NCBI RefSeq assembly: GCF_012726235.1
Contig: NZ_JAASAH010000022.1
Location: 1-64,000 of the forward strand
Reading direction: 5' to 3'
DNA length: 64,000 bases
Source: Streptomyces sp. HNM0574
Lineage (GTDB): Bacteria > Actinomycetota > Actinomycetes > Streptomycetales > Streptomycetaceae
In this document: one piece after another, positions 1-64,000 of the stretch
Numbering within the stretch: position 1 is the first letter of the stretch
Layout of the letters: every line of letters begins with the position of its first letter
The notes under the pieces: generated by a model
What the model saw: only the letters and a program-made list of their open reading frames with translations
Told to the model about the DNA's origin: nothing
Databases searched by the model: none
Made by a program: the position numbers and the translations under genes

Positions 1-309
1 TCCGGGCCGCTTCTCTGCGGTTTCCGGTTTCCCGTCTCCCGCTTTCGAAGCGATTCCGACTCTATCAGATCCGTTTTCCGTTCCGTTTCCGGTCCGGGAA
101 CCTTTTCCGACCCCTGTCGGCAGGGTGCTTCTCGGGCTGAATTCCAGTAATCCGGATTTCGCTTTTCGAAGCGGTGAAGACTCTAACTGTCTGCGCCGAG
201 CTCGTCAAAAGCTCTAGGCAACTGTTCGAATCTACGGCCGCGGCTTACCGCTGTCAACGGTTTTCCGGGGCGGCGAGAACAGTAACAGGTGGTTGCGGCC
301 CGGCGCACA
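1..309. other. Left-edge intergenic stretch, no gene seen
   Basis: No convincing reading frame lies here. The stretch is visibly richer in T and A than the coding DNA to its right, as expected for a promoter or leader region, possibly of a gene beyond the left edge. A short TTTCGAAGCG motif occurs twice, near 43-52 and 164-173. Nothing more can be assigned. Confidence 0.4.
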
Positions 310-1317
310 TCAGGCCGCGGTGGGTACCGGAGCCGGCCGGTCCGCCCCCGCGACGTCCCCCGTCTCCCCCGCTTCCACCGCGCGGCGGCCCAGGACGTGG
401 ACGTAGAGGAGGAACAGCGCCTCCGCCGTCACGCCGATCGTGACGCGGGCCCAGGTGGGCAGGCCGGACGGGGTCACGAAGCCTTCGATGGCGCCGGAGA
501 CGAAGAGGACGGCGGCGAGGCCGATGGTCATGCCGATCGCGGCCCTGCCCTCCTCGGCCAGGGCGACGCGTCGGCTGCGCGGCCCGGGATCGATGACGGT
601 CCACCCGAGCCGCAGTCCCGTACCCGCGGCGACGAAGACGGCGGTGAGTTCGAGCAGTCCGTGCGGGAGGAGGAGGCCGAGGAAGGTGTCGAGGCGGCCC
701 GCGTCCGCCATGAGGCCGACGCCGATGCCGAGGTTGAGCATGTTCTGGAGGAGCACCCACAGCACCGGGATGCCGAGCAGGGTGCCGAAGACCAGGCAGA
801 TGCCGACAGCCTGGGCGTTGTTCGTCCACACCTGTGCGGCGAAGGACGTGGCGGGATGGCTGGAGTAGTAGGACTCGTAGTCGCCGCCGGGGCGGGTCAT
901 GCGGCGCAGTTCGTCGGGGGCCGCGATGCTCGCGCGTACCTCGGGGTGGGTGGCGACCCACCAGGCGATGAGGGTGCCGACGACGATCGACAGCAGCGCC
1001 GTGGGGATCCACCAGTGGCGGCTGCGGTGGACGGCCGCGGGGAAGCCGGCGGTGAAGAACCGGGCGGCGTCCCGCCAGGTCGACTTCCTCGGTCCGGTCA
1101 CCGCGCTGCGGGCCCGGGCCACCAGGGTGGTGAGGCGGCCGGTGAGCGCGGGGTCGGGCGCGGAGGACTGGACGAGGGAGAGGTGGGTGGCCGCGCGCTG
1201 GTAGAGCGTGACCATCTCGTCCGCCTCTTCCCCGGTCAGCCGGGTGCGGCGGTGCAGCAGGGCGTCCAGCCGGTCCCACTCCGCCCGGTGTGCGGAGACG
1301 AAGACGTCGAGGTCCAT
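310..1317 (-). CDS. SpoIIM-like (stage II sporulation protein M family) membrane protein
   Basis: This gene encodes a 335-residue integral membrane protein. The N-terminal ~85 residues are charged and helical and begin MDLDVFVSAHRAEWDRL. Several hydrophobic segments follow, the first around WWIPTALLSIVVGTLIAWWV, and then the conserved stretches AQVWTNNAQAVGICLVFG and LLLPHGLLELTAVFVAAG that mark the SpoIIM/DUF95 family. The ATG at 1317 was chosen because similarity to the family begins there; the frame stays open further upstream with arginine-rich shadow sequence. It is divergent from an RDD-domain gene 87 nt away, and this pairing is common in actinobacteria. The role in Streptomyces is not established; homologs act in membrane remodelling during Bacillus sporulation. 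Confidence 0.85.
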   Translation of the reverse strand: MDLDVFVSAHRAEWDRLDALLHRRTRLTGEEADEMVTLYQRAATHLSLVQSSAPDPALTGRLTTLVARARSAVTGPRKSTWRDAARFFTAGFPAAVHRSRHWWIPTALLSIVVGTLIAWWVATHPEVRASIAAPDELRRMTRPGGDYESYYSSHPATSFAAQVWTNNAQAVGICLVFGTLLGIPVLWVLLQNMLNLGIGVGLMADAGRLDTFLGLLLPHGLLELTAVFVAAGTGLRLGWTVIDPGPRSRRVALAEEGRAAIGMTIGLAAVLFVSGAIEGFVTPSGLPTWARVTIGVTAEALFLLYVHVLGRRAVEAGETGDVAGADRPAPVPTAA

Positions 1318-1404
1318 GGGGAGAGCTTGGCAGATCGCTACCGGGGAACTGCAGACTGTGGGCACAGGTCCGGCCTCCGCAACCGCGCTCCGAGAGGACT
1401 CAGG

Positions 1405-2319
1405 GTGAGCCAACTCGTCACGGGTGACGCCGTCGTACTCGGTCTCCAGCCGGCGCGGCTGCCGAGCAGGGCGCTGTCCGTCTGCATCGATCTGGTGCTC
1501 GCCTGGACGCTGTACGTGCTGCTGTCCCTCGCGCTGCTGGCCGTCACCGCGTCCCTGGACGACGCGGCGCTGGCCGCGGTGCAGGTCGGGCTGTTCCTGC
1601 TGGTGCTGGTCGGGGTGCCGGTGGCGGTGGAGACGCTGAGCCAGGGGCGGTCGGTGGGCAAGCTGCTGTGCGGGCTGCGGGTCGTACGGGAGGACGGCGG
1701 GCCGGTGCGGTTCCGGCACGCGCTGGTGCGCGGGGCGACCGGGCTCGTCGAGATCCAGATGTCCTTCGGGGTGATCGCCTGCGCGGCCTCGCTGGTGTCC
1801 GCGCGCGGGCGCAGGCTCGGTGACGTGTTCGGGGGCGCCCTCGTCGTACGGGAGCGGGTGCCCGCGGCGCAGGGGGCGCCGGTGCCGCCTGCGCCGCCCG
1901 GGCAGGCGGGGAGCTTCGACGGGCTGGACCTCTCGCGGGTGCCGGACGGGCTGTGGCTGGCGGTGCGGCAGTACCTGACCCGGGCCGGGCAGCTGGACGC
2001 CGACGTCGGCCGGTCGATGGCCGGGCGGCTCGCGGCCGACGTCGCCGCATGGACGGGCGCGCCCGCGCCGGAGGGCCTGCCGGCGCCCGCGTATCTGGCG
2101 GGCGTGCTGGCGGAGCGGCAGCGCAGGGAAGCCCAACGGGCCTTCGGGGCCGGGCAGTTCGAGCGGGCCCCGGGGCCGGATGCGGTCGTGGCTCCGGCGT
2201 CGCGGGCCGGTGGGGAGCGCGATTCCGCCGTCCGGGCGTCTGCCGCTCCTCCGGTGCCGGAGGAGCGGGACGCGGGCCCGGGTGGCGGGTCCGCGACGGG
2301 GTTCGTGCCGCCGGCCTGA
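1405..2319 (+). CDS. RDD family membrane protein
   Basis: The product is 304 residues long. After a short N-terminus, an Arg-x-x-x-Asp pattern sits in the first hydrophobic segment (RALSVCIDLVLAWTLYVLL), and a second hydrophobic segment is followed by SQGRSVGKLLCGLRVVRE. Both are typical of RDD-domain proteins. A third membrane stretch lies near IQMSFGVIACAASLVSARGR. The C-terminal ~140 residues are soluble and proline/alanine-rich. The start is a GTG preceded by GAGAGG about 9 nt upstream. RDD proteins are presumed transport or membrane-regulatory proteins; no substrate can be inferred. Divergent transcription from the SpoIIM-like gene suggests a functional pair. Confidence 0.85.
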   Translation: MSQLVTGDAVVLGLQPARLPSRALSVCIDLVLAWTLYVLLSLALLAVTASLDDAALAAVQVGLFLLVLVGVPVAVETLSQGRSVGKLLCGLRVVREDGGPVRFRHALVRGATGLVEIQMSFGVIACAASLVSARGRRLGDVFGGALVVRERVPAAQGAPVPPAPPGQAGSFDGLDLSRVPDGLWLAVRQYLTRAGQLDADVGRSMAGRLAADVAAWTGAPAPEGLPAPAYLAGVLAERQRREAQRAFGAGQFERAPGPDAVVAPASRAGGERDSAVRASAAPPVPEERDAGPGGGSATGFVPPA

Positions 2320-2386
2320 GCGGGCCGGGTGGCCAACGGCCGTGCGGGGCGGGCCGGTTGGGGCCGCCGGCCGGAGGGCCGAGAGG

Positions 2387-3001
2387 TCAGGGGAAGACGG
2401 ACGGCGGGTTCTCGAGTTCCTCCAGCTCGATTCCCGGCGCGGCCAGTACGACGTCGCCCGCGAGGTGGATCGCGGCCTGCTCGCCGGTGCCGACCTCGCT
2501 GACCCGGTAGTTCTCCACCGTCAGCGGGCCGTTGTCGGTGGCGTGTGCTTCGGTGTCCAGCAGGGCCCAGGACTGGTCGAGCGTGCGGGGCGCGAGGACG
2601 GGGGGTGCGAGGGAGACGAGGCGGACGCGGGTGGCGTCGGCGCCGGGGGTGAGGCGCAGCAGCCGTGCCGTGGCGACGAGGAAGGCGGGCGAGGCGCCCG
2701 TGAAGGAGTGCGCGGCGGCGTGGCCCTCCTGGGCGTGCTCGCCGGTGGGGTCGGTGCGTACCCAGCTGACGCCGTCCATGACGCCGCCGCGTACGCGCCA
2801 GCTGCCCGCGTGGATCTCCAGGCGGAGGGGGCGGCCGAGTTCGTCGACGGCGAGGTCGACGGAGCCCGCGTGATCGCCGGAGGGGGTGGTGATCTGCGAG
2901 ACGTAGCGCCAGCCGGAGGGGCCGGTGGCGCACTGGAAGTGCTCGTCACCGAGGGGGGCGTGATCGTGCGGGTCGTGGAGCGAATAGCGGCCGCGGGGCA
3001 T
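2387..3001 (-). CDS. Conserved hypothetical protein
   Basis: A 204-residue soluble protein of unrecognised family. It is rich in beta-prone segments (GWRYVSQITTPSGDHAGSVD, LEIHAGSWRVRGGVMDGVSW) with no signal peptide or membrane helix, giving the look of a small beta-barrel or lipocalin-like fold; that fold guess is only an inference. The ATG at 3001 was chosen because the codons upstream run into the terminator hairpin of the adjacent gene. No good Shine-Dalgarno sequence is visible before this start. It lies downstream of and in the same orientation as the S-adenosylhomocysteine hydrolase gene but is separated from it by a strong terminator, so it probably has its own weak promoter. Confidence 0.65.
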   Translation of the reverse strand: MPRGRYSLHDPHDHAPLGDEHFQCATGPSGWRYVSQITTPSGDHAGSVDLAVDELGRPLRLEIHAGSWRVRGGVMDGVSWVRTDPTGEHAQEGHAAAHSFTGASPAFLVATARLLRLTPGADATRVRLVSLAPPVLAPRTLDQSWALLDTEAHATDNGPLTVENYRVSEVGTGEQAAIHLAGDVVLAAPGIELEELENPPSVFP

Positions 3002-3034
3002 GGGAGGGACTCTACGTGCGCGGCCCTGAGCAGG

Positions 3035-3073
3035 CCGAAGGCCCCCGTCCGGAGAGGAGACGAGGGCCTTCGG
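3035..3073 (-). terminator. Intrinsic terminator-like hairpin downstream of sahH
   Basis: A 15-bp stem (3035-3049 with 3059-3073) contains one G-T wobble and a 9-nt loop. It lies about 205 nt after the sahH stop and just before the next same-strand gene, so it probably ends sahH transcription. Confidence 0.7.
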
Positions 3074-3278
3074 GCCGGTGCGCGGACGCACCCGGGTCTG
3101 TTCCCTGCGGGCTCGGCCCGGCGGGTTCACTCGGCGTCCGTCCCGGCCGTCGCAGCCACGGCCGGGAGGTCGCCTGGGGTGGTGAGCTCACCGCGTGCGG
3201 TGGGTCACCGGGAACGGGGACTCACCGGGGGACGGCGGCCCCGAAGGGCCGACCGTGACCGGTGCCGTTCCGTGCCGC

Positions 3279-4736
<1,458 letters not shown>

Positions 4737-5131
4737 GCGAGCTGCTCTCCTCGGTCTCGAGGTTGTGGCTTGCTGGTCCGTGCTGCGGCGCCCAGGCTGC
4801 CCGTGTGGCAGCGGTCACCCCCGGCTTCACGCCAGGAGCGGCCGACCACACGCGTACGGACATACGTGTCCCTTGGCCGCAGCTCAGTCCGTCGGAGGCC
4901 CTCTCTCCCTCGGTGGCCCGCAGCGCGGGCCGGCCGACCGCCATCAGCAGCGACGACTGTGCTCATACGAATCTACACCGCTCGTCCGGACGAGCGGATT
5001 GCCTGGGCCGGTCCCAAGGGCGACACTGGGTCGGTTTTCGGCCGCCCGTACGGCAGTCCGTACGAGCCTTCCCACCTCAACGCCGGTAAACACCCGCACG
5101 CTGACGGCAGCGCAGATCAAGGAGATGTGAC
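4737..5131. other. Divergent intergenic region ahcY / fructose PTS gene
   Basis: This 395-nt region must carry promoters for both flanking genes. It has lower GC near 4960-4975 (CATACGAATCTACACC), which on the minus strand offers a TAGATT element that could be a -10 for ahcY, implying a leader of more than 200 nt. On the plus strand an AAGGAG lies about 6 nt before the PTS start. I saw no riboswitch fold I could name. Confidence 0.4.
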
Positions 5132-7222
5132 GTGACCAGTTCCGACGGCTCGAACGGGGAGCCGCGGCAGGAGGCAGGTCCAGGGCTGCGGCTGCTCGCG
5201 GTGACCGCCTGTCCGACCGGCATCGCGCATACGTACATGGCAGCCGAGAAGCTGACGCAGGCCGCCGAGGCCCGCGGGGTCAGCATGAAGGTCGAGACGC
5301 AGGGCTCGATCGGCTCGGAGAACGTGCTGACTGACAACGATATCAACGAGGCCGACGGCGTGATCATCGCCGCCGACAAGGACGTGGACCGCGAACGCTT
5401 CGCGGGCAAGCGGCTGCTGGTCGTCGGCGTCGCCGAGGGGATCAGCGATCCGGACGGACTGATCGACCGCGTCGGGGACGCGCCCGTGCACGGCGGCGCC
5501 GCAACAGCCGGAAGCGGAAGCGGAGTTCGGGATTCCGGCGGTGCGGAGACCGCGGCGCCCGGCAAGAAGCCGCGCGGCCGCGGGACGACGTACAAGGCCC
5601 TGATGAACGGCGTCTCGTACATGATCCCGTTCGTGGTCGTCGGCGGTCTGCTGATCGCCATCTCCCTTGCGCTGGGCGGCAGTCCGCAGGCCGACGGCGG
5701 ACTCGTGATCCCGGACGGCTCGTTCTGGAAGCACGTCAACGACATCGGGACGATCGGCTTCACGCTGATGGTGCCGATCCTCTCCGGGTACATCGCCTAC
5801 GCGATCGGCGACCGGCCCGCACTCGTACCCGGCATGATCGGCGGCTGGATCGCCAACACCGGTGAGCTGTACGACTCCGAGTCGGGCGCGGGCTTCATCG
5901 GCGCGATCGTCACGGGCTTCCTGGCGGGCTATCTGGTCCAGTGGATCAAGAAGGTCCGGGTGCCCAAGTTCGCGCAGCCGATCATGCCGATCATCGTGAT
6001 CCCGATCCTGGCGTCCTCGGCGCTCGGACTGTTCTTCATCTACGTCATCGGCCGCCCCATCTCCTGGGTGTTCGAGCATCTGACGTCCTGGCTCGGCGGC
6101 ATGACCGGTACCGGGGCCGCGCTGCTCGGCATCATCCTCGGGCTGATGATCACGTTCGACATGGGCGGCCCGGTCAACAAGACCGCGTTCCTCTTCGGCG
6201 CCGGGCTGGTCTCCAAGAACCCCGAGGTCATGGGCATGTGCGCGGCCGCCATCCCGGTGCCGCCGCTCGGCCAGGGCATCGCGACGCTGCTGCGCCGCCG
6301 GTACTTCACCGCGCAGGAGCGGGAGACCGGGTACGCGGCCCTGTTCATGGGCTTCTTCGGGATCACGGAGGGCGCGATCCCGTTCGCCGCGGCGCGGCCC
6401 GCGCGCGTGATCCCCGCGAACATGCTGGGCGGGGCCGCCGCCGGCGCCGTCGCCGGTCTCGCCTCCGTGGCGGGCAACGTGCCGCACGGCGGCCCGATCG
6501 TGGCGCTGCTGGGCGCGGTCGACGGGGTGGCGATGTTCTTCGTCGCGATCGCCGTCGGCACCGCGGTCACCGCGCTGGCCACCGCCGCCCTGCTGTCCGT
6601 GGGCCGGAACGAGGCCGCCCGGGAGGCGGAGGCGGACGTACCGGAGGCCGCCGTACTCGCCGGGGCGGTCGCCGTCCCGGTCGGCGCGGGCGGTTCGACC
6701 GCCGCCCCGGAAGCGGCGGTCGCGGCTCCGGAGAAGGCCCCCGGGCAGGCCCCGGAGCAGACCCCCGAGGTTCTCTCCGGCTATCTCACGCGCGGGTCGG
6801 TGCGGGAGTGGCTGGGCTCGGACGAGAAGGAGGCGGCGGTCCGGGAGATGGCCGGGCTCCTCGCCGGTACGGGCAAGGTGGCGGACGTGGACGAGCTGGT
6901 CCGCGTCGCCCTCGCCCGCGAGGAGCAGGGCACGACGGGCCTGGGCGACGAGATCGCCGTGCCGCACGCCAAGACGGACGCGGTCACCGCGCCCGTCGTC
7001 GGCTTCGCGCGGTCCGCCGAGGGCATCGAGTGGGGCGCCCCGGACGGGACGAAGGCGCGCCTGGTGTTCATGATCTCGGTGCCGGAGGCGGCCGCCGGGG
7101 ACGAACACCTGCGTGTGCTCGCGCGGTTGTCCCGGAAGCTGATCGACGCCGACTACCGGCAGCGGCTGCTGGCCGCCGAGGGCGAGGACGCGCTGCTGGA
7201 GATCCTCGCCGAGATCCGGTGA
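5132..7222 (+). CDS. fruA: Fructose-type PTS permease, EIIB-EIIC-EIIA fusion
   Basis: This 696-residue protein imports and phosphorylates fructose (or a related sugar) using phosphate from HPr. Domain order is EIIB (residues ~18-115) with phosphorylatable Cys27 in AVTACPTGIAHTYMAAEKL, a membrane EIIC (~150-500) with the GITEGAIPFA signature around residue 411, and a C-terminal EIIA (~555-696) with active His612 in DEIAVPHAKT. The start is GTG with AAGGAG upstream. The neighbourhood lacks the 1-phosphofructokinase and DeoR-type regulator usually next to fruA, so it may be a second fructose-like system; the substrate is inferred from family alone. A strong hairpin follows the stop. Confidence 0.9.
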   Translation: MTSSDGSNGEPRQEAGPGLRLLAVTACPTGIAHTYMAAEKLTQAAEARGVSMKVETQGSIGSENVLTDNDINEADGVIIAADKDVDRERFAGKRLLVVGVAEGISDPDGLIDRVGDAPVHGGAATAGSGSGVRDSGGAETAAPGKKPRGRGTTYKALMNGVSYMIPFVVVGGLLIAISLALGGSPQADGGLVIPDGSFWKHVNDIGTIGFTLMVPILSGYIAYAIGDRPALVPGMIGGWIANTGELYDSESGAGFIGAIVTGFLAGYLVQWIKKVRVPKFAQPIMPIIVIPILASSALGLFFIYVIGRPISWVFEHLTSWLGGMTGTGAALLGIILGLMITFDMGGPVNKTAFLFGAGLVSKNPEVMGMCAAAIPVPPLGQGIATLLRRRYFTAQERETGYAALFMGFFGITEGAIPFAAARPARVIPANMLGGAAAGAVAGLASVAGNVPHGGPIVALLGAVDGVAMFFVAIAVGTAVTALATAALLSVGRNEAAREAEADVPEAAVLAGAVAVPVGAGGSTAAPEAAVAAPEKAPGQAPEQTPEVLSGYLTRGSVREWLGSDEKEAAVREMAGLLAGTGKVADVDELVRVALAREEQGTTGLGDEIAVPHAKTDAVTAPVVGFARSAEGIEWGAPDGTKARLVFMISVPEAAAGDEHLRVLARLSRKLIDADYRQRLLAAEGEDALLEILAEIR

Positions 7223-7250
7223 CGCGGGGCCGCTGAGGCCTGAGCAACGC

Positions 7251-7293
7251 GGCGGGGCCCCGTCCGGACCGAAAGTCCGGGCGGGGCCCCGCC
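7251..7293. terminator. Bidirectional terminator between convergent genes
   Basis: An 18-bp GC-rich stem (7251-7268 with 7276-7293) has one wobble pair and a 7-nt loop. It lies between the convergent PTS permease and cation efflux genes and can end both transcripts. Confidence 0.85.
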
Positions 7294-7304
7294 GCTGTCC
7301 GGGC

Positions 7305-8249
7305 TCAGGCCGTCGCGCTCGCGCCGGTCCCGGCGCGCTCCTCGCGCCAGATGTCCGGCTCCAGGTAGATGGCGCGGCAGATCGGCACGGCCTCGCGGAT
7401 GCGGGCCTCGGCCGCGTCGATCGCCTCCGCGACCTGGGCGGCCGAATTGTCGTGCCGCACCGCGACCTTGGCGGCGACGAGCAGCTCCTCGGGACCCAGG
7501 TGCAGCGTCTTCATGTGGATGACGCTGGTGACGGTCTCGCCGTCGACGACCGCGTCGCGGATCTTCTCCCGCTCGGCCGGGTCGGCGGACTCGCCGAGCA
7601 GCAGCGACTTGGTCTCCGCCGCCAGCACGATCGCGATCGCGACGAGCAGCACGCCGATGCAGAGCGTGCCGACGCCGTCCCACACGCCGTTGCCGGTGAT
7701 CAGCGCGAGGCCGACGCCGCCGAGCGCGAGGACCAGGCCGACGAGCGCGCCGAGGTCCTCCAGCAGGACGACGGGCAGCTCGGGCGCCTTGGCCCGGCGG
7801 ACGAACTGGCTCCAACTGAGCCTGCCGCGTACCTCGTTGGACTCCTTGATGGCGGTCCGGAACGAGAAGGACTCCGCGATGATCGCGAAGACCAGCACGC
7901 CCACCGGCCAGTACCAGTGCTCCAGCTCGTGCGGGTGCTTGATCTTCTCGTAGCCCTCGTACAGCGCGAAGACGCCGCCGATGGTGAAGAGCACGATCGA
8001 GACCAGGAAGCCGTAGATGTAGCGCTCGCGGCCGTACCCGAAGGGGTGTTCCTCGCTGGCCTCTCTCTTGGCCCTCTTGCCTCCGAGGAGCAGCAGTCCC
8101 TGATTGCCGGAGTCGGCCAGCGAGTGGACGCCTTCGGCGAGCATCGACGACGAGCCGCTGAAGGCGAAGGCGACGAACTTGCTCGCCGCGATGGCCAGGT
8201 TGGCGCCGAGCGCGGCAACAATCGCCTTTGTTCCGCCTGATGCACTCAT
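7305..8249 (-). CDS. Cation diffusion facilitator (CDF) family efflux transporter
   Basis: A 314-residue membrane transporter expected to export divalent metal ions in exchange for protons. The second membrane segment carries the family metal site (AEGVHSLADSGNQ, His42 and Asp46), and an acidic pair (Glu164-Asp165 in LLEDLGALVGL) lies in the fifth segment. The C-terminal ~100 residues match the cytoplasmic CDF dimerisation domain (HMKTLHLGPEELLVAAKV). The metal cannot be assigned from sequence. It is the last gene of a minus-strand run that begins with DUF3499 and the phosphomannomutase gene, and lies 44 nt downstream of manA, so it is probably co-transcribed with it. Confidence 0.9.
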   Translation of the reverse strand: MSASGGTKAIVAALGANLAIAASKFVAFAFSGSSSMLAEGVHSLADSGNQGLLLLGGKRAKREASEEHPFGYGRERYIYGFLVSIVLFTIGGVFALYEGYEKIKHPHELEHWYWPVGVLVFAIIAESFSFRTAIKESNEVRGRLSWSQFVRRAKAPELPVVLLEDLGALVGLVLALGGVGLALITGNGVWDGVGTLCIGVLLVAIAIVLAAETKSLLLGESADPAEREKIRDAVVDGETVTSVIHMKTLHLGPEELLVAAKVAVRHDNSAAQVAEAIDAAEARIREAVPICRAIYLEPDIWREERAGTGASATA

Positions 8250-8293
8250 GCGAGTCGGGGGTCCCTTTCCGTGCTCCTGGGGGCAGCCGCGTC

Positions 8294-9505
8294 TCAGACG
8301 GCCACCGTGGCGCGGAAGAGCGTACCGTCACCGGAGAGGCGGACCCGCTCGCCCGCGGGCACATAAGCGGACCCACCGGGCACGAGCGCCAATTCCTCCT
8401 CGCCCCCGTCCCGCTCGCCGTGCAGCACGGCGCGGCCCGAGGTGCACAGCAGGATCTGCGGTGCGCGGGAGCCGAGTTCGGGCACGCTGCCGCCGGGGGC
8501 GAGGACGTACCGGGAGAGCCGGAACTCGCCGACCGGGGTCTCGTACAGCTCCTCGCCGTCCGGGCCCGCCTCGGGGCGCAGGATTCCGGGGTCGGACGGC
8601 TCGAAGCGGACGATCCGCAGCAGTTCGGGCACGTCGATGTGCTTCGGGGTGAGCCCGCACCGCAGCACGTTGTCCGAACTGGCCATGATCTCGACGCCGA
8701 GCCCGCTGAGGTACGCGTGCGGCACCCCGGCCCCCAGGTACAGCGCCTCGCCGGGCTGGAGGCGTACGTGGTGGAGCAGCATCGCCGCGATGACGCCCGG
8801 GTCCCCGGGGTAGGCCTGCGCGAGCGAGGCGCAGGTGGCGTACGGCCCGGAGTACGCGCCGTCGGCGTCGGCCGCGAGCGCGGAGGCGGCGACGGCGGCC
8901 TGCCCGACCGTCTCCGCGATCTCCTCGCGGTCGGCGGTGAGGACGCCGGTGAGCACCTCGCGCAGGGCGCCGCCCTCGGGGTTGGCGCGCAGGATGTCGA
9001 CGTACGGCTTGAGCCCGTCGACGTCGAGACCGGCGAGCAGATCGGCGGCCTCGGACGGGTGCCGGAAGCCGCACAGGCCGTCGAACGGCGTGAGGGCGCA
9101 GATGAGTTCGGGCTTGTGCCCCTCGTCCTTGTAGTTCCGCTCCGGCGCGTCCACCGGCACCCCGGCGGCCTCCTCGCGGGCGAAGCCCTCACGGGCCTGC
9201 TCGGGGTCGGGGTGCACCTGGAGGGAGAGCGGGGAGCCGGCCGCGAGCAGCTTCAGCAGGAACGGCAGCTTCGCCCCGTACGCGCGCACGGACTCGGGCC
9301 CGAGCTCCCGCACCGGGTCGGCCTCGATCCACCCGGGCAGCGGGGACGGGCCCGCGCCGCGGTCGATCAGCGAGGGCGCCCCGGGGTGGCCGCCCAACCA
9401 CATCTCGGCCTGCGGCTCTCCGGTGGGCGGGACGCCGAGGAGCTGGGGAATCGCGGTCGTGGAGCCCCAGGCGTACGGCCGGACGGTGTTCTGTAGAGGG
9501 TCCAT
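8294..9505 (-). CDS. manA: Mannose-6-phosphate isomerase, class I
   Basis: The enzyme interconverts fructose-6-phosphate and mannose-6-phosphate, the entry step to GDP-mannose. The 403-residue protein starts MDPLQNTVRPYAWGS, typical of zinc-dependent type I isomerases. It has the zinc-ligand segment SPLSLQVHPD near residue 95, a later YKDEGHKPELICALTPFDGL block, and the substrate-site region YLGAGVPHAYLSG. The ATG at 9505 fits the family start. It belongs to a minus-strand group with phosphomannomutase and a SIS-domain isomerase, consistent with supply of mannosyl donors for cell-wall mannan, glycoproteins or lipids. Confidence 0.95.
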   Translation of the reverse strand: MDPLQNTVRPYAWGSTTAIPQLLGVPPTGEPQAEMWLGGHPGAPSLIDRGAGPSPLPGWIEADPVRELGPESVRAYGAKLPFLLKLLAAGSPLSLQVHPDPEQAREGFAREEAAGVPVDAPERNYKDEGHKPELICALTPFDGLCGFRHPSEAADLLAGLDVDGLKPYVDILRANPEGGALREVLTGVLTADREEIAETVGQAAVAASALAADADGAYSGPYATCASLAQAYPGDPGVIAAMLLHHVRLQPGEALYLGAGVPHAYLSGLGVEIMASSDNVLRCGLTPKHIDVPELLRIVRFEPSDPGILRPEAGPDGEELYETPVGEFRLSRYVLAPGGSVPELGSRAPQILLCTSGRAVLHGERDGGEEELALVPGGSAYVPAGERVRLSGDGTLFRATVAV

Positions 9506-9611
9506 GAGGTGCTCCGCATCGCTGCTCGGTGTGCCCGGGGCTCGGTTCCCGGGGCGGGGTCTGTCGGTCCGGGCCGCGCGGTGCTCTCCCGGGGCCCGGA
9601 GGCCGGGATCA

Positions 9612-10865
9612 CTATGCGTCGTGCGCGGCGAGCAGGAGGTAAACGGCGGCGAAATCGGCCGTTGCGATCAGTTCCGCCGCGGTCTCCAGCGGGCCGCTGT
9701 CCTCGGCCGGGGCGAGCTCGGTCAGCGGCGCCCCGTGCGTGTGCGCGAGGTCCCGCGCGGCGCCGGCGGCCGAAGCACCGTCCTCCGCCGTCCCGCCGTC
9801 GCGCACGAGGACGACGCGGGCGTGCAGGCTCTCCGGCTCCTCGACGCGGTCACGGAAGAAGTCGTCCGGCCCGGCGTCACCGCCGAACGAGCCCTGGAGC
9901 AGCGCCCCGTGCTGCCCCATCGCCTCCGGCAGCGCGGCGGCGAGCGCGGGGCGGCCCGGGAGCGCGGTCAGCGTGCCGGCCGCGTGCCGTGCGACGGCAC
10001 CGGCGACGGCGCCGTCGCTCCACCACAGCGGCAGGGTGTCGGCGAGTTCGGCGGCGAGGCTCTTCGCGGGGTTGCTGTCCACGTCGATCGCGGGCCCGCA
10101 GCGTTCGGCGACCCGGTCGAGCCGGTCGGCCAGTGCGTCCAGCGGCGCCCCGCCGGGCTCGCCGGGGAGCAGCCCGAGCCGGTCGGCCAGCATCACCAGC
10201 GGCGTGAGCAGCGCCCACAGTTCGCCGGGGGCGGCGGGCAGCGGCTGCGGCGGCTCGGCGACACCGGGGATCTCCAGCGAGTCGGCGACGCCGGCGCGCT
10301 GCCCGGCACCGGCGACCGTCCCCGCGGACTCGGCCGGTTCGTACGACCCCGGCTCGGCGAAGGGCGCGTACAGCTCGGGCGCGAGCGGCACGTGCAGCCC
10401 GCGGCTCTGCCCGATCGCCCCGGCCAGCGGCGCCCCGGGCGGCGAGACGGCGACGACGCTGCACCCGCGCCGGTACGCCTGGTCGGCGAGCGCCGCCAGG
10501 CCCCCTTCCGAGCCGTCGGGGGTGGCGAGCAGCAGCAGGTCGTACGGTCCGGCCCAGCCGGGGAGCGTCCAGGTCAGCGCGCCGGGTGAGACGAAGGGGC
10601 CGGTGGGCCGGATCAGGGTGACCGGCAGGGCGCCGCCCACCAGGGCTCCGAGCAGGTCGGCGGCGCAGGCGGCGGCCGGTCCCGTACCGGCGAGGAGCAC
10701 GGCGCGCGGGCGTCCCTCGGGGCGCAGCTCGGCCAGGCCCGCCTCGGCCGCCCGCCGGGCGCCCGTACGGACCCGGGCTCCGGCCTCGGCCACGCCGCGC
10801 AGCAGGCCGCGCGCGTCGGCGCGGACGAGGGCCTCGGGACTGTCGAGTACCGACTCGTCGAGCAT
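9612..10865 (-). CDS. SIS-domain protein, phosphoglucose/phosphomannose isomerase-like
   Basis: A 417-residue protein resembling the actinobacterial bifunctional phosphoglucose/phosphomannose isomerase family. The N-terminus (MLDESVLDSPEALVRADARG) and a glycine-rich sugar-phosphate-binding stretch (RPRAVLLAGTGPAAACAADLLG) fit the family. However, the usual Ser/Thr-rich SIS phosphate loop is weak and the C-terminal part is alanine/leucine-rich, so catalytic activity is not certain. The ATG at 10865 has GGGGAG just upstream. It sits between manA and a Trm112-like small gene within the mannose group, which supports a role in hexose-phosphate metabolism. Confidence 0.75.
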   Translation of the reverse strand: MLDESVLDSPEALVRADARGLLRGVAEAGARVRTGARRAAEAGLAELRPEGRPRAVLLAGTGPAAACAADLLGALVGGALPVTLIRPTGPFVSPGALTWTLPGWAGPYDLLLLATPDGSEGGLAALADQAYRRGCSVVAVSPPGAPLAGAIGQSRGLHVPLAPELYAPFAEPGSYEPAESAGTVAGAGQRAGVADSLEIPGVAEPPQPLPAAPGELWALLTPLVMLADRLGLLPGEPGGAPLDALADRLDRVAERCGPAIDVDSNPAKSLAAELADTLPLWWSDGAVAGAVARHAAGTLTALPGRPALAAALPEAMGQHGALLQGSFGGDAGPDDFFRDRVEEPESLHARVVLVRDGGTAEDGASAAGAARDLAHTHGAPLTELAPAEDSGPLETAAELIATADFAAVYLLLAAHDA

Positions 10866-10975
10866 TCTCCCCAGACCTTTCGGTCGACTGCCTTGCTGCG
10901 GTGTGGTGTTGCCGCGGGCGCGCCGGAACCGGCGCCAGGAGCCCGGCGCGCGGCGGCAGTTGAGGCCGGCCGGCG

Positions 10976-11146
10976 TCAGGCCGGGCGGCGGGCCTCGTCG
11001 ACGAGCAGGACGGGGATGCCGTCCCGGACGGGGTAGGCGAGCCCGCACTCGGGGCCCTCGCACAGCAGCTCCTCGTCCTGCTCACGGAGCGGGGCGTGGC
11101 AGGCCGGACAGGCGAGGATCTCGAGGAGACCGGCTTCGAGCGGCAT
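10976..11146 (-). CDS. Trm112-family small zinc-ribbon protein
   Basis: A 56-residue protein beginning [20 protein letters not shown]. Four cysteines form two pairs: CPAC at residues 13-16, then Cys29 and Cys34 in LLCEGPECG. It ends in the family-typical [18 protein letters not shown]. This is the classic bacterial Trm112/YcaR layout; the eukaryotic counterpart stabilises methyltransferases. Because the gene is very short it is easily missed. It lies 110 nt upstream of the SIS-domain gene and 87 nt downstream of manB on the same strand, so it is probably part of that operon. Its partner in this organism is unknown. Confidence 0.85.
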
Positions 11147-11233
11147 GGATACGTCCCTTTCGGCAGGCTGGCGACTGTGCTGGCCAGGGTACCGCCGGGC
11201 GCCCGGGACCGTTCGCCCGGCGGCCCCCGCCGC

Positions 11234-12592
11234 TCAGGCGCGGACGAGGGCGAGGACCTCGTCGCGCACCTCGGTCATCAGCGGCGCCGTCCGGGCCTCG
11301 ACGTTCAGCCGGAGCAGCGGCTCGGTGTTGGAGGCGCGGAGGTTGAACCACCAGTCGTCCGCGGTGACGGTCAGCCCGTCCAGCTCGTCGAGGCTGACGT
11401 CGTCCCGTCCCGCGTAGGCGGCCTTGACGGCGGCGGCGCGGCCGGGCTGGTCCTCGACGGTGCTGTTGATCTCGCCGGAGGCGGCGTACCGGTCGTACTG
11501 GGCGACGAGGCCGGAGAGCGGGCCGCTCTGGCCGCCGAGCGCGGCGAGGACGTGCAGCGCGGCGAGCATGCCGGTGTCCGCGTTCCAGAAGTCGCGGAAG
11601 TAGTAGTGCGCGGAGTGCTCGCCGCCGAAGATGGCGCCGGTGCGGGCCATCTCCTCCTTGATGAACGAGTGGCCGACCCGCGTGCGGACGGGGGTGCCGC
11701 CGTTCTCCTTCACCACCTCGGGCACGGACCACGAGGTGATGCAGTTGTGGATGACGGTGGCGCCCGGCGCCTTGGCCAGCTCGCGCGAGGCGACCAGCGC
11801 GGTGATCGCCGACGGGGAGACCGGGTCGCCGCGCTCGTCGACGACGAAGCAGCGGTCGGCGTCCCCGTCGAAGGCGAGGCCGAGATCGGCGCCGGTGTCC
11901 CGGACGCGCTGCTGGAGGTCGACGATGTTGCGCGGGTCGAGCGGGTTCGCCTCGTGGTTCGGGAAGGTGCCGTCGAGCTCGAAGTAGAGCGCGTCCAGCT
12001 CCAGCGGCAGCCCCTCGAAGACGGTCGGGACGGTGTGCCCGCCCATGCCGTTGCCCGCGTCGACGACGACCTTCAGCGGGCGGATCGCGGTCAGGTCCAC
12101 CAGCGAGCGCAGGTGTGCCGCGTAGTCGCCGAGCACGTCCCGCGCGGTCACCGTGCCGGGTGCCGCGTCCGTCGCGGGCAGGCCGTTCGCGCTCCACTCC
12201 TCGACCAGCGCGCGGATGTCGGCCAGCCCGGTGTCCTGCCCGACGGGCGCCGCGCCGGCCCGGCACATCTTGATGCCGTTGTACTGCGCGGGGTTGTGGC
12301 TCGCGGTGAACATCGCGCCGGGCACGTCCAGGCGGCCGCTGGCGAAGTACAGCTCGTCCGTGGAGCACAGGCCGATCTCGGTGACGTCGGCGCCCCGCCC
12401 GGCCGCGCCCCGCCCGAAGGCCCGCGCGAGGCCCGGCGAGGAGGGCCGCATGTCGTGCCCGACGACGATCGCCGTGGCCCGGGTGACCTGCACGAAGGCG
12501 GCCCCGAACAGCTCGGCGAGCGCCTCGTCCCACTGGTCCGGCACCACACCGCGCACGTCGTACGCCTTCACGATCCGAGACAGATCCACCAC
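11234..12592 (-). CDS. manB: Phosphomannomutase / phosphoglucomutase
   Basis: The enzyme interconverts mannose-6-phosphate and mannose-1-phosphate. The 452-residue protein is of normal alpha-D-phosphohexomutase length and begins MVDLSRIVKAYDVRGVVPDQ. It shows the active-site phosphoserine loop FTASHNPAQYNGIK, the metal-binding loop AFDGDADRCFVVDE, the sugar-specificity segment GGEHSAHYYFRDF, and the C-terminal phosphate loop RASNTEPLLRLNVEA. All catalytic elements are intact. Together with manA here and the guanylyltransferase gene at 24.5 kb it completes the route to GDP-mannose. Confidence 0.95.
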   Translation of the reverse strand: MVDLSRIVKAYDVRGVVPDQWDEALAELFGAAFVQVTRATAIVVGHDMRPSSPGLARAFGRGAAGRGADVTEIGLCSTDELYFASGRLDVPGAMFTASHNPAQYNGIKMCRAGAAPVGQDTGLADIRALVEEWSANGLPATDAAPGTVTARDVLGDYAAHLRSLVDLTAIRPLKVVVDAGNGMGGHTVPTVFEGLPLELDALYFELDGTFPNHEANPLDPRNIVDLQQRVRDTGADLGLAFDGDADRCFVVDERGDPVSPSAITALVASRELAKAPGATVIHNCITSWSVPEVVKENGGTPVRTRVGHSFIKEEMARTGAIFGGEHSAHYYFRDFWNADTGMLAALHVLAALGGQSGPLSGLVAQYDRYAASGEINSTVEDQPGRAAAVKAAYAGRDDVSLDELDGLTVTADDWWFNLRASNTEPLLRLNVEARTAPLMTEVRDEVLALVRA

Positions 12593-12810
12593 GGCCAGCC
12601 CTCTCCTGGAGTCCTCTGCGGTCCCGTTGGTCGGGTCCTGCTGTGTGCGCTTCCGGGCCCGGCACCCGCGGTGCGGGCAGATCGGACCGTCGCCCCGGTC
12701 GGGGGACCCAAATCTACCCGCAGTGGATCAACGGCATCCGAACGGACCGTACGCTCCCGGCCAACACCGGGTGCCCGCGAAGCGGCGCGGAGGAGAAGCG
12801 GGGCCCTGGC

Positions 12811-13212
12811 CTACTGCTCGGGCGAGCGGAGGACGCGGAGGTGGCCGCGGCGGGCGACCTCCATCGGGTCGGCGTCCCGCCCGTCGGGACCGCCGACGGC
12901 GTCCGAGGGCGCGGCGGCCGTGGGGTCGCGGCGCTGCGGCGTACGGGCCGCCTCGCGGACGGCGTTGGCCAGCGCCTCCAGGTCGTCCCCGCTGGGGCGG
13001 ACGGGCCCGCTGTCGACGGCGAGCCGCACGACCTCCCAGCCGCGCGGCGCGGTCAGCCGCTCCGAGTGCTCGGAACAGAGGTCGTAGCAGTGGGGTTCGG
13101 CGTAGGTGGCGAGCGGACCGAGGACGGCCGTCGAGTCCGCATAGACGTACGTCAGCGTCGCGACGGCGGGACGGCCGCATGCGGTGCGCGAACAGCGACG
13201 TACAGGGCTCAC
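12811..13212 (-). CDS. DUF3499 family protein
   Basis: A 133-residue actinobacterial protein beginning (V)SPVRRCSRTACGRPAVATLTYVYADS. Four cysteines (positions 7, 12, 42 and 46, in CSRTAC and CYDLC) suggest a zinc ribbon, followed by SEHSERLTAPRGWEVVRL. The C-terminal half is low-complexity. The function of DUF3499 is unknown. The start is a GTG at 13212. It is the first gene of the minus-strand run leading into manB (218 nt apart), and it is divergent from the zincin-like gene, an arrangement I believe is conserved among streptomycetes. Confidence 0.85.
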   Translation of the reverse strand: MSPVRRCSRTACGRPAVATLTYVYADSTAVLGPLATYAEPHCYDLCSEHSERLTAPRGWEVVRLAVDSGPVRPSGDDLEALANAVREAARTPQRRDPTAAAPSDAVGGPDGRDADPMEVARRGHLRVLRSPEQ

Positions 13213-13524
13213 GACGTTGGACCGTACCGCACTCGCGAGCGGCCTGCGACGACTCTCCCCGAGCTCACTCCCCCGTGTCGTCCGGTTCGCGTGGATGGTC
13301 CGACCTGCGGCGGAGGTACGGAATCCGGGGACATGGAGGTGTTCGCGGAGGTCCCGGGCCCGGGGCGCCCGCGCGGGCAGGGGGCGTCCCGGGCCCGGGC
13401 GGCGGCCTGCGCGCGCGCCGGGAGGCCGGGCGAACGGAATCAAAACGTGACCCGCCTCCGGCAGCTCGGCCGGGCCGCTCCGGCGGCCGGCGGACCCGTG
13501 GGGCCCCTGGCGGCTAGGCTCGGG
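13213..13524. other. Divergent intergenic region DUF3499 / zincin-like gene
   Basis: These 312 nt separate the two divergent genes if the ATG at 13525 is right for the plus-strand gene. The right half is GC-rich and stays open in the plus-strand gene's frame, so part of it could be coding if an upstream GTG is used. No operator or hairpin stands out. Confidence 0.35.
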
Positions 13525-14088
13525 ATGATGAGCAGCACGCCCGTACCGCCCCGCCGACCCGACCCGTCGGACGGCGCCGCCTCCGTTCCGGGGGCCTCCG
13601 GTTCCGGTTCCGCTTCGGGTCCGGACGGCGCTGCTTCCGGTGCCGCGGGCGCGGCCGGGGGCGAGGGCGCCCGCCGTCCCCGCCGCCGGGACCGGCACGG
13701 GCGCGGCATGCGCGGGCCCGTCGCGCCGCCGCAGGTCCCGCTCTCGGTGAGCCGCTCGGACGCCTTCGACGATCTGGTGCGGGACGCGATCGGCAGGCTG
13801 GAGCGGCGCTGGCCGCAGCTGGCGAGCGTCGAGTTCGCCGTGCAGGAGGTGCCGCGCGCGGACAACGGCGAGCTCGACGAGGGCTCGGGCCTGGTGCCGC
13901 TCGGCCGGGTGACCCACGCGCGGGGCGAGGAGCCCGACCGCGTGGTGGTCTACCGGCGGCCGGTCGAGCTCCGGGCCAGGAACCGGGACGAGCGCGCGCT
14001 GCTCGTCCACGAGGTCGTCGTCGAACAGGTCGCCGAACTCCTGGGCATGGACCCGGAGTCGGTCGACCCGCGCTACGGCCAGGACTGA
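13525..14088 (+). CDS. Zincin-like metallopeptidase family protein (DUF1025/PF06262 type)
   Basis: The product is 187 residues. The first ~65 residues are low-complexity (Ser/Gly/Ala, then an Arg-rich patch). The conserved part starts at FDDLVRDAIGRLERRWPQLASVEFAVQEVP, followed by VVVYRRPVELRARNRDERALLVHEVVVEQVAELLG. In the family the last block normally carries an HExxH zinc motif; here it is His162-Glu163-Val-Val-Val-Glu, so the second zinc histidine is missing. It may be a non-catalytic or altered member. ATG codons at 13525 and 13528 are both possible starts, with GGCTCGGG upstream. It converges with the DUF5719 gene with only 13 nt between stops. Confidence 0.8.
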   Translation: MMSSTPVPPRRPDPSDGAASVPGASGSGSASGPDGAASGAAGAAGGEGARRPRRRDRHGRGMRGPVAPPQVPLSVSRSDAFDDLVRDAIGRLERRWPQLASVEFAVQEVPRADNGELDEGSGLVPLGRVTHARGEEPDRVVVYRRPVELRARNRDERALLVHEVVVEQVAELLGMDPESVDPRYGQD

Positions 14089-14101
14089 CGCGCGCTGCCC
14101 T

Positions 14102-15616
14102 TCAGTCGTCGTTCAGGACGGAGAGGTCCTGGGTCGCCCGGGGGACGGAGACGGTGCCGCGGTCGTCCGGGAGGCCCTGCACGGTGAAGGCGGAGCCGCC
14201 GCCGGTCAGCGTCCGCGCCGCGTACAGCGGGCCGCCGGAGAGCCGTTCGACGGTGACGCCGTAGCTGCCCCTGACGCCCTTCGGCGCGGGCGGCGCGAAG
14301 GACTTCGTCGTCCCGCCCTTCACCTCGTACGTCCGGCTCGCCGGGCTGCCGCCGTCGCTGCCCGCCGAGGTGGTGACGCGGACCTTGGCGGTCTTCCCGG
14401 TGGCGGTGAGCGTGAGCCGGGGCTCGCGGCCGGAGTCGCCGACGGCGGTGGCGCGCGCGTCCACCGGCCGGGTGGCCGGGACGAACGCGCTCTCCTGGCC
14501 GCCGCCCTTGCCCCGGGTGACGCGCAGACCGGCGACGACGGGGGTGGCGCCGTCCTTCTCCGCCGGGGTCAGCTCCAGCGTCCCGGCCTCGCCCTGGGCG
14601 AGGTTCTTCAGGTCGACGGCGGTGGTCATGCCGCCGCGCACGTGGAGCGTCTCGTACCCGGCGGGGGTGATCCGTCCGGACGGTCCGGCGAAGCGCACCT
14701 TGAGGTCGGCGTCCCGGTCGCCGGGCGCGTGGACCACCAGCCGTACGGAGGCCGCGTCGCCCGGGATGCCGGGGAGGACGGTGCTCGGCGCCGCGTCGGC
14801 CGCGGGGGCGATCCAGTCGCCGCCGAGCTTCTCGTCGAGGGACTGCACCTGGGCGCCGACCCGGCCGGTACGGGCGCTCACGTGCAGCGTCGCGTTGGTG
14901 ACGGGCTCCTCGGTGAGGGTGGAGAGCAGCACGGGGACGGTGGAGCGGGGCGGGACGTTGATCGCCTCGCCCGAACTGGTGCTCACCCGGCCGTCCTTGC
15001 CGTAGAGGTCGAGGTCGACGGTGGCGCCGGTGCTGTCCGGGTTGGTGAGGTGGACGTAGTCCTTCCGGTCCTTCGCGGTGCTGGTGGCGGGGAACCAGAA
15101 GTCGGTGTCCGGTACCGAACAGGCCGTTCCGTGCAGGCCCTTGCCCGCGCCCGCGCTCACCTCGGTGGTCTGCTGGACCGTCCAGCCGGGCGCGAAGCGG
15201 CCCTCGGCCGAGCCGATCAGCGCGGGCGCGTCGCTGCGCGAGGTGGTGGACGTGACGGGTGTGCCGGGGCTCTTCAGCGGCAGCACGGCCTGCCCGCCTT
15301 CGTCCTTCGCGCCCTTGCCCTTGCTGCCGTCCTCGGTTCCGCTTCCGGTTCCGGTCTCGGCCGACTCCGCCGGGTACAGCTCGGCGGTGCCGCCCTTCGC
15401 GGCGCCGCCCTTCGGCGTGACGGCCGAGTAGACCGTCTCCGCGACGTCCGACTCCGTCGGCTTCGGGCACACCAGCGTGGACCGTTCGACGGGCTTGCGC
15501 GCGGCCGCCGCCGGAGCCCGGCCGGCCTCGTCCCCCGGGGCGGCGACGGCGGCGACGCCGGTGAGCGCGGCCAGCGCGGCGACCGCGCCGGCCAGGGTCA
15601 GGGTGCTGCGGTTCAC
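14102..15616 (-). CDS. DUF5719 family secreted protein
   Basis: A 504-residue exported protein. The N-terminus has a signal-type hydrophobic segment (NRSTLTLAGAVAALAALTGVAAVAAP) and the rest is beta-rich and Thr/Ser/Gly-rich, with FWFPATSTAKDRKDYVHLTNPD and the later GDWIAPAADAAPSTVLPGIPGD typical of DUF5719. The GTG at 15616 overlaps the stop of the upstream glycosyltransferase gene by 4 nt (GTGA), so the two are translationally coupled. That tight coupling suggests an extracytoplasmic accessory of the large membrane glycosyltransferase. The biochemical function is unknown. Confidence 0.85.
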   Translation of the reverse strand: MNRSTLTLAGAVAALAALTGVAAVAAPGDEAGRAPAAAARKPVERSTLVCPKPTESDVAETVYSAVTPKGGAAKGGTAELYPAESAETGTGSGTEDGSKGKGAKDEGGQAVLPLKSPGTPVTSTTSRSDAPALIGSAEGRFAPGWTVQQTTEVSAGAGKGLHGTACSVPDTDFWFPATSTAKDRKDYVHLTNPDSTGATVDLDLYGKDGRVSTSSGEAINVPPRSTVPVLLSTLTEEPVTNATLHVSARTGRVGAQVQSLDEKLGGDWIAPAADAAPSTVLPGIPGDAASVRLVVHAPGDRDADLKVRFAGPSGRITPAGYETLHVRGGMTTAVDLKNLAQGEAGTLELTPAEKDGATPVVAGLRVTRGKGGGQESAFVPATRPVDARATAVGDSGREPRLTLTATGKTAKVRVTTSAGSDGGSPASRTYEVKGGTTKSFAPPAPKGVRGSYGVTVERLSGGPLYAARTLTGGGSAFTVQGLPDDRGTVSVPRATQDLSVLNDD

Positions 15617-18600
15617 TGCTGATCGCTCCTGTCGCCGTACTCGCCCGTCTCGCCCCGCGTGCCGTACGCCCCGTACGCGTCCGGCGCGTAACCGCCCTGC
15701 GGGTAGGCCCCGGGGGCGTAGGGATCGACCGCGTACGGGTCCGCGCCGTACCCGCCGGTGCCGTAGGCGTCCACCGGCACGGCGCCGGGCGCCTGCTGCT
15801 GCGGTACGCCCCAGCCGGCGCCGTACGGCTGCCCTTCGGGCGCCGGGGCGTGACCGAAGCCGTCCGCGAAGCCGCCGGCCTGGCCCGGCACGTAGGGCTG
15901 CTGCCCCGCGTCCGGCCCCGGCGCGTACGGCGGGGGTGCGGGCAGCGGCGTCCCGTCCGGGCCCGCTTCGGGCGCGGGCGGTGACGGGCGTGCGGAGCCG
16001 GCGCCCGCGGCCTCGGCGGCGGCGCGCAGCCGGCGCGCGCGCCGGCCCTCGCCCTCGACGGGCTGCGGCGGCACGGCCGGTTCGGCCTCGGGCAGGTCGT
16101 CGTCGATCTCGCGCCGCCGTCCGGGCAGCGCGAGGACGATCACGACGAGGGCGAGCAGGCCCTGGACGGACAGCCACACCACGTGCGCGGTGTCGGTGGC
16201 CCGCGTGACGTCCAACTTCCCGCCCCCGGCGGGCAGTTCGAAGCCCTGCGCCCAGCCGTCGACGGTGACGGGCCGCAGCGGCTTCCCGTCGAGCGTGGCC
16301 TCCCAGCCGTCGTCCGCCGCGTCCGCGATCCGCAGCACGCGGCCGCCCGGACCGTCCGGCACCTGTGTGTGCACCTCGACGGGACCGGCCGCGACCGCCA
16401 CCGGCTCCGGCTCGGCGCCGCCCGGCGCCTTCCCCTCGCCCGCGACGATGCTGACGCGCGAGACCTGCCGGTCCACGCCCCACAGCGCGCTGCCGTCCTC
16501 CTGGCTGTAGCGGGAGAGGCCGGGCGTCGCGTCGAGCGTCCGGCTCATCCGGCGCGGAGCGCCGTCCCGGACCAGGACGTGCCGCACCGCGTAGCCGCTG
16601 AGCTGCTCGGACTGGTCGGCGCCCGAGCCCGCGACGAGGTTCGCGACGATGCCGCGCAGCCGCGCGTCCTCGCCGCCCTCGGCCGCGAGGTCGGCGTCCC
16701 CGAGCCGGGCCCCGGAGCCGCGGACCAGCGAGTACGAGACGCCGCTGGTCTCCCCCGAGGCACCGGGCGCGGACTCGCCGTCGAGGACGAGGGTGCGCGT
16801 CTGGTCCCGGGTCTTGCTCTCCTCCGCGACGAACGCGGGCACCTGGACGGGGTCGCGGCGGGACAGCGGACCGTCCGCGCCGCCCACCATCCAGCCGACC
16901 GCCGCGAACAGCGGCGCGGCCACGGCGGCCGCCGCGATCAGCGCCGCCACCGGCTGCCGCCAGCCGAAGCTCTGCGCCGCGACCCGCTCCTTCGCGCCCT
17001 CGGCGCCGGTGACCGCCGCGCACAGCAGGCCCAGCCCGTACACCAGCGTGGCGGGCCCGGCCCAGGCCGAGGCGTTCGACAGCGCGGCGAACAGCAGGCC
17101 CACCAGCGCGACCGCCCAGGCCGTGCGGATCGCCAACTGCCGCTCCGCGCGCAGCAGCGCGGCCAGCCCGGCCAGCACCACGCCGACGAGCAGCCAGCCG
17201 CCCGCGGCGCCGGGGCCGCCGGGCGTGAGCGTCAGCAGGTCCAGCGCGGAGGCCGCGCCCGCGCCGTACGGCAGGCCGACCTCGGCGAGGAACCGCGCGG
17301 GGTCCGTCAGCAGCGACAGCGACCAGGGCGCCAGCAGCACCATCGGCGTCACCAGTACGACGAGCACCCGCAGCGCCGTGCCGCGCAGCTCCTCGGCGCC
17401 CCGCCACCGCAGCACCAGCAGCGCCACCGCGAGCACCAGCGTCACGGGCCAGACGACGGGCGTGAAGGCCGTGGTCAGGGTGAGCAGCAGCGCGAGCGTC
17501 CACGCGGGCCGCCAGCCCGGCTTGCCCCGCAGGCCGCCGGCCGTCAGCGCGACCCGCGCCATCACCGGCAGCAGCACGGCCAGCAGCGCCGTCCCGAGCC
17601 GCCCGCCCGCGAGCGCACCCGTCGCGGCGGGCAGGAAGGCGTACGCGACACTCCCCCAGGCCCGCAGCAGCCGCGACTCGGTGAGCGGCCGGGAGGCGAA
17701 GTACGCGGTGAGCCCGGCCAGCGGCACGGAACACACCAGCAGCAGCGTCAGCGTGAAGCCGGTGCTGCCGAAGAGCACCGCGGCGACGCTGCCGAGCACC
17801 GCGAGGTACGGCGGCGCCGTCTGGGTGCCGCCGGTGCCGACGGGGTGCCAGCTGTCGGTGTAGCGCGCCCACAGGTCACCGACGCCGTCGGGCGCGGGCA
17901 GCAGGGCGCCGCCCGCGAGCGCGCCGCCGCCGAGCAGCGCCCGGCAGGCGATCAGCGAGACCAGGAGCAGCACGCCGAACAGCACCGGCCCCGGCTTGCG
18001 CGCCACCCGCTTGAGCCGGGCGAACTGTTCGACGTCCAGGAAGTCCGCGTCGTCCTCGCCCGGCCCGCTCTCGACGGCGCCGCCGTGCCGCCCGCCGCCG
18101 GAGAGCTCCGGCTCGGACCGCCCGGTGAAGTTGCTGGCGACCTGCTCGACGGTGACGCGCACGGTCGCGCCGGGCGGCGGGAACAGCGGCCGCAGGTCGC
18201 GGTGGGCGACGACGGGTCTGCCGCGCCGCCGCCGCGCCGCGAGGATCCGCCCGGGCCGCAGCAACGTGCCGCTCAGTCCGGCGACTTCGTCGAGCGCCTG
18301 GCCGGGCACCTTGCCCACCAGGTAGGCGAGCGTCCGCAGCAGCGTGCCGAGGACCAGCCGCAGCAGCACCCAGGGCGCCTTCGCCGTGGGCACGTTGGCG
18401 AGCAGGGTGAACACGGCGCCCGCCTTGTCCACCCGGTGCGGGCTCGCCGCGCCGCGCCAGCCCCGGCCGACGCAGTCGACGGGACGGCGTTCGCGGGAGG
18501 CGGCCTCCGCGTGCCGCATCACCGCGTCGGGCGCGACGAGCACCCGGTGCCCGGCGGCCTGCGCGCGCCAGCACAGGTCGACGTCGTCCCGCATCAGCGG

Positions 18601-19332
18601 CAGCCTGCGGTCGAACCCGCCGAGCTGTTCGAAGACGTCGCGGCGGATGAGCATCCCGGCCGTGGAGACCGACAGCACCGGCCGCACCTGGTCGTGCTGG
18701 CCCTGGTCCTGCTCGCGCCGCTCCACGCCCGTCCAGCGGCGGCCGCTGTTGGCGATGGAGACCCCGGCCTCCAGCAGCTGCCTGCGGTCGTACCAGCTGC
18801 GCAGCTTCGGCCCGACGACGGCGACCGACGGGTCGGCGTCGACGATCCGCAACAGTTGCGCGAGCGCGTCGGGTTCGGGCGCGCAGTCGTCGTGCAGCAG
18901 CCACAGCCACTGCACGGGCTCGCCGTGCGGCAGCTCCGGCATCTCGTACGCCTCGTCCCGCCAGGTCCGGCTGACGGGGTCCCAGCCGCTGGGGCGCTTG
19001 AGGTACGGCAGGTCGTCGGGCGTGAGGACGGGCGCGGTGCGCGCCGCCTCGTCGACGGCCGCGCCGAAGCCGCTGCGGCGGGCCATGTGCAGCACGCGTT
19101 CCGGGCCGAGCGCCTCGGTGACCAGCCGCGCCGAGTCGTCGGCGCTTCCGGTGTCGGCCGCGAGGGCGTACTGCACGGGGCGTTCCTGCCCCGTCAGTCC
19201 CGCCAGCGCGTCGGGCAGCCACCGGGCGCCGTCGTGGGTGACGAGCACGGCGGTGACGACGTGCCGGGGGAACTGAGGCGTCCCCGGCTCATGCTGGGCG
19301 GAGTGGACCGCCGTATGGCTGTGCACGGACAT
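15613..19332 (-). CDS. Large membrane glycosyltransferase, family 2
   Basis: A 1,239-residue protein. Residues ~20-300 form a GT2 domain: HVVTAVLVTHDGARWLPDAL, then LWLLHDDCAPEPDALAQL (acidic nucleotide-sugar/metal site), GMLIRRDVFEQLGGFD, and the acceptor-site MRDDVDLCWRAQ. From about residue 440 to 1,000 come many hydrophobic segments with intervening loops, then a soluble C-terminal region and a Pro/Gly/Tyr-rich tail (PYAPGAYPQGGYAPDAYGAYG). This layout fits actinobacterial polymer-building glycosyltransferases. The ATG at 19332 fits the conserved MSVHSHTAVHS start, with GGAGGGG about 13 nt upstream. It is coupled to DUF5719 downstream. The sugar is unknown; nearby GDP-mannose genes make mannose one possibility. 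Confidence 0.9.
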   Translation of the reverse strand: MSVHSHTAVHSAQHEPGTPQFPRHVVTAVLVTHDGARWLPDALAGLTGQERPVQYALAADTGSADDSARLVTEALGPERVLHMARRSGFGAAVDEAARTAPVLTPDDLPYLKRPSGWDPVSRTWRDEAYEMPELPHGEPVQWLWLLHDDCAPEPDALAQLLRIVDADPSVAVVGPKLRSWYDRRQLLEAGVSIANSGRRWTGVERREQDQGQHDQVRPVLSVSTAGMLIRRDVFEQLGGFDRRLPLMRDDVDLCWRAQAAGHRVLVAPDAVMRHAEAASRERRPVDCVGRGWRGAASPHRVDKAGAVFTLLANVPTAKAPWVLLRLVLGTLLRTLAYLVGKVPGQALDEVAGLSGTLLRPGRILAARRRRGRPVVAHRDLRPLFPPPGATVRVTVEQVASNFTGRSEPELSGGGRHGGAVESGPGEDDADFLDVEQFARLKRVARKPGPVLFGVLLLVSLIACRALLGGGALAGGALLPAPDGVGDLWARYTDSWHPVGTGGTQTAPPYLAVLGSVAAVLFGSTGFTLTLLLVCSVPLAGLTAYFASRPLTESRLLRAWGSVAYAFLPAATGALAGGRLGTALLAVLLPVMARVALTAGGLRGKPGWRPAWTLALLLTLTTAFTPVVWPVTLVLAVALLVLRWRGAEELRGTALRVLVVLVTPMVLLAPWSLSLLTDPARFLAEVGLPYGAGAASALDLLTLTPGGPGAAGGWLLVGVVLAGLAALLRAERQLAIRTAWAVALVGLLFAALSNASAWAGPATLVYGLGLLCAAVTGAEGAKERVAAQSFGWRQPVAALIAAAAVAAPLFAAVGWMVGGADGPLSRRDPVQVPAFVAEESKTRDQTRTLVLDGESAPGASGETSGVSYSLVRGSGARLGDADLAAEGGEDARLRGIVANLVAGSGADQSEQLSGYAVRHVLVRDGAPRRMSRTLDATPGLSRYSQEDGSALWGVDRQVSRVSIVAGEGKAPGGAEPEPVAVAAGPVEVHTQVPDGPGGRVLRIADAADDGWEATLDGKPLRPVTVDGWAQGFELPAGGGKLDVTRATDTAHVVWLSVQGLLALVVIVLALPGRRREIDDDLPEAEPAVPPQPVEGEGRRARRLRAAAEAAGAGSARPSPPAPEAGPDGTPLPAPPPYAPGPDAGQQPYVPGQAGGFADGFGHAPAPEGQPYGAGWGVPQQQAPGAVPVDAYGTGGYGADPYAVDPYAPGAYPQGGYAPDAYGAYGTRGETGEYGDRSDQQ

Positions 19333-19484
19333 CGAGGTGCGAGCCCCTCCCCGGGGGTACGGGGGCGGGCCCCCGAAGATGCTGCGACGGACTGCGCCGG
19401 CGCCCCGGGACCGGGGCGTCACGCCTCTTCACGGCCCACCACACTAACGGCTCATCCCCCGGGGCCCGTCGGGTCCGCACAACG

Positions 19485-19523
19485 GAGGGCGGCCGGGGAC
19501 GAAGCACGTCCCCGGCCGCCCTC
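19485..19523 (-). terminator. Terminator of whiB
   Basis: A perfect 16-bp stem (19485-19500 with 19508-19523) with a 7-nt loop lies 86 nt beyond the whiB stop, before the glycosyltransferase start. It separates whiB transcription from the downstream gene. Confidence 0.85.
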
Positions 19524-19608
19524 ACACATCGTCATGCACCGTCGTGAACCGTCCGGAACGCCGGTTCACGGACGCCGTACCGACGTGACGTCCATACCTC
19601 GGAGAGGT

Positions 19609-19872
19609 TCAGACAGCGGCTTTCTTCAGGCGGCGGCGCTCACGCTCCGACAGGCCGCCCCAAATACCGAAACGTTCGTCGTTCGCCAGCGCGTATTCCA
19701 GGCATTCGGACCGCACCTCACAGGCGAGGCAGACCTTTTTGGCCTCGCGGGTGGATCCGCCCTTCTCCGGGAAGAACGACTCGGGATCGGTCTGCGCGCA
19801 CAACGCGCGTTCCTGCCAGCCGAGCTCTTCGTCCGCCTCTTCGACCAGGAGTTGTTGAAACAGCTCGGCCAT
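19609..19872 (-). CDS. whiB: WhiB sporulation regulator (Wbl family iron-sulfur protein)
   Basis: This 87-residue protein is the founding Wbl regulator, required with WhiA for sporulation septation of aerial hyphae. Four cysteines ligate a [4Fe-4S] cluster: Cys25 (RALCAQTDPESFFPEKGGST), Cys48 and Cys51 (VCLACEVRSEC), and Cys57. The GIWGG turn (residues 69-73) and the basic C-terminus SERERRRLKKAAV, the DNA-contacting part, are intact. Length and sequence match the Streptomyces WhiB I remember almost throughout; the N-terminal ten residues vary most. It is transcribed alone, with a perfect terminator downstream and a long upstream region. Confidence 0.97.
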   Translation of the reverse strand: MAELFQQLLVEEADEELGWQERALCAQTDPESFFPEKGGSTREAKKVCLACEVRSECLEYALANDERFGIWGGLSERERRRLKKAAV

Positions 19873-20035
19873 GTGCGCGCCCCTCGTCTGTCTTTGCTTC
19901 CCCGTGATGCCGTCGTTATCGATTCCTCTTGAACGACACGGGTGAAATTACAAGTGTGCCGATCCGGGCCAGTCAAGCCGAGATCTGCTATTGAGCCCGT
20001 TATTCACTCTGCGGAACCAAGCGTGACCAGAAGGT

Positions 20036-20053
20036 GTTCAAATCATGATGAAC
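20036..20053. promoter_or_regulatory. Inverted repeat GTTCA-N8-TGAAC upstream of whiB
   Basis: GTTCA (20036-20040) and TGAAC (20049-20053) form a perfect inverted pair around AATCATGA, with another TGAAC-like half site (TTGAACC) about 10 nt to the right. The spacing fits a dimeric regulator's operator. Position is ~165 nt upstream of the whiB start. No binding protein is assigned. Confidence 0.35.
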
Positions 20054-20287
20054 CATGCCTTTTGAACCCGAGGCTTGTCCAGTTTGCCCGTTCTGGGTCA
20101 CGAGATGGCCGGAGTGCCGATCACGTCGCCCCGCACCCGCCGGAGCGGAACCGATCACGGTCCGATCACAGATGCGCAACGGCGTTTGTGGGCGCGGATG
20201 TTGCGCCATGTGTCCCGGCCGCGGCGCGCACAAACCTTTCGGCGCCCGGGGCAACCGGATGGGATGAAACATTACGCCCAAACGCGA

Positions 20288-20313
20288 CAACCGGTTGACA
20301 ACCGAATGGGTTG
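20288..20313. promoter_or_regulatory. Cluster of CAACC/GGTTG half sites
   Basis: CAACCGGTTG (20288-20297, a perfect palindrome) is followed directly by CAACC-GAATG-GGTTG (20299-20313), giving four half sites within 26 nt, about 215 nt upstream of the cysteine dioxygenase start. It looks like a composite operator; a TTGACA at 20295-20300 lies inside it and could be a -35 element. Confidence 0.4.
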
Positions 20314-20526
20314 TTGCGTCTCCTGGTCCGCATGCCAGTGACCACCGAGCCCCGTCAGGCCCGCCTCCGCGGGTCCCTTCGCGCGCTCCCGGGTCACTGT
20401 CGCTGTCGCTGTACCTGCTGTTGAGGCCCGCTTCTCCACCCGGCCTCCGGCACCTCGGTTCTCCCCGTTCCCTTTCCGGCCCGGCCTCCGCGCGGGCCCG
20501 GACCAGCGCGAAAGCACAGATCAGAC

Positions 20527-21027
20527 GTGAACAGCGACGTCGAGATCGCGGGCGACCTCACCGCGATCCCGCATCTCCTCCCGCCCGTCCCCGCCCACCC
20601 CACCGGCATCTCCGGCTTCGTGGGACTGGCCCGTTCCCTCGCCGCCGACCGGGACGCCTGGGCCCCGCTCGTCCGGTACGACGCCACCACCCGCTGGTAC
20701 CACCGGCTGCGCACCGGCCCCGGCTACGAGCTGTGGCTGCTCAGCTGGCTGCCCGGGCAGGGCAGCGGACGGCACGACCACGGCCCGTCCTCCGGTGTAC
20801 TGACCGTCCTGGAAGGTGAGTTGACCGAGCACGCGCGCGGGGGCGCGCGCGCTCTGGCGGCCGGGGCGCAGCGGGTGTTCGCGCCCGGGTACGTGCACGA
20901 GGTGGTCAACGACGGGCTGCGGCCCGCGGTGAGCCTGCACGCCTACTTCCCCGGGCTGACCGAGATGCCCATGCACGCGCCGCACTGCGTGGAGTCGCGG
21001 CCGCTGCTGACCGACAGCTCCGTCTGA
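20527..21027 (+). CDS. Cysteine dioxygenase family protein (cupin)
   Basis: A 166-residue single-domain cupin. The predicted reaction is oxidation of cysteine (or another thiol) to a sulfinic acid using O2 and Fe(II). Metal ligands are His83 and His85 in GRHDHGPSSG and His124 in APGYVHEVVND, the three-histidine set of thiol dioxygenases. The cupin strands YELWLLSWLPGQGSG and VLTVLEGELTEH are clear. Length matches bacterial cysteine dioxygenases, which are shorter than the mammalian enzyme. The start is a GTG. Substrate choice (cysteine versus 3-mercaptopropionate) cannot be decided here. It stands alone, 88 nt upstream of cofD. Confidence 0.85.
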   Translation: MNSDVEIAGDLTAIPHLLPPVPAHPTGISGFVGLARSLAADRDAWAPLVRYDATTRWYHRLRTGPGYELWLLSWLPGQGSGRHDHGPSSGVLTVLEGELTEHARGGARALAAGAQRVFAPGYVHEVVNDGLRPAVSLHAYFPGLTEMPMHAPHCVESRPLLTDSSV

Positions 21028-21115
21028 GGTCGGGCCCGGCGCGGCGGGCCGTCCCCCTCAAGTACCCCGACCTCCGGCTGATGTTCCCGCCGCGCGGGCC
21101 TGACAGACTGACCGC

Positions 21116-22084
21116 ATGCAGCGGATTGTGGTTCTGGCCGGGGGCGTTGGTGGTGCCCGTTTCCTTCGCGGACTGAGTTCCGCCGTACCCGAGGCGGAGA
21201 TCACCGTCATCGGCAACACCGGTGACGACATCCATCTCTTCGGCCTGAAGGTCTGTCCCGACCTCGACACCGTGATGTACACGCTCGGCGGTGGCATCCA
21301 CGAGGAGCAGGGCTGGGGGCGGAAGGACGAGTCCTTCACGGTGAAGGAGGAGCTCGCGGAGTACGGCGTCGAACCGCAGTGGTTCGGCCTGGGCGACCGC
21401 GACTTCGCGACGCACATCGTGCGTACCCAGATGATCGGCGCCGGGTATCCGCTCAGCGCCGTCACCGAGGCGCTGTGCGCGCGCTGGCAGCCGGGCGTCC
21501 GGCTGCTGCCGATGACGGACGACCGGGTCGAGACGCACGTACTGATCGACGCGCCGGAGGAGGAGGGCGGCCGGAAGGCCGTGCACTTCCAGGAGTACTG
21601 GGTGCGGATGCGGGCGTCCGTCGACGCGCGGGCCGTGGTGCCGGTGGGCGCCGAGTCGGCGAAGCCGGGGCCCGGCGTGCTGGAGGCCATCGCCGCGGCC
21701 GACGTGGTGCTCTTCCCGCCGTCCAACCCCGTGGTGAGCGTCGGCACGATCCTCGCCGTGCCCGGGGTGCGGGAGGCGATCGCGGACGCGGACGTCCCGG
21801 TCGTCGGGCTCTCGCCGATCGTCGGGGACGCGCCGGTGCACGGGATGGCGGACAAGGTGCTGGCCGCGGTCGGCGTCGAGGCCACGGCCTCGGCGGTCGC
21901 GGAGCACTACGGTTCGGGCCTGCTGGACGGCTGGCTCGTCGACACCGTGGACGCGGGACGGGTCGGCGCGGTCGAGGAGGCGGGCATCCGCTGCCGGGCC
22001 GTGCCGCTGATGATGACCGGCACCGAGGCGACGGCCGCGATGGCGCGCGAGGCGCTCGCCCTGGCCGAGGAGGTGCGCGCGTGA
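21116..22084 (+). CDS. cofD: 2-phospho-L-lactate (or phosphoenolpyruvate) transferase for coenzyme F420
   Basis: The enzyme joins a phosphorylated three-carbon unit to the deazaflavin Fo to make F420-0 or its dehydro form. The 322-residue protein begins [20 protein letters not shown], the glycine-rich nucleotide loop of the CofD/FbiA family, followed by [32 protein letters not shown]. The loop [19 protein letters not shown] is also diagnostic. Length is normal. The mycobacterial name is fbiA. The downstream fbiB start overlaps the cofD stop (GTGA), so the two are translationally coupled. The deazaflavin synthase and guanylyltransferase genes are not in this window. Confidence 0.95.
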
Positions 22085-23457
22085 CCGCCGCGGGAGAGGT
22101 CCCCTCGTACCGGGTGTGGTCCGTGCCCGGGATTCCCGAAGTCCGCGCCGGCGACGACCTGGTGAAGCTGATCGCGGCCGGGGTGACCGGTGAGGGGCTG
22201 CCCGGGCTGGCCGACGGTGACGTGCTGATCGTGACGTCCAAGATCGTCAGCAAGGCCGAGGGCCGGGTGCTGCGCGCCGACGACCGCGAGGCCGCCGTCG
22301 ACGCCGAGGCCGTACGGGTCGTCGCGCGGCGCGGGGCGGTGCGGATCGTCGAGAGCCGGCACGGCTTCGTGATGGCCGCCGCCGGGGTCGACGCCTCCAA
22401 CACCGCGGTCGGCACCGTCCTGTTGCTGCCCGAGGACCCGGACGCCTCGGCCCGGCGCATCCGCGAGGGGCTGCGGAAGACGCTCGGCGTCGCGGTCGGC
22501 GTCGTCGTCACCGACACCTTCGGGCGGCCGTGGCGGGAGGGCCAGACGGACGTCGCGATCGGCGCCAGCGGCGTCCGCGTCCTGCACGACCTGCGCGGCG
22601 GCACCGACGCGATGGGCAACCCGCTCGGCGTCACCGTCACCGCCGTCGGCGACGAACTGGCCGCCGCGGGCGAACTGGTGAAGGGCAAGGCCGACGGCCT
22701 GCCCGTCGCCGTGGTGCGCGGCCTGGCGCAGCACGTCCTGGGCGCGGAGCCCTCCGCCCCGGCCGCGGTTCCGGGGGACGCGGACTGCGCGGAGGACGGT
22801 CAGGGCGCGCGGGCGCTGGTGCGGGACGCGGCCAACGACATGTTCCGGCTGGGCACTTCGGAGGCCGTACGGGAGGCGGTCACGCTCCGCCGTACGGTCC
22901 GCGAGTTCACCGACCAGCCCGTCGACGGGGGCGCCGTACGCCGTGCCGTCGCCGCCGCGCTGACGGCGCCGGCGCCGCACCACACCACGCCCTGGCGCTT
23001 CGTCCTGCTGGAGTCGGAGGAGTCCAGGACCCGGCTGCTCGACGCGATGCGCGAGCGGTGGACCGCCGATCTGCGGGCCGACGGGAAGAGCGAGGAGAGC
23101 ATCGCGCGGCGCGTACGGCGCGGTGACGTGCTGCGCAACGCGCCGTACCTGGCCGTCCCCTGCCTGGTGGCGGACGGGGCGCACAGCTATCCGGACGCGC
23201 GGAGGGCCGCGGCGGAACGGGAGATGTTCGTCGTCGCGAACGGCGCGGGCATCCAGAACTTCCTCGTCGCGCTCGCGGGCGAGCAGCTGGGCTCCGCCTG
23301 GGTGTCGTCCACGATGTTCTGCCGCGACGTGGTCCGCGAGGAGCTCGGGCTGCCCGACGACTGGGACCCCATGGGCGCGGTGGCCATCGGCCGCGCCGCC
23401 GCCCCGCCCCGCGAACGCCCGCCCCGCGATCCGGGAGACTTCATCACCGTCCGCTGA
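22081..23457 (+). CDS. fbiB: Coenzyme F420-0:L-glutamate ligase with C-terminal nitroreductase-like domain
   Basis: A 458-residue bifunctional protein that adds the glutamate tail of F420. Residues ~1-245 are the CofE-type gamma-glutamyl ligase ([44 protein letters not shown]). Residues ~265-458 form an FMN-binding nitroreductase-like domain ([32 protein letters not shown]), as in mycobacterial FbiB, where it reduces dehydro-F420-0 and supports chain elongation. The GTG start at 22081 overlaps the cofD stop by 4 nt. The linker around residues 230-250 is low-complexity. The gene converges with the glycosylase gene with 21 nt between stops. Confidence 0.95.
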
Positions 23458-23478
23458 GGCGCCCTTCCGCCGGGGCGG

Positions 23479-24417
23479 CTACAGCGGGGCGATGTCGCCG
23501 ACGGGGAAGCGGGGTTGGCGGCGCGGGGGTACGCGGCCGGTGGAGAGGATCAACCGGGTCGCGCGGTGCCGCTGGCCCTGCTCCGCGTAGGGCGCGAGCA
23601 GCTCCAGCATTCCCGCGTCGTCCACTCCGCGCGCGCCGGTGAGCGCGTACCCGACGATGCGCGGCAGGTGCAGGTCGCCGACGGTCACCGCGTCCGGGTC
23701 GCCGTTGCTGCGCTGGAGGGTCTCGGCCGCGGTCCACGGGCCGATGCCGGGGATCGCCTGGAGCCGCCGCAGCGCCGCGTCCAGCTCCATGCCCGCGGCC
23801 TCCTCCATGCGGGAGGCGCGCTGCGCGGCGCGGACGACGGCCGCCGAACGCTTGCCGTCGACCCCGGCCCGGTGCCACTCCCAGGACGGGATGCGGCACC
23901 AGTCGCGGGCGGACGGCATCACATGCAGCGACAGGTTCGGGCCCGGCGCGCGTTCGCCGAAGCGGCGCACCAGCAGCCGCCACGCGCGGTACGCCTCCTC
24001 CGCGGTGACCTTCTGCTCCAGCACCGAGGGGATCAGGGACTCCAGCACCAGCCCCGTGCGCGCCAGCCGCAGCCCGGGATGCCGCCGGTGCGCCTCGGCC
24101 ACCAGCCGGTGGTGCGGCACGAAGGCCGACGGGTCGTCCGCGCCGCCGAGCAGCGCGGGCAGCGTCTCCAGCGCCCAGCCGGCTCCGGGCCCCCACGCCT
24201 CGGCGCGGACGACGGGCCCGTCCGTCCCGCGCTCCTGCCGCATCCGCAGCGCCGCGGGACCGTCCGGGGTGCGGGTGCCGCGCCAGGCCGCACCGTCCTC
24301 GAACCGGCAGGCCGGGTCGTACGGGCCGCGCTGCAGCACGCCCAGGTGCCGGTGCAGGCGGTACGAGCCCGCCCCGGCCGGGGGCGACCAGGTGCGAGTG
24401 CGGGGCGGGGTGGACAC
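23479..24417 (-). CDS. AlkA-type DNA-3-methyladenine glycosylase II
   Basis: A 312-residue DNA repair enzyme expected to excise alkylated bases. The HhH-GPD core lies near residues 160-270: LESLIPSVLEQKVTAEEAYRAW, the helix-hairpin-helix LQAIPGIGPWTAAETLQRS, and the catalytic aspartate in AVTVGDLHLPRIVGY. There is no iron-sulfur cluster loop, which separates it from MutY/Nth enzymes. The N-terminal ~110 residues are less conserved (LHRHLGVLQRGPYDPACRF) and match actinobacterial AlkA-like proteins. It lies 73 nt downstream of no obvious partner and is probably monocistronic. Confidence 0.88.
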   Translation of the reverse strand: MSTPPRTRTWSPPAGAGSYRLHRHLGVLQRGPYDPACRFEDGAAWRGTRTPDGPAALRMRQERGTDGPVVRAEAWGPGAGWALETLPALLGGADDPSAFVPHHRLVAEAHRRHPGLRLARTGLVLESLIPSVLEQKVTAEEAYRAWRLLVRRFGERAPGPNLSLHVMPSARDWCRIPSWEWHRAGVDGKRSAAVVRAAQRASRMEEAAGMELDAALRRLQAIPGIGPWTAAETLQRSNGDPDAVTVGDLHLPRIVGYALTGARGVDDAGMLELLAPYAEQGQRHRATRLILSTGRVPPRRQPRFPVGDIAPL

Positions 24418-24490
24418 GCCGAAAGGGTACGGCGTCCCGCGCGCGGACGCGGCGGGAGCGGGCCCCGCCCCCGTCAGCCGCCGGGGCGGC

Positions 24491-25573
24491 TCACTGGTCG
24501 GAGGAGAAGCGGACGGCGCCCGCGGGGATGCGGGCCTCGCACCAGATGCGCACGCCCTCGCGCAGTTCGTTGCCCTCGCCGACCTCGGCGCCGTCGCCGA
24601 CGACCGTCCCCTGGAGCACGCTGCCGGGGCCGATCCGCGCGCCCGCGCCGATCAGCGAGTCCCGCACCACCGCGCCGGGCGCGACGACCGCGCCGTCCAG
24701 CACGGCCGAGCCCTCGACCCGCGCGCCCGCGCCGACCACGGCGCCGGAGCCGACGACGGTGCCGCCGGTGAGCTTGGCGTCGGCGGCGACCTCGGCCGAG
24801 TCCAGCACCAGCCGCTCGCCGCACCGGCCCGGCACGGCCGGGGACGGCGCGCGGCCGAGGACGAGGTCGGCCGAGCCGCGGACGAACGCCTGCGGGGTGC
24901 CGAGGTCGAGCCAGTAGGTGGAGTCGACCATGCCCTGGAGGTGGGCGCCGGCCGCCAGCAGCCCGGGGAAGGTCTCGCGTTCGACGGAGACGGGGCGGTC
25001 GGCGGGGATGCTGTCGATCACGGAGCGGTTGAACACGTAGGCGCCCGCGTTGATCTGGTCGGTGACGATCTCCTCCGGCGTCTGCGGCTTCTCCAGGAAG
25101 GCGCTGACGCGGCCGTCCGCGTCGGTGGGCACCAGCCCGTACGCGCGCGGGTCGTCGACCCGGGTGAGGTGGAGGGAGACGTCGGCGCCCGAGCCGGTGT
25201 GGGTGCGCACCAGGGCCTCGATGTCGAGTCCGGTGAGGATGTCGCCGTTGAAGATGAGGACGGGCTCGTCCGGTCCGGAGTGGAGCCGGGAGGCGACGTT
25301 GCGGATGGCTCCGCCCGTGCCGAGGGGCTCCTCCTCCGTGACGTACTCCAGGTGGAGGCCGAGCTGGGAGCCGTCGCCGAAGTACGGCTCGAAAACCTCC
25401 GCAAGGTAGGAGGTGGCCATCACCACATGTTCGACTCCGGCCGCCCGCGCGCGGGCCAGCTGGTGCGTCAGGAACGGCACACCGGCCGCCGGAACCATGG
25501 GTTTCGGGGTGTTGACGGTCAACGGTCGCAGGCGGGTGCCCTTGCCCCCGACCAGGAGGATCGCTTCTGTCAC
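24491..25573 (-). CDS. manC: Mannose-1-phosphate guanylyltransferase / NDP-sugar pyrophosphorylase
   Basis: The enzyme activates a sugar-1-phosphate with NTP, most likely mannose-1-phosphate to GDP-mannose. The 360-residue protein has an N-terminal nucleotidyltransferase domain starting (V)TEAILLVGGKGTRLRPLTVNTPKPMVPAAG, with VLIFNGDILTGLDIEAL and FLEKPQTPEEIVTDQINAGAYVFN. A left-handed beta-helix of hexapeptide repeats follows (GGTVVGSGAVVGAGARVEGSAVLDGAVVAPGAVV). The GTG start at 25573 fits family alignments; GAGGGA lies ~13 nt upstream. Family members also activate glucose or GlcNAc; the GDP-mannose assignment rests on the nearby manA and manB and on remembered synteny. Confidence 0.85.
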   Translation of the reverse strand: MTEAILLVGGKGTRLRPLTVNTPKPMVPAAGVPFLTHQLARARAAGVEHVVMATSYLAEVFEPYFGDGSQLGLHLEYVTEEEPLGTGGAIRNVASRLHSGPDEPVLIFNGDILTGLDIEALVRTHTGSGADVSLHLTRVDDPRAYGLVPTDADGRVSAFLEKPQTPEEIVTDQINAGAYVFNRSVIDSIPADRPVSVERETFPGLLAAGAHLQGMVDSTYWLDLGTPQAFVRGSADLVLGRAPSPAVPGRCGERLVLDSAEVAADAKLTGGTVVGSGAVVGAGARVEGSAVLDGAVVAPGAVVRDSLIGAGARIGPGSVLQGTVVGDGAEVGEGNELREGVRIWCEARIPAGAVRFSSDQ

Positions 25574-25717
25574 CTGTTTCTCTGCTTCCCTCGGGTCCCG
25601 CTGACCAGCGCGGCCGGGTGGCCGGCGGCCAGTGTATGCAGACGCCTTCACACTGTCCGGCGGCCACCCGCACACCTTGTGAATCAGCGGCTCACCCGTC
25701 GGCGGAACCCCGCCCCG

Positions 25718-27568
25718 TCACCGTCCCTGGAGCCGGCCCGCGATGGCGCGGACGTCGCCGAGCTTGCCGTAGAGCTTCGCGCCCGGGCAGTCGGTGCTGA
25801 AGCCGTCGCGGTGCCCGGAGATGGTGTTGAGCGTGACCTTCCGGCCCTTGGGGTACTTCGTGCCACCTCCCGAGACGACCGTCGTCTTTCCCTTCGCGTT
25901 GGCTCCGTGCAGGCCGAGCTTCCAGGCCGTCAGCTTCGCCACGCCCTCGACGGCCTCCCGGGTGGGCGGCGCGCTCGCGTGCGAGCCGATGACGGCGATG
26001 CCCGTGCTGTTGCTGTTGAAGCCGTAAGTGTGGGCCCCCATCACGGGATTGGCCACACCTCCGGCACGGCCCTCGTAGATGGTTCCGCACTTGTCGACGA
26101 GGAAGTTGTAGCCGATGTCACGCCACTTGCTGCTCTTGACGTGGTACCGGTAGATGCTCCGGATGATCGACGGCGCCTGCTTGCAGGAGTAGTTGTTGCT
26201 GGTCGCGGTGTGGTGCACGAAGGCCGTCTTCACGGTCTTGGTGTAGCCGAACTGCTTCTCGCGCAGGCTCTCGTCCGCGCCCCAGCCCTTGCGGGTGACG
26301 ATGCCGGGACGCGGTCCCACGTGGCCGCGTGCCGCGTCGCGGAGCTCCGGGCCGTACGCGGCCTCGGTGTCGTCCTTGCTGAGGGCCGGGAGTTCGGCGC
26401 TCTTCTCCAGCAGTTCGTTGCCGCCCGCGGTCCGCTCGGGTGCGGTCCCGGTGCTCTCGGTGCCCTCGGGGGCCTCGTCGGTGTCCGGGCCGGCGGCGCC
26501 CTGGCCGGTGCCGGAGCGGCCCTCGGCGGGCGGTTCCTCGGCGGCGAGCGCGTCGGCGTCCTCGGTCCGGCCGACGGACTGGGCCGTCATGCCGTGCGCC
26601 GGGCCGCCGGGGTTCCCGTGCCGGACGGCGGAGGCGGGGCGCTTCTCGGGGTCGGGTCCCGGGGAGACGAGCTCCAGGCTCATGCCCTTCGGCAGCCCGT
26701 GGACGACGGCGTCCTCGCGCTTCTCCTCGCGGGCCTCGGCGGCCTCCTCGCGCTTCTCCTCCTCGGCCTCGGCGGCCTCCTCGCGTCTGTCGGCCGCGTC
26801 CTCCCGCCGCTCCTCCTTGGCCTCGGCCTGCTCCTCGCGCTTGTCGGCCGCGTCCTCCCGGCGCTCCTCGCGGCGTTCGGCCTGCTCCTCGCGCTTCTCC
26901 TCGGCGCGCTCCAGCGCCTCCTCGCGCGGGGAGTCCTGCCGGTCCGCCGTGCCGTGCGCGTGCTTGCCGCCCTTGGGCCCGGGGACGACGCGGACCTCGA
27001 CGCCGTCCGAGTCGCCGACCCAGAGCGGGGCCGTGGCGCCGCGGGCGCGTTCGCCCCGGCGTTCGGCCGTCGCGGAGTCGGGGCCGTCGTCGCTGTGCGA
27101 CTCCAGGTTCTGCCAGGAGGTCCACTTGCCGCTGCCGGTGGCGCGGGTACGCACCTGGATCGTCCCGTCGACCTTCGCCTCGGGGTCGTCCCAGACGACG
27201 CCGACCAGGGAGAAGCGGTCGACGTTGCGGCGCTTCAGCTGGCCGGCCCGCTCGGGCCCGGCGGTCCGGCCCGCGGTGGCGGACAGCAGGTCCTTGCCGT
27301 CGGAGGTCCGGGCGGAGAGCGGCAACGACTGGGTGCTGCCGGGCAGTTCGCGGCCCTTCGCGCGGCCGGTCTTCTCGTGCGCCGCCTTCTTGCCGGGTGC
27401 GGCTCCCGGGGCCGGGGCGGGGGCTCCGGCCGTGTCGGCCGCCGCGCGGACGGTGCGGTCTGCGGAGTCGGAGGGGTGGGCTTGGCCGGCGGACACGGCG
27501 GGGGCGAGCGGGAGCAGCAGTGCCGCTCCGCAGGCGACGCCGATCGAGGAAACAAGGTATGCACGCAT
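25718..27568 (-). CDS. Secreted PGRP-type N-acetylmuramoyl-L-alanine amidase
   Basis: A 616-residue exported cell-wall hydrolase. A signal peptide occupies residues 1-27 (AALLLPLAPAVSA cleavage region). Residues ~115-200 are a beta-rich module (RFSLVGVVWDDPEAKVDGTI). Residues 214-287 are an extremely charged Glu/Arg/Lys/Ala tract, then a low-complexity region. The C-terminal ~190 residues are a peptidoglycan-recognition/amidase-2 domain with zinc ligands His452 (FVHHTAT), His586 (SGHRDG) and Cys594 (STDCPG), and YEGRAGGVANPVMGAHTYGFN. It cleaves the stem peptide from muramic acid. ATG at 27568 was preferred; an in-frame ATG at 27586 adds six residues. Neither has a clear ribosome site, so a leaderless mRNA is possible. 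Confidence 0.9.
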   Translation of the reverse strand: MRAYLVSSIGVACGAALLLPLAPAVSAGQAHPSDSADRTVRAAADTAGAPAPAPGAAPGKKAAHEKTGRAKGRELPGSTQSLPLSARTSDGKDLLSATAGRTAGPERAGQLKRRNVDRFSLVGVVWDDPEAKVDGTIQVRTRATGSGKWTSWQNLESHSDDGPDSATAERRGERARGATAPLWVGDSDGVEVRVVPGPKGGKHAHGTADRQDSPREEALERAEEKREEQAERREERREDAADKREEQAEAKEERREDAADRREEAAEAEEEKREEAAEAREEKREDAVVHGLPKGMSLELVSPGPDPEKRPASAVRHGNPGGPAHGMTAQSVGRTEDADALAAEEPPAEGRSGTGQGAAGPDTDEAPEGTESTGTAPERTAGGNELLEKSAELPALSKDDTEAAYGPELRDAARGHVGPRPGIVTRKGWGADESLREKQFGYTKTVKTAFVHHTATSNNYSCKQAPSIIRSIYRYHVKSSKWRDIGYNFLVDKCGTIYEGRAGGVANPVMGAHTYGFNSNSTGIAVIGSHASAPPTREAVEGVAKLTAWKLGLHGANAKGKTTVVSGGGTKYPKGRKVTLNTISGHRDGFSTDCPGAKLYGKLGDVRAIAGRLQGR

Positions 27569-27707
27569 ACCAGTGATCGTGGCCATAGTCGGACAAATCT
27601 GTCTATTCGGGATCTGACGCTTCGTCGGCCGGGCGGGCGCCCCCGCGACGGCGGCCGGGCTCGGCTCTGACGCCCCGCCAGCTGGGCCCCCGCGTACCCT
27701 TGCGCGG

Positions 27708-28463
27708 ATGAACGCATCTGCCCGCACCCCCGCCGACCTGCTGCGTTCCGCGCTCGCCGCGGACCCGGCCCGCCCGCTGGTGACCTACTACGACGACGCC
27801 ACCTCCGAGCGCGTCGAACTCTCGGTCGCCACCTTCGCCAATTGGGTGGCGAAGACGGCCAATCTGCTCCAGGACGAGTTCTCCGCCGAGCCCGGCGACC
27901 GGCTCGCGCTGCTGCTCCCCGCGCACTGGCAGACCGCGGTCTGGCTGCTCGCCTGCTCCTCCACCGGCGTCGTCGTCGACCTGCACGGCGACCCGGCCGG
28001 CGCGGACCTCGTCGTCAGCGGGCCCGACACCCTGGAGCGGGCGCGGGCCTGCTCGGGTGACCGGGTCGCGCTGAGCCTGCGCCCGCTCGGCGCGCGCTTC
28101 CCGCAGCCGCCGGAGGGCTTCACGGACTACGCCGTCGAGGTGCCGGGCCAGGGCGACCGGTTCACGCCGATCGCGCCCGTCGAACCCGACCAGCCGTTCC
28201 TGGTGCTGCCGGACGGCCGTGAGCTGACGGGGGAACAGACGGTCGGACTCGCGCTGTCCGACGCGCGGGAGCGCGGCCTGGCCGAGGGCTCCCGGCTGCT
28301 GTCGGTCCTGCCGTACGACGGCTGGGACGGGATCAGCGCCGGGCTCCTCGCCCCGCTCACCTCCGGCGGCTCGACGGTGCTGTGCCGGAACGCCGAGGGG
28401 CTGGACGCGGCCGCGCTCGACAAGCGCCGCGAGAGCGAGCGCGTGACCCACACCGCGAGCTGA
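27708..28463 (+). CDS. TIGR03089 family protein (truncated AMP-binding-like)
   Basis: A 251-residue protein matching the actinobacterial TIGR03089 family: MNASARTPADLLRSALAADPARPLVTYYDD, TFANWVAKTANLLQDEFSAEPGDRLALLLPAHWQTAVWLLAC, and DGISAGLLAPLTSGGSTVLCRN. It resembles the N-terminal half of acyl-CoA synthetases (adenylate-forming enzymes) but lacks the C-terminal lid domain and the canonical Ser/Thr-Gly-rich ATP loop, so it is unlikely to be a full ligase. It is divergent from the amidase gene, about 139 nt apart, and upstream of the first LCP gene. Its role is unknown; association with LCP genes is, I believe, common in actinobacteria. Confidence 0.85.
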   Translation: MNASARTPADLLRSALAADPARPLVTYYDDATSERVELSVATFANWVAKTANLLQDEFSAEPGDRLALLLPAHWQTAVWLLACSSTGVVVDLHGDPAGADLVVSGPDTLERARACSGDRVALSLRPLGARFPQPPEGFTDYAVEVPGQGDRFTPIAPVEPDQPFLVLPDGRELTGEQTVGLALSDARERGLAEGSRLLSVLPYDGWDGISAGLLAPLTSGGSTVLCRNAEGLDAAALDKRRESERVTHTAS

Positions 28464-29323
28464 CCCGTCCGGTCCGGCGGGAGCCGTACAACCCTCGGTG
28501 CGGTCCGGGGGTCTGTACGGGGAGAGGCGGGCCCCCGCGCGGGGCCGGCCTCGGGCTCCCGCGGGCGCGGGGGCGGGAAGGGGTGAGGCGTGCGGGGCCG
28601 GAGCGGAGGATTTTCCGAGGCCCCTGTGAAGAAATTGCGCAGCATCCGTGAGCCGCGCTTTCCGGCAATGGCCTATCGCCTTCCGGAACCCCGGCGGTAC
28701 GGACCAATCGCCTTGCCGGTACGGAATGTTGTACGCGGCGACCTTCGTCGCGGTGCGAACTCGTGCGCACCGTACGGAATATCCCCCCGGGGCACGTTCG
28801 ATTTTCTCCGCACCGGGCCGGGACGGGCGGCTCCGATATCCCTCCCCCGCGGAGAACTGATGCAGACGCAAGTGGCTCTCAGGTGCGCGGTGTTCACAAC
28901 TCCGCGCACGCGTCGTCGCCCTGTGCAAGGAGAGCGTCACGCACCGGAAGTAAGGCGTCGCCATTACCCGGAGAACCGGACACCGATCACCTCGGCCCGC
29001 GCCTTGAATTCCCCGTACCCCGCACCGGGTTCACGATCGGACGCGGAGCGCAGCGGTGACGGCACTGCCGGTGAGGAGGTCGCTGCGGGCCATGTCACAC
29101 GGGTGCCGGACGCGAAAGCCGTGGCGTACGGGGAACGCCGCGACCTCCGGAAAAGATGGCATGCCCGTGACGAACCGCGCAGGGAATGGGGCGAATTGAC
29201 CAGTTCTGAGTTCGTGGAATTTGTCACCGGCGTCGCTACCCCGCGAACCTGCCGGATAGTGTGGCCGCTCCGGTCCGCCCCGAGGGGGCGACGCCAGGCG
29301 GCAAATGGAGGACTTACGCAATC
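28464..29323. other. Long intergenic region upstream of first LCP gene
   Basis: These 860 nt lie between the TIGR03089 and first LCP genes. The left ~130 nt are GC-rich and rich in short inverted repeats (28490-28580), possibly the 3' end of the upstream transcript. From ~28600 the composition is more balanced, with AT-rich patches (GGAATATCC near 28776, GAATTGACCAGTTC near 29191). A TTGACC at 29194 could be a -35 for the LCP gene, but no matched -10 is clear. A 5' leader of several hundred nucleotides or a non-coding RNA is possible. I could not support a protein gene. Confidence 0.4.
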
Positions 29324-31123
29324 GTGAACGCGCGAGGCCGTGGGCACGCGGGCGATATCGATCCCGCCGATCAGTGGGTGTTCGACCCGAACACCGGCAG
29401 CTATGAGCTGCGACTGACCCCCGCTGCTGCCGACTCCCCGAGTCGCTCAGCCAGCAGCCGTCCCTCAGCGCCGCGTCAGAGAAGATCCACGGACGGCGAG
29501 ACCGTCTCGATTCCCTCCGTCTCCGGGAAGCGCGCCGGAGACCGCACCTCGGCCGGGGGCGGCGTCGACCCCACCGAGGACGAGTCGCGGCTGCCGGGCC
29601 AGCGGCGCCGCGCCCGCGCCGCCACACCGGCCTCGGCCGGCGGCGGACGGCGCGCGGCGGGCAAGACCCCGGCGGGCGGCGGGGGACGGCGCAAGTCCCG
29701 TGCCAAGGCCGGGACTTCGGGCAAGCAGAAGGCCCTGCGCTGGGGCGGCGGCGCCCTCGGCCTGCTGCTGATCGCGGGCTGCACCGGCGGGTACTTCATC
29801 TACCAGCAGCTCGACGGCAACATCAACAAGGTCGACGTCGGCATGAACAACGACGCGGTCACCGACGGCCCGGTGAACATCCTGGTGATGGGCACCGACG
29901 CGCGTGAGGGCAAGGGCAACACCGGTTACGGCGACACGGGAAGCGTCGGCCACGCGGACACGACGTTCCTCTTCCACGTCTCCGAGGACCGGACCAACGC
30001 CACCGCGCTGTCCATCCCCCGCGACATGCTCACCGACATCCCCACCTGTCCGACCAAGCAGCCGGACGGCAGCATCGAGAAGATCCCCGGCGAGCAGAAC
30101 GCCCGCTTCAACACCAGCCTGGGCCAGAGCGGCCGTGACCCGGGCTGCACTTGGCGGACCGTCGAGAAGCTCACCGGCGTCAAGATCAACCACTTCATGA
30201 TGGCCGACTTCAACGCCGTCAAGGAGCTGTCCACCGCCGTGGGCGGGGTCGAGGTCTGCGCCGCCAAGCCGATCAACGACCCGAAGTCGCACCTCAACCT
30301 GGAGGCGGGACGTCACACGCTCAAGGGCGAGGACGCGCTCGCCTTCGTCCGTACCCGGCACTCCGTCGGCACGGGCAGTGACCTGAGCCGGATCGAGCTC
30401 CAGCAGCAGTTCCTCAGCTCGATGATCCGCAAGATGCAGTCCACCGACACCCTCACCAGCCCGTCGAAGCTGATGGACCTGGCGAACGCGGCGACGAAGG
30501 CGCTCACCGTCGACGAGGGCATCGGCAGCGTCAGCAAGCTGGTGGACCTCGCGAACGACCTCAAGCGGGTCGACACCGACAAGATCACCTTCGCGACGGT
30601 GCCCGTCGTGGACAACCCGGAGGACCCGGCCACCGTCATCCTCGACGAGGCCAAGGCCAAGCCGCTGTTCAAGATGGTGCAGCAGGACAAGTCGCTCTCC
30701 GGAACCAAGAAGAAGGAGAAGAAGGCCGAGAAGCCGGCCGCGGCGAAGAAGGTTCCCGCCTCCGAGGTGGCGGTGAACGTCGCCAACGGCGGCGGCCCCG
30801 GCGGCGCCGCGCAGGAGACCGTCGACTGGCTGGCCCTCAAGGGCGTCACCAACTCGGCGAACGCCGGCAACGCGGGCGAGCAACTGGAGCGCACCCGCCT
30901 GCAGTTCACCTCGGACCAGGCCGGCCAGGCGGCGACCCTCGCCGCACTGCTGGACCTCCCGAAGTCCGCGATGAAGCAGGTTCCGTCCACATCCGGGGAG
31001 GGAATGGACCTGACACTCGGACAGGACTTCACCGGCCCCGGCGACCCCGTCTCCGCACCGGACAAAACCCCTGAAGGGGTTCAGAACGTCAACGCGGGCA
31101 ACAAGAACATCTGTGCCAAGTAA
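29324..31123 (+). CDS. LCP (LytR-CpsA-Psr) family protein, first of four
   Basis: A 599-residue membrane-anchored enzyme of the family that transfers glycopolymers from lipid carriers to peptidoglycan. The cytoplasmic N-terminus has the actinobacterial ADQWVFDPNTGSYELRL motif (residues 15-31), then a long basic, low-complexity stretch, a membrane helix at ~140-162, and the LCP catalytic domain: ILVMGTDAR, ALSIPRDMLTDIP, VGGVEVCAA, ALAFVRTRHSVGTGSDLSRI. A LytR_C domain (EVAVNVANGGGPGGAAQ) ends the protein. The GTG at 29324 has a GGAGG 13 nt upstream, slightly far. A hairpin separates it from the next LCP gene. Confidence 0.93.
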   Translation: MNARGRGHAGDIDPADQWVFDPNTGSYELRLTPAAADSPSRSASSRPSAPRQRRSTDGETVSIPSVSGKRAGDRTSAGGGVDPTEDESRLPGQRRRARAATPASAGGGRRAAGKTPAGGGGRRKSRAKAGTSGKQKALRWGGGALGLLLIAGCTGGYFIYQQLDGNINKVDVGMNNDAVTDGPVNILVMGTDAREGKGNTGYGDTGSVGHADTTFLFHVSEDRTNATALSIPRDMLTDIPTCPTKQPDGSIEKIPGEQNARFNTSLGQSGRDPGCTWRTVEKLTGVKINHFMMADFNAVKELSTAVGGVEVCAAKPINDPKSHLNLEAGRHTLKGEDALAFVRTRHSVGTGSDLSRIELQQQFLSSMIRKMQSTDTLTSPSKLMDLANAATKALTVDEGIGSVSKLVDLANDLKRVDTDKITFATVPVVDNPEDPATVILDEAKAKPLFKMVQQDKSLSGTKKKEKKAEKPAAAKKVPASEVAVNVANGGGPGGAAQETVDWLALKGVTNSANAGNAGEQLERTRLQFTSDQAGQAATLAALLDLPKSAMKQVPSTSGEGMDLTLGQDFTGPGDPVSAPDKTPEGVQNVNAGNKNICAK

Positions 31124-31130
31124 CCTCTAC

Positions 31131-31158
31131 CCCCGGCCCGCCGACGCGCGGGCCGGGG
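31131..31158 (+). terminator. Hairpin between the first two LCP genes
   Basis: A perfect 11-bp GC stem (31131-31141 with 31148-31158) and 6-nt loop start 7 nt after the stop. It could be a terminator or an attenuator, since the next LCP gene follows 35 nt later in the same direction. Confidence 0.65.
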
Positions 31159-31193
31159 CAAGCACCACCAGGTAAGAACAACGGGGAGGTCCC

Positions 31194-32822
31194 GTGCGGC
31201 CAGACAGCAGCCGAGGCCGGAAGGCAGGCGGCGCCGTGCCCACGGCCGGGGACCGGGGCTGGGACGACTCCCTGTACGAGGGCGGCACTTCGGGCCCGGA
31301 GGCCGGTGCGGAGGCCGGCTCCCCCGGCCCGCCCAAGAAACGGCGCTTCCTGCGCTGGTTCGTGCTCGCCCTGTCGCTGCTGATACTCGTCACCGCGGGC
31401 GCGGGATACGTCTACTACCAGCACCTCAACGGCAACCTCGGCAAGGACGTCCTCAACCTCGGGGACAACCGGCTGGACCGCAGCGGCCCCAACGCGAAGG
31501 GCCAGCGTCCCCTCAACATCCTGCTGCTGGGCTCCGATTCACGCGGTTCGAAGAAGAACGTCGAACTCGGCGGCGCCAAGGCCGAGCAGGGGCGCGCCCC
31601 GCTCGCCGACGTCCAGATGCTGCTGCACGTCTCGGCCGACCGCACCAACATGTCCGTCCTCTCCGTCCCCCGGGACACCAGGGCGACGATCCCCAAGTGC
31701 ACCGACCCGGACGACGGAACGGTCTACCCGGAGACGACGGCGAAGATCAACACCAGCCTCCAGCGCGGCGGTCCCGGCTGCACGGTCGCCACCTGGGAGG
31801 AGATGACGGGCGTCCCGATCGACCACTTCATGATGATCGACTTCGCCGGCGTGGTCTCCATGGCGGACGCCGTGGGCGGCGTCCCCGTCTGCGTGGACCA
31901 GAACATCTACGACCCGCGCTCCCAACTCCGCCTGAAGAAGGGCGAGTCGGTGGTACGCGGGGAGCAGGCGCTGCACTGGCTCCGTACCCGGCACGGCTTC
32001 GCCGACGGCTCCGACATCGGCCGCGCCCGCGCCCAGCACATGTACATGAACGCGATGGTGCGGCAGTTGAAGTCCGGCACCAAGCTCTCCGACCCGGGCC
32101 AGCTGCGCTCCCTCGCCGAGGCGGCGACGAAGGCACTCACGGTGGACGAGGGCCTCGGCTCCGTGAAGGACCTGTACGACCTCGGCAACGACCTCAAGCG
32201 CGTCCCCACCAAGCGCATCACCATGGCCACCATGCCGTGGGAGTACGCGCCGGGCGGCTTCGTCATACCCAAGGCGGACGACGCGGAGCGGACGTTCTCG
32301 CTGATCCGGCACGATGTCGCGCTCGACGGGCGGGACAAGAAGCGTCCGAAGAAGGACAGTTCACCGGAGCCGACGGAGCCTTCCGCGCCCAAGGCCGAGA
32401 TCCCGGTGGTCGTCATGAACGGCACGGGCACCGCGCTCCAGGCGCCGGTCACCGGCCGGGCCGGGGCCGTCGCGGGCACGCTGAACCAGCAGGGCTTCGC
32501 ACAGGCGGCGGCCGACCGGACGCCCAAGTCGCAGGCCGACACGACGGTCAGCTACGGGCAGGCGGGGCAGCGCGGGGACGCGCTGGCCGTCGCCAAGGCG
32601 CTGGGCCTGCCGGAGCGGGCGGTCAAGCACTCGTCGGCGGTGGCCGAGGTCACGCTGGTCGTCGGCACGGACTGGCGCGAGGGCACGCGCCACCCGGGCG
32701 GCTCCGGCGACGACGGCGGGGCCGACAAGGCGCCGGCGAACAAGGCACCGGACAGCGCGGAGGCGCTCAACGGTGACGACAAGGGGGCCTGCATGGAGGT
32801 CAACCCGTCGTACACGTGGTGA
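31194..32822 (+). CDS. LCP family protein, second of four
   Basis: A 542-residue LCP protein with a short cytoplasmic N-terminus, a membrane helix at ~residues 53-75 (FVLALSLLILVTAGAGYVYY), and an LCP domain: ILLLGSDSRGS, VLSVPRDTRATIP, KINTSLQRGGPGC, FMMIDFAGVVSMADAVGGVPVC, LRTRHGFADGSDIGRARAQ. A C-terminal LytR_C domain begins near AEIPVVVMNGTGTALQ. The catalytic arginines and acidic residues of the family are intact. The GTG start has GGGGAGG upstream. It is the same length class as the first LCP and has the same SLQ/SLGQ-type substrate loop, so the two look like a recent pair. A hairpin follows the stop. Confidence 0.93.
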   Translation: MRPDSSRGRKAGGAVPTAGDRGWDDSLYEGGTSGPEAGAEAGSPGPPKKRRFLRWFVLALSLLILVTAGAGYVYYQHLNGNLGKDVLNLGDNRLDRSGPNAKGQRPLNILLLGSDSRGSKKNVELGGAKAEQGRAPLADVQMLLHVSADRTNMSVLSVPRDTRATIPKCTDPDDGTVYPETTAKINTSLQRGGPGCTVATWEEMTGVPIDHFMMIDFAGVVSMADAVGGVPVCVDQNIYDPRSQLRLKKGESVVRGEQALHWLRTRHGFADGSDIGRARAQHMYMNAMVRQLKSGTKLSDPGQLRSLAEAATKALTVDEGLGSVKDLYDLGNDLKRVPTKRITMATMPWEYAPGGFVIPKADDAERTFSLIRHDVALDGRDKKRPKKDSSPEPTEPSAPKAEIPVVVMNGTGTALQAPVTGRAGAVAGTLNQQGFAQAAADRTPKSQADTTVSYGQAGQRGDALAVAKALGLPERAVKHSSAVAEVTLVVGTDWREGTRHPGGSGDDGGADKAPANKAPDSAEALNGDDKGACMEVNPSYTW

Positions 32823-32825
32823 GGG

Positions 32826-32844
32826 GCGCCCCGTTCAGGGGCGC
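32826..32844 (+). terminator. Hairpin after second LCP gene
   Basis: GCGCCCC (32826-32832), loop GTTCA, GGGGCGC (32838-32844): a perfect 7-bp stem 3 nt after the stop, likely a terminator. Confidence 0.6.
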
Positions 32845-32853
32845 GCTTGTCAC

Positions 32854-33001
32854 GTCGTACGGGGTGGCCCGGTGACGGCATGGAGCACCCCGCGCGTGGG
32901 TGACCGCGCTGCGCTTGCCAGCCCTGCGCCTAAGGCGCAGTCCTCCCAAGCGGGGCGAGCCCGCGATAAGGGGCGCGGGGAACTGCGCGAAAACCCGCGC
33001 C
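32854..33001 (+). repeat. Composite intergenic repeat, copy A (plus orientation)
   Basis: This stretch matches, with scattered changes, the sequence at about 55,700-55,850 (same orientation) and the reverse complement of about 39,211-39,362. Landmarks in order are GTACGGGGTGGCCCGGTGACG, GAGCACCCCGCGCG, GCGCTTGCCAGCCCT, the hairpin CTGCGCCTAAGGCGCAG (32924-32940), CTCCCAAGCGGGGCGAGCCC, and GGGGCGCGGGGAACTGCGC (32970-32988). No open frame is conserved between copies. It fills the gap between convergent LCP and glycosyltransferase genes. Confidence 0.85.
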
Positions 33002-33062
33002 ACGACGAAACCCGCGCCCCGCGACGCGCCCCGAAGGGGCACCCCGCGAAGGAAGCGGAACG

Positions 33063-34109
33063 TCAGCTCGCGTCGGAGGCGAGCACCGGCTCGCGCCGGC
33101 TCGCGATGACCTTGCGCGCCAGCTTCTTCGGGCTGGTCAGAAAGCCCCAGCCCCACGACATGTGCATCGTCGCCAGCGCGACGGGAATCTGCGCCCGCGC
33201 CTTCAGCGGCAGCCCCTTGCCTGCGGGCAGTGACCCGGCGGTGATGGCCGCGAGGTACCCGGCCGGGAGCACGAAGCCCCACGGGGTGACCGCGACGCCG
33301 GCCACGGCGCCCGCGGCGACGGCGCACACGGCCGTCGGCGGCGCGAGGTAGCGGAGGTTGATCGAGCCCGCGTGGTACCGGGAGACGACGTGCCGCCAGC
33401 GCCCGTAGTTCTTGTACTGCTTGGCCAGCGCGCGGACGCTGGGCCGCGGCCGGTACGAGACCCGCAGCTCGGGCGAGAACCAGACGCGGCCGCCCGCCTC
33501 GCGGATGCGGTAGTTCAGCTCCCAGTCCTGGGCGCGGATGAACTCCTCGTTGTAGCCGTCCTGCTGCTCCAGCACGTCCCGGCGGAAGACGCCGAGGTAG
33601 ACCGTCTCGGCCTCGCCGGACTCGCCGCCGGTGTGGAAGGCCGCGTTGCCGACGCCGATCCGGGAGGTCATGGCGGCGGCGACCGCGTGCTCCCAGTCGT
33701 TCTCGCCCTCGGCGTGCATGATGCCGCCGACGTTGGCCGCGCCCGTCTCCTCCAGCAGCCGTACGGCCGTGGCGATGTAGTTCGGCGAGAGCATCCCGTG
33801 CCCGTCGACGCGCACCACGACGGGGTGGCGGGACGCCTTGATCGCGGCGTTCAGCGCGGCGGGCGTCCGTCCGGTCGGGTTCGGCACGGTGTGCACGCGG
33901 GGGTCCTCGCGCACCAGCTCGGCCGCGATCTCCTCGGTGCGGTCCTCGGAGGGGCCGACGGCGATCACGACCTCCATCTCACCGTCGTACTCCTGCTCCA
34001 GGATGTGCCGGACGGAGCTGCGCAGGTGCCGTTCCTCGTTGAGGACCGGCATGATCACGGAGACGGCGGGGAGTTCCGTGCGCGGGGTGGCGGAGGAGCT
34101 ATCAGTCAC
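33063..34109 (-). CDS. Glycosyltransferase family 2 protein
   Basis: A 348-residue glycosyltransferase. The GT-A fold starts at AVSVIMPVLNEERHLRSSVRHIL and continues with VVIAVGPSEDRTEEIAAEL, the metal-binding VVVRVDGHGMLSPNYI (DxD-like), and IRAQDWELNYRIREAGGRVWF (catalytic-base ED region). Two or three hydrophobic segments follow (YLAPPTAVCAVAAGAVAGVAV), so it is membrane-anchored at the C-terminus, as in enzymes that act on polyprenyl-linked acceptors. It lies between the second and third LCP genes on the opposite strand. That position suggests it helps build the polymer attached by the LCP enzymes; the sugar is unknown. Confidence 0.9.
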   Translation of the reverse strand: MTDSSSATPRTELPAVSVIMPVLNEERHLRSSVRHILEQEYDGEMEVVIAVGPSEDRTEEIAAELVREDPRVHTVPNPTGRTPAALNAAIKASRHPVVVRVDGHGMLSPNYIATAVRLLEETGAANVGGIMHAEGENDWEHAVAAAMTSRIGVGNAAFHTGGESGEAETVYLGVFRRDVLEQQDGYNEEFIRAQDWELNYRIREAGGRVWFSPELRVSYRPRPSVRALAKQYKNYGRWRHVVSRYHAGSINLRYLAPPTAVCAVAAGAVAGVAVTPWGFVLPAGYLAAITAGSLPAGKGLPLKARAQIPVALATMHMSWGWGFLTSPKKLARKVIASRREPVLASDAS

Positions 34110-34333
34110 GGGCTCACGTTACCGCGAACGAGCGACACCCCCGCACGCCAGCCGGGTGCCCCGGCCCCGCTGCGGCGGCGTGTATCCGTGGTTGCACATC
34201 GTATGGGCCTACTGTCGGCGAAGTCCCCGAAAGCAGACATGTGCGACAGTCCGTCGAGGTGCGGGCGACCGGAGCCGCGCCCCGTTCCGGCCGCGGCCCG
34301 GCGGCCGTTCCCGACCGCCGCTGAGGAGTCCCG

Positions 34334-35986
34334 TTGCCCGGACCGGAGCGTCGTCCTCGCCCCTCGCCCGCCTCCCGGCGGCCCCCGCACGGACAGTGGC
34401 ACGAGGCCCCCGGCAGACCCCCGCGCTCCCCTCGCCCCGGCGGACGTGACGGACGTGACCCGCGTCGTGCCCGGCGGGCGCGGCGGCCGCGCTGGGGGCT
34501 GCGGATCGCGGCGGCGACCTCGGCGCTCCTGCTGCTGGCCAGCGGGGTGGGGCACGCGATGGTGAGCGGGCTCGACTCGGGCGTCCGCCGGGTCGATCCG
34601 TTCGGCGGGCTCGGCGACCGGCCCGAGGCGGGCAACGGCGTCAACTTCCTCGTCGCCGGGACCGACGGACGGGACAAGCTCAGCAAGGAGCAGCGCGAGA
34701 AGTACCGGCTGGGCGGCACCGCCTGCAACTGCACGGACACGCTGATGCTGGTGCACCTGTCCGCCGACCGGAGCCGGGCGAGCGTGGTGAGCCTTCCCCG
34801 CGACACCTACACGAAGCTGCCCGCGCACACGCACCGCGGCAAGGACGGCAAGCCCGTCGAGCGGCGGGACGAGCCCGCGAAGCTCAACTCGGCGTACGCG
34901 CACGGCGGCCCGAACCTCACCGTCAGCACCGTCGAGAAGCTGACCCGGGTGCACATCGACCACTATCTGGAGGTCGATTTCGGCAGCTTCATGAGCACGG
35001 TGGACGTCATCGGCGGCGTCCCCGTCTGCACGACGAAGCCGCTGAAGGACTCGCACTCGGGGCTGGACCTGCCCGCCGGGACGAGCAGGCTGAACGGCGG
35101 CGAGGCGCTCCAGTACGTCCGGGCCCGGCACCTCGACGGGGGCTCCGACCTGGGCCGGATGCAGCGGCAGCAGCGTTTCCTCGCCGCGCTGCTCGACGAG
35201 GCGACCAGCAGCGGGGTGCTGATGAACCCGGTGAAGTTCAACGAGCTCGCCTCCACGCTGCTCAAGTCCGTCCGCGCCGACCACGGCTTCGGCAGCGAGC
35301 AGATCGTGGCCCTGGGCCGGGTGATGCGGAACTTCACGCCCGCGTCCTCCGAGTTCGCCTCCGTACCGCTGGCCGACCCGGGGCACCAGGTGCCGGGGCT
35401 GGGGTCGACGGTGAAGTGGGACGAGGAGAAGGCGGGCGAGCTGTTCACCGCCCTCCGCGAGGACCGGCCGCTGGCCCGGCAGACGGAGGCCCTGAAGAAG
35501 CAGCGCGCGCAGGAGCGCGAGGAGGCCCGCGAACGCCGCGCCCAACCGGAGGACGCGAAGGCCGAGGAGAAGGCAGACGAGAAGGAGAAGGAGAAGGGCC
35601 CCGCGCACGTCGAGGTCGCGCCGGGCTCGGTCCGCGTCCAGGTGGAGAACGGGACCTCGGAGACCGGCACCGGGCACCGGGCCGACCGGGAGCTGGGCGA
35701 CGCGGGCTTCGCCACCACGGGCACCCCGCGGAACGCCAAGGACCGGGACGTCGAGCGGACGGAGATCGCCTACGACCCGCGCTGGGACCGTTCCGCGCGC
35801 TCGCTCGCGGCCGCGCTGCCGGACGCGAAGCTGGTCAAGGACCCGGGGCGCGGGCCGCAGATGAAGGTCACGGTCGGCGCCGACTTCGAGAAGGTGCGGC
35901 CCGTGCGGCAGTCCGTCGCGGACGGTCCCCCGGCGGGGCGGAACGACGGCGGCGCGGTCACCGGCGACCAGGTCACCTGCAAGTGA
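34334..35986 (+). CDS. LCP family protein, third of four
   Basis: A 550-residue LCP protein. A Pro/Arg-rich cytoplasmic segment (1-55) precedes a membrane helix (IAAATSALLLLASGVGHAM). The LCP domain shows FLVAGTDGRD, VVSLPRDTYTKLP, KLNSAYAHGGPNLTVSTVEKL, VIGGVPVCTTKPLKDSHSGLDLPAG, and VRARHLDGGSDLGRMQRQQRF. A Lys/Glu-rich linker leads to the LytR_C domain (GSVRVQVENGTSETGTGHRAD). The start is a TTG with GAGGAG 7 nt upstream. Its substrate loop (KLNSAY) differs from the first two LCPs and is closer to the fourth. It converges with the thioesterase gene, only 3 nt between stops. Confidence 0.92.
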   Translation: MPGPERRPRPSPASRRPPHGQWHEAPGRPPRSPRPGGRDGRDPRRARRARRPRWGLRIAAATSALLLLASGVGHAMVSGLDSGVRRVDPFGGLGDRPEAGNGVNFLVAGTDGRDKLSKEQREKYRLGGTACNCTDTLMLVHLSADRSRASVVSLPRDTYTKLPAHTHRGKDGKPVERRDEPAKLNSAYAHGGPNLTVSTVEKLTRVHIDHYLEVDFGSFMSTVDVIGGVPVCTTKPLKDSHSGLDLPAGTSRLNGGEALQYVRARHLDGGSDLGRMQRQQRFLAALLDEATSSGVLMNPVKFNELASTLLKSVRADHGFGSEQIVALGRVMRNFTPASSEFASVPLADPGHQVPGLGSTVKWDEEKAGELFTALREDRPLARQTEALKKQRAQEREEARERRAQPEDAKAEEKADEKEKEKGPAHVEVAPGSVRVQVENGTSETGTGHRADRELGDAGFATTGTPRNAKDRDVERTEIAYDPRWDRSARSLAAALPDAKLVKDPGRGPQMKVTVGADFEKVRPVRQSVADGPPAGRNDGGAVTGDQVTCK

Positions 35987-35989
35987 GCC

Positions 35990-36556
35990 TCAGACGTTCT
36001 TGGCCTCTGCGGGCGGGGACCACTCGCCCTGCTTGGCGTCCCGCAGTTCCTTGATCGCGCGGCGGCGGGCCAGCCGGTGGGTGCGCCGGATCTGCGCCTC
36101 CTGGTAGCGGCGCCGGTCGCGGTCGGTCTCGGGCAGCACCGGCGGGACGGCGCGGGGCGTGCCCTGCTCGTCGACGGCGGCGAAGACGAGATAGGCGGTG
36201 CCGACCTGGGTGGCCGGGGTCGACTCGTTCCAGCGCTCGGCCAGCACCCGGACGCCGACCTCCATCGAGGACCGTCCCGTCCAGTTGACCTGGGCCTTCA
36301 CATGGACGAGGTCGCCGACGCGCACCGGCTCCAGGAAGACCATCTCGTCCATCGAGGCGGTGACGGCCGGGCCGCCGGAGTGGCGCCCGGCGACGGCGCC
36401 GGCCGCGTCGTCCACGAGCTTCATGATCACGCCACCGTGGACGGTGCCGAGGAGGTTGGTGTCGTTCCCCGTCATGATGTGCGACAGGGTGGTGCGGGAG
36501 GCGGCGGTCGGCTTGCCCTGGGGGGTGCCGTCCTCCGCGGAATCCTGGTCGGTCAT
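35990..36556 (-). CDS. Acyl-CoA thioesterase, hotdog fold
   Basis: A 188-residue hotdog-fold thioesterase of the bacterial acyl-CoA hydrolase (YciA/BACH-like) type. The diagnostic segments are GNDTNLLGTVHGGVIMKLVDDAAGAVAGRHS, with Asn and Asp catalytic positions, and MDEMVFLEPVRVGDLVHVKAQVNWTGRSSMEVGVRV. It hydrolyses acyl-CoA to free acid and CoA; chain-length preference cannot be read. The ATG at 36556 fits. A basic C-terminal extension of ~45 residues (RRRYQEAQIRRTHRLARRR) follows the fold. It is divergent from the fourth LCP gene and convergent with the third. Confidence 0.9.
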   Translation of the reverse strand: MTDQDSAEDGTPQGKPTAASRTTLSHIMTGNDTNLLGTVHGGVIMKLVDDAAGAVAGRHSGGPAVTASMDEMVFLEPVRVGDLVHVKAQVNWTGRSSMEVGVRVLAERWNESTPATQVGTAYLVFAAVDEQGTPRAVPPVLPETDRDRRRYQEAQIRRTHRLARRRAIKELRDAKQGEWSPPAEAKNV

Positions 36557-36694
36557 ACAACCCACCTTATGCGCGAGCGTCCAGCAGACATTTGGGACGC
36601 CTTCACCGTTCTTTGCATCAGATCTGCTACAGCCGCCCCGGGAAGCGGGACCCGGGGTGTGATCCGGACACGCCAAGCGTGCACACTGCCGTGC

Positions 36695-37942
36695 ATGAAC
36701 GAGTGGCCCGACGGCAGGACCGACGACTCCCGGCACCAGTACGGGCGCGGCAGCGGATCGCCGACGCCCGACCCCACCCGGACCATGCCGCACACCCAGC
36801 GGCCCGGCGTACCGCGCCAGTCCAGAGGCGGGCGCGGCGCGGGTCCCGGCGGTGCGCCGTACGACTCGGGCTACAGCGAGGGCCAGGTCTACGGCGGCGG
36901 TGGCCGCGGCCGGGGCCAGGGCCCGTACGAGGACTACCCGTACGACGAGCGGCGGCGGCCCAACTGGGGCCGCAGGTTCAAGGCCGGTGTGATCACGCTG
37001 GTCGTGGTCCTGCTGGCCTGGTCGATCGGCACGTACTTCTGGGCCGACTCGCAGCTGCGGCGTGAGGTCGACCTCAGCATCGTCGAGGACCGGCCCGAGG
37101 CGGGCGACGGGACGAACTTCCTGATCGTCGGCTCGGACAGCCGCGAGGGGATGTCCGAGCAGGAGAAGAAGGACCTGCACACCGGCTCCGCCGAGGGCAA
37201 GCGCACCGACTCGATGATGATCCTGCACGTCGGGGACGGCGAGCCGACGCTCATCTCGCTGCCGCGCGACTCCTGGGTCGAGATCCCGCCGTTCACGGGC
37301 TCCGAGTCCGGCAAGCACTTCAGCAACACCCAGCAGACCAAGCTCAACGCGGCCTACTCGCAGGACGGCGCCCCGCTGCTGGTGCGCACCGTTGAGCACA
37401 ACACCGGGCTGAAGATCGACCACTACGCGGAGATCGGCTTCGGCGGCTTCGCGAAGATCGTGGACGCGGTCGGCGGCGTCGAGATGAACATCCCGCAGGA
37501 CATCAAGGACAAGAACTCCGGCGCGGACTTCAAGAAGGGCAAGCAGGTCCTCGACGGCAAGCAGGCCCTCTCCTTCGTCCGCAACCGGCACGCGGGCACC
37601 GGCGACAGCGACCTGGGCCGGACGAAGAACCAGCAGAAGTTCCTCGCCGCCCTGGCCAGCCAGGCCGCCACCCCGTCGACGATCCTCAACCCGTTCGCGC
37701 TCTACCCGACGCTGGGCGCGGGCCTGGACACCCTGGTCGTCGACGAGGACATGGGCATGCTCGACCTGGGCTCGATGTTCTTCGCGATGAAGGACGTCTC
37801 CAGCGGCAAGGGCAAGTCGATGAACATGCCGATCTCCGGCACCGCGCCGATGGGCTCGCTGCAGTGGGACCCGGCGAAGAAGGAACAGCTGATCCAGCAG
37901 CTGAAGAACGACGAGCAGGTCACGGTCGAGGCCGACCGCTGA
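36695..37942 (+). CDS. LCP family protein, fourth of four (no LytR_C domain)
   Basis: A 415-residue LCP protein. A long Gly/Arg/Tyr-rich cytoplasmic N-terminus (1-90; PYDSGYSEGQVYGGGG) precedes a membrane helix at ~97-115 (GVITLVVVLLAWSIGTYFWA). The LCP domain has FLIVGSDSREGMS, LISLPRDSWVEIP, KLNAAYSQDGAPLLVRTVE, IVDAVGGVEMNIPQDIKD, and FVRNRHAGTGDSDLGRTKNQQ. It ends soon after the LCP fold, lacking the C-terminal LytR_C domain of the other three. The ATG at 36695 has no strong ribosome site. A large bidirectional terminator follows. Confidence 0.92.
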   Translation: MNEWPDGRTDDSRHQYGRGSGSPTPDPTRTMPHTQRPGVPRQSRGGRGAGPGGAPYDSGYSEGQVYGGGGRGRGQGPYEDYPYDERRRPNWGRRFKAGVITLVVVLLAWSIGTYFWADSQLRREVDLSIVEDRPEAGDGTNFLIVGSDSREGMSEQEKKDLHTGSAEGKRTDSMMILHVGDGEPTLISLPRDSWVEIPPFTGSESGKHFSNTQQTKLNAAYSQDGAPLLVRTVEHNTGLKIDHYAEIGFGGFAKIVDAVGGVEMNIPQDIKDKNSGADFKKGKQVLDGKQALSFVRNRHAGTGDSDLGRTKNQQKFLAALASQAATPSTILNPFALYPTLGAGLDTLVVDEDMGMLDLGSMFFAMKDVSSGKGKSMNMPISGTAPMGSLQWDPAKKEQLIQQLKNDEQVTVEADR

Positions 37943-37962
37943 CGGCCGGCCGCCGCCGCTCG

Positions 37963-38016
37963 CACACGAGGCCGCCCGCCCGTCCGGATCACCGGAGGGG
38001 CGGGCGGCCTCGTGTG
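37963..38016. terminator. Bidirectional terminator between convergent genes
   Basis: A 19-bp perfect outer stem (37963-37981 with 37998-38016) encloses an inner TCCGG/CCGGA stem. It lies between the convergent fourth LCP gene and the VOC gene. Confidence 0.9.
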
Positions 38017-38021
38017 TGCCG

Positions 38022-38399
38022 TCAGTCCTTCGCGCAGAGGCAGAAGGGGTGGCCGACGGGGTCGAGGTAGACGCGGAAGTTCCGCCTGCCGCCGTCGTCG
38101 CCCTGCGCGAGGGTGGCGCCGAGGCCGAGGACGAGCTCCTCCGCCTCGTCCATCCGCGCCGTCGGCACGTCGAAGTCGAGGTGCAGCTGCTGGGCGTGCT
38201 CCAGGCTCGGCCACTGCGGCGGCTGGTATCCCGGGGACTCCTGGAAGGCCAGGACGCGGCCGTCCGGGCCTGCCACGTCGACCCAGTCGGGCTCCTCCCG
38301 GTCCAGCACCTTCCAGCCCAGCACCTCCGCGTAGAAGCGGGCGAGGCGGAGGGGGTCGGGACAGTCGAGGACGGTGACGCCCATCGTCACGATGCTCAT
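38022..38399 (-). CDS. VOC (glyoxalase/bleomycin-resistance) family protein
   Basis: A 125-residue protein with the paired beta-alpha-beta-beta-beta modules of the vicinal oxygen chelate superfamily: MGVTVLDCPDPLRLARFYAEVLGWKVL at the start and HLDFDVPTARMDEAEELVLGLGATL then YLDPVGHPFCLC near the end. Members are metal-dependent isomerases, dioxygenases or drug-binding proteins; no substrate can be assigned. The ATG at 38399 abuts a repeated GGTTACC/GGTAACC array shared with the divergent CGNR gene, so the two are probably co-regulated. Confidence 0.88.
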   Translation of the reverse strand: MSIVTMGVTVLDCPDPLRLARFYAEVLGWKVLDREEPDWVDVAGPDGRVLAFQESPGYQPPQWPSLEHAQQLHLDFDVPTARMDEAEELVLGLGATLAQGDDGGRRNFRVYLDPVGHPFCLCAKD

Positions 38400-38403
38400 A
38401 CGG

Positions 38404-38471
38404 GGTTACCCCTTCGAGTCATGTAGCGGTAACGAACGCGGTTACCCCATGATGCGCCCCTGGCGGTAACC
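38404..38471. promoter_or_regulatory. Four-site GGTTACC/GGTAACC operator-like array
   Basis: Within the 80-nt divergent spacer lie GGTTACC (38404-38410), GGTAAC (38428-38433), GGTTACC (38440-38446) and GGTAACC (38465-38471). These are the same heptamer in alternating orientation. The central pair makes the palindrome GGTAACGAACGCGGTTACC. Outer pairs are spaced 24 and 25 nt, about two helical turns. The last site is 8 nt from the CGNR start and the first 4 nt from the VOC start, so a bound protein would block both. Confidence 0.7.
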
Positions 38472-38479
38472 TGGCAAGG

Positions 38480-39025
38480 GTGACGGACCGTACCGCCCCC
38501 GAACAGCTGATCCTGGCGCAGGAGTTGGCGAACACGCTCGACGTGGACGCCGGGTCCGACGCGCTCGCCGAGGACGGGGGCGTCGCCGCCTTCGCCGCAC
38601 GCCTCGGGCTCACCGGGCTCGGCCTGACGGAGCGGGACGCGGACGCGCTGCGGGAGCTGCGCGAGGCGCTGCGGGCGGCCTGCCTGGCCCATACCGGGAC
38701 GGACGCGCCGCCGGAACAGGTCGCCGCGCTGGGACGGTGGTTCGCCCGCGCGCCGCTCGCGCTGAGCGTGGACGCGGCGGGTGCGGCGCGGCTGCTGCCG
38801 GCCGAGGGGCTCACCGGCGTCCCGGCGCTCGCGGCGCGGATCGCGGCCGGGGTCGCGGAGGCGCGGGCCGACGGCAGCTGGCAGCGGCTGAAGGCGTGCC
38901 CGGCGCACGACTGCCTGTGGGTGTTCTACGACCGCAGCCCCGCGGGGCGGGGCCGCTGGTGCTCGATGGCGGTCTGCGGCAGCCGCGCGAAGATGCGGGC
39001 CTATCGGGCGCGGCGCGGGGGGTGA
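38480..39025 (+). CDS. CGNR zinc-finger / ABATE-domain putative regulator
   Basis: A 181-residue protein of the ABATE-CGNR family, thought to be stress-linked transcriptional regulators. The N-terminal ~130 residues are a helical domain (LILAQELANTLDVDAG, LRELREALRAACLAHTG). The C-terminal zinc finger reads LKACPAHDCLWVFYDRSPAGRGRWCSMAVCGSRAKMRAYRARR, with cysteine pairs at CPAHDC and CSMAVC; the usual CGNR is CGSR here. The start is a GTG at 38480 with AAGG just upstream. It is divergent from the VOC gene across an operator-like array, suggesting self-regulation of the pair. Confidence 0.88.
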   Translation: MTDRTAPEQLILAQELANTLDVDAGSDALAEDGGVAAFAARLGLTGLGLTERDADALRELREALRAACLAHTGTDAPPEQVAALGRWFARAPLALSVDAAGAARLLPAEGLTGVPALAARIAAGVAEARADGSWQRLKACPAHDCLWVFYDRSPAGRGRWCSMAVCGSRAKMRAYRARRGG

Positions 39026-39424
39026 GGGTTCTTCTCGGGGCGCCCCGTCTTGTGCGGCGGCCGTCGGGGCTCGGGGTTTGCGCAGTTCCCCGCGCCCCTG
39101 TTTGCGGGCCCGCCCCGCTTCTTCGGGTGCGGCGGCGCCGGGGCTTTTTCGCGCAGTTCCCCGCGCCCCTTATTCGTGGGCTCACCCCGCTTCTGCAGGT
39201 GCGGCGCCGTCGTGGCTCGGGTTTTCGCGCAGTTCCCCGCGCCCCCTATCGCGGGCCCGCCCCGCTTGGGAGGACTGCGCCGAGGCGCAGGGCTGGCAAG
39301 CGCAGCGCCCGCCCCGGCGCGGGGTGCACAACCGCCGTCACCGGACCACCCCGTACGCCGTGGCCGTTCGCGCCGTTCCCCGCGCCCCCAAGAAGCGCAG
39401 TTCCCCGCGCCCCTGAGAAACCGC
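39026..39424. repeat. Repeat-filled intergenic region with composite repeat copy B (inverted)
   Basis: This 399-nt spacer is built almost wholly from repeats. Three imperfect tandem units of ~72 nt start near 39054, 39129 and 39200, each carrying GCGCAGTTCCCCGCGCCCC and an arm ending CCCGCTTC. The third runs into a complete reverse-complement copy of the composite element (39211-39362), and two more short CCGCGCCCC units lie at 39376-39415. All units read as the reverse complement of the copies at 32.9 and 55.7 kb. No protein is encoded. Confidence 0.85.
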
Positions 39425-40774
39425 TCAGGCCGTGGGGCGGCCCAGGGCGCGGAAGGTCCAGCCGGACTTGCGCCAGAGTTGGGGGTCGAGGGTGTTGCGG
39501 CCGTCGAGGATGTGCCGCTGGGCGACCGTCTCGCCGAGCGCCGCCGGGTCCAGCTCGCGGAACTCGGCCCACTCGGTGAGGTGCAGCACGACGTCCGTGC
39601 CGCGTACCGCCTCGGCCGCGCTCGCCGCGTAGCCCAGCGTCGGGAAGAGCGCGCGGGCGTTCTCCATGCCCTTCGGGTCGTAGACGGTGACCTGCGCGCC
39701 CTGGAGGTGCAGCTGCCCCGCGACGTTGAGGGCCGGGGAGTCGCGCACGTCGTCCGAGTCGGGCTTGAAGGTGGCGCCGAGTACGGCGACCCGCTTGCCG
39801 AGCAGGGCCCCGCCGACGGCCTCGCGGGTCAGCTCGACCATCTGGGCCCGGCGCCGCATGTTGATGGAGTCGACCTCGCGCAGGAAGGTCAGCGCCTCGG
39901 AGGCGCCCAGCTCGCCCGCGCGGGCCATGAAGGCGCGGATGTCCTTGGGCAGGCAGCCGCCGCCGAAGCCGATCCCGGCGCGCAGGAACTTCTTGCCGAT
40001 CCGGTCGTCGTGCCCGATCGCCTCGGCCAGCTTCACCACGTCGCCGTCGGCGGCCTCGCAGACCTCGGCCATGGCGTTGATGAAGGAGATCTTCGTGGCC
40101 AGGAAGGAGTTCGCCGAGGTCTTGACCAGCTCGGCGGTCGGGAAGTCGGTGACGATGAACGGCGTGCCCTCGGCGACCGGTGTCGCGTACACCGCGCGCA
40201 GCAGCGTCTCGGCGCGCTCGCTGCGGACGCCGACGACGATCCGGTCCGGGTGCAGGGTGTCCTCGACGGCGAAGCCCTCGCGGAGGAACTCCGGGTTCCA
40301 GGCGAGTTCGGCGTCGTCCCCGGCGGGGGCGAGCTCGGCGAGGCGGGCCGCGAGCCGGTCGGCGCTGCCGACGGGGACGGTGGACTTGCCGACGACCAGC
40401 GCGGAGCGGGTCAGGTGCGGGGCGAGCGAGTCGAGCGCCCTGTCGACGTAGCTCATGTCGCAGGCGTACTCGCCGTGCTTCTGCGGGGTGTTCACGCAGA
40501 GGAAGTGGATGTCGCCGAACTCGCCGGCCTCCGCGTACGAGGTGGTGAACCGGAGCCGTCCGCTGGCGCCCTCGTGGCCCGCGACGTGGCGGCGCAGCAG
40601 CTCGCCGAGGCCGGGCTCGTACATCGGGAGCTCGCCGCGCTCCAGCATGGCGATCTTCGCGGGGTCGATGTCGAGGCCCAGCACCTCGAAGCCCAGCTCG
40701 GCCATGGCGGCGGCGTGGGTGGCACCGAGATAGCCGGTGCCGATCACGGTGATCCTGGGCTTGGGCGTGGACAT
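39425..40774 (-). CDS. UDP-glucose 6-dehydrogenase
   Basis: A 449-residue enzyme that oxidises UDP-glucose to UDP-glucuronate (or another nucleotide-sugar, e.g. UDP-ManNAc). It has the NAD-binding ITVIGTGYLGATHAAAMAELG at the start, FLCVNTPQKHGEYACD, SALVVGKSTVPVGSAD, ELAWNPEFLREGFAVED, and the catalytic cysteine in GFGGGCLPKDIRAFM. The C-terminal substrate-binding domain includes VAVLGATFKPDSDDVRDSPAL. All key residues are present. It supplies uronic acid for envelope polymers, fitting the LCP and glycosyltransferase genes to its left. It is divergent from acyl-CoA dehydrogenase. Confidence 0.93.
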   Translation of the reverse strand: MSTPKPRITVIGTGYLGATHAAAMAELGFEVLGLDIDPAKIAMLERGELPMYEPGLGELLRRHVAGHEGASGRLRFTTSYAEAGEFGDIHFLCVNTPQKHGEYACDMSYVDRALDSLAPHLTRSALVVGKSTVPVGSADRLAARLAELAPAGDDAELAWNPEFLREGFAVEDTLHPDRIVVGVRSERAETLLRAVYATPVAEGTPFIVTDFPTAELVKTSANSFLATKISFINAMAEVCEAADGDVVKLAEAIGHDDRIGKKFLRAGIGFGGGCLPKDIRAFMARAGELGASEALTFLREVDSINMRRRAQMVELTREAVGGALLGKRVAVLGATFKPDSDDVRDSPALNVAGQLHLQGAQVTVYDPKGMENARALFPTLGYAASAAEAVRGTDVVLHLTEWAEFRELDPAALGETVAQRHILDGRNTLDPQLWRKSGWTFRALGRPTA

Positions 40775-40908
40775 CTAAGGGGCACTCCTGTTGCTACGGG
40801 CACATCGCTGGGAACAACGACGCGTACGAGTTGCCCCGCGAGCATAACGGGGAGCTTCCTGTCGTGAACCTCACGTATCCCCGGCCCGCGAATCGCCCCT
40901 AGAATTGG

Positions 40909-40924
40909 GTTACTTAACGGTAAC
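40909..40924. promoter_or_regulatory. Palindrome GTTAC-TTAACG-GTAAC upstream of acyl-CoA dehydrogenase
   Basis: GTTAC (40909-40913) and GTAAC (40920-40924) form an inverted repeat about 63 nt before the acyl-CoA dehydrogenase start. The arms extend to GGTTAC and GGTAAC, the same hexamers as in the VOC/CGNR array 2.4 kb away, though spacing differs. It is placed well for an operator. Confidence 0.5.
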
Positions 40925-40987
40925 TAGCTTGCCCCGACTCCCCCGGCGGACCGCCGCCGGGAGGTGCCCTAAAAGGAGTGAGACACC

Positions 40988-42160
40988 TTGGCGTCCTCGG
41001 ATCGCGGCGCAGCCGCTGACTTCGACCTCTACCGGCCCTCCGAGGAGCACGACATGCTCCGCGACTCGGTGCGCGCGCTCTCCGAGGCGAAGATCGCTCC
41101 CTTCGCGGCCGATGTCGACGAGGAGGGCCGCTTCCCGCAGGAGGCCCTCGACGCGCTGGTCGCCAACGACCTGCACGCCGTCCACGTCCCCGAGTCCTAC
41201 GGCGGCGCCGGGGCCGACGCGCTCGCCACCGTCATCGTGATCGAGGAGGTCGCCCGGGTCTGCGGCTCCTCCTCGCTGATCCCGGCCGTGAACAAGCTGG
41301 GCTCGCTGCCGGTGATCCTCTCCGGCTCCGAGGAGCTGAAGAAGAAGTACCTGGGCCCGCTCGCCAAGGGCGACGGCATGTTCTCCTACTGCCTCTCCGA
41401 GCCCGACGCCGGCTCCGACGCGGGCGGCATGAAGACCAAGGCCGTACGCGACGGCGACTTCTGGGTGCTCAACGGCGTCAAGCGCTGGATCACCAACGCC
41501 GGGGTCTCGGACTACTACACCGTCATGGCCGTCACCGACCCCGAGAAGCGCACCAAGGGCATCAGCGCCTTCGTCGTGGAGAAGGGCGACGAGGGCGTCT
41601 CCTTCGGCGCCCCGGAGAAGAAGCTCGGCATCAAGGGCTCGCCGACCCGCGAGGTCTACCTCGACAACGTCCGCATCCCCGCCGACCGCATGATCGGCGA
41701 GGAGGGCACCGGCTTCGCGACCGCGATGAAGACGCTGGACCACACCCGCATCACCATCGCCGCGCAGGCCCTCGGCATCGCCCAGGGCGCCCTGGACTAC
41801 GCGAAGTCCTACGTGCGCGAGCGCAAGCAGTTCGGCAAGCCCGTCGGCGACTTCCAGGGCGTCCAGTTCATGCTGGCCGACATGGCGATGAAGCTGGAGG
41901 CCGCGCGGCAGCTCACGTACGCGGCGGCCGCCAAGTCCGAGCGCGGCGACAGCGACCTGACCTTCCAGGGCGCCGCCGCCAAGTGCTTCGCCTCCGACGT
42001 CGCCATGGAGGTCACCACCGACGCGGTGCAGCTCCTCGGCGGCTACGGCTACACCCGGGACTACCCCGTCGAGCGCATGATGCGCGACGCGAAGATCACG
42101 CAGATCTACGAGGGCACCAACCAGGTCCAGCGCGTCGTCATGGCCCGCAACCTGCCGTAA
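40988..42160 (+). CDS. Acyl-CoA dehydrogenase
   Basis: A 390-residue FAD-dependent enzyme of fatty acid or branched-chain acyl-CoA oxidation. The sequence DFDLYRPSEEHDMLRDSVRALSEAKIAPFAADVDEEGRFP starts the N-terminal helical domain. The FAD/substrate motif YCLSEPDAGSDAGGMKTKA and the C-terminal YPVERMMRDAKITQIYEGTNQVQRVVMAR contain the catalytic glutamate (IYEGTNQ). Length is standard. The start is TTG at 40988, with AAGGAG 8 nt upstream, and similarity supports it. It is monocistronic: a palindrome precedes it and a strong hairpin follows. Acyl chain specificity is not readable with certainty; it resembles short-chain enzymes. Confidence 0.93.
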   Translation: MASSDRGAAADFDLYRPSEEHDMLRDSVRALSEAKIAPFAADVDEEGRFPQEALDALVANDLHAVHVPESYGGAGADALATVIVIEEVARVCGSSSLIPAVNKLGSLPVILSGSEELKKKYLGPLAKGDGMFSYCLSEPDAGSDAGGMKTKAVRDGDFWVLNGVKRWITNAGVSDYYTVMAVTDPEKRTKGISAFVVEKGDEGVSFGAPEKKLGIKGSPTREVYLDNVRIPADRMIGEEGTGFATAMKTLDHTRITIAAQALGIAQGALDYAKSYVRERKQFGKPVGDFQGVQFMLADMAMKLEAARQLTYAAAAKSERGDSDLTFQGAAAKCFASDVAMEVTTDAVQLLGGYGYTRDYPVERMMRDAKITQIYEGTNQVQRVVMARNLP

Positions 42161-42170
42161 GGCCCCTCCC

Positions 42171-42219
42171 GCGTACGCCGCCCCCGTCCGGAACTCCGGG
42201 CGGGGGCGGCGGCGTACGC
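42171..42219. terminator. Bidirectional terminator between convergent genes
   Basis: GCGTACGCC (42171-42179) pairs with 42211-42219, and GCCCCCG (42180-42186) with 42201-42207, with a 3-nt bulge and an inner TCCGG stem. It separates the acyl-CoA dehydrogenase and hydrolase genes. Confidence 0.85.
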
Positions 42220-42221
42220 GG

Positions 42222-43175
42222 TCACTCGCGGGTGCGGGCCGCCGTCCAGTCCAGGACGGCGCGGGCCACCCGCGGCAGCCGGAGCAGTACGCCGCCGTGC
42301 GCGGCGCCCGGCACGGTGAGCACCGTGACGCCGTCAGCGGGCATCCCCCGCGCCCGCTGCGCGCGGGCCAGCCGGAGCGAGGGGCCGAAGGGGACGAAGT
42401 CCCGCCGGGCGTGGACCAGCAGCATCGGGGCGTCGTCGGCGCCGGAGGCGTGCCGCGCCGCCGCCATGTCCCGCCACACCCGCCCGCACCGGGTGCCGGG
42501 GGCGGCGCGCAGGCTCGGGCAGCCGGCGAGGCGCGCGGCGTTGGCCCGCAGGTGCTCGGTCTTCCGCAGCCGCGGCTCCCGCCCCGGCACCCCCGGCGCG
42601 GCCCGGAGCTCGCCCTGGGTGCGGAGCGGGTCCAGCGGCGGGGACAGGGCCACCACCCCGGCCACCCGCTCCCGGCCCGCACCGTACGTGCCGACGGCGG
42701 CCGCCACCTGCCCGCCCGCCGAGGAGCCCAGCAGCACCAGCCGCTCCGGGTCGACGCCCAGCCGCCCGGCCCGCGCCCGGATCCACCGGAGCGCGCGGAG
42801 GATGTCGTTCCGCTGCGCGGGCCAGGCAGCCGCCGCGTTGCTGCGGTAGTCGACGTCGAAGACGACCGTCCCGGCCTCGACGAAGTGCCGCATCCACGGC
42901 ACCCATCCACGGGAGCGGCCCTGGTACCAGTAGCCGCCGTGCAGCAGCACCACGGCGGGCCGCCCGCCCGGGGCCCGCGCCCCGGCACCGTGCACGACGA
43001 GCCGCTGCCGCTCCCTGGGCCCGTACGCGTGGGCGCGCCCGTCCCCCGGGGAGGAGGAACGGCGGGCCTCGGCGGCCGGGAGCACCGGCGCCGCGCACAG
43101 CAGCAGAGCCAGGCACAGCAGCACCGCGCCGGCCGGACCCACCGCACCCCGCACGAGACCTGTCCGCACGCCCAC
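42222..43175 (-). CDS. Exported alpha/beta hydrolase
   Basis: A 317-residue hydrolase of the esterase/lipase (HSL/carboxylesterase-like) type. A hydrophobic N-terminus (AVLLCLALLLCAAPVLPAAEA) looks like a signal peptide, possibly a lipobox-less Sec signal. The oxyanion-hole HGG lies in AVVLLHGGYWYQGRS, the nucleophile in VLLGSSAGGQVAAAV (GxSxG), and the C-terminal histidine in VPGAAHGGVLLRL; a DYRSN segment precedes the nucleophile. The catalytic set looks complete. The start is probably GTG at 43175; a GTG at 43169 is also in frame. Substrate is unknown. Confidence 0.85.
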   Translation of the reverse strand: MGVRTGLVRGAVGPAGAVLLCLALLLCAAPVLPAAEARRSSSPGDGRAHAYGPRERQRLVVHGAGARAPGGRPAVVLLHGGYWYQGRSRGWVPWMRHFVEAGTVVFDVDYRSNAAAAWPAQRNDILRALRWIRARAGRLGVDPERLVLLGSSAGGQVAAAVGTYGAGRERVAGVVALSPPLDPLRTQGELRAAPGVPGREPRLRKTEHLRANAARLAGCPSLRAAPGTRCGRVWRDMAAARHASGADDAPMLLVHARRDFVPFGPSLRLARAQRARGMPADGVTVLTVPGAAHGGVLLRLPRVARAVLDWTAARTRE

Positions 43176-43243
43176 AGGCTCGCGGCCGGGGCCCGGGCCC
43201 GCACGCGTACACCGTCCATCCGACCGAACCGGGGACGGCCGGA

Positions 43244-43289
43244 CGTACGACGAGGCGCCCCCGGATTTCCGGGGGCGCCTCGTCGTACG
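43244..43289 (-). terminator. Strong terminator after peptide symporter gene
   Basis: A perfect 21-bp stem (43244-43264 with 43269-43289) closed by an ATTT tetraloop, 28 nt beyond the symporter stop. It is among the most stable hairpins in the window. Confidence 0.92.
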
Positions 43290-43317
43290 CGCGGGTGGGG
43301 CGTCGGGCCCCGGGGCG

Positions 43318-44835
43318 CTACTTCACCTCGGTCATCGCCTCGGTCATCTTCTTGCGGTACATGAAGACCGCGAAGCCGGCGAGGACCGCGAGGGTCGCCT
43401 CGGACGCGACCACGGCCGGGGTGCTCAGGTCGGCACCGGCGATGGAGAGCAGACCCGTGACCGAGTCGCCCGCGGTGACGGCGAGGAACCAGACACCCAT
43501 CAGCTGGCTCGCGTACTTGGCGGGCGCCAGCTTCGTGGTGACGGAGAGGCCGACCGGCGAGAGGCACAGCTCGGCGGTGGTGTGCATCAGGAAGATGAGC
43601 ACCAGCCACAGCGGGCTGACCTTGGTGCCGCCCTCGGCCATCATCATCGGCACGACGAACACGAAGAACGACAGCCCGATGAAGACCAGCGCGAAGGAGA
43701 ACTTCACCGTGGTGCTGGGCTCGCGGCTGCGGCGGGCGAGGGCCAGCCACAGCGAGGCGAAGACCGGCGCCAGCAGGATGATGAACAGCGGGTTGATCGA
43801 CTGGAACCAGGTGGCCGGGAAGCTCCAGCCGAAGATCTCGGTCGCGGTCTTCGAGGAGCCGAAGGCCTGGACCGTGGAGCCGCCCTGGTCGAAGATCATC
43901 CAGAAGACGGCGGCCGCGGCGAAGAACCAGATGTACCCGGACATCCGGCCCTGCTCGGCCGGCGACAGATCCTTGTCCCGCTTGATCCGGACCAGCATCC
44001 CGACCGGGATCAGCAGGCCGAGCACGGTGAGCGGGATCATCGCCCAGTTCAGGGTGAAGTGCCCGGTGACGCCGACGGCGGTGTAGAAGATCGCGGCGAC
44101 GGCGAGGCAGATGACCGTCTTGACCAGCGCCGAGTTCCGCTCCTGCGGGGTCAGCGGGTTCGGGACCCGGCTGCTCTTCTCGTCGAGGTGGCGCGAACCG
44201 ATCAGGAACTGGACGAGGCCGATGCCCATGCCGACGGCGGCGAGGCTGAAGCCGAGGTGCCAGTTGACCGTCTCGCCGATGGTGCCGATGACGAACGGGG
44301 CGACGAAGGCACCGAGGTTGATGCCCATGTAGAAGACGGTGAAGCCGCCGTCACGGCGCGGGTCGTCCGGACCGTTGTAGAGGTCGCCGACCATCGTCGA
44401 GATGTTGGCCTTGAGCAGACCGGAACCGACCGCGACGAGGGCCAGGCCCACGAAGAACATCGGCTCGCCCGGCAGTGCCAGGAAGAGGTGACCGGCCATG
44501 ATCACGCCGGCGGCCACGGCGACGGTTTTGCGCGGTCCCCACAACCGGTCGCCGAACCATCCGCCGGGCAGTGCCAGCAGGTAGACCATCGCCAGGTAGA
44601 TCGAGTAGATCGCGGTGGCCGTGGCCAGGTCCATGGCGAGGCCGCCACCCTGGGACTTCTCCCCCGCGTCGGGGCCGCCCGAGACCAGGTAGATGACGAG
44701 CAGCGCTCGCATGCCGTAGAAGCTGAAGCGCTCCCACATCTCGGTCATGAACAGAGTGGCCAGACCTCGTGGGTGGCCAAAGAAGGTCTTGCCCCCGGGG
44801 TTACCGGCGGAGTCCTTCGTCAGACTTGACGCCAT
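43318..44835 (-). CDS. Proton-dependent oligopeptide transporter (POT/PTR2 family)
   Basis: A 505-residue membrane symporter importing di- or tripeptides with protons. It shows the POT signatures: MWERFSFYGMRALLVIYL near the N-terminus (ExxERFxYYG-like), GSGLLKANISTMVGDLY, and FYMGINLGAFVAPFVIGTIGE. Twelve to fourteen hydrophobic segments are visible, with a PTR2-typical ELCLSPVGLSVTTKLAPAKYASQLMGVWFL near the end. The ATG at 44835 is preceded by AAGGAA at good spacing; the frame continues upstream without similarity. It is divergent from the two-component regulator gene across 360 nt. Confidence 0.93.
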   Translation of the reverse strand: MASSLTKDSAGNPGGKTFFGHPRGLATLFMTEMWERFSFYGMRALLVIYLVSGGPDAGEKSQGGGLAMDLATATAIYSIYLAMVYLLALPGGWFGDRLWGPRKTVAVAAGVIMAGHLFLALPGEPMFFVGLALVAVGSGLLKANISTMVGDLYNGPDDPRRDGGFTVFYMGINLGAFVAPFVIGTIGETVNWHLGFSLAAVGMGIGLVQFLIGSRHLDEKSSRVPNPLTPQERNSALVKTVICLAVAAIFYTAVGVTGHFTLNWAMIPLTVLGLLIPVGMLVRIKRDKDLSPAEQGRMSGYIWFFAAAAVFWMIFDQGGSTVQAFGSSKTATEIFGWSFPATWFQSINPLFIILLAPVFASLWLALARRSREPSTTVKFSFALVFIGLSFFVFVVPMMMAEGGTKVSPLWLVLIFLMHTTAELCLSPVGLSVTTKLAPAKYASQLMGVWFLAVTAGDSVTGLLSIAGADLSTPAVVASEATLAVLAGFAVFMYRKKMTEAMTEVK

Positions 44836-45195
44836 GTCGAGTTCCTTGCTGCTCGGGACGCGCACATGGGTTGGGAGCACGGCGCGCCCGGTGGGGGAGA
44901 GAGAGCCGCTGTGGTCAGGAGCCGACTGCACTCAGGCGAAGACCCCGCGGCCCGGTCCGGGCCCCTGTTCCTGGGCGTCCCGGGCCCGCTGCCCGCGGGA
45001 CCTTAACGGTCATAATGAAAGCGCCCACACCATACGCCACGGTCTCCGGGGCGACGGAAGAGAATGCGAGCCAAATCACAGGCGGAGCCCGCAACCGGAA
45101 AGCAGATTCCAAGGTGCCGTGCACATGTCACCCGGGATCTCCGGCGAGCGGAAGGGACCGCGCTCGCGCCGGGCCGTGAGGACTACCATCGGCCC
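44836..45195. other. Divergent intergenic region symporter / response regulator
   Basis: These 360 nt hold promoters for both genes. A low-GC patch (TTAACGGTCATAATGAAAG, 45003-45021) contains CATTAT on the minus strand, a fair -10 for the symporter gene. On the plus strand TACCAT (45184-45189) ends 7 nt before the response-regulator ATG. No protein gene is apparent. Confidence 0.4.
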
Positions 45196-45876
45196 ATGAC
45201 CCGTGTACTGCTCGCCGAGGATGACGCATCGATCTCAGAGCCGCTCGCCCGCGCTCTGCGCCGCGAGGGATACGAGGTCGAGGTGCGCGAGGACGGGCCC
45301 ACCGCGCTCGACGCCGGGCTGCGCGAGGGCATCGACCTGGTCGTGCTGGATCTCGGCCTGCCCGGCATGGACGGTCTCGAGGTCTGCCGCCGGCTGCGGA
45401 ACGAGGGCCACACCTTCCCCGTGCTCGTCCTGACGGCTCGCGCCGACGAGGTCGACACCGTCGTCGGTCTGGACGCGGGCGCCGACGACTACGTCACCAA
45501 GCCCTTCCGGCTGGCCGAACTGCTGGCCCGGGTCCGGGCCCTGCTCCGCCGCGGCGCCGGCGCCGAGCCCGCGCCGCCACCCACCACGCACGGGGTGCGG
45601 ATCGACGTCGAGTCGCACCGCGCCTGGATGGCCGACGAGGAACTGCAGCTCACGGCGAAGGAGTTCGACCTGCTGCGGGTGCTCGTCCGGGACGCGGGCC
45701 GGGTCGTCACGCGGGACCAGCTGATGCGCGAGGTGTGGGACACCACCTGGTGGTCGTCGACGAAGACGCTGGACATGCACATCTCGTGGCTGCGCAAGAA
45801 GCTCGGGGACGACGCGGCGAATCCGCGCTACATCGCGACGGTGCGGGGCGTGGGGTTCCGGTTCGAGAAGAACTAG
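45196..45876 (+). CDS. Two-component response regulator, OmpR/PhoB family
   Basis: A 226-residue DNA-binding regulator. The receiver domain (1-115) has the acidic pair Asp9-Asp10 (VLLAEDDASISEPL), the phosphorylation site Asp52 in LVVLDLGLPGMDG, Thr in VLTARADEVD, and Lys in DDYVTKPFR. The C-terminal winged helix (~130-226) includes LQLTAKEFDLLRVLVRDAGRVVTRDQLMREVW and TKTLDMHISWLRKKLGD. No ribosome site is at a useful distance, while a TACCAT element ends 7 nt before the ATG, so the mRNA may be leaderless. The sensor kinase follows 130 nt downstream with a repeat fragment in between. Confidence 0.94.
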   Translation: MTRVLLAEDDASISEPLARALRREGYEVEVREDGPTALDAGLREGIDLVVLDLGLPGMDGLEVCRRLRNEGHTFPVLVLTARADEVDTVVGLDAGADDYVTKPFRLAELLARVRALLRRGAGAEPAPPPTTHGVRIDVESHRAWMADEELQLTAKEFDLLRVLVRDAGRVVTRDQLMREVWDTTWWSSTKTLDMHISWLRKKLGDDAANPRYIATVRGVGFRFEKN

Positions 45877-45929
45877 CGGGGTCGGCGCTTCTTTCCGTCG
45901 AGGGGGTGCCACTGCTGTACGTCGCGGGC

Positions 45930-45976
45930 CGCGGGTGCGTCGTGGTTGATCGCGCAGTTCCCCGCGCCCCTTTTGT
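45930..45976 (-). repeat. Fragment of the composite intergenic repeat
   Basis: GTGCGTCGTGGTTGATCGCG followed by CAGTTCCCCGCGCCCCTTTT matches the end unit of the composite repeat in the reverse-complement orientation (as at 39,200-39,250). It lies between the response-regulator and kinase genes of one operon. Confidence 0.75.
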
Positions 45977-46006
45977 GGCGCACCCCGTAGCAGAAAGGGG
46001 CAGCCG

Positions 46007-47281
46007 ATGCGGCGCCGTCTGATCCAGTCCACGCTCGCCGTGGTGCTCGTCGTCGTGGCCGTGTTCGGGGTCTCGCTGGTGCTCGTGGAGTCCCGGACGA
46101 TCGAGGACAGCGCGGAGGAGAGCGTCCAGTCCGAGGCCGTGCAGCTGGTCTCGGTGGTGGAGAGCCGGATCGTGGCCGGTGAGAAGGTCACCCCGGCGTC
46201 GATGCACAACGCGATCCCCTCCAACCGGCACGTGCGGATCGAGGTGCCCGGCAAGGCCGCCATCGAGCTGGGCGAACGCCCCGAGGGACGGGTCATCGAG
46301 GCGAGCCAACGGGGCGGGCACGGCGAACGCGTCACCGTGCAGCAGGCGTACAGCCAGGTGCAGGACGAGGTCGGCCGCACGGTGCTGATCATCTTCGCCG
46401 TCGCGCTGCTCGCCGTCGGCGCCGCCGCGGTGCTGGCCGTGCGGCAGTCCCGGCTGGTCGCGGCGCCGCTGACGGACCTGGCCGAGACCGCGGAGCGGCT
46501 CGGCTCGGGCGACCCGCGGCCGCGGCACCGGCGGTACGGGGTGCCGGAGCTGGACCGGGTCGCGGACGTGCTGGACAGCAGCGCCGACCGGATCGGCCGG
46601 ATGCTGACGGCCGAGCGGCGGCTGGCCGCCGACGCCTCGCACCAGCTGCGGACGCCGCTGACCGCGCTGTCCATGCGGCTGGAGGAGATCATCGCGATGG
46701 CCGACGCGGACGATCCGGGCGAGCGGGACAGCGTCAAGGAGGAGGCCACCATCGCGCTGGTGCAGGTGGAGCGGCTGACGGACGTGGTGCAGCGGTTGCT
46801 CACCAACTCGCGTGACCCGCGCTCGGGTTCCGCGATCAGCTTCGACCTGGACGAGGTCGTCAAGCAGCAGAGCGAGGAGTGGAAGCCCGCGTACCGGAAC
46901 GCGGGCCGGGCGATCGTGCACTCGGGGAAGACCGGGCTGCGGGCCGTCGGCACCCCGGGTGCCGTGGCGCAGGTGCTGGCGACGCTGATCGAGAACGCGC
47001 TGATGCACGGCGCCGGGACGGTCGCGCTGCGCACCCGCGTCACCGGGAACCAGGTGGTGGTGGAGGTGACGGACGAGGGCCCCGGCGTCGCCCCCTCGCT
47101 GGGTTCGCGGGTCTTCGAGCGCACCGTCAGCGGCCACAACTCCACGGGGCTCGGCCTGGCCGTCGCCCGGGACCTGGCCGAGGCGGACGGCGGGCGGCTG
47201 GAGCTGCTACAGCAGCATCCGCCGGTTTTCGCGCTCTTTCTCAGCCGTGAGGTCCCCGACGACCCGGCCCCGTCCGCCTGA
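46007..47281 (+). CDS. Sensor histidine kinase
   Basis: A 424-residue membrane kinase that pairs with the upstream response regulator. Two membrane helices (residues ~7-28 and ~124-146) flank an extracytoplasmic sensor segment of ~95 residues, followed by a HAMP-like region and the dimerisation/phosphoacceptor helix with His212 in ADASHQLRTPLTALSMRLEE. The ATPase domain has the N box LIENALMHGAG, the G1 box VTDEGPGVAP and the G2 box STGLGLAVARDL. The stimulus is not readable. The ATG at 46007 has AAAGGGG upstream. The last 75 nt overlap antisense with the end of the GtrA gene. Confidence 0.94.
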   Translation: MRRRLIQSTLAVVLVVVAVFGVSLVLVESRTIEDSAEESVQSEAVQLVSVVESRIVAGEKVTPASMHNAIPSNRHVRIEVPGKAAIELGERPEGRVIEASQRGGHGERVTVQQAYSQVQDEVGRTVLIIFAVALLAVGAAAVLAVRQSRLVAAPLTDLAETAERLGSGDPRPRHRRYGVPELDRVADVLDSSADRIGRMLTAERRLAADASHQLRTPLTALSMRLEEIIAMADADDPGERDSVKEEATIALVQVERLTDVVQRLLTNSRDPRSGSAISFDLDEVVKQQSEEWKPAYRNAGRAIVHSGKTGLRAVGTPGAVAQVLATLIENALMHGAGTVALRTRVTGNQVVVEVTDEGPGVAPSLGSRVFERTVSGHNSTGLGLAVARDLAEADGGRLELLQQHPPVFALFLSREVPDDPAPSA

Positions 47282-47920
47282 GCCGCCGCCCGCGAACCGG
47301 AAGCGGAACCGCCGCCCGGGACCGTCCCCGTCCTCGTCGTCCAGGAACACCCAGGTGCGGTAGGACCAGAAGCGGAAGACGGTGCCGAGGCCGAGGCCGA
47401 TGACGTTCTTCGCGATGTTGTCGGCGAGCGCCGAGGTGTACCCCAGGCCGTAGTGCGAGAGGGCGAGCACGCCGTTCTCGATGACCAGCCCGATGCCGCT
47501 GAAGACGAGGAACAGGCCGACCTCGCGGCGCACGTGGTGCTTGTCGGCGCCGCGGTAGGTCCAGTACCGGTTGCCCACGTAGTTCGAGGCGATGGCGACG
47601 ACGGTGGCGATCACCCCGGACCGTACGGGGGCCATCCCGAAGCCGCGGATGCAGAGGTTGAACACCGCGACGTTGACCAGGAAGCCGATCGCGCCCACCG
47701 CTCCGAAGGTCGCGACTTCGCGGGCCAGCCGCCGCAGCCGCGCACGCAGCGAGCGCCGCCCGGCCGTCGAGCCCGTCCCGCGCGTCGTCATTCCTCGGCG
47801 TCCCCATCCGTCTCGGGTGTCCCGGGCGTCCGGGGCCCGGTGGGCCTCCCGCCCGCTGGTGGCGTCGTCCGGCTCGTGCGGGAGCCGTGCCCGTGATGTG
47901 CCGGTGACGCGCAGACTCAT
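47207..47920 (-). CDS. GtrA family membrane protein
   Basis: A 237-residue protein (from ATG 47920). The GtrA domain has four membrane helices: EVATFGAVGAIGFLVNVAVFNLCI, GVIATVVAIASNYVGNRYWTY, EVGLFLVFSGIGLVIENGVLAL and NVIGLGLGTVFRFWSYRTWVFL. GtrA proteins are thought to help flip polyprenyl-linked sugars across the membrane for surface glycosylation. A start at ATG 47791 (MTTRGTGSTAGRR) would remove a poorly conserved 43-residue N-terminus; neither start has an ideal ribosome site. The C-terminal Arg/Gly-rich tail extends antisense into the kinase gene for 75 nt before a TAG stop. Confidence 0.85.
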   Translation of the reverse strand: MSLRVTGTSRARLPHEPDDATSGREAHRAPDARDTRDGWGRRGMTTRGTGSTAGRRSLRARLRRLAREVATFGAVGAIGFLVNVAVFNLCIRGFGMAPVRSGVIATVVAIASNYVGNRYWTYRGADKHHVRREVGLFLVFSGIGLVIENGVLALSHYGLGYTSALADNIAKNVIGLGLGTVFRFWSYRTWVFLDDEDGDGPGRRFRFRFAGGGSGGRGRVVGDLTAEKERENRRMLL

Positions 47921-48095
47921 GCTAACCAGCCGGACGGGACCCCACCCGCGGGATCGGCCAGGGGTGTACCGGCGGATCGGACAGGGATCGTGACCAGGCG
48001 CTGTCAGAGGATTCTCCGGCCCGGTGCGGGCCGCCGGACGGTGCGTATCCACCACCCCGGCGGGCACCCGAGGCCGGGCGGATACTCTGGACGGC

Positions 48096-49265
48096 GTGAA
48101 CTTCCCGGTAGTCGGCATGGTCGGTGGCGGTCAGCTCGCCCGTATGACCCACGAGGCGGGCATCCCCCTCGGCATCAGATTCAAGCTCCTCTCGGACACC
48201 CCGCAGGACTCCGCTGCGCAGGTCGTCGGCGACGTCGTCGTCGGCGACTACCGCGATCCGGACACCCTGCGCGCGTTCGCCCGGGGCTGTGACGTGATCA
48301 CCTTCGACCACGAGCACGTCCCCACGGACCTGCTCCGGCAGCTGGAGGCGGACGGCGTCCCCGTACGCCCCGGTCCCGACGCGCTCGTGCACGCGCAGGA
48401 CAAGGGCGTCATGCGGGAGCGGCTGGACGCGCTCGGGGTGCCGTGCCCGCGGCACCGGATCGTCGAGGACCCGGCAGACGTCGCGGCGTTCGCCGCGGAG
48501 GGCGCTGCGGCGTTCGCCGCGGAGGACGACGGGTTCCCCGTCGTCCTGAAGACCGTGCGGGGCGGGTACGACGGCAAGGGTGTGTGGGTCGTGCGGAGCG
48601 CGGCCGACCCGAAGGCGGCGGAGCCGTTCAAGGCGGGCGTGCCGGTGCTGGCCGAGGAGAAGGTCGACTTCGCGCGGGAGCTCGCGGCGAACGTCGTCCG
48701 CTCCCCGCACGGGCAGGCCGTCGCGTACCCGGTGGTCGAGTCGGTCCAGGTGGACGGGGTCTGCGACACGGTGATCGCGCCCGCGCCCGGTCTGGCCGAG
48801 GAAGCGGCCGTGGCCGCGCAGGAGATGGCGCTGCGGATCGCGCACGAGCTGGGCGTCGTCGGGCACCTGGCCGTCGAGCTGTTCGAGACCCGGGACGGGC
48901 GGGTGCTGGTCAACGAGCTGGCGATGCGGCCGCACAACTCCGGTCACTGGACCCAGGACGGCGCCGTCACCTCGCAGTTCGCCAACCACGTGCGGGCCGT
49001 GCTCGACCTGCCGCTCGGCGATCCGCGGCCGCGGGCCGAGTGGACGGTCATGGCGAACGTCCTCGGCGGCGACTACCCGGACATGTACTCCGCCTACCTG
49101 CACTGCATGGCCCGCGACCCGCAGTTGAAGATCCACATGTACGGCAAGGACGTGAAGCCCGGCCGCAAGGTGGGCCACGTCAACACCTACGGCGACGACC
49201 TGGCCGACGTGCGCGAGCGCGCGGCCCACGCCGCCGGATACCTCCGAGGGACGATCACCGAGTGA
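48096..49265 (+). CDS. purK: 5-(carboxyamino)imidazole ribonucleotide synthase
   Basis: The enzyme converts AIR, ATP and bicarbonate to N5-CAIR in purine synthesis. The 389-residue protein begins (V)[25 protein letters not shown] and shows the ATP-grasp features [48 protein letters not shown] and [12 protein letters not shown]-like ending. The GTG at 48096 follows GATACTCT by 9 nt, so the transcript may start at or very near the start codon; no ribosome site is visible. It overlaps purE by 4 nt. Confidence 0.95.
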
Positions 49266-49810
49266 GCAGCAGCACCGCGGACAGCGCCTCCCCCCTGGTG
49301 GGAATCGTGATGGGCTCCGACTCCGACTGGCCCGTGATGGAGGAGGCCGCCAAGGCCCTCGACGAGTTCGGGGTGCCCTACGAGGTCGACGTCGTCTCGG
49401 CGCACCGGATGCCCCGCGAGATGGTGGCGTACGGGGAACAGGCGGCGGAGCGCGGCCTGAAGGCCGTGATCGCGGGCGCGGGCGGGGCCGCGCACCTGCC
49501 GGGCATGCTGGCCTCGGTGACGCCGCTGCCGGTGATCGGTGTCCCGGTGCCGCTGAAGTATCTGGACGGTATGGACTCGCTGCTGTCGATCGTGCAGATG
49601 CCCGCCGGGGTCCCGGTGGCCACCGTCTCGGTGGGCGGCGCGCGGAACGCGGGGCTGCTGGCCGTGCGGACGCTCGCGGCGCACGACGCGGAACTCCGGG
49701 AGCGGATGGTGGAGTTCCAGGAGAAGCTCAACGCACAGGCGACGGAGAAGGGCAGGCGCCTGCGCGAGAAGGTCACGGGCGAGTCCGGTTTCGGCTTCGG
49801 AGGGAAGTGA
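49262..49810 (+). CDS. purE: N5-carboxyaminoimidazole ribonucleotide mutase
   Basis: The enzyme moves the carboxyl group of N5-CAIR to give CAIR, directly after PurK. The 182-residue protein has the class I PurE motifs [40 protein letters not shown] (with the catalytic histidine in SAHR), [14 protein letters not shown] and [42 protein letters not shown]. The GTG start overlaps the purK stop (GTGA), and its own stop overlaps the downstream dipeptidase start in the same way. Confidence 0.96.
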
Positions 49811-51015
49811 CCATGGCGGGCGCGGGCACGGACGAACTGCTGACGCGGGCGCGGGAGCTGCTCGCCGCGCACCCCGTCGTCGACGGGCACAACGACCTGC
49901 CGTGGGCGCTGCGCGAGCAGGTGCGGTACGACCTCTCGCGCCGTGACCTGGCCGCCGACCAGTCGGCGTACCTGCACACCGACCTGCCGCGGATGCGCGC
50001 GGGCGGCGTCGGCGCGCAGTTCTGGTCGGTGTACGTGACGACCTCGCTGACCGGCGACGGCGCCGTCTGCGCCTGCCTGGAACAGATCGACGTCGTACGG
50101 CAGTTCACCGACCGCTGGTCCGGCGAGCTGCGGGCCGCGTGCACCGCCGACGACATGGAGGCGGCCCGCGCCGAGGGGCGGATCGCCTCGCTCATGGGTG
50201 CCGAGGGCGGGCACAGCATCGGCAACTCGCTGGCCACGCTCCGCGCGCTGTACCAACTCGGCGTGCGCTACATGACGCTGACCCACAACGACACCATCGA
50301 CTGGGCCGACTCTGCCACCGACGAGCCCCGGCACGACGGCCTCTCCGCCTTCGGCGAGGAGGTCGTGCGGGAGATGAACCGGCTGGGCATGCTCGTCGAC
50401 CTCTCGCACGTCGCCGCGAGCACCATGCGGGACGCGCTGCGGGTGTCCGAGGCGCCGGTGCTCTTCTCGCACTCGTCGGCCCGCGCCGTCTGCGACCACC
50501 CGCGCAACATCCCGGACGACGTGCTGGAGGCGCTGCCGGGCAACGGCGGGGTGGCGATGGCGACCTTCGTCCCGAAGTTCGTGCTGCCCGCCGCGGTGGA
50601 GTGGACGGCGGCGGCGGACGAGAACATGCGCGCCCACGGGCTGCACCATCTGAACACCGGCCCGCGCGCGATGGAGATCCACCGGGCCTTCGAGGCGGAG
50701 CACCCGCGTCCGGTCGCCACCGCCGCCACCGTCGCCGACCATCTCGACCACATGCGCGAGACCGCCGGCATCGACCACATCGGCATCGGCGGCGACTACG
50801 ACGGCACCGCCTTCACCCCCGACCGCCTCGACGACGTCGCGGGCTACCCCCACCTCGTCGCCGAACTCCTCGCCCGCCGCTGGTCGCAGGCCGACCTCGC
50901 CAAGCTGACCTGGCACAACGCGGTACGGGTGCTGCGCGAGGCGGAGGGCGTGGCCCGGGACCTCCAGCAGCGCCGGGGCCCCTCGATCGCGACGATCGAC
51001 CAGCTGGACGGCTGA
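49807..51015 (+). CDS. Membrane-dipeptidase-like peptidase, family M19
   Basis: A 402-residue zinc peptidase of the renal dipeptidase family, cleaving dipeptides including those with D-residues. Zinc-binding HxD lies in [12 protein letters not shown]; the bridging glutamate in [12 protein letters not shown]; histidines in [11 protein letters not shown] and [11 protein letters not shown]; and the late aspartate in [15 protein letters not shown]. No signal peptide is seen, so it is probably cytoplasmic despite the family name. Starts at GTG 49807 (overlapping the purE stop) or ATG 49813. Its translational coupling to purKE is odd for a peptidase. Confidence 0.92.
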
Positions 51016-51033
51016 CCGTTCGCTTTCTCAACC

Positions 51034-51074
51034 GGGCGGGCCGGAGCGGCGGTTGACGCCGCTCCGGCCCGCCC
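51034..51074. terminator. Bidirectional terminator after dipeptidase
   Basis: A perfect 17-bp stem (51034-51050 with 51058-51074) and 7-nt loop between the convergent dipeptidase and LAETG-protein genes. Confidence 0.9.
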
Positions 51075-51088
51075 GTCGTCCGTCCCCG

Positions 51089-52111
51089 TCAGGCCCGGGT
51101 GCCGCGGAGCCTGCGCCACGGGGTGAGGGTGAACACCGCGCCGCCCAGCAGGACGACGGTGCCGGCGGCGAGGCCGAGGGCCTGGAGGCCGCCGTTGTCG
51201 GAGGCGCCGGTCTCGGCCAGCCCGCCGCTCGCGGCTCCGCCGCCGGTCGACTGGGCCGCGCCGCCCGTACCGCCGCCCGCGGAGCCGCCCGTTCCGCCGG
51301 TGTCGCCGCCTCCGCCGCTGACGCCTCCCTCGTCGCTGGTGTCGAGTTCGAGGGACGGGCCCGGGTCCTTGCTCGGGGTGCAGGTCGTGGTGGTGCCCAT
51401 CGCCTCGACGGTGAGGACGCCCGGTGTGAGCGTCGACGTGCCGTCGGCGCCCGGCTTGTAGGTGCCCTTGAGGTCCGGGATCTCGACCGGGTCGCCCTGC
51501 TTGACGGGCTCCTTGTTCGTCGGGCCCGTGACCTTCACGGTCCCCTTGTCGTCCCCGCCGACCTTCACCTGCATCGAGGGCTTCACCGAGCCCTCGGGGA
51601 TCTCGGCCGGGCTGTCCATCACGGACTTGCTGAAGGAGACGGTGAGTTCGAAGGCACCGCCCGCGCCCTTCGCGTCGATCTTCACCGGTGACGTGGCCTT
51701 CTTGTCGCCGATCGGGGTCTTGCACGCGTACGGGACCTGCACCTCCTTGCCCGCGAAGGTCTTCCCGTCCGTCTCGCCCCCGGAGCCGCCCGAACCGCCG
51801 GAGCCGCCGGACTCCCCGCCTCCGGAGCCCCCGCTTCCGCCGTCCCCGCCGCCTCCGCCGCTGTCCTGCCCGGGCAGGCCCGGCACCCCGGGCACCCCGG
51901 GCACGGACGGCACGCCCGGCAGCTTCGGCGGCTCCCCGCCGCCCGGCAGCTCGGTCGGCACCCCGCTCGGGGCACCGCCCGGCAGCCCCGGCACCCCGGG
52001 CACACCACCTCCGCCACCGGACTCCTCGGCCTGCGCCGGGCCCGCCGCGATCAGAACACCCGCGCCGCTCAGCAGCAGCGCCGCCGTCCAGGTCCGCCGT
52101 GGTTGCCTCAT
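51089..52111 (-). CDS. Sortase-anchored surface protein (LAETG signal)
   Basis: A 340-residue exported protein. A signal peptide (1-28, ending AAGPAQA) is followed by a collagen-like VPGVPGLPGG stretch (36-81), a Gly/Ser linker (84-113), and a folded domain (~120-257) with two cysteines (Cys130 in VPYACKTPIGD and Cys244 in GTTTTCTPSKD). A second Gly/Ser linker precedes a cell-wall sorting signal LAETG (298-302), a hydrophobic helix and a basic tail. LAxTG is the signal of class E sortases of Streptomyces. The domain is closely paralogous to the LPETG protein at 54.8-55.5 kb. AAGGAGAG precedes the ATG. Function unknown. Confidence 0.85.
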   Translation of the reverse strand: MRQPRRTWTAALLLSGAGVLIAAGPAQAEESGGGGGVPGVPGLPGGAPSGVPTELPGGGEPPKLPGVPSVPGVPGVPGLPGQDSGGGGGDGGSGGSGGGESGGSGGSGGSGGETDGKTFAGKEVQVPYACKTPIGDKKATSPVKIDAKGAGGAFELTVSFSKSVMDSPAEIPEGSVKPSMQVKVGGDDKGTVKVTGPTNKEPVKQGDPVEIPDLKGTYKPGADGTSTLTPGVLTVEAMGTTTTCTPSKDPGPSLELDTSDEGGVSGGGGDTGGTGGSAGGGTGGAAQSTGGGAASGGLAETGASDNGGLQALGLAAGTVVLLGGAVFTLTPWRRLRGTRA

Positions 52112-52220
52112 CAGCTCTCCTTCACGAATGCCCTGCCTTGCGGCAGGGAAGGGGACGAATCTCCATGCCGAGCGGGGAAGCGATCGCCGACGTGCTGTAA
52201 CAGGTCCGACGTGACCGGCC

Positions 52221-52420
52221 AAGGCCAAGGGCAGCAGCAACCGGGCGAAGGCCCAGCGGAAGGCCGCGCGAGACCATGCCCGGATCGCCGTCCGTGAGGT
52301 GAACGCGGCCGTCGGTCTCCAGGCCGCCGGGCCGGCCGCATCGGCCTGTGGAGCCGATGTCACGCCGGGCGGGCAGCCCTGGACAGCCCGGGAATCCACC
52401 TGCTCCAGCCGGTGGAGAGG
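52221..52420 (+). pseudogene. Remnant of an IS200/IS605-type tnpB
   Basis: One plus-strand frame reads KGSSNRAKAQRKAARDHARI, then jumps within a few codons to VNAAVGLQAAGPAASACGA-DVTPGG. The first matches the (K)GSxNRxKAxxKxARxHxRIA block of TnpB proteins and the second their C-terminal DVNAAxNIxxAxGxAxxACGA end. The central ~150 residues, including the catalytic and zinc-finger parts, are missing. The assignment rests on motif memory; it looks like an internally deleted insertion-sequence relic between two surface-protein genes. No intact ends or tnpA are visible. Confidence 0.6.
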
Positions 52421-53596
52421 TCACGTCGCGTTTCCCTTCGAAGGGGGACGGTCGTCGAAAGGTGCGGAGACCGTGCTGGTGCTGCTCAGCTCCGGGCCGC
52501 GGTCCGGGGTCGCGCCCGTACCGGTGGCCGGGGGTGCACCGGCGCCGAGGGTGCCGGGGGCGAACCAGGGCAGGGCTCCGGTGTGCGCGTCGTCGGTGGC
52601 GGGCGCGGGTTCCGGCGCGGTCCGGCCCCGGCCGAGGCCCGGGACGCGGGTGCGGCCGGTGGCCCGGCCGGGGCGGCGCGGGCGTACCCGGTCGACGGCG
52701 GCCATGCCGGCGCGGAAGACGGCCGCGGGGACGACGAGGAACAGCAGGGCCCAGAACAGGGTGACGCCCCACGGGCGTCCGACGTCCCAGGGCTGTTCCG
52801 TCAGCAGCTTCTTCCCGTACTTGGCGGAGACGGTGTAGTCCCCGTGCGCGCCCGCGGCCAGTTCGACGGGCAGGGCGACGCGCTTCTTCTGGCCCGGGTC
52901 GATGGTGCCGCTCCACTGGCGGCGTTCCCATTCCGGCGAGTACACGCCGTGCGCCGTGCCCGTCTCGAACACCGGGTCCTTGGCGGGTTCGGCGCCCAGG
53001 TTGCCGACGGTGAGGACGAGTTGGCGCTGCGGCGGCGCGCCGAACCAGGTCAGCAGGCCGCTGCTGCCCTCCAGCCGCGCGGCCAGCACCGAAAGACGTC
53101 CGCCGCCCCGGTCCTCGGGCAGCCGCTTCACGGGGTGCCCGGCGACGGTGAACTCCGCGTCGGCCGAGGCGTACGCGCCGGTCACCGTGGAGGCGCGGAC
53201 CACGCAGGGGCAGGGCTTGGGCGGCTCGGCGACCGGGATCTTCTCCTGGAACGCGCCGTCCGCGCCGGTCGTGACGGCACGGCCGGCCGCGTTGGCGCAG
53301 GAGTTGGTGCCGCCGATCGCGTTCTGTCCGCAGATGAGCAGGGTGAGCAGGCTCTCGGGACGCCAGCCGGTGCCGCTGACGGTGACGTCGCCCCCCGCAC
53401 CGGCCTCGTCCTCGGACAGTTCGATCCGCGGCGCGGACCGTTCCTCGGCGACGGAGGCGGTGGCCGGGGCCGCCGCCGTGGACATCAGCGCCGCACCGGC
53501 GACCGCGACGGCCGCCACCGCCGTGCGCAGCCGGCGGCCCGCGCGGTGCCGCACGCCCGCCCCCGCGCCCTTCTCGTGCTCCGGCCACGCCGTCAC
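52421..53596 (-). CDS. Membrane-anchored exported protein with Ig-like domain
   Basis: A 391-residue protein with an N-terminal signal-type segment (residues ~22-48, TAVAAVAVAGAALMSTAAAPATA). A beta-rich Ig-like or neocarzinostatin-like domain follows (~56-150): GGDVTVSGTGWRPESLLTLLICGQN, with cysteines in LLICGQN, NSCANAAG and PCPC. A second beta module (~155-270) contains LVLTVGNLGAEPAKDPVFETG. A membrane helix (~283-303, VTLFWALLFLVVPAAVFRAG) and an ~85-residue Pro/Gly-rich cytoplasmic tail end it. Its GTG overlaps the stop of the next gene upstream (GTGA), so the two are coupled and probably form a complex. Function unknown. Confidence 0.75.
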   Translation of the reverse strand: MTAWPEHEKGAGAGVRHRAGRRLRTAVAAVAVAGAALMSTAAAPATASVAEERSAPRIELSEDEAGAGGDVTVSGTGWRPESLLTLLICGQNAIGGTNSCANAAGRAVTTGADGAFQEKIPVAEPPKPCPCVVRASTVTGAYASADAEFTVAGHPVKRLPEDRGGGRLSVLAARLEGSSGLLTWFGAPPQRQLVLTVGNLGAEPAKDPVFETGTAHGVYSPEWERRQWSGTIDPGQKKRVALPVELAAGAHGDYTVSAKYGKKLLTEQPWDVGRPWGVTLFWALLFLVVPAAVFRAGMAAVDRVRPRRPGRATGRTRVPGLGRGRTAPEPAPATDDAHTGALPWFAPGTLGAGAPPATGTGATPDRGPELSSTSTVSAPFDDRPPSKGNAT

Positions 53597-54642
53597 TTCA
53601 CCGCTCCCGTCGTCGTCAACTCCGTGTCTGGGGATGGTTCCTGGGCGCCGTCCGGTGCCGGGGGGCCCGCGTCGCCGGCCTCCGTCTCCGTGCCGTCCCG
53701 GCGGCCGCGCGCCCGGTGCACGTACCACCAGCGGCCGCCGCCGGCGCCGAAGGCGAGCAGGGCCGCGGTGACGGTCAGGGCGGCCCACGGCACGGCGGTG
53801 TACGCGGCGCTGTCCTCGCCCTCGGCGCCGCCGTCCGCGGTGACCGCGACCGTGACGTCGGCGGGGCCGAACGCGGGCGGGTCGCGCCACGGTTCGCGCA
53901 GGGTGACCCGCTGCCCGGGCAGCAGCTCGACGGGCAGGGCACGCGGCCCGGCCCGGGTCGCCTCGCCGAACAGCGGGTCGGCGCGGAGCGCGAGGCGGGG
54001 CCGGAGCACGGTGTTGCCCCGGTTGACCAGCCGGTACGCAACCTCCGTGGCGCCGTCGTCCCGCTCGCGCACGGTGGCGTCCTCGACGCTCAGCGCCGAC
54101 AACGCGGGCCCGGTGACGCGCAGTTGGAGCCGTACGCCCACGTCGCGGCCGCCCTCGCCCACCAGGAGGGCCGAGGGGTGGTCGCCGGGGGTGGCACCGG
54201 CCGGGACCGTCACCGTGAACGGCACGTCCGCGCGGGTGCGCGCCGGAACCCGGACCTCGCCGGCGCGCGCCGCGCCCTTGTCAGGGAAGGCCACCCAGCG
54301 GGCCGCGCCGCCGCTCCGCTTCCCGTCCGGGCCGGTCCCGCGCAGGGTGAAGGTGCGGGCCCGGTCGCTGTCGTTGGTGAGGGAGAGGGTGTCGCGGAGG
54401 ACGCTGCCGGGCTCGCCCTCCAGGTAGAACTGCTCGCGCCCGGGGCCGCTGCGGCCCACGCTGGACGGCGCCGCCGACCAGTCCCGGCCCTCGTCCGCGG
54501 CGGCGGAGCCGGGGGTGCGCTGGCTCGCGGGGGCGGCGACGGCGCGGTCGGCGCCGAGTACGGCCGTCGCGCAGCACACCGCGATGACGAACAGGGCCGG
54601 GAGGGTCGTCGGTCGGCGCGGGCTCGCGCTGCGGATCGGCAT
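53593..54642 (-). CDS. Membrane-anchored WxL-interacting/DUF916-like surface protein
   Basis: A 349-residue exported protein: signal peptide (~1-37, ending GADRAVAAP), then a beta-sandwich region with features of the DUF916 (WxL-interacting, peptidoglycan-binding) family, GSVLRDTLSLTNDSDRARTFTLRGTG, DVPFTVTVPAGATPGDHPSALLV and YRLVNRGNTVLRPRLALRADPLFGEA. A membrane helix (~285-303) and a short cytoplasmic tail follow. DUF916 proteins of Firmicutes occur with WxL proteins in surface-polymer or adhesin complexes; similarity here is judged by eye. It is translationally coupled to the Ig-like gene. Confidence 0.75.
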   Translation of the reverse strand: MPIRSASPRRPTTLPALFVIAVCCATAVLGADRAVAAPASQRTPGSAAADEGRDWSAAPSSVGRSGPGREQFYLEGEPGSVLRDTLSLTNDSDRARTFTLRGTGPDGKRSGGAARWVAFPDKGAARAGEVRVPARTRADVPFTVTVPAGATPGDHPSALLVGEGGRDVGVRLQLRVTGPALSALSVEDATVRERDDGATEVAYRLVNRGNTVLRPRLALRADPLFGEATRAGPRALPVELLPGQRVTLREPWRDPPAFGPADVTVAVTADGGAEGEDSAAYTAVPWAALTVTAALLAFGAGGGRWWYVHRARGRRDGTETEAGDAGPPAPDGAQEPSPDTELTTTGAVK

Positions 54643-54795
54643 CGGCGGCTCAGCTCCCCTGGCGGTGCGTGTTCCTTGCCGGTCGGTGCGTGGTCCCGGG
54701 TGCTCAACGGGCGTGCCGGGCGGGGCCGTTGAGGTCCCGCCGCCGGGTGCGCCCGTACGCGGCCCCGCGGTACGGGGCGGGGCCGGGAGCCCGGC

Positions 54796-55539
54796 TCAGC
54801 GGTGTGCGGTGGCGTTGCGTCGGGTGACCCACAGGGCCCCGGCCACACCGGCGAGCAGCACCGTGCCGCCGAGGGTGCCCAGTGCCACGGCGGAGTCCGC
54901 CGGTCCGGTCTCGGGCAGTTCGCCGGAGCCGCCGGCCGCCGCGCCGCCTCCGCCGGTGGCGCCGCCGGCACCCGCGTCACCGCCGCCGCCCGCGCCGCCG
55001 GCGCCGCCCGCGGCCTCGACGTCGAGGGAGAGCGAGGGCTTCGGGTTGTTCTTCGGCGTACAGGTGGTGGTCGTCCCCATCGCCTTGATGGTCAGCACGC
55101 CCGCGGTGAAGGTGACCTTGCCGCTCTTCTTCGGGGTGTACGTACCCGTCAAGTCGCTGATCTTGATGGGGGTGTTGGCCGGGATGGGCTTGTCGTTCGG
55201 CGGACCCTTGACGTCCACCTCACCGCTGTCCGCGCCGCCCACCTTGATCTTCGCGCTGGGGTTCATGGCGCCCTTGCCCAGCTCGATGGGGCTGGAGGAG
55301 ACGCCCTTCTCGAAGGACATCGTCAGCTTGTGGCCGCCGTCGGCCTCGGTGCTCTTGATGTCGATGGGCGAGACGGCGCCCTTGTTCCCGATCGGGGTCT
55401 TGCACTGGTAGTCGACGTCCACGGTCTCGGCGGACGCGGTGGGCGCGGACATCAGAACGACCGACCCGGCGGCGACCACCGTGGCCATGGCGAGCGCCGG
55501 ACCGCGCCGGCGGGCTGGACGTTTCTTGCTCTGGGACAC
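54796..55539 (-). CDS. Sortase-anchored surface protein (LPETG signal)
   Basis: A 247-residue exported protein and paralog of the LAETG protein at 51.1-52.1 kb. It has a basic signal peptide (1-37, ending APTASAE), one folded domain (~40-175) with Cys46 (VDYQCKTPIGNKG) and Cys160 (GTTTTCTPKNN), a Gly/Ala linker, and a sorting signal LPETG (208-212), hydrophobic helix and basic end. Shared blocks with the paralog are CKTPIG near the start and GVLTIKAMGTTTTCTP near the end. The GTG start is preceded by AAGGGGGAA. It is first in the minus-strand surface locus, 153 nt upstream of the DUF916-like gene. Confidence 0.85.
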   Translation of the reverse strand: MSQSKKRPARRRGPALAMATVVAAGSVVLMSAPTASAETVDVDYQCKTPIGNKGAVSPIDIKSTEADGGHKLTMSFEKGVSSSPIELGKGAMNPSAKIKVGGADSGEVDVKGPPNDKPIPANTPIKISDLTGTYTPKKSGKVTFTAGVLTIKAMGTTTTCTPKNNPKPSLSLDVEAAGGAGGAGGGGDAGAGGATGGGGAAAGGSGELPETGPADSAVALGTLGGTVLLAGVAGALWVTRRNATAHR

Positions 55540-55673
55540 CGGGTTTCCCCCTTCATCCTTGCTCGGCAAGTTTCCTGACGGCACATCAGATGGCCGCTGA
55601 CAGTACGCCCGGGACCGCAACGATGGAAGAGATGCCGCACCCCTCAAGGGGCGCGGGGAGGGGCGCCCTCCTG

Positions 55674-55855
55674 GGGGCGCGGGGAACTGCGCGAACGACC
55701 ACGGCGTACGGGGCGGCCCGGTGACGACGGTTGCGCACCCCGCGCGGGGGTGGCCGCGCCGCGCTTGCCAGCCCTACGCCTACGGCGCAGTTCTCCCAAG
55801 CGGGGTGAGCCCGCGACAAGGGGCGCGGGGAACTGCGCAAAACCCGCACCCCGAC
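55674..55855 (+). repeat. Composite intergenic repeat, copy C (plus orientation)
   Basis: The longest plain copy. It begins and ends with GGGGCGCGGGGAACTGCGC (55675-55693 and 55820-55838), so the end unit flanks the element as direct repeats. Between them come GGCGTACGGGGCGGCCCGGT, GCACCCCGCGCGGG, GCGCTTGCCAGCCCT, TACGCCTACGGCGCAGTTCT, and CCCAAGCGGGGTGAGCCC in the same order as copy A. The reverse complement of copy B aligns over nearly the whole length including the left end unit. Confidence 0.88.
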
Positions 55856-55889
55856 GGCGCCGCACCCGCCCCCACATGAGCACCCGGAA

Positions 55890-55930
55890 CGCGCGACGCC
55901 CCCGCTCTCGCCGAGCGGGGGCGTCGCGCG
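55890..55930 (-). terminator. Terminator after anti-sigma gene
   Basis: A perfect 18-bp stem (55890-55907 with 55913-55930) with a 5-nt loop, 37 nt beyond the stop of the anti-sigma gene. Confidence 0.9.
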
Positions 55931-55967
55931 TAGACCGCGTACACAGGCGGCCACCGGCCGCCAACTC

Positions 55968-56633
55968 TCAGCCCGGGGCCGGGAGTTCGGCCCAGACCGT
56001 CTTGCCCTTGCCCTCCGGGTTGCGGACGACGCCCCAGTCGAGGCAGAGCCGCTGCACGATGAACATCCCGTGCCCGCCCGGCCGTCCGGCCCGGTGCGGG
56101 CTGCGCGGAGCCGGGGCGCCCGTGCCCAGGTCGACGATCTCCAGGCGGAGCACCTTCGCACCGGTGCCGATGCGCAGCTCCTCGGGGCCGTCGGCGTGCA
56201 GGCAGGCGTTGGTGACCAGCTCGGAGACGACCAGCAGCGCGTCCTCGGAGGCGGCCCGCTGGTCCGCGGTGGCCGCGGGCAGCCAGCCCCAGTCCTGGAG
56301 CGCCTGCCGGGTGAAGTCACGGGCGCGGGGCACGGCGCCGCTGACGCCCGAGAGCCGCAGCCTGCGCACCTGCCGCATCCGCCCGTCGGTGCCGCCCGCC
56401 TCGCCGGAGCCGGAACCCGCGCCGGAACCGGAGCCCGTACCCGGGGAGCCCTCCGGCACGTCACCACCGGCGGCCGCGCCGCCGCGCCGCGCGGGCGTGC
56501 CCGCGTCGCCGGAGCCGGTCGCCTCGGAGGAGCGCACACCGTCAGCCCCGGCCTCCGGTGCGGCAGCGGTCGCCGCGGCGCCCTCGGGCTCCGGAACGCC
56601 GTCGCCCGCCGGGTACGGCCGGGTGGTGCTCAT
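55968..56633 (-). CDS. ATP-binding anti-sigma-type kinase (RsbW/SpoIIAB-like)
   Basis: A 221-residue protein. The first ~85 residues are low-complexity (Gly/Ser/Ala/Pro) with no fold. The rest is a HATPase_c domain of the anti-sigma regulatory kinase type: N box SELVTNACLHADGP (residues 137-150), LEIVDLGTGAP, and the G box GRPGGHGMFIVQRLCLDWGV. Such proteins bind a sigma factor and phosphorylate an antagonist on serine. An antagonist gene lies 210 nt upstream and a SigB/SigF-type sigma gene is divergent beyond it, so this is probably their regulator. S. coelicolor sigI is flanked by similar genes; I do not assert orthology. Confidence 0.85.
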   Translation of the reverse strand: MSTTRPYPAGDGVPEPEGAAATAAAPEAGADGVRSSEATGSGDAGTPARRGGAAAGGDVPEGSPGTGSGSGAGSGSGEAGGTDGRMRQVRRLRLSGVSGAVPRARDFTRQALQDWGWLPAATADQRAASEDALLVVSELVTNACLHADGPEELRIGTGAKVLRLEIVDLGTGAPAPRSPHRAGRPGGHGMFIVQRLCLDWGVVRNPEGKGKTVWAELPAPG

Positions 56634-56843
56634 CAGTGGTTCACCTCACCGCTCACCGAGTTACCGTCTCGTCGCCCCGCGCCTGTCCGGTCGAACGGCT
56701 CGACGAACGTCTGCTGATTCGTCAGGTCTCCTGCCCTCCCGGCACGTGGGAACACCCACCGATTGACCGGGGGCTCTGTGATGCGCGCAACTGTTCCGTG
56801 ACCCGGTCCACGACCGTACGGACCCGCAACGGGCGCGCCGAGC

Positions 56844-57224
56844 TCAGGACTCGGGGACATTCGACAGTGCCGCATCAAGATCATCATGCACCGTGAAGAC
56901 GGCTCCCGCGCCCGTGATCTCGAAGACCCGGGCCACGACGGGGAGCATGCCCGCCAGGTGCACTCCGCCACCCACCGCTTCGGCCTTGAGTCTGGCGCCG
57001 AGCAGGACGTTGAGACCCGTCGAGTCGCAGAAGTCCAGCCGTGAGCAGTCGATCACCAACCGGCTGTAACCATCGGCGACGCATCGCTCCAGTGGCTCGC
57101 GCAGCAGTTCCGCGGTGTGGTGATCAAGCTCACCCTCGGGTGTCACCACGGCGCTGACGCCCTGGTGCCGTACGTCGACCGTCAGCCGGCCCCGGCTTGT
57201 GCTGCCGGGCATCCCGCGGTCCAT
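56844..57224 (-). CDS. STAS-domain anti-sigma factor antagonist
   Basis: A 126-residue SpoIIAA/RsbV-type protein. The STAS fold is clear: SAVVTPEGELDHHTAELLREPLERC, then YSRLVIDCSRLDFCDSTGLNVLLGARLKAE. Ser68 in CDSTG is the site that an anti-sigma kinase would phosphorylate; the unphosphorylated form sequesters the anti-sigma factor and frees sigma. ATG 57224 has AGAAGGGG 6 nt upstream. It is divergent from the sigma factor gene and precedes the anti-sigma gene on the same strand. Confidence 0.9.
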   Translation of the reverse strand: MDRGMPGSTSRGRLTVDVRHQGVSAVVTPEGELDHHTAELLREPLERCVADGYSRLVIDCSRLDFCDSTGLNVLLGARLKAEAVGGGVHLAGMLPVVARVFEITGAGAVFTVHDDLDAALSNVPES

Positions 57225-57485
57225 GCACACCCCTTCTGATCGCCTAAGCGCCCATCACTGCTGCCCCCGTCAGGCGGTTCAAACCCTACGTCTTCACCGG
57301 CCCTGCCGGTAGCCGAACAACCCACACATTGGTGCAAATTCGGACAATTAGCGCTTGCCATGCCTATGCGCAAGCAGGTAGCTCTAGTAAGGACCACCCA
57401 ACCACGTCGGCCTTGGAGGCGCCGCACCCCGTAGTGCACGTCACGGCTTCGGCAGCCATATGCCGAGAGACTGATGGAGGATTCC

Positions 57486-58412
57486 ATGTCACCCCGGCTC
57501 GACCACGGGATACCGGGTACCACTGACCCGGCCGCTGAAGAGGGCTTCGTGCCCGAGCAGGCCCAGGACCCCGAACCCACGAGCCCGGACCAGGTCGAAG
57601 AGCTCTTCGACCAGCTCCAGCTCCCCGAGATCCCGTACGACGAAGTGGCGCCGCTGGACGCGCGCGCCATGTCCAAGACCCTCTTCGAGCGGCTGGAAAG
57701 CCTCGAGGAAGGCACCCACGAGTACGCGTACGTACGGAACACCCTCGTCGAACTGAACCTGGCCCTGGTCAAGTTCGCCGCCTCCCGGTTCCGCTCCCGC
57801 AGCGAGCCGATGGAGGACATCGTCCAGGTGGGAACGATCGGCCTGATCAAGGCGATCGACCGCTTCGAGCTCAGCCGGGGCGTCGAGTTCCCCACCTTCG
57901 CGATGCCGACCATCGTGGGCGAGATCAAGCGCTTCTTCCGCGACACCTCCTGGTCCGTGCGCGTCCCGCGCCGCCTCCAGGAACTGCGCCTGGACCTCGC
58001 CAAGGCCGGCGACGAACTGGCCCAGCGCCTCGACCGCGCCCCGACCGTCGCCGAGCTCGCCGAGCGGCTGAACCTCACCACCGAAGAGGTCGTCGAGGGC
58101 ATGGCCGCGAGCAACGCCTACACGGCCAGCTCGCTGGACGCCCAGCCCGAGGAGGACGACACCGAGGGCGCGCTCGCGGACCGCATCGGCTACGAGGACC
58201 ACGGTCTGGAGGGCATCGAGTACGTAGAGTCCCTCAAGCCGCTGATCGCCGAACTCCCGCCGCGCGACCGCAAGATCCTCTCGCTGCGCTTCGTGGCGGG
58301 CATGACGCAGAGCGAGATCGGCGAGGAGCTGGGCATCTCCCAGATGCACGTCTCCCGGCTGCTCTCGCGCACCCTCGGCAAGCTCCGCAAGGGGCTGACG
58401 CTGGAGGAGTGA
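57486..58412 (+). CDS. RNA polymerase sigma factor, SigB/SigF/SigG family
   Basis: A 308-residue group 3 sigma factor. After a variable acidic N-terminus (~45 residues), region 2 includes EPMEDIVQVGTIGLIKAIDRFELSRGVEFPTFAMPTIVGEIKRFFRD, region 3 includes RVPRRLQELRLDLAKAGDELAQRL, and region 4 ends with the helix-turn-helix MTQSEIGEELGISQMHVSRLLSRTL. The ATG at 57486 has GGAGG 5 nt upstream; an earlier in-frame ATG at 57474 would include that ribosome site. With the two divergent regulators it forms a partner-switching module for stress or development. It could be the SigI-type factor of Streptomyces, by recalled gene order only. Confidence 0.92.
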   Translation: MSPRLDHGIPGTTDPAAEEGFVPEQAQDPEPTSPDQVEELFDQLQLPEIPYDEVAPLDARAMSKTLFERLESLEEGTHEYAYVRNTLVELNLALVKFAASRFRSRSEPMEDIVQVGTIGLIKAIDRFELSRGVEFPTFAMPTIVGEIKRFFRDTSWSVRVPRRLQELRLDLAKAGDELAQRLDRAPTVAELAERLNLTTEEVVEGMAASNAYTASSLDAQPEEDDTEGALADRIGYEDHGLEGIEYVESLKPLIAELPPRDRKILSLRFVAGMTQSEIGEELGISQMHVSRLLSRTLGKLRKGLTLEE

Positions 58413-58904
58413 GGGCACCCGCCCTCACCACGCACGTCCGCGCGTGACACCGCCGAACCGTCGGGTCACGTGCGCAGGTGGGCCGTCCCGGTACGCAAGC
58501 ACCGGGGCGGCCCACTGCGTTTTCCCGAGTGAGCCGGCGGAGGCACCGAAAAGGCTTTGCACTTGCTTTGCATACGCATGGCACGCGCATTGCACACGCC
58601 CTCGACGCTCCTCCGCGCACCCGCGAACGCGCTCCCCGTGAGCGCCCGCAGGCCCGCCCCACTCCCTGTGCACGCTTCCATCACTTCCCGGCCGCGAAGG
58701 CCTCACGCACCCCTGCGCGGATGGGATTTGTCACTGTGCCTGAGCAAACTGGCTGCAAGGTGCACGTGAGAGCATGACCGGGTTCTGACCGCTGATATCC
58801 CGACGAACGGCAGGACTCGGCCCCTGTCTCGCTTTCGGTGATCCCGAATCCCTGTCTCGGGCTGGTCCCACGTCCAGTCACGGAGGCGAAGGGAGTTCGG
58901 AATC
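58413..58904. other. Intergenic region with repeated TTGCA-type motifs
   Basis: These 492 nt separate the sigma and permease genes. At 58555-58597 the motif occurs densely: CTTTGCACTTGCTTTGCATA then GGCACGCGCATTGCACACG, about four TTGCA/GCATTGCA units in 43 nt; TGCAAGGTGCACGTG follows near 58752-58766. The stretch is much more AT-rich than coding DNA around it. It probably holds the permease promoter and a binding array; no gene is apparent. Confidence 0.45.
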
Positions 58905-60626
58905 TTGCCCAGCAAGAACGATTCGCAGCAAGGTAGTTACCGTCGGTCTCTGGGCACCGTGGCACTCACCGCCACCGGCCTCGGATCCATCATCGGTTCC
59001 GGCTGGCTCTTCGGAGCCGAACGCGCCGCAGCCATCGCAGGCCCGGCCGCCATCCTGGCCTGGGTCATCGGCGCCGTCGTGGCGCTGACCATCGCGCTCA
59101 CGTACACCGAACTCGGCGCGATGTTCCCCAAGGCGGGCGGCATGGTCCGCTACGGCCAGTACTCGCACGGTTCGCTCGCCGGCTACCTCGCCGCCTGGGC
59201 CAACTGGATCGCGATCGTCTCCGTCATACCCGGGGAGGCCACGGCCTCCGTCCAGTACATGAGCTCCTGGTCCTTCGACTGGGCACAGGGACTGTTCGAC
59301 GGGAAGGAGCTGACCGGCAGCGGCGTCGCGCTCGCAAGCGTGCTGCTCGTCTTCTACTTCTTCCTCAACTGGTTCGCGATCACCCTGTTCGCCAAGACGA
59401 ACACCGCGATCACCGTCTTCAAGGTCGTCGTACCGATCCTGACGGCGGGCGCGCTCATCGCCGCGCACTTCGACACCAGCAACATCAAGGACAACGGCGG
59501 CTTCGCGCCCAACGGTTGGAGCGCCGTCTTCACCGCCGTCGCCGTCTCCGGCATCGTCTGGGCGTACAACGGCTTCCAGTCGCCGATCAACATGGCCGCC
59601 GAGGCGCGTACGCCGGGCCGCTCGCTGCCGAAGGCCGTCATCGGCTCCATCGTCATCGCGCTGCTGATCTACCTGGCCCTCCAGGTCGCCTTCCTCGGCG
59701 CCGTCCCGGCCGCCGACCTGAACGACGCAGGCGGCTGGGCGGGCCTCGCCTACGACTCGCCGCTCGCCGACCTGTCCCTCGCCTGGGGCCTCAACTGGCT
59801 GGCGCTGCTGCTGTACGCGGACGCGTTCATCTCGCCCTCCGGCACCGGCATGATCTACGCCGCGACGACCTCGCGGATGATCCACGGCGTGCAGGAGAAC
59901 GGGCACCTGCCCGGCATCTTCGGCCGCGTCGACAAGAAGACCGGCATCCCGCGCCCGGCGCTGGTGCTCAACCTCGTCATCGCGTTCCTCTTCCTCGCGG
60001 TCTTCCGCGGCTGGGGCTCGCTCGCCGAGATCGTGTCCGTCGCGACCGTCATCTCGTACATCACCGGTCCCGTCGCCGTGATGTCCCTGCGGCGCCTGTC
60101 GCCCGGGCTCGGCCGTCCGGTGCGGCTGCGGGCGATGCCGGTCATCGCGCCGCTGGCGATGGTCTTCGGCTCGCTGGTCCTCTACTGGGGCCGCTGGCCG
60201 CTCACCGGCAAGGTCATCCTGATCATGGCCGTGGGCCTGCCGATCTGGGCCTGGTACGAGCTGCGCAAGCCCTGGGCCGAGCTCAAGCCGCACCTCAAGG
60301 CCGGCGCGTGGGTCGTGACCTACCTGCTGGTGATGGCCGCCACCTCCTGGGCCGGCGGCACCGAGTTCGGCGGCCAGGGCTACCTGGCCCCCGGCTGGGA
60401 CCTCGCCGTCGTCGCCGCCCTGGGCCTGCTGTTCTACTTCTGGGGCGTCCGCAGCGCCTGGCGCAACCCGTCCCTGGAACGCATCGAACAGGAAATGGCC
60501 GCCGAGGCCGAGTCCGACGAGGGCCCCTCCGACAACGGCCCGAACGGCGGGGGCGGCACCCCCGACGACGACGGCCCGGACCCCGCCCCGGCCGGCGACG
60601 CCACCCGCGAGCCGGCCAAGGTCTGA
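58905..60626 (+). CDS. APC-family amino acid permease
   Basis: A 573-residue membrane transporter of the amino acid-polyamine-organocation superfamily. It opens with RRSLGTVALTATGLGSIIGSGWLFGAERAA, the glycine-rich first helix (GxG-type substrate site), and has about 12 membrane segments, including FKVVVPILTAGALIAAHF, and FTAVAVSGIVWAYNGFQSPINMAAEARTPGRSLPKAVIGS, typical of the family. The C-terminal ~60 residues are acidic, Pro/Gly-rich and cytoplasmic. The start is TTG at 58905, with GGAG 12 nt upstream. The substrate is not determinable. A strong hairpin follows. Confidence 0.9.
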   Translation: MPSKNDSQQGSYRRSLGTVALTATGLGSIIGSGWLFGAERAAAIAGPAAILAWVIGAVVALTIALTYTELGAMFPKAGGMVRYGQYSHGSLAGYLAAWANWIAIVSVIPGEATASVQYMSSWSFDWAQGLFDGKELTGSGVALASVLLVFYFFLNWFAITLFAKTNTAITVFKVVVPILTAGALIAAHFDTSNIKDNGGFAPNGWSAVFTAVAVSGIVWAYNGFQSPINMAAEARTPGRSLPKAVIGSIVIALLIYLALQVAFLGAVPAADLNDAGGWAGLAYDSPLADLSLAWGLNWLALLLYADAFISPSGTGMIYAATTSRMIHGVQENGHLPGIFGRVDKKTGIPRPALVLNLVIAFLFLAVFRGWGSLAEIVSVATVISYITGPVAVMSLRRLSPGLGRPVRLRAMPVIAPLAMVFGSLVLYWGRWPLTGKVILIMAVGLPIWAWYELRKPWAELKPHLKAGAWVVTYLLVMAATSWAGGTEFGGQGYLAPGWDLAVVAALGLLFYFWGVRSAWRNPSLERIEQEMAAEAESDEGPSDNGPNGGGGTPDDDGPDPAPAGDATREPAKV

Positions 60627-60649
60627 CCCCCGGCTCCGACGTCACCGAA

Positions 60650-60686
60650 AAGGCGCCGCCCCGCAACTCGTGCGGGGCGGCGCCTT
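60650..60686. terminator. Bidirectional terminator between convergent genes
   Basis: A perfect 16-bp stem (60650-60665 with 60671-60686) and ACTCG loop between the permease and methyltransferase genes. Confidence 0.92.
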
Positions 60687-60699
60687 CGTCGTACGCGGC

Positions 60700-61794
60700 T
60701 CACTCCGCGAGGCGGACGGGATTCCCCGGCTCGTCGAGCCACAGCTCCGGCTCGGCACCGTCACCGGTGAAGGTGAGGCCGAACCGGTCCCGCGCGGGAG
60801 TGCCCAAGGCGAGCCACCGCGCGTGGGCGTCCCCGACCTCGTCCCACAGCCTGCGGTCCCCGTGCTGCTCGGTCTCGAACTCCTCGCGGCCCGGGACGTA
60901 TTCGACCGTCGCCCAGGAACGGGCATCGTCGGACAGCAGCCAGTACGTGGCCTCCCCCGAGCCGTCCTCCGCCTCGTACAGCACCGGGCGGGCGAAGGGA
61001 ACGAAACGGGAGAGGAACCAGCGTGCGTCCGGCTCCTCCAGCGTGCGCGGATCGATGTCCGTCCCGGCGATCTCGCCGGGCTGCCCGTCGTAGACCTCGC
61101 GGATCAACGGGCGGGACGGGCGGTGCGCCTCCGCCCACATGAACGCCGGACTCCCGGAGAACCGTCCGGTGCCTCCCCTCCCCCGCTTGGTGAGCGTCAG
61201 CAGGCTGTAGGAGTGGAAACTGTTGCCGTACGGGGTGACGAGCCTGCCGCCGTCGGCGAGTTGCTCCAGCAGGGCCGCCGGGACACCGCCGAGCGTGCAG
61301 GTGGCCACGATGCCGTCGTACGGGGCCCGTTCGGGGTGCCCCAGCAGTCCGTCGCCCGGCACGAGGAGCGGCCGCATGCCGCAGCCGTGCAGACTCCCGC
61401 GTGCCACGTCGAGCACCTCGGACGCGCTCTCGACGCTCACCACCCGCGCCTCGCCCAGCCGGTGCGTCAGCAACGCGGCGTTGTACCCCGTACCGGTCCC
61501 GATCTCCAGTACGCGATCCCCCTCCCGCACGCCGAGCAGCGCGAGCATCTCCAGCATCAGGGACGGCATGGACGAGCTGGAGACCGGAACGCCGTGCGCA
61601 TCGGTCCGGGTCACGATCGCCGTGTCGTCGTAGACCGCCCGCGCCCACTCCTCCGGGTCACGGGCGCGGTCCAGGCTCTCCGTCCGGTCCGGCACGAACC
61701 GGCCCCGGTCGACCCCGGCCACCGCATCCGCCCAGCCCGGCGGCACGGCACCCCTGCCCCTCAGCGCCCTGACGAGGTCTTCGTGCCCGGTCAC
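60700..61794 (-). CDS. PIMT-like O-methyltransferase with C-terminal extension
   Basis: A 364-residue SAM-dependent enzyme resembling protein-L-isoaspartate O-methyltransferase. Residues ~52-105 carry AVYDDTAIVTRTDAHGVPVSSSSMPSLMLEMLALLG (the PIMT active-site region) and motif I VLEIGTGTGYNAALL; later VVSVESASEVLDVARGSL and YDGIVATCTLGGVPAALLEQL fit. A C-terminal ~150-residue domain (from ~215) is absent from housekeeping PIMT and is the kind found on PIMT homologs that act in RiPP clusters. The GTG start lies 4 nt after a 31-residue peptide gene, so the two are cotranscribed. It probably methylates aspartate in that peptide. A role in protein repair is the alternative. Confidence 0.85.
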   Translation of the reverse strand: MTGHEDLVRALRGRGAVPPGWADAVAGVDRGRFVPDRTESLDRARDPEEWARAVYDDTAIVTRTDAHGVPVSSSSMPSLMLEMLALLGVREGDRVLEIGTGTGYNAALLTHRLGEARVVSVESASEVLDVARGSLHGCGMRPLLVPGDGLLGHPERAPYDGIVATCTLGGVPAALLEQLADGGRLVTPYGNSFHSYSLLTLTKRGRGGTGRFSGSPAFMWAEAHRPSRPLIREVYDGQPGEIAGTDIDPRTLEEPDARWFLSRFVPFARPVLYEAEDGSGEATYWLLSDDARSWATVEYVPGREEFETEQHGDRRLWDEVGDAHARWLALGTPARDRFGLTFTGDGAEPELWLDEPGNPVRLAE

Positions 61795-61798
61795 CGCG

Positions 61799-61894
61799 CT
61801 ACTTCCGCTCGGGCGGCCACTTGCCGTCCGACTCCCGGGGCGACTGCTTCTTGTCGCCCTCCTCGCCGCCCTTTCCGTCGCCATGCTTGCCCAT
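61799..61894 (-). CDS. 31-residue peptide, candidate substrate of the methyltransferase
   Basis: The peptide begins MGKHGDGKGGEEGDKKQSPR and ends ESDGKWPPERK. It has no hydrophobic segment, contains only one aromatic residue (Trp26), and carries two Asp-Gly pairs (Asp6-Gly7 and Asp23-Gly24), the dipeptide most prone to succinimide formation. AAGGAGG lies 9 nt before the ATG, a near-perfect ribosome site, arguing for genuine expression. It is first in a two-gene unit with the PIMT-like methyltransferase, 4 nt upstream of it. It could be a RiPP precursor; a small regulatory or stress peptide is the alternative. Confidence 0.75.
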   Translation of the reverse strand: MGKHGDGKGGEEGDKKQSPRESDGKWPPERK

Positions 61895-62157
61895 CAGCGG
61901 GCTCCTCCTTCGCCTTGTCCGTCTTCCCGGTCTTCCCGTGGATTCGTCGCGTACGCCACCCTCACGGAGGGCCGTGTGCACCAGGGTTTCCGGGACGCGG
62001 TGTTGAGCGGTCGGCGCTCTCGTAGGCGTGCGGAGCCGCCTGCTGAATTCCACGCTCTCTTCGCCCAACTCCCGGCCGTTGGAGGAGAGGTCCAGGAATT
62101 TCACGGGTCAGGGCTTTCGCTTTCCCAGGGAACGTACGCTGGCAAGGAGGTGATTTT
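61895..62157. other. Divergent spacer peptide gene / XRE regulator gene
   Basis: These 263 nt hold the promoters of the methyltransferase unit and the XRE regulator. A full AAGGAGGTGA lies at 62145-62154, unusually complete for a ribosome site, before the regulator ATG. No operator palindrome stood out. Confidence 0.4.
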
Positions 62158-63393
62158 ATGTCGTCGCTTGCCGAGAACGTCCGGAATCATCGCCGCCGCA
62201 TGGGCTGGAGCCAGGAGCAACTTGCCGAAGAGGCCGACCTGTCCGTGGGCGTCGTACGCAAGGTCGAGCAGGGCGGGGACGCCAGGGTCGAGACCCTTCA
62301 CACACTCGCGCGGGCCCTCGGCACCACGACCTCCAGTCTCTTCGCAACGGAAGTCCCCGACCCGGTCCGTGCAGCCGAAGGAGACGGCCCCAGGCTCGCG
62401 GAGCTGAGACGAGCGCTCATGCCGCCCGTCGGTCTGTCCGAAGTGCTGGTGGAGCCACCTCAGCCCGTCGATCCGGCCGCGATTCAGCGCGACATCGACG
62501 ACGCGCACAGCCTGTACCACGCAGACCGCTACGACTCCGTCGCAAAGAAGCTCCCCGGCATCCTGAGCGCCTCCGAGGCCGCGGTCGTGACCGCCGAGGA
62601 TGAAGATGCTCGACAGCAGGCCGCTGCCGTGCGCGCAGGGGCCTTCCTGCTCGCAGGTAAGTTCCTGACGCAGGTCAGGCGGTACGACATGGCCTACCAC
62701 GCGCTCTCCCAGGGCATCAGGGAAGCCAGGGAGGTGGGGAAGACCGGCATGGCCGCCACGGGTGTCGTGGGCCTTGCATGGCTACTCCTGAGGCAGGACC
62801 GCTTCGACGAAGCGGAACGTCTGGCCACCACGACGGCCTCGGAGGTCGAGCCGCGCATCTCCAGCGCCACGCAAGGTGAGTTGGCCGTGTGGGGTGAGCT
62901 TCTTCAGCGTGCCGCCTCCGCGGCCGTGCGGAACAACCGGCCGGACGTCGCGAGGGAGGCCCGACGCATGACGGCGACGGCCGCCAGCGCCCTGGACTCC
63001 GAGCACGTGAACTTCCCCGAGCACTGGACCACGTTCGGGCCGGTGACGGCCGAGACGAAGGTCATCGAAGACCTCGCGCTGATCGGGGATTCTCGTGGTG
63101 TGCTCCGCCGAGCCGATGAAGGGCCGGTCGGAGCAAAGGCGTTGAAGCGTTTCGGCCGGACGAGCGCGAACAACTGGGACCGGCACCGGCTGGATGTCGC
63201 CCAGGCTCACGCCCGACTGGGGTCGCACCAGGATGCGATGGATGAGCTCAACTCCATCCGCCGGACCTCGCCGGAGTGGCTGAAGCACCAGATGATGGCG
63301 CGCTACGTCATGGAGGACATCCTGACGAAGCGCAAGCGGACGCTGACCACAGGCATGCGGGACATGGCCTCTCACCTGGGCGTCACCGGGTAA
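62158..63393 (+). CDS. XRE-family regulator with TPR-like C-terminal domain
   Basis: A 411-residue putative transcription factor. Residues ~1-65 form the Cro/cI helix-turn-helix (VRNHRRRMGWSQEQLAEEADLSVGVVRKVEQGG, TLHTLARALGTTTSSLFATE). The remaining ~330 residues are alpha-helical and repetitive, TPR-like (AFLLAGKFLTQVRRYDMAYHALSQGIREA, RFDEAERLATTTASEV). This design, an XRE head plus TPR tail, is common in Streptomyces and often senses a peptide. The ATG follows AAGGAGGTGA by 3-4 nt. Codons include more A/T-ending ones (CTT, GAA, CAA) than neighbouring core genes. It is divergent from the peptide-methyltransferase unit and followed by three mini-genes. Confidence 0.88.
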   Translation: MSSLAENVRNHRRRMGWSQEQLAEEADLSVGVVRKVEQGGDARVETLHTLARALGTTTSSLFATEVPDPVRAAEGDGPRLAELRRALMPPVGLSEVLVEPPQPVDPAAIQRDIDDAHSLYHADRYDSVAKKLPGILSASEAAVVTAEDEDARQQAAAVRAGAFLLAGKFLTQVRRYDMAYHALSQGIREAREVGKTGMAATGVVGLAWLLLRQDRFDEAERLATTTASEVEPRISSATQGELAVWGELLQRAASAAVRNNRPDVAREARRMTATAASALDSEHVNFPEHWTTFGPVTAETKVIEDLALIGDSRGVLRRADEGPVGAKALKRFGRTSANNWDRHRLDVAQAHARLGSHQDAMDELNSIRRTSPEWLKHQMMARYVMEDILTKRKRTLTTGMRDMASHLGVTG

Positions 63394-63487
63394 CTACAAC
63401 GCAACGTGGCACTTCGTGACGTACAGCCAGGTAAGTGCCACGTCGCGTGTCTGGGTCATGCCTCTGCGTGCTCGTAGGTTCGTGGTC

Positions 63488-63736
63488 ATGGCAACCACCG
63501 ACAGAAGGCCGGGCGCCACGGAAGTGCCCAACGGCACGCTGGCGAAAGACCCCGAGCACGACGGCAAGGTCGGCGTGGTGATGGGCAGCGAAGGCCCGTA
63601 CCTCCAGCTCCGGCCGCTCAACGGCGGCCGGGAGTGGGACGCCAGGCCCGAGAAGATCGAGCGCCTGACCGCCCGAGAGGAGATCAGCGCTCTCTTGGCG
63701 GTGCAGAACGAGCGGTCAACGAAGAGGCGCCTGTGA
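63488..63736 (+). CDS. Small conserved hypothetical protein, first of three mini-genes
   Basis: An 82-residue soluble protein. The middle (PEHDGKVGVVMGSEGPYLQL) resembles a small beta-barrel such as a KOW/SH3-like strand pair and is followed by RPLNGGREWDARPEKIERLT and a short helix. I recall similar small proteins near XRE regulators in streptomycetes but cannot name the family. ATG 63488 is preferred; a GTG two codons earlier is also in frame. The stop overlaps the next gene's GTG (GTGA), so the three mini-genes are probably translated as one coupled unit. Confidence 0.65.
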   Translation: MATTDRRPGATEVPNGTLAKDPEHDGKVGVVMGSEGPYLQLRPLNGGREWDARPEKIERLTAREEISALLAVQNERSTKRRL

Positions 63737-63858
63737 GCGGACGCCGAGCGGTCCTCGTTCACAAGGAGTGGGCGCTCGAAAACTCCGGCCGCAACCCCCT
63801 GCATCTCACGTACCGGGAGATCGTCACGCGCCCCTGGCGCACCTGGATGCGGCCGTGA
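63733..63858 (+). CDS. Mini-gene, 41 residues, second of three
   Basis: It encodes a 41-residue basic peptide (SGRRAVLVHKEWALENSGRN ... WRTWMRP) with several tryptophans and no membrane segment. Its GTG overlaps the stop of the gene before, and its stop overlaps the GTG of the gene after, by 4 nt each. The overlaps are the main evidence that it is real. No family is recognised. Confidence 0.5.
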   Translation: MSGRRAVLVHKEWALENSGRNPLHLTYREIVTRPWRTWMRP

Positions 63859-63956
63859 TCCGGCGACTCGTCGGCCGGTACGCGGGGGTCCTGTTCATCA
63901 TCGTCATCGCCGCCTCGTGCGGCCTGGTGGTCGGCGCATCGCTCGCCACGTATTGA
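63855..63956 (+). CDS. Mini-gene, 33-residue single-pass membrane peptide
   Basis: A 33-residue peptide with a basic start (VIRRLVGRYAG) and one hydrophobic helix (VLFIIVIAASCGLVVGASL), so a single-pass membrane micropeptide. Its GTG overlaps the previous stop by 4 nt, extending the chain of coupled mini-genes. A hairpin at the window edge may terminate the unit. Confidence 0.5.
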   Translation: MIRRLVGRYAGVLFIIVIAASCGLVVGASLATY

Positions 63957-63977
63957 GCCGGGTCGCCCTGAGCGAAG

Positions 63978-63994
63978 GCCCGCGTTCCGCGGGC
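63978..63994 (+). terminator. Hairpin after the mini-genes
   Basis: GCCCGCG (63978-63984), loop TTC, CGCGGGC (63988-63994): a perfect 7-bp stem 22 nt after the last mini-gene stop. It may be a terminator, but the right edge of the window cuts the context. Confidence 0.5.
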
Positions 63995-64000
63995 GTGGCT

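Follow-up and report, generated by a model that had tools for sequence, protein, structure and literature searches.

A predicted two-gene imiditide unit beside a graspetide cluster in Streptomyces sp. HNM0574

A 31-codon reading frame placed directly before a PIMT-like methyltransferase gene raises the question of whether the two genes form a peptide-modifying unit and, if so, of which class. The locus lies near the right end of the window (the whole 64,000-nucleotide stretch that was analysed). The two genes very probably form an imiditide-type (type I pamtide) unit, and methylation of Asp23 leading to an aspartimide is proposed as its chemistry by analogy with characterised systems. As such, the unit is a member of an established class and not a new kind of system.

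The peptide gene and its methyltransferase

The features of the locus and of the neighbouring region are collected in Table 1. The stop codon of the peptide gene (TAG, 61801-61799) is followed 4 nt further on by the GTG start codon of the methyltransferase gene at 61794. The short gene, its AAGGAGG and the 4-nt spacing given in the preliminary description are thus all present in the sequence, as are the two Asp-Gly pairs, D6-G7 and D23-G24, the second directly followed by K-W-P-P. The 31-residue precursor contains no Cys, is weakly basic overall (+1) and has no obvious removable leader; a family-model search found no match to a known family. The list of open reading frames also holds a longer frame that starts at an ATG at 61884 and would make the peptide the N terminus of the methyltransferase. 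This ATG falls within the peptide gene itself and makes an unlikely start, because relatives keep the peptide frame and their enzymes begin at approximately the same GTG or ATG.

Table 1. Features of the peptide-methyltransferase unit and the adjacent region (positions above 64,000 are window-equivalent)
Feature	Position	Strand	Remarks
Perfect 14-bp hairpin	60652..60684	.	Between convergent permease and methyltransferase genes; -34 kcal/mol; candidate bidirectional terminator
PIMT-like O-methyltransferase (PAMT), 364 aa	60700..61794	-	GTG start; PCMT + C-terminal domain
Precursor peptide gene	61799..61894	-	31 codons + stop; product MGKHGDGKGGEEGDKKQSPRESDGKWPPERK
Ribosome-binding site AAGGAGG of peptide gene	61904..61910	-	9 nt before ATG; read from sequence
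XRE-TPR gene	62158-63393		Divergent from peptide gene
82-residue protein	63488-63736	+	No assigned family; after XRE-TPR gene
Graspetide precursor	64136-64399		TIGR04186, 51 bits, cut-off 25
ATP-grasp enzyme	64411-65361		TIGR04187, 385 bits, cut-off 350
Second methyltransferase	65358-66488		TIGR04188, 413 bits, cut-off 380

The Pfam PCMT domain covers residues 5-196 of the methyltransferase (110 bits) and about 160 residues follow, in agreement with the C-terminal extension of ~150 residues noted earlier. Among NCBIfam models, TIGR04188 (ATP-grasp system methyltransferase) gives the highest score, 275.7 bits, short of its cut-off of 380. The scores against the housekeeping PIMT models fall well under the cut-offs (TIGR00080, 95.8 of 159 bits; PRK00312, 104 of 188 bits). 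The structure model of the enzyme has a pLDDT of 96, and its C-terminal part presents a beta-alpha-beta4-alpha arrangement with a pLDDT above 90. The same arrangement, with a WxxxGxP motif, is reported for the C-terminal domain of RiPP PIMT homologues (PMC10787088), and the motif occurs here as WLALGTP. An acidic loop is also part of the domain, with the sequence EAEDGSGE here and EADDGS in relatives, and by description it recalls the DEDGD loop reportedly needed in NmaM (review, PMC13001092).

The top PDB match to the model, over its full length, is the PIMT of Thermotoga maritima (1DL5), whose fold likewise consists of two domains and comprises the C-terminal extension. That protein was solved as a protein-repair PIMT without a peptide partner and shares 24% identity with the enzyme studied here. 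This match and the similarity of the PCMT domain are what speaks for a protein-repair enzyme, with the small ORF either incidental or a mere translational leader. Such a reading is extremely unlikely given the score below the equivalog cut-off, the presence of a C-terminal extension together with a peptide partner, and the composition of the genome, which holds five full copies of the methyltransferase family, three behind a conserved peptide and one in a graspetide cluster. All matches to the housekeeping PIMT model in this genome score below the PIMT equivalog cut-off. The selection on the peptide frame and the placement of the enzyme in a peptide-linked clade, described in the next section, likewise argue against it.

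Conservation of the peptide and placement of the enzyme

A near-identical small ORF occupies the equivalent place beside the closest methyltransferase homologues. A peptide profile built from nine rows and searched against 393 genomes of the window's genus (Streptomyces) retrieved 18 strong matches, with E values of 2.5e-14 or lower, and another three at noise level (E 0.007-0.01). The methyltransferase directly follows the peptide in 18/18 of the strong matches and in 0/3 of the weak ones, and more loci with peptide and enzyme were reached by starting from enzyme homologues. When 23 peptides are aligned over 25 codons, their own frame has a pN/pS of 0.28, versus 1.9 and 1.6 for the shifted frames, and 2163 of the 4080 differences among the 23 peptides fall at third codon positions. 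Purifying selection acts at the amino-acid level in the peptide frame only. A chance ORF is ruled out by the pairing with the enzyme and by this frame-specific selection.

Asp23-Gly24-x-Trp26 (DGxW) is invariant in all 23 peptides. Conservation of the frame with its methyltransferase and invariance of Asp23-Gly24, both singled out for checking in the preliminary description, are therefore borne out. Asp6 is likewise invariant, but the D6-G7 pair is not, since one relative has D6-D7. The peptides of this subfamily span 31-43 aa, have a basic tail in most cases and a Cys in none (0/23), and their consensus is GKHGDGKGGxEGDxxQSPxESDGxW. A related peptide, GKPDT...DGH, accompanies a sister group of the enzyme and keeps the Asp-Gly pair. 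Nine neighbourhoods of the peptide-enzyme pair were compared, and no third gene was found to be common to them.

The enzymes were placed in a quick tree of 110 rows (SH-aLRT support, no bootstrap, midpoint root), in which lanthipeptide enzymes carry no label. The enzyme sits in a 25-row clade (SH-aLRT 99), where 19 rows have this peptide and four have GKPDT...DGH. This clade is nested in a 73-row clade (SH-aLRT 99), in which the recognisable upstream partners are pamtide-like peptides. Most graspetide-linked enzymes fall outside the larger clade; the pamtide-type enzymes L081, L090 and L096 of S. sparsogenes, the species of SpaM, fall inside it. Contrary to the refuting outcome named at the outset, a branching with housekeeping PIMT, the enzyme groups with peptide-linked enzymes and scores below the housekeeping PIMT cut-off.

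Two close methyltransferase homologues within the clade depart from the common arrangement. One (L104, G105:C1) has no clear peptide in front, and the other, from Streptomyces albireticuli (L039), is preceded by a different reading frame; in both, the peptide gene may have decayed or been lost. At a further locus (L105, G103:C52:225000-237000), a GKPDT...DGH pair and then a GKHGDGKGG pair stand in tandem on one strand, an arrangement that suggests duplication and divergence.

Class assignment and predicted chemistry

The class was described in 2023 by two groups, as imiditides (Link) and as type I pamtides (Kim; PMC10787088), and the reported counts are about 1,183 for non-redundant precursors and 1,414 for type I pamtides as a whole (PMC10787088, PMC13001092). 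Type I systems consist of two genes. Their precursors, of ~45 residues and rich in Gly, Pro and Asp, are charged at the termini and keep an Asp close to Pro or Gly; the PIMT homologue methylates one Asp of the linear peptide, giving aspartimide and isoAsp (PMC10787088, PMC13001092). Every defining feature of the class that can be read from sequence is present in the unit. The two-gene layout is common to it and to SpaA-SpaM of Streptomyces sparsogenes and NmaA-NmaM of Nonomuraea maritima. As in these imiditides, the precursor is short, linear, rich in Gly, Asp, Lys and Pro and free of Cys, with an Asp beside Gly and near Pro and with basic C-terminal residues, and the partner is a PIMT homologue with a C-terminal domain and WxxxGxP. 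The peptide differs from imiditides in the invariant Trp after Asp-Gly, and its modification is a prediction.

The minimal two-gene imiditide layout of the preliminary description is upheld, because relatives keep the frame of the peptide, invariably together with the enzyme gene, and because the enzyme, which scores below the PIMT cut-off, belongs with peptide-linked and not with housekeeping enzymes. Class membership is well supported by clade, motifs and layout. The accompanying suggestion of a possible new subtype, made from a short and less basic precursor, is weak. Against the class average, the peptide has 31 instead of about 45 residues (PMC10787088) and a charge of only +1; unrelated pamtide-like peptides in the searched genomes include 31-36-mers, and within this subfamily such a length is nothing unusual. 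What is new is the short, Trp-containing subfamily, which the invariant Trp makes easy to detect, together with regulatory and motif leads.

Two related classes share part of this description. Type II pamtides (cysimiditides) have the same two-gene layout and, according to the literature, the same enzyme family, but they need a CxxCxGxG...CxxCxGxG zinc ribbon, whereas the peptides of this subfamily lack the four cysteines altogether. Group 13 graspetides (graspimiditides: fuscimiditide, amycolimiditide, SsfA) have a related methyltransferase of the TIGR04188 family and GKHG in their precursors, as here. In contrast to them, the unit contains neither an ATP-grasp enzyme nor a TIGR04186-type precursor, the PWG leader and the core rich in Thr/Ser acceptors are missing from its peptide, and its enzyme lies in a different clade. 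No other class-defining RiPP enzyme is part of the unit.

By analogy with the characterised SpaA/SpaM and NmaA/NmaM, from which chemistry, site and mode of recognition are inferred, the upstream gene would make a 31-residue linear precursor that the methyltransferase binds, probably through its C-terminal domain, where the acidic loop would lie opposite the basic PPERK tail. The enzyme would then methylate the side-chain carboxylate of Asp23, and the backbone amide of Gly24 would displace methanol. The resulting aspartimide might persist or hydrolyse, mostly to isoaspartate. Asp23 is the predicted modified residue; conservation alone does not fix it, as Asp6 is invariant too. It is preferred because the Gly that follows Asp6 varies, while Asp23 stands beside Trp and Pro in a setting shared with the sister peptides.

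The adjacent graspetide cluster and the XRE-TPR gene

The absence of a nearby ATP-grasp gene, part of the original argument, holds inside the window but not just past its right edge, where the TIGR04187 enzyme is encoded. A graspetide cluster begins 136 bases beyond the window end on the same contig (L100:8137-10489, equivalent to 64136-66488). From its family-model matches, this cluster is complete, of group 13 type and about 2 kb from the imiditide unit. It is separate from the unit, with a precursor and a methyltransferase of its own. The proximity of the complete cluster and the GKHG common to both precursors would fit a role of the peptide as a graspetide precursor or accessory substrate, cyclised by the neighbouring ATP-grasp enzyme and then methylated. 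This is very unlikely, as an ATP-grasp gene is near none of the eight other peptide loci examined with longer flanks (0/8), the peptide has none of the leader and core features of graspetide precursors, and the cluster's own methyltransferase is of a different clade. Cross-talk between the imiditide unit and the cluster, 2.2 kb apart, is possible.

The same genome contains two further pamtide-type pairs, L101 (G000:C29, methyltransferase 395301-396428) and L102 (G000:C6, 124688-125785), with the peptides MDAFPRMTRAEGGNPQDDSDSGNKHGGGGSDEGGNTSDGQGPADGE and MEDKHRGGPSDKPWTPPPEPPSPDGDNPEKK, respectively. A single genome with three imiditide-type pairs and one graspetide cluster, all with related enzymes, offers a built-in contrast. 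In a set of 29 pamtide-type peptides from various subfamilies, the motif [KRQG]H[GRKSA] occurs in 24 versus 7.5 in shuffles, and GKHG(T/S) occurs in several graspetide precursors (L100, L165, L173, L174). The two kinds of peptide may thus have a common origin, or the methyltransferases may recognise a common element in them.

The XRE-TPR gene, regarded earlier as a plausible control gene of the unit, probably serves the adjacent graspetide cluster instead. This assignment follows from the genomic context, because an XRE-TPR homologue is found beside the peptide in 0/17 other genomes (within 1.5 kb) and at 0/8 loci (within ~4 kb), and because genome G057 (L165) has the same order as here: XRE-TPR, two small genes, precursor, ATP-grasp and methyltransferase. 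The divergent intergenic region was also scanned for promoters and inverted repeats, with no usable result. Beside group 13 graspetides, a 2026 study reports another XRE pair, DUF397-DUF5753 (PMC13097080).

Among the matches listed, 18 of 98 XRE-TPR homologues have a methyltransferase of this family no more than 5 kb away, against 0.55 under a simple uniform expectation, and they adjoin both graspetide and pamtide units. This enrichment is one testable handle on the function of the class. It is also the evidence for a reading in which the peptide, in modified or unmodified form, would be a signal for the divergent XRE-TPR protein acting as an RRNPP-like intracellular receptor; with no such homologue beside any other copy of the peptide examined, and with the gene order of G057 tying the XRE gene to the graspetide cluster, that reading is highly improbable. 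A wider proposal, in which the XRE-TPR protein would control both the imiditide and the graspetide units and PAMT-modified KHG peptides would be ligands of the XRE-TPR receptor family, is decidedly unlikely; if true, it would give aspartimide peptides a first biological role, as signals. The 82-residue protein encoded after the XRE-TPR gene has relatives, marked by GPYxQLRPxGGGxEWD, beside XRE-TPR or PIMT-like loci elsewhere (L022, L083, L088, L159, L165).
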